The position numbers were made by a program, and so were the translations under genes. The notes below the pieces were generated by a model. The model was given only the letters and a program-made list of their open reading frames with translations. It was not told the DNA's origin and ran no database searches. Positions 1 through 10,191 of a DNA stretch of 10,191 bases are shown piece after piece; the stretch's first letter is position 1; every line of letters starts with the position of its first letter. The stretch comes from Dysgonamonadaceae bacterium (GTDB taxonomy: Bacteria; Bacteroidota; Bacteroidia; Bacteroidales; Azobacteroidaceae): assembly GCA_031256015.1 (NCBI GenBank), contig JAIRRK010000201.1:1-10191 (forward strand). The letters run 5' to 3'.

Positions 1-102
1 ATAAACCTGTTTCAAACAAAATATTCTTCATCAAGGTAAAAATTATTACTCGACGCAATAGTTGCTTTTATGCAATTTTTTGAATGAATATTGCCGTTTT
101 TA
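1..102. other. upstream spacer without recognisable gene
   Basis: This AT-rich stretch upstream of the trp promoter shows no credible coding region on either strand. An open frame exists on the minus strand (12-206), but it is low-complexity and covers the promoter and leader peptide. Small inverted repeats (for example TTGC at 62-65 with GCAA at 72-75 before a T run at 76-81) are too short to call a terminator. The neighbour to the left cannot be inferred. Confidence 0.5.
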
Positions 103-133
103 TTTGTGTATAAAAAATAAATGTATATATTTG
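103..133 (+). promoter_or_regulatory. Bacteroidetes-type promoter of the trp leader/operon
   Basis: A TTTG box at 103-106 and a TATATTTG box at 126-133 match the Bacteroidetes -33 (TTTG) and -7 (TAnnTTTG) elements. They are 19 bases apart, within the usual spacing for this sigma factor. Transcription would start at about 136-141, just before the leader peptide start at 155. Both boxes and the correct placement ahead of an attenuator make this convincing, although the start site itself is inferred. Confidence 0.75.
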
Positions 134-154
134 CAACTCGAAAAAGAAAAAACA

Positions 155-241
155 ATGATAATTCAATCAACTGATAATAATTTTTGGTGGTGGCGCTTAT
201 TCTCAAGCAAAAGAGTGAGTGGAATTGTCGTGCACTGTTAA
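155..241 (+). CDS. trpL: trp operon leader peptide (28 aa, three tandem Trp codons)
   Basis: This short reading frame starts with ATG at 155 and stops with TAA at 239-241. Residues 11-13 are Trp-Trp-Trp (TGG codons at 185-193), preceded by Asn-Asn-Phe and followed by Arg-Leu-Phe. Trp is the rarest residue in most proteins, so three in a row ahead of a trp operon is the hallmark of an attenuator peptide. The peptide probably has no function beyond being translated. A ribosome stalled at 185-193 for lack of charged tRNA-Trp would leave bases from about 215 onward free to pair. A ribosome reaching the stop codon would cover them. The start is A-rich with no clear Shine-Dalgarno, as is normal in this phylum. 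ATG 155 is the only ATG between the predicted transcription start and the Trp codons, and it is in frame with them. The upstream ATG at 121 is in another frame and stops at 172-174. Confidence 0.85.
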   Translation: MIIQSTDNNFWWWRLFSSKRVSGIVVHC

Positions 242-283
242 TTTAGGAGAAGTTCATATATATGCAAGGCCGGTTGTACTCAC
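215..283 (+). promoter_or_regulatory. predicted antiterminator hairpin of the trp attenuator
   Basis: Bases 215-234 can pair with 263-283. 215-220 (GTGAGT) pairs perfectly with 278-283 (ACTCAC), 231-234 (TGCA) pairs with 263-266, and the middle pairs imperfectly. I count about 14 Watson-Crick and 3 G-U pairs, with three mismatches and one bulged base. The 3' arm covers the whole 5' arm and loop of the terminator (266-281), so the two structures cannot coexist. The 5' arm lies 22 bases downstream of the last Trp codon and inside the leader reading frame, so ribosome position would decide which hairpin forms. I see no obvious 1:2 pause hairpin. The pairing was done by eye without energy calculation. 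Confidence 0.65.
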
Positions 284-300
284 AATCGGCCTTTTTTTTT
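266..300 (+). terminator. intrinsic terminator of the trp attenuator
   Basis: A 12-base-pair stem (266-277 with 282-293, one G-U pair) encloses the four-base loop ACTC and runs directly into nine T residues at 292-300. It sits 30 bases before the trpB start, after the leader peptide, so it would stop transcription before the operon when Trp is plentiful. It is the strongest terminator-like structure in the window. Its 5' arm and loop are also claimed by the antiterminator. Confidence 0.9.
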
Positions 301-330
301 AGTAATCAATTCAAAAAAAAATAAATTATA

Positions 331-1539
331 ATGCGAGAAACATTTCATGTAAACAACGATGGTTATTTCGGAGACTTCGGCGGAGCTTATATTCCCGAAA
401 TCCTCTATAACAACGTGGAAACGTTGCGAAATGCCTACAAAAAAATCATTAACGATACCCGGTTTCAACACGAGTACAACCGATTGCTTGCCGATTATGC
501 CGGGCGTCCTTCGCCACTCTATCATGCCCGCAGACTTTCGGAAAAGTATCGCTGTAAAATCTATCTGAAACGGGAAGATTTGAATCATACCGGCTCTCAT
601 AAGATAAACAATGCAATCGGACAAATTCTGCTGGCCCGAGAAATGGGTAAAACCCGCATCATAGCCGAAACCGGAGCCGGACAGCATGGTGTTGCCACAG
701 CTACGGTGTGCGCCCTGATGAATATGAAGTGCATCGTTTATATGGGTGAAACGGATGTGGAACGGCAACATCTGAATGTACAAAAAATGAAAATGCTCGG
801 AGCGGAAGTCGTTCCGGTCATCAGCGGAAACAGAACCCTGAAGGATGCAACCAACGAGGCTATCCGCGATTGGTGTTCTCATCCGGCCGATACGTACTAT
901 GTTATCGGCTCAACCGTGGGGCCGCATCCTTATCCCGATATGGTTGCCCGCCTGCAATCGGTAATCAGCAAGGAGATTAAAAAACAACTGACGGAAAAGG
1001 AACACCGAGAATATCCGGATTACCTTATTGCCTGTGTGGGCGGCGGAAGCAATGCCGCCGGGACAATCTACGAATACATGGATAACAGAGCGGTTCGTAT
1101 TCTTCTTGCCGAAGCAGGCGGAAAAGGAATCGATTCGGGAAAATCGGCCGCTACCATTCATCTGGGAACGACAGGAATTATTCACGGCGCAAAAACCTTA
1201 TTGATGCAAACCGAAGACGGACAAATAGAGGAACCGTACTCCATCTCGGCCGGATTGGATTACCCGGGAGTCGGACCGATGCACGCAAACATGGCTAAGC
1301 ATAAACGCTCGGAAGTTCTGGCCGTCGATGACGACGAGGCATTGGATGCCGCAATGGAATTAACACAACTGGAAGGAATCATCCCGGCACTGGAATCGGC
1401 TCATGCTTTGGGAATATTGAAGAAAAAACAATTCAACCCCGACGATGTGATTGTCTTATGCCTTTCCGGAAGAGGAGATAAAGATATGGAAACCTATATT
1501 AATACAACAAACAATCCTAAAATAACAACGAAGATATGA
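331..1539 (+). CDS. trpB: tryptophan synthase beta chain
   Basis: TrpB condenses indole with L-serine to give L-tryptophan in a PLP-dependent reaction, as the beta subunit of the cytoplasmic alpha2-beta2 complex with TrpA. At 402 residues it has the normal length of the TrpB1 type. The PLP-binding lysine is K91 in the HTGSHKINN motif, and the catalytic glutamate is E113 in AETGAGQHG. The cofactor phosphate loop GGGSN is at 237-241, and the C-terminal CLSGRGDKD motif is at 377-385. The start at 331 follows an A-rich stretch, lies 30 bases after the attenuator terminator, and gives the family N-terminus with [13 protein letters not shown] at 11-23. It is the first gene of the operon, whereas enterobacterial trp operons begin with trpE. 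Its stop overlaps the trpE start by four bases (ATGA), suggesting translational coupling. Expression is probably governed by the upstream attenuator. Confidence 0.97.
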
Positions 1540-2939
1540 AAAAGACAACTGTAAACGTACAAAGCAAGTCGATATTGGCCGACTTGCAAACGCCGGTGAG
1601 CATCTACCTGAAAGTTCGCGATGTTTATCCGGAATCGGTACTGCTGGAATCGTCCGACTATCACGGAAACGAAAACTCTTTCTCGTTTATCGGCATCGAC
1701 CCGCTCGCCCGGTTTGAAGTGACCGACCATCAAACGCAAATAACTTTCCCCGACCGCAGTGTCGAAAAAATACCGGCAGGGAATATACCTCAACTGCTAA
1801 ACGATTTCATTCACTCGTTCGAAATCAAAGAAAACCGCAATACAACCGGATTCAACGGTTTGTTCGGCTACACCTCTTACGATGCGGTACAATACTTCGA
1901 AGATATTAATCCGAAGAAGCCGACGCCTCCCGTTATTTCGGTTCCGGACATGGTTTATATCTTTTATCGATTCATTATTGTAGTCAATCATTTCAAGAAT
2001 GAAATGACAATCGTCGAAAATCAAATAGAAGGAGACGAAAGCCGACTGAATCACATTTCGGGAATTTTGAATAACCGCAATTATGCTTCCTATAACTTTT
2101 CGGTTAAGGGAGAAGAACAATCCTTTACTCCCGACTCCGGATACAAAGAGATGGTTAAAGAGGGAATCAAACACTGCAAACGGGGCGATGTTTTCCAAAT
2201 TGTTCTTTCGCGCTGTTATTCTCAAGCCTTTTCGGGCGATGACTTTAAAGTTTACCGGGCATTACGTTCCATCAATCCGTCGCCTTATTTATTCTATTTC
2301 GATTTCGGTTCGTTTCGTGTTTTCGGGTCCAGTCCGGAAATTCATTGCGGAATATCCGGAGGGAAAGCTTACATCGACCCGATAGCCGGAACTTTCAAAC
2401 GAACCGGAGAAGATAAAAAAGACAAAGAGCTGGCCCAAAAGTTACTGGAAGACCCGAAAGAAAACGCCGAACACGTGATGCTGGTCGATTTGGCACGAAA
2501 CGATTTAAGCAAAAACACTCGGAATGTACATCTCGGATTTTATAAAGAAATACAGTATTATTCTCATGTCATTCATTTGGTTTCGCGGGTGATAGGAGAA
2601 GTGAAAGAAGGAAGCAACACCATCAAGATATTCGCCGACACGTTTCCGGCGGGAACGCTTTCGGGAGCTCCCAAAGTAAGAGCGATGGAATTAATCCGAG
2701 ACATCGAGCCTCATAACAGAGGCATATACGGAGGTTGTATAGGCTATATCGGCTTGAACGGTGATTTGAATCAAGCCATAACCATCCGCACATTCGTAAG
2801 TAAAAACAACAAGCTCTACTATCAGGCCGGAGCCGGAATCGTTTCCCGTTCCAACGAAGAATCGGAACTTCAGGAAGTGAATAACAAATTGGGAGCATTA
2901 AAAAAAGCCATCGATGCTGCGGAAGAGATTATTAACTAA
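1536..2939 (+). CDS. trpE: anthranilate synthase component I
   Basis: TrpE converts chorismate to anthranilate using ammonia supplied by the TrpG glutaminase. This is the first committed step of Trp synthesis. The 467-residue protein has an N-terminal regulatory domain with LLESS at 36-40, the motif that carries the feedback Trp-binding serine in characterised TrpE. The C-terminal chorismate-binding domain spans about 200-460. It contains PIAGT at 282-286, GSSPE at 264-268, [10 protein letters not shown] at 315-324 and [10 protein letters not shown] at 371-380. The alanine in PIAGT fits anthranilate synthase rather than aminodeoxychorismate synthase (PabB), which usually has PIKGT. No GATase domain is fused; trpG follows separately. 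The start ATG at 1536 overlaps the trpB stop. Two control layers are likely: attenuation of the operon and Trp feedback on the enzyme. Confidence 0.95.
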
Positions 2940-2978
2940 CGGCCGGCGCGCCAATACTGATATGCAGATTCATACATT
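2940..2978 (+). other. trpE-trpG spacer with pure G/C run and mini-ORF
   Basis: This 39-base spacer is the only gap longer than six bases inside the trp operon. Bases 2940-2952 are all G or C, and 2945-2952 is the palindrome GGCGCGCC. A six-codon frame opens at ATG 2962 and its TGA (2980-2982) overlaps the trpG ATG (2979-2981). No promoter or terminator is visible. Confidence 0.5.
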
Positions 2979-3545
2979 ATGAAGATTCTTATTTTCGATA
3001 ACTACGATTCGTTCACGTATAACTTGGTTCATCTGGTTGGAGAACTCGGTTACGACAACACGGATGTATTTCGCAATAACAAAATCAGTCTCGAAGAGAT
3101 TGACCGATACGATAAAATCATTCTTTCTCCGGGACCGGGCATCCCCGAAGAGGCGGGTTTACTGCTTCCTTTAATCGAGCGGTATGCCGGTAAGAAAAGC
3201 ATTCTCGGAGTCTGCTTGGGACATCAGGCGATTGCTCAAAGTTTCGGAGGACAATTAATCAATCTGGAAGATGTTTATCACGGAGTTGCCACTCCGATAG
3301 AGATTGTATCAGGGGACTACATTTTCGAAACTTTACCGAAACGCCCTTTGGCAGGCAGGTATCACTCGTGGACGGTTGACAAGCATCGTTTCCCGAATGA
3401 ATTGGAAATCACCGCCACAGACGAAAACGGACAAATTATGGCATTGAAACATAAAACACACGACATTCACGGTGTTCAGTTTCATCCCGAATCAATTCTA
3501 ACTCCTGACGGAAAAGAAATAATCAAACAGTTTTTAAATCACTAA
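2979..3545 (+). CDS. trpG: anthranilate synthase component II (glutamine amidotransferase)
   Basis: TrpG hydrolyses glutamine and channels ammonia to TrpE. At 188 residues it is a stand-alone class I glutamine amidotransferase, with no TrpD fusion. Visible motifs are NYDSFTYN at 8-15, the oxyanion-region SPGPG at 50-54, and the nucleophile elbow GVCLGHQA with C79. The remaining triad residues are H169 and E171 in QFHPES. The start at 2979 gives the standard MKILIFDNYDSF N-terminus. It is the one gene of the operon with a longer upstream gap (39 bases), which holds a pure G/C run and a six-codon mini-ORF ending on its start codon. The same family includes PabA, and a dual role with PabB is possible but not shown here. 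Its place beside trpE supports the TrpG assignment. Confidence 0.95.
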   Translation: MKILIFDNYDSFTYNLVHLVGELGYDNTDVFRNNKISLEEIDRYDKIILSPGPGIPEEAGLLLPLIERYAGKKSILGVCLGHQAIAQSFGGQLINLEDVYHGVATPIEIVSGDYIFETLPKRPLAGRYHSWTVDKHRFPNELEITATDENGQIMALKHKTHDIHGVQFHPESILTPDGKEIIKQFLNH

Positions 3546-3550
3546 ATCAC

Positions 3551-4552
3551 ATGAAAGAAATATTAAGTCGTTTATTTGAACATCAATATTTGAATCGACA
3601 AGAAGCCAAAGCAATCTTGAGCAATATGGCTCAAGGAAAGTACAATGAGAGTCAGATTGCAGCTTTCATTACCGTTTATTTTATGCGCAGCATCAGTGTT
3701 GACGAGATACTGGGATTCAGAGATGCGCTGCTGGAAATGCGAGTTCCGGTCGAAGAATTAAAAGAGTATAATCCGGTCGATATTGTAGGCACGGGAGGAG
3801 ACGGAAAAAACACATTCAACATTTCAACGGCCGCTTGTTTCGTGACCGCCGGAGCCGGATATAAAGTGGTGAAACACGGAAATTATGGAGCAACATCAAT
3901 CAGTGGAGCCTCCAATGTAATGGAAGAACACGGTGTGAAATTCACTCAAGACATGAATATCCACAAACAATCCGTCGAGGAAACAAACATAGCTTATCTG
4001 CATGCGCCCCTTTTCAATTTGGCGTTAAAAACAGTGGCACCTGTCAGAAAATCGTTGGCCGTAAGGACTTTCTTCAATATTTTGGGGCCGATTGTCAATC
4101 CGATTATTCCCAAACGTCAGGTCTTGGGAGTGTACGATTTGAAAATGGCTCGCTTGTATAATTACATTTATCAGGAAAGCGGACACGATTTTTCCATTGT
4201 TCACAGCTTGGACGGATACGACGAGATTTCTCTTACCGATACATTCAAAATAATCAATAAGCACGAAGAAAGCATCTACAATCCCGAAGATTTGGGATTT
4301 AAGAAGATTGCTCCCGAAGAACTGTACGGAGGAAACAGTCCGAAAGAAGCCGCAAAAATATTTGACCGGGTTTTGAATAATCAGGCAACCGAAGCTCAAA
4401 AGAACGTCGTTATAATCAATGCGGCAACAGCCATTCAGACTTGCGATTCATCTTTCGACTTCAATACGTGTATTCAAAAAGCAAAAGAATCGTTGGAATC
4501 GGGAAAAGCCCTACAAACGCTTATCCGGTTCTTGGAAATAAACCGTCAATAA
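3551..4552 (+). CDS. trpD: anthranilate phosphoribosyltransferase
   Basis: TrpD transfers the phosphoribosyl group of PRPP to anthranilate, the second step of the pathway. The 333 residues match the usual stand-alone length. A helical N-terminal domain (about 1-70) precedes the nucleoside phosphorylase-like fold. The PRPP-binding loop GTGGDG is at 80-85 and NTFNIST at 87-93. KHGN at 108-111 leads into a glycine/serine-rich loop, and VRTFFNILGP is at 171-180. DE at 224-225 corresponds to the Mg-binding acidic pair. The KHGN loop continues as YGATSISGAS instead of the RSVSSKSGSAD type of many proteobacteria. I take this as lineage variation, not loss of function. It starts five bases after the trpG stop and ends one base before trpC. 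Confidence 0.95.
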   Translation: MKEILSRLFEHQYLNRQEAKAILSNMAQGKYNESQIAAFITVYFMRSISVDEILGFRDALLEMRVPVEELKEYNPVDIVGTGGDGKNTFNISTAACFVTAGAGYKVVKHGNYGATSISGASNVMEEHGVKFTQDMNIHKQSVEETNIAYLHAPLFNLALKTVAPVRKSLAVRTFFNILGPIVNPIIPKRQVLGVYDLKMARLYNYIYQESGHDFSIVHSLDGYDEISLTDTFKIINKHEESIYNPEDLGFKKIAPEELYGGNSPKEAAKIFDRVLNNQATEAQKNVVIINAATAIQTCDSSFDFNTCIQKAKESLESGKALQTLIRFLEINRQ

Positions 4553-4553
4553 G

Positions 4554-5339
4554 ATGAATATACTTGAAACAATTTGCGAAAACAAACACAAAGAAGTCGC
4601 CCAACAGAAAGAAGCCATTCCGTTGACTTACCTGAAAGGTTTATTAAACAGACAAAAGCGGGAAGTGATTTCATTCAAAAAAGCACTGTCCGAATCGGAA
4701 ACGGGAATCATCGCCGAGTTTAAACGGAAATCGCCGTCAAAAGGTCAGATTCATCCGAATGCTGATGTTGAATCTATCGTTTCCGGATACGAAAGAAACG
4801 GAGCGGCAGCTATTTCTTGTTTGACAGACAGCATGTTTTTCGGAGGGTCATTCAACGATTTTAAGATTGCTCGGAATACCATTTCTGCCGTTCCACTGCT
4901 TCGGAAAGATTTTATTGTGGACGAATATCAAGTTTACCAGTCGAAAGCAATCGGTGCCGACATTATTCTGCTGATTGCAGCTTGCCTTCATCCGGACCAA
5001 TCTTATCGATTTGCAAACATCGCTCACAGCTTGGAAATGGAAGTGTTGCTCGAAATTCACAACGAAGAAGAACTGGAACATATTCATCCGAATATAGATG
5101 TTGTGGGCATCAATAATCGTGATTTGAAAACATTCAAGACGGATATTCAGCATACGATTAATCTTTCAAAGAAGATTCCGGAATCATTTCTCAAAATATC
5201 GGAAAGCGGATTATCCGACCCTCAGATTATGATGCAATTACGTCCGGAAGGTTTCAAGGGATTTCTCATGGGAGAAACCTTTATGAAAACAGAGAATCCG
5301 GCGCAAACCTTGAACCGTTTTATAAAACAAATCAGATGA
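4554..5339 (+). CDS. trpC: indole-3-glycerol phosphate synthase
   Basis: TrpC closes the indole ring, converting carboxyphenylamino-deoxyribulose phosphate to indole-3-glycerol phosphate with loss of CO2 and water. At 261 residues it is a monofunctional TIM barrel, not fused to TrpF as in E. coli. Visible active-site residues are E55 and K57 in IAEFKRKSPSKG, and K118 in LLRKDFIVDEYQ (the general acid position). E167 is in LLEIHN, N188 in GINNRDL, and ISESG is at 215-219. The C-terminal phosphate site is GFLMGETFM at 236-244. It begins one base after the trpD stop and overlaps trpF by four bases (ATGA), indicating coupled translation. Confidence 0.96.
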   Translation: MNILETICENKHKEVAQQKEAIPLTYLKGLLNRQKREVISFKKALSESETGIIAEFKRKSPSKGQIHPNADVESIVSGYERNGAAAISCLTDSMFFGGSFNDFKIARNTISAVPLLRKDFIVDEYQVYQSKAIGADIILLIAACLHPDQSYRFANIAHSLEMEVLLEIHNEEELEHIHPNIDVVGINNRDLKTFKTDIQHTINLSKKIPESFLKISESGLSDPQIMMQLRPEGFKGFLMGETFMKTENPAQTLNRFIKQIR

Positions 5340-5953
5340 AGATAAAAGTTTGCGGAATGAAATATCCCGATAATATCAAAGAAGTGAATCAATTACCGAT
5401 TGATATGATGGGATTCGTATTTTATGATAAATCGCCTCGGTACATCGACAATTTATCTCCGGATGTAATGAAAACAATCAATCCGGAAATCCGGCGAACC
5501 GGTGTTTTTGTCGATGCTTCCATCGAGAAGATACAAGAAGCCGTTTATCGTTATTCGTTGGATATTGTTCAACTGCACGGAAATGAATCTCCGGAGTTTT
5601 GTCAATCGCTGAAACAGAACGACATTAAACTGATTAAAGCGTTCTCGATTGAAGTTCCCGAAGATTTTAATCCGACAAAGCTTTATGAAAACCAAATCGA
5701 TTATTTTCTGTTCGACACAAAAACCGCTCAATACGGAGGTTCCGGAAGGAAGTTCGACTGGGAAATCCTGTCCTTTTATCAAGGAAATATTCCTTTTATT
5801 TTAAGCGGAGGAATCAATGAAAGCGATACCGACAGGATTAAAAACATAAAGCATCCGGCATTCGCCGGAATCGATTTGAATAGTCGGTTTGAACTGTCTC
5901 CCGGTTTGAAAGACATAAAAAAATTAAACAAATTCGTTCAACATATTAAATAA
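5336..5953 (+). CDS. trpF: phosphoribosylanthranilate isomerase
   Basis: TrpF carries out the Amadori rearrangement of phosphoribosylanthranilate, the third pathway step. At 205 residues it is a monofunctional TIM barrel. The general base is C6 in KVCGM and the general acid D127 in FLFDTK. The phosphate-binding strands are LSGGI at 156-160 and GIDLNSRFE at 178-186. The latter differs from the more common GVDVSSGVE form, where a small Gly is replaced by Arg; this may be a lineage variant. The start codon overlaps the trpC stop, and trpA follows after six bases. The histidine-pathway relative HisA has different motifs and is excluded by context. Confidence 0.94.
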   Translation: MKIKVCGMKYPDNIKEVNQLPIDMMGFVFYDKSPRYIDNLSPDVMKTINPEIRRTGVFVDASIEKIQEAVYRYSLDIVQLHGNESPEFCQSLKQNDIKLIKAFSIEVPEDFNPTKLYENQIDYFLFDTKTAQYGGSGRKFDWEILSFYQGNIPFILSGGINESDTDRIKNIKHPAFAGIDLNSRFELSPGLKDIKKLNKFVQHIK

Positions 5954-5959
5954 TCCATT

Positions 5960-6733
5960 ATGAACAAGATAAATAAATTATTTCAAGAAAAACAAAAAGA
6001 GATTTTATCCATTTATTTCACGGCCGGATTTCCTCAATTAAACGACACAACCGAAATCATATCGGAATTACAGTCGGCCGGAATCGATTTAGTTGAAGTC
6101 GGGATTCCTTTTTCCGACCCGATGGCCGACGGACCGGCCATTCAGGAAAGCAGTGCAACGGCTCTCCGCAACGGAATGAACCTGAAAACACTGTTTAGTC
6201 AATTAGCTGCCGTGAAAGATAAAGTGAAAATTCCTCTTATCATGATGGGCTATCTCAATCCGATTATGCAGTACGGATTCGAAAAATTTTGCATGGATTG
6301 TCAAAACACCGGCATTTCGGGAATGATTATTCCGGACCTTCCGTTTAACGATTATCTGAAGGATTACAAAACCGTTACGGAAAAATACAATCTGAAAATG
6401 ATTATGCTGGTAACTCCCGAAACATCAGAAGAAAGAGTGCGGTTGATTGATGAAAATACCGATGGCTTTATTTATTTGGTTTCTTCGGCGTCCACAACAG
6501 GAGAACAAAAAAGCTTCGATGATAAAAAGCAGAACTATTTTCGGAAAATAAACCAAATGAGATTAAAGAATCCCTGTCTCATCGGATTTGGAATATCCAA
6601 CAAAGCAACCTTGCAATCAGCCTTCGACAATGCCTCCGGCGCCATTATCGGAAGTAAATTTATTCGTCTGCTATCTGAAAAGAAAAACATGAAAGAGGCC
6701 GTGCTTGAATTGAAACAATTGATATTAAAATAA
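5960..6733 (+). CDS. trpA: tryptophan synthase alpha chain
   Basis: TrpA cleaves indole-3-glycerol phosphate to indole and glyceraldehyde 3-phosphate and passes indole through the tunnel to TrpB. It is 257 residues long, slightly short of E. coli TrpA but complete. The catalytic residues E46 and D57 lie in [21 protein letters not shown] at 125-129 belongs to loop 2, and GFGISN at 209-214 is a phosphate-site motif. Loop 6 reads SSASTTG (175-181) where enterobacterial TrpA has SRAGVTG, so the Arg of that loop is replaced by Ser. The gene is last in the operon, far from its partner trpB which is first. No strong terminator follows it. Confidence 0.95.
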
Positions 6734-6846
6734 TTTAATTTCTTTATTATATCGACAAAAGAAAAACGAAACTTCCACAAATAATTTGTAGCTTTGCACG
6801 CAACTTGGGAATGGTGTGATTTCGCAAGCTATTCAATAGATAAAGC
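6734..6846 (+). promoter_or_regulatory. trpA-ftsX intergenic region with probable ftsX promoter
   Basis: This 113-base gap contains TAGCTTTG at 6789-6796, a full match to the Bacteroidetes -7 element TAnnTTTG, followed by the often-seen CA. Transcription would start near 6800, leaving roughly 45 bases before the ftsX ATG. I find no TTTG at the expected -33 position (about 6764-6771), so only half the promoter is visible. A perfect short inverted repeat at 6777-6789 (6-base arms ACAAAT and ATTTGT around one A) runs into the -7 box. There is no G/C-rich hairpin with a T run, so read-through from trpA cannot be excluded. Confidence 0.5.
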
Positions 6847-7734
6847 ATGAAAAAAAGAAGAAAACTTTCTCCCGGTACATTTATCAATGCAAGAGTTACG
6901 TCTACCGTCAGTATTACTTTTGTGCTGTTTATTTTTGGGTTGCTCATTCTTTTATTTCTCTTTGCCAATAAATTATCCCATGCCATTAAAGAACAGTTAA
7001 CGGTCGATATTATTCTAAGTGACAACATCACTGAAAGCCAAATAAGAAATCTGCAAAGAAAAATCAATGCGGCTCCCTTTTCTAAATCAACGGTTTATAT
7101 ATCCAAAGACGAAGCGTTGAAAAATCTGGAACCGGAATTGGGTGAAAATTCGCAAGGCTTTTTAGATGTCAATCCGTTGCCCTCCATCATTCAGATGAAT
7201 CTAAATTCGGAATATGTACATCCCGACAGCATCAAAGTAATAGAGCAGTTTTTGTCGCTTTACCCGAACGATATTACAGAAATTGAACATCGGAAAGAAT
7301 TAATGCAAAAACTGAACGAAAACACAACTAAAATCGGATTTGTCTTGATTCTTATTATAATACCCTTGTTGTTTATTTCTTTCGCTTTAATCAGCAATAC
7401 CATTCGATTAATGGTTTACTCCAAACGATTCATTATCTATACGATGCAATTGGTCGGAGCCAATAAAAGCTTTATCCGTAAACCGTTTATCGTATCGAAT
7501 ATATGGTCGGGATTAATAGCCGGATTAATAGCCGTAGGATTGCTGTACTGGCTGATATATTATATTTCAAACAGCATGGTTAATCAAATCGACGGATTAT
7601 TATTTGATATTAAAACCCTTGCAATCGTATTCGGAAGCGTTATTCTGTCGGGTGTCATTACTTCTATTTTAGCAACTTATCTTGCTGTAAATAAATACAT
7701 CAGTGCTAAAGTGGATGATCTTTACAGAATGTAA
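6847..7734 (+). CDS. ftsX: cell division protein FtsX
   Basis: FtsX is the membrane subunit of the FtsEX ABC-type complex, which couples the divisome to periplasmic peptidoglycan hydrolases. The 295-residue protein has the family layout. A basic cytoplasmic N-terminus (KKRRK) is followed by a first membrane helix at about 21-42. An extracytoplasmic domain at about 45-160 includes the NPLPSIIQM motif (109-117) typical of FtsX. Three more helices lie at about 163-187, 217-240 and 257-282. The MQLVGA motif at 200-205, between helices 2 and 3, is also typical. FtsE, the ATPase partner, is not in this window, so the genes are unlinked here. It appears to have its own promoter and heads the envelope block. 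Confidence 0.93.
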   Translation: MKKRRKLSPGTFINARVTSTVSITFVLFIFGLLILLFLFANKLSHAIKEQLTVDIILSDNITESQIRNLQRKINAAPFSKSTVYISKDEALKNLEPELGENSQGFLDVNPLPSIIQMNLNSEYVHPDSIKVIEQFLSLYPNDITEIEHRKELMQKLNENTTKIGFVLILIIIPLLFISFALISNTIRLMVYSKRFIIYTMQLVGANKSFIRKPFIVSNIWSGLIAGLIAVGLLYWLIYYISNSMVNQIDGLLFDIKTLAIVFGSVILSGVITSILATYLAVNKYISAKVDDLYRM

Positions 7735-7760
7735 ATAAAAACTCTAAATATTTATGATAA

Positions 7761-8015
7761 ATGAAAAATAATCAATATGCCTTCGGCAAAGAAAACTTTA
7801 TTCTTTTGGCTGTCTCTATCCTGATAATTATTATCGGATTCGTATTGTTATACGGAGGAAAAACAACCGAAGAAACCGGTTTCGATCCTCGTATTTTTGA
7901 CAAGAGGCGTTTATTAGTCGCTCCGATAGTTATTATGACCGGGTTTTTCTCCGTCATTTATGCGATACTGAAGAAACCGAAAGATACATCCAACACCAAA
8001 AATAAATTGTCTTAA
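7761..8015 (+). CDS. small two-helix membrane protein, DUF3098 type
   Basis: This 84-residue protein has no known function. It starts with a short polar segment containing FGKENF (8-13) and has two predicted membrane helices at about 13-31 and 51-69. Between them is a loop with [11 protein letters not shown] (41-51), and the tail is lysine-rich and polar. From memory, the layout and the FGKEN, FDPxIF and KKPK motifs match DUF3098, a family I know only from Bacteroidetes and mostly next to ftsX and uppP. It lies 26 bases after ftsX and its stop codon shares one base with the uppP start (TAATG), so translation with uppP is probably coupled. Its context suggests a role in envelope or division biology, but this is only inference. 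Confidence 0.85.
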
Positions 8016-8824
8016 TGGAAGAAATGACGTGGCTACAAGCCTTGATACTGGGAATTATACAAGGTTTTACGGAATATTTGCCCATCAGCAGCAGCGGACA
8101 CCTTGCAATTGGAAGCGCATTGTTCGGGTTGAGCGGAGAGGAAAACCTTACTTTCGCAGTGGCAGTTCATGCAGCCACGGTTTTAAGTACGCTGGTTGTG
8201 TTATGGAAAGAAATCGTAATCATTATTCAGGGAATATTCAAATTCAATTGGAATGAAGAAACACAATATTTCGCAAAAATCATTGTTTCCATGATACCGG
8301 TCGGTATTGTCGGCGTTTTCTTCAAAGACTACGTGGAAGATATTTTCGGAAGCGGACTCACTATTGTGGGAATCATGCTATTGGTTACGGCAGCCTTATT
8401 GCTGTTTTCGTATTACGCAAAACCCCGACCCAAAAAGAATATTTCCTTCAAAGACGCTTTGATTATCGGTTTATCGCAGGCATGTGCGGTTTTGCCCGGA
8501 TTATCGCGTTCAGGAGCTACCATTTCTACCGGGTTATTATTGGGAATCAAAAAAGAACGCATCGCCGAATTTTCTTTTTTGATGGTTATCATTCCCATCT
8601 TGGGAGAAGCTTTTCTCGACTTGTTAAAAGGAGGATTTTCTTCCGCCGAATCGGGTATCTCGGCCGGAGCTTTGACGATAGGATTCATCGCGGCATTTGT
8701 TTCCGGTGCCATCGCTTGTAAGTGGATGCTCAACATAGTCAAAAAAGGAAAATTAGTCTATTTTGCGTATTACTGTATTATTGCAGGTCTGACTATCACG
8801 GTTTTTTCGCTCTTTGGTAATTAA
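8015..8824 (+). CDS. uppP: undecaprenyl-diphosphate phosphatase (UppP/BacA)
   Basis: UppP removes a phosphate from undecaprenyl diphosphate to regenerate the lipid carrier for peptidoglycan and surface glycans. Overproduction of family members gives bacitracin resistance. The 269-residue integral membrane protein shows both signature regions. The first is [14 protein letters not shown] (16-29), with the (E/Q)xxxE pair as Q16 and E20 and the conserved serines of SSSGH. The second is PGLSRSGAT (161-169) with R165. About eight hydrophobic segments are visible. The family length in E. coli is 273. Start 8015 overlaps the preceding stop by one base, and truB begins two bases after its end, so it lies in the middle of a tight operon. 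Confidence 0.96.
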
Positions 8825-8826
8825 AT

Positions 8827-9507
8827 ATGGATTTTCAGAACGGAGAAATTTTGTATTTCAATAAGCCGCTTTATCTGACTTCTTTCGATTTAGTCAATAA
8901 AGTTCGATATAAGATTTGTCGCCGATTAAATATAAAAAAATTAAAGGTCGGTCATGCAGGTACGTTAGACCCTCTTGCAACAGGAGTAATGATTATCTGC
9001 ACGGGAAAGGCCACGAAAAGAATAGAAGAATTTCAATATCAAACAAAAGAATATGTTGCCACGCTTCGTTTAGGAGCAACAACTCCCTCGTTTGATTTGG
9101 AAACGGCAATTGACCGGCAATATGAAATAAATCATATTACAAAAAATTCGGTGGAGGAAACTCTTTCTAAATTTATCGGCCGAATCGAACAGATTCCGCC
9201 TGCTTTTTCCGCCTGCAAAATCAAAGGAGAAAGAGCGTACGAACTGGCAAGAAAAGGAATAGATGTTCAATTGAAACCCAAATTGTTGGTCATTGATGCT
9301 ATTGAATTATTGTCGTATAAACAAGAAGAAATAGAAATTCGTATCGTTTGCAGTAAAGGGACTTATATTCGAGCTTTGGCTCGCGATATAGGGCAAATGC
9401 TCGACTCCGGAGCGCATCTGATTGCCCTGAAACGAACCCGAATAGGAAAAATCACAGAGGACAATTGCATCGACATGGATACTTTTGATGAGATTTTAGA
9501 TAAATAA
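8827..9507 (+). CDS. truB: tRNA pseudouridine-55 synthase
   Basis: TruB isomerises uridine 55 in the T-psi-C loop of nearly all tRNAs. The catalytic aspartate is D48 in VGHAGTLDPLATG (41-53). The family's substrate-binding KP motif is at 13-14, and the later SKGTYIRALARDIG motif lies near residues 176-189. At 226 residues it is much shorter than E. coli TruB (314) because the sequence ends shortly after the catalytic core, leaving no room for a C-terminal PUA-like RNA-binding domain. This short form is, as I recall, usual in Bacteroidetes, so it is not a truncation. It starts two bases after uppP and is followed by queA after 15 bases. Confidence 0.95.
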   Translation: MDFQNGEILYFNKPLYLTSFDLVNKVRYKICRRLNIKKLKVGHAGTLDPLATGVMIICTGKATKRIEEFQYQTKEYVATLRLGATTPSFDLETAIDRQYEINHITKNSVEETLSKFIGRIEQIPPAFSACKIKGERAYELARKGIDVQLKPKLLVIDAIELLSYKQEEIEIRIVCSKGTYIRALARDIGQMLDSGAHLIALKRTRIGKITEDNCIDMDTFDEILDK

Positions 9508-9522
9508 AAACAATAATACAAA

Positions 9523-10191
9523 ATGAAACTTTCTAAATTTAGGTTTAATCTGCCTCAAGAATTGATAGCATCGCATCCCGCACCAAACAGGGATGAATCG
9601 AGATTGATGGTCATTCATCGTGATACAGGAAAAGTTGAACACAAAGTATTCAAGGATGTCCTCCACTATTTTAATGACCAAGATACTTTTGTCTTTAATG
9701 ATACGCTGGTTTTTCCCGCCCGACTCTACGGAAACAAGGAAAAAACAGGCGCAAGAATTGAAGTCTTTCTCCTGCGCGAGTTGAATGAAGAGTCCCGATT
9801 ATGGGACGTTTTAGTCGATCCCGCCCGTAAAATAAGAATAGGAAATAAACTTTATTTCGGAGAAGACGATTCGATAGTGGCTGAAGTAATTGATAATACC
9901 ACTTCGCGAGGAAGAACGTTACGCTTCCTCTATGACGGCCCTCACGACGAATTTAAAGCAGCATTGTTTGCGCAGGGAGAAACGCCTCTACCCATATACA
10001 TTAAAAGACAGACCCTTCCGGAAGATTCCGATCGGTATCAAACCATTTTTGCCAAATACGAAGGAGCCGTTGCTGCTCCCGCCGCTTCGTTGCATTTCAG
10101 TCGCGAACTGCTGAAACGTTTGGAAATCAAAGGTTGCCAACTCGCTTTCGTTACCATGCACTCCGGATTGGGAAATTTCCGCGATATTGAT
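9523..10191 (+). CDS. queA: S-adenosylmethionine:tRNA ribosyltransferase-isomerase, 5' part
   Basis: QueA transfers and isomerises the ribosyl group of S-adenosylmethionine onto 7-aminomethyl-7-deazaguanine in tRNA, giving epoxyqueuosine at the wobble position. The frame is open from ATG 9523 to the right edge (223 codons, no stop), about two thirds of the family length. The N-terminus ([18 protein letters not shown]), [28 protein letters not shown] and a GLGNFRDID segment at the edge all match QueA. The start is A-rich and 15 bases after the truB stop. One oddity is the motif normally read as APTAGLHF, which here is APAASLHF (bases 10075-10098), with two substitutions. The neighbouring MHSGLGNF also deviates slightly from the usual H(V/A)GLG(T/N)F. 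A diverged paralogue cannot be ruled out. Confidence 0.93.

Follow-up and report, generated by a model that had tools for sequence, protein, structure and literature searches.

The window, by which we mean the whole stretch of DNA analysed (contig G000:C54, 10,191 bases; the source genome totals 1.64 Mb over 225 contigs and is 81.6% complete), carries a tryptophan operon preceded by a short leader. The features are as follows.

103..106, + strand: possible -33 promoter element TTTG, 19 nt 5' of the -7 element (sequence)
126..133, + strand: probable -7 element TATATTTG, of the form TAnnTTTG (sequence)
155..241, + strand: leader peptide ORF MIIQSTDNNFWWWRLFSSKRVSGIVVHC, 28 codons from the ATG at 155-157 (direct reading; Trp-run leaders in relatives)
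185..193, + strand: three Trp codons (TGG), the proposed ribosome stall site (direct reading)
194..203, + strand: arm 1 of the predicted 1:2 hairpin, pairing with 212-221 (folding; 92.1% of cells paired in 14 genus-type leaders)
212..221, + strand: arm 2, which the 1:2 hairpin (212-221) shares with the antiterminator (215-221) (folding, alignments)
215..234, + strand: 5' side of the predicted antiterminator, pairing with 263-283 (folding)
239..241, + strand: leader stop codon TAA, 24 nt past the first base of the GTGAG of arm 2
263..283, + strand: 3' side of the predicted antiterminator, made up of the terminator 5' arm and loop plus two bases of the 3' arm
266..293, + strand: intrinsic terminator hairpin of 12 pairs with the loop ACTC at 278-281 (folding)
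292..300, + strand: nine-T run, the first two T also being in the stem (direct reading)
331..1539, + strand: trpB, first gene of the putatively regulated operon (TIGR00263, over cut-off)
1536..2939, + strand: trpE, second gene of the operon (family searches)
2979..3545, + strand: trpG (family searches)
3551..4552, + strand: trpD (family searches)
4554..5339, + strand: trpC (family searches)
5336..5953, + strand: trpF (family searches)
5960..6733, + strand: trpA, last gene of the operon (family searches)

The gene order 3' of the leader is thus trpB-E-G-D-C-F-A, starting 30 bp past the attenuator, and the seven enzymes contain 3 Trp in 2,113 residues, compared with 3 in 28 for the leader peptide. 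The remainder of the window 3' of trpA (6847-10191) carries apparent ftsX, a small ORF, uppP, truB and queA, all closely spaced on the same strand and named by reading their translations.

A preliminary description of this DNA had proposed the 28-codon frame with three TGG codons at 185-193 and a stop at 239-241, and these coordinates match on direct reading, as does its terminator at 266-293 followed by nine T; the antiterminator arms that it gave, 215-234 and 263-283, are likewise as described, their exact pairs now having been computed. It was mistaken in reporting no obvious 1:2 pause hairpin: 194-203 and 212-221 form ten pairs (three of them G-U), and on folding of 194-300 this hairpin begins at the base directly after the last Trp codon. 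As modelled, the element is composed of 1:2, 2:3 and 3:4 helices. The terminator is exceptionally stable (-18.3 kcal/mol for 252-302, z -5.9, with 0/200 shuffles as stable). The antiterminator fold of 206-290 is unexceptional alone (z -1.1, 25/200 shuffles as stable), the duplex of its arms gives p 0.155 against shuffles, and the case for the predicted antiterminator is a comparative one, not one of its own stability. On 206-300 the calculated energies are -18.9 kcal/mol for the antiterminator, -18.3 kcal/mol for the terminator alone and -24.4 kcal/mol for the best fold, i.e. the terminator plus a small stem.

Comparison with relatives employed 107 upstream regions: from 120 trpB upstream regions, two that were too short (L026 and L096) and 18 duplicates were removed to leave 100 distinct regions, to which seven (six 5' of trpE, plus L149) were added. 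A Trp-run ORF plus terminator is present in 85/107; among the 22 regions in which no leader was detected, L012, L037, L082 and L111 show Trp-run ORFs and are probably detection failures, and the W-rich ORFs seen in L010 and L074 seem to be spurious. Across the 85 leaders, the nine key bases encode WWW in 65, WWR in 17 and WRW in 3. The window has a single copy of the motif TGGTGGTGG (expected number 0.02; at least one copy in 4/200 shuffles), but the whole source genome has seven, versus five for the reversed pattern, so the Trp run by itself proves nothing; it is its position that constitutes the evidence. Upstream, TAnnTTTG is found within 130 nt 5' of the Trp run in 74/82 leaders with enough upstream sequence, versus 8.4% of base-shuffled regions. 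We call TTTG and TAnnTTTG promoter elements on the basis of the Bacteroidota promoter consensus, which would place a promoter at 103-133 and a transcription start near 140.

Two alignments were made, A1, comprising 41 of the 85 leaders, none of them from the window's genus (leaders of the genus type and near duplicates were removed by hand, and no contig in A1 shares its length with a genus contig that gives a strong leader match), and A2, comprising 14 of the 19 genus-type leaders (including L040, recorded as Odoribacteraceae, and omitting L087, L104, L131, L136 and L149, which have another leader type). In A1 the terminator has 97.3% of cells paired and two-sided change in 11/12 pairs, a level reached by 0/500 shuffles. 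The apical helix of the antiterminator, in which arm 2 (typically GTCGTGAG) pairs with the terminator loop and 3' arm (CTCACGAC), has 93.0% of cells paired and two-sided change in 4/8 pairs; its covariation score is reached by 0/500 shuffles, its two-sided pair count by 37 and its pair-type count by 448, and at one pair A-U replaces G-C in 14/41 sequences. Within the genus, the A2 terminator is paired in 100% of cells with two-sided change in 6/12 pairs, the antiterminator pairs are nearly invariant and carry no covariation information, and the score of the 1:2 hairpin, reached by 18/500 shuffles, lends it weak support. Outside the genus, then, the aligned sequences point to strong covariation for the terminator and moderate covariation for the antiterminator. 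Energies of individual leaders are less informative, the arm duplex having a median z of -1.9 against shuffles (39/85 below -2) and the 1:2 region being weaker still (median z -0.8, 12/85 below -2), and cross-sequence tests were relied on instead. When arms were swapped among 61 non-redundant leaders (kinship uncorrected), own arms paired better for 1:2, 2:3 and 3:4 alike, with z values of -8.3 for 1:2, -8.0 for arm 2 with the loop and 3' arm, -3.7 for the basal part with the 5' arm and -20.8 for the terminator. Both the Trp run and the alternative pairing, on which the preliminary description had built its claim, are therefore kept in relatives, and the claim comes through this check.

These comparisons also bear on the possibility that the hairpin is a constitutive terminator, e.g. 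one ending an upstream transcription unit, next to a fortuitous ORF and with no switching. In its favour, the terminator is by far the strongest signal there, the antiterminator alone being no stabler than shuffles; however, the Trp run and arm 2 have been kept along with the terminator across the order, arm 2 covaries with the terminator loop and 3' arm, and a promoter-like element lies 5' of the leader in 74/82 cases, such that we consider a purely constitutive terminator very improbable.

Ribosome-dependent attenuation was modelled by folding the leader with a ribosome whose footprint was assumed to reach from 15 nt behind the first base of the A site to 14 nt beyond it, either with only the RNA downstream allowed to fold or, for the window alone, in a two-sided model in which RNA behind and ahead of the ribosome may pair. 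When the RNA reaches 288, and whichever of the three Trp codons occupies the A site, the downstream-only model gives the antiterminator at 0.99-1.00 and the terminator at 0.00, and the two-sided model gives the antiterminator at 0.91-1.00. Once the A site has come to 209 or a later position, the stop included, the downstream-only model, in which arm 2 is shut out by construction in the stop state, gives the terminator at 0.94-0.96 at the same RNA length; in the two-sided model with the ribosome at the stop, covering 224-253, the values are 0.99 for 1:2, 0.00 for the antiterminator and 0.91-0.93 for the terminator. The preliminary description had the ribosome at the stop covering 215-234. With the assumed footprint of approximately 224-253 only part of that segment would be covered, but the exclusion of the antiterminator itself is upheld: in the two-sided fold it is shut out because 1:2 (0.99) re-forms behind the ribosome and the basal part is covered. 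In the model, 1:2 in the window can thus replace the cover that the ribosome itself would provide where the stop sits in arm 2.

That position is the usual one, the stop lying inside arm 2 in 59 of the 85 leaders (often as the TGA of GTGAG), after it in 24 and before it in 2, and the window, with its stop beyond arm 2, differs from the 59. Late-stop frames recur in relatives, with L007, L084, L086 and L151 reading RVS and stopping soon after, and the frames of L042, L058, L079, L087 and L149 extending about as far as that of the window; the late stop is for this reason judged unlikely to be a sequencing error.

With the ribosome far upstream (A site at 158-179) and RNA to 288, the antiterminator in the downstream-only model is at 0.60-0.85 and the terminator at 0.13-0.37. 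With no ribosome, the terminator is at 0.96 at RNA 288 if the 5' end is at 140 or 155 and at 0.23 if it is at 165, and the role of 1:2 consequently hinges on the 5' end assumed. Once the RNA extends to 300, the terminator prevails at equilibrium in all the ribosome states that were folded (0.92-0.97), implying that antitermination must be kinetic, being decided before the terminator is finished. Stalls from Phe 182 to Phe 200 have the same outcome as stalls on the Trp codons in the downstream-only model, which leaves room for a response not confined to Trp. Applied to all 85 leaders, the downstream-only model (RNA 5 nt short of the terminator end; a leader being scored as switching if the terminator is below 0.5 with the ribosome stalled and above 0.5 with it at the stop) predicts switching for 56/85, versus 5.3% of 850 shuffled-spacer controls. 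The other 29, including the genus members L003, L004, L084, L085, L087, L145 and L151, may fail through the fault of a crude model or may have weaker control.

A leader peptide could also act as a tnaC-like arrest peptide, in which free Trp or the nascent-peptide sequence, rather than a lack of charged tRNA-Trp, stalls the ribosome and causes read-through. The short Trp-containing peptide 5' of a Trp-related operon would suit such a mechanism, as would the partial recurrence of residues past the Trp run (QL..KS in many leaders). Yet the operon is biosynthetic, for which induction by Trp has the wrong sign, an intrinsic terminator is present, and the non-Trp residues vary among genera (WWWHSQL, WWWRLFF, WWRYLQL). 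Arm 1, the pairing partner of arm 2, moreover encodes some of these residues, and the Trp residues themselves lie in a run, fitting codon reading; nascent-peptide arrest therefore appears highly unlikely.

In terms of homology, a covariance model (R1), built from A1 with terminator pairs only, matches 182-300 of the window at 60.7 bits (E 3.3e-12, R1 E-values being rough), the next best match in the window's own genome having 30.3 bits. Chance origin of the element was considered and rejected, given this match to a model built without the window's genus. The Rfam Bacteroid-trp model, RF01692, gives no match to the whole window at its cut-off, nor to 1-600 up to E 10, and the window holds no match at cut-off to any Rfam family, the best matches (Qrr 22.3, Trp_leader 22 and L20_leader 20.5 bits) all being far below. 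A different Trp sensor acting on the leader (TrpR, TRAP, a T-box or a riboswitch), for which we found nothing in favour, appears very unlikely, with no Rfam family at cut-off in the window, no match for TrpR (PF01371) in a search of the source genome (82% complete) and no need in any of these systems for a translated Trp-run ORF.

The window copy is nevertheless homologous to the Bacteroid-trp leaders. The rows of R1 include RF01692-positive leaders (L113-L115 and others) and R1 matches the window, and on these sequence grounds we regard the leader as a divergent, unannotated homologue of the RF01692 leaders that lies below that model's threshold. When 13 further loci were scanned, L004, from the same genus, was the one to attain the gathering score of RF01692 (50 against 49 bits). 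Among 198 genomes drawn from the order, R1 has matches at E <=0.001 in 94 and RF01692 in 16, all within the 94; this is a comparison of sensitivity in which R1 contains some of the sequences concerned and weak matches may be other leaders or mere terminators. A Trp-run ORF is present in every one of the best 29 R1 matches fetched from these genomes (29/29; window excluded, at least nine of them shared with A1), and a trp gene lies within 700 nt in 28/29 and 949 nt away in the other; 21 of them have trpB as the first trp gene, 7 have trpE and 1 has trpD. A scan of viral contigs for trpB gave four stretches matching the pattern, none of which encodes a relative.

The position of the leader within the genus follows the trp genes. 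At E <=1e-7, R1 matches 18 of 38 genus genomes, with 20 matches in all, of which 12 precede trpB, 7 (in 6 genomes) trpE and 1 trpD. The leader heads trpE or trpD, with trpB lacking a leader, in G004, G008, G011 and G020; in G031 (L131) trpB sits 5' of the leader; in G022 a search for trpB found none; and G018 has a second trp set with its own leader 5' of trpB. The leader is thus found at the head of whichever trp gene comes first, be it trpB, trpE or trpD. All 18 leader-bearing genomes have a trpE match and the other 20 comprise 10 with and 10 without one (G030, with E 9.5e-6 only, being counted as without), gene absences being soft in these incomplete genomes. The trp operon itself has been broken up in several members of the genus (L175 (G008:C66), L136, L142, L145, L151, L131 and L139), where the leader heads the trpE- or trpD-led piece. 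Separately, a divergent Trp leader, MIIKNLTANWWWRDSDLKRWIR, with a terminator was observed 5' of a TrpB2-like gene at L179 and at L191 (G230:C32 near 9074), G230 being one of the 10 genus genomes without a trpE match; the 500 nt upstream of the trpB2 of the window's own genome (L002) hold no such leader or terminator. Elsewhere, paired R1 matches lie close together on one strand (G039:C131:3148 and 3290; G216:C46:21146 and 21289; G161:C131:13495 and 15466), and may be tandem or double leaders.

The E. coli trp leader has 1:2, 2:3 and 3:4 helices. The window's element resembles the enterobacterial Trp_leader (RF00513) in having the Trp run directly 5' of arm 1, the same three hairpins and the same logic; it scores 22 bits against that family, compared with a gathering score of 41. 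It differs in that its stop lies beyond arm 2, its antiterminator includes the terminator loop and the start of the 3' arm, and its first gene is trpB. Relevant comparative work is said to have been carried out by Vitreschak in 2004 and by Lopatovskaya in 2010 (the latter as cited in PMC4833913).

The kind of element is already known, having been catalogued for Bacteroidetes in 2010 as Bacteroid-trp, Rfam RF01692. Weinberg 2010 (PMC2864571) lists it as an RNA ('y') that is cis-regulatory ('y') and not a switch ('n'), in Bacteroidetes, and PMC6414381 describes it as a leader that encodes a peptide enriched in Trp and is conserved 5' of the Flavobacterium psychrophilum trp operon. A transcriptome study of F. 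psychrophilum, another member of the Bacteroidota, reports strong signs of attenuation by leader peptides upstream of amino-acid operons (PMC9723704); another family is concerned there, with pheA and hisG elements that lack Rfam hits being named, and no mention of the window's trp leader was found. No experimental study of Bacteroid-trp was found in the open-licence PMC literature. Like the window's leader, Bacteroid-trp lies 5' of trp genes in Bacteroidota, with trpB adjoining the hit in 10 of 12 RF01692 loci fetched; the window copy differs in falling below the RF01692 cut-off.

Further candidate attenuators were observed. In the same genome, L155:1430-1560 (G000:C169 near 3112) holds a probable his attenuator, with a leader MIYPAHIHHHSE containing His-His-His and a terminator directly 5' of hisG (PF01634, TIGR00070); an Rfam scan of this leader gave no hit. 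At L156:1440-1604 (G000:C140 near 6580) a Phe/Tyr-rich leader, MSKFYFTYSFYYFYFSKKVRQDFV, and a terminator lie 5' of a prephenate dehydratase gene (PF00800), and FYFTYSFFYFYF-type leaders precede a gene with the same N-terminus as that enzyme in eight of the 20 loci retrieved for weak R1 matches in the genus (L193, L195, L196, L197, L204, L206, L207 and L210). L208 also has a leader of the Phe/Tyr type, but a different gene was found after it. Five Phe/Tyr-type leader loci scanned against Rfam gave no hit. A probable leu attenuator, with an Ile/Leu-rich leader (YIILLGLGILL) and a terminator 5' of leuA (TIGR00973), is present at L161:1460-1663 (G000:C219 near 3165); with an R1 E of only 0.6, it was recognised by reading.

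The window's leader has the makings of a classical attenuator, i.e. an ORF with codons for the relevant amino acid, a terminator before the first gene, a conserved antiterminator exclusive with it, and a 1:2 hairpin at the regulatory codons. We put the probability that 155-300 is a ribosome-dependent transcription attenuator of the classical type for tryptophan at roughly 93%; the conserved Trp-run leader, the comparatively supported alternative pairings and the trp operon downstream all support this proposal, as first made in the preliminary description. RNA polymerase would start near 140 and a ribosome would translate the leader from 155. When charged tRNA-Trp is scarce, the ribosome would stall at 185-193, covering arm 1 (194-203) and freeing arm 2, such that 215-234 could pair with 263-283 before the terminator is complete and polymerase would read into trpB-E-G-D-C-F-A. 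When tRNA-Trp is plentiful, the ribosome would reach 239-241, with arm 2 shut in 1:2 behind it and the rest of the antiterminator covered; with the antiterminator blocked, the terminator at 266-293 would form and transcription would stop near 300.

More tentatively, and at somewhat less than even odds, one ancestral trp attenuator may have held its place in front of the trp genes while the operon broke up, with trpB, trpE or trpD first. In the Bacteroidales design proposed here, arm 2 would carry the stop and pair with the terminator loop and 3' arm, whereas in the window's lineage the frame would pass arm 2, and shut-off would come from 1:2 re-forming behind the ribosome, rather than from a ribosome sitting on arm 2.

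The overall results suggest that the element predicted in 2010 as Bacteroid-trp looks like a complete ribosome attenuator with three hairpins, and that it is probably commoner than the Rfam model detects (94 versus 16 of 198 genomes). Judging by the his, phe and leu leaders of the window's own genome, attenuation may be a general means by which this lineage controls amino-acid synthesis, and a genus in which the leader has been kept, moved or is missing along with the trp genes offers a natural test of the worth of attenuation.
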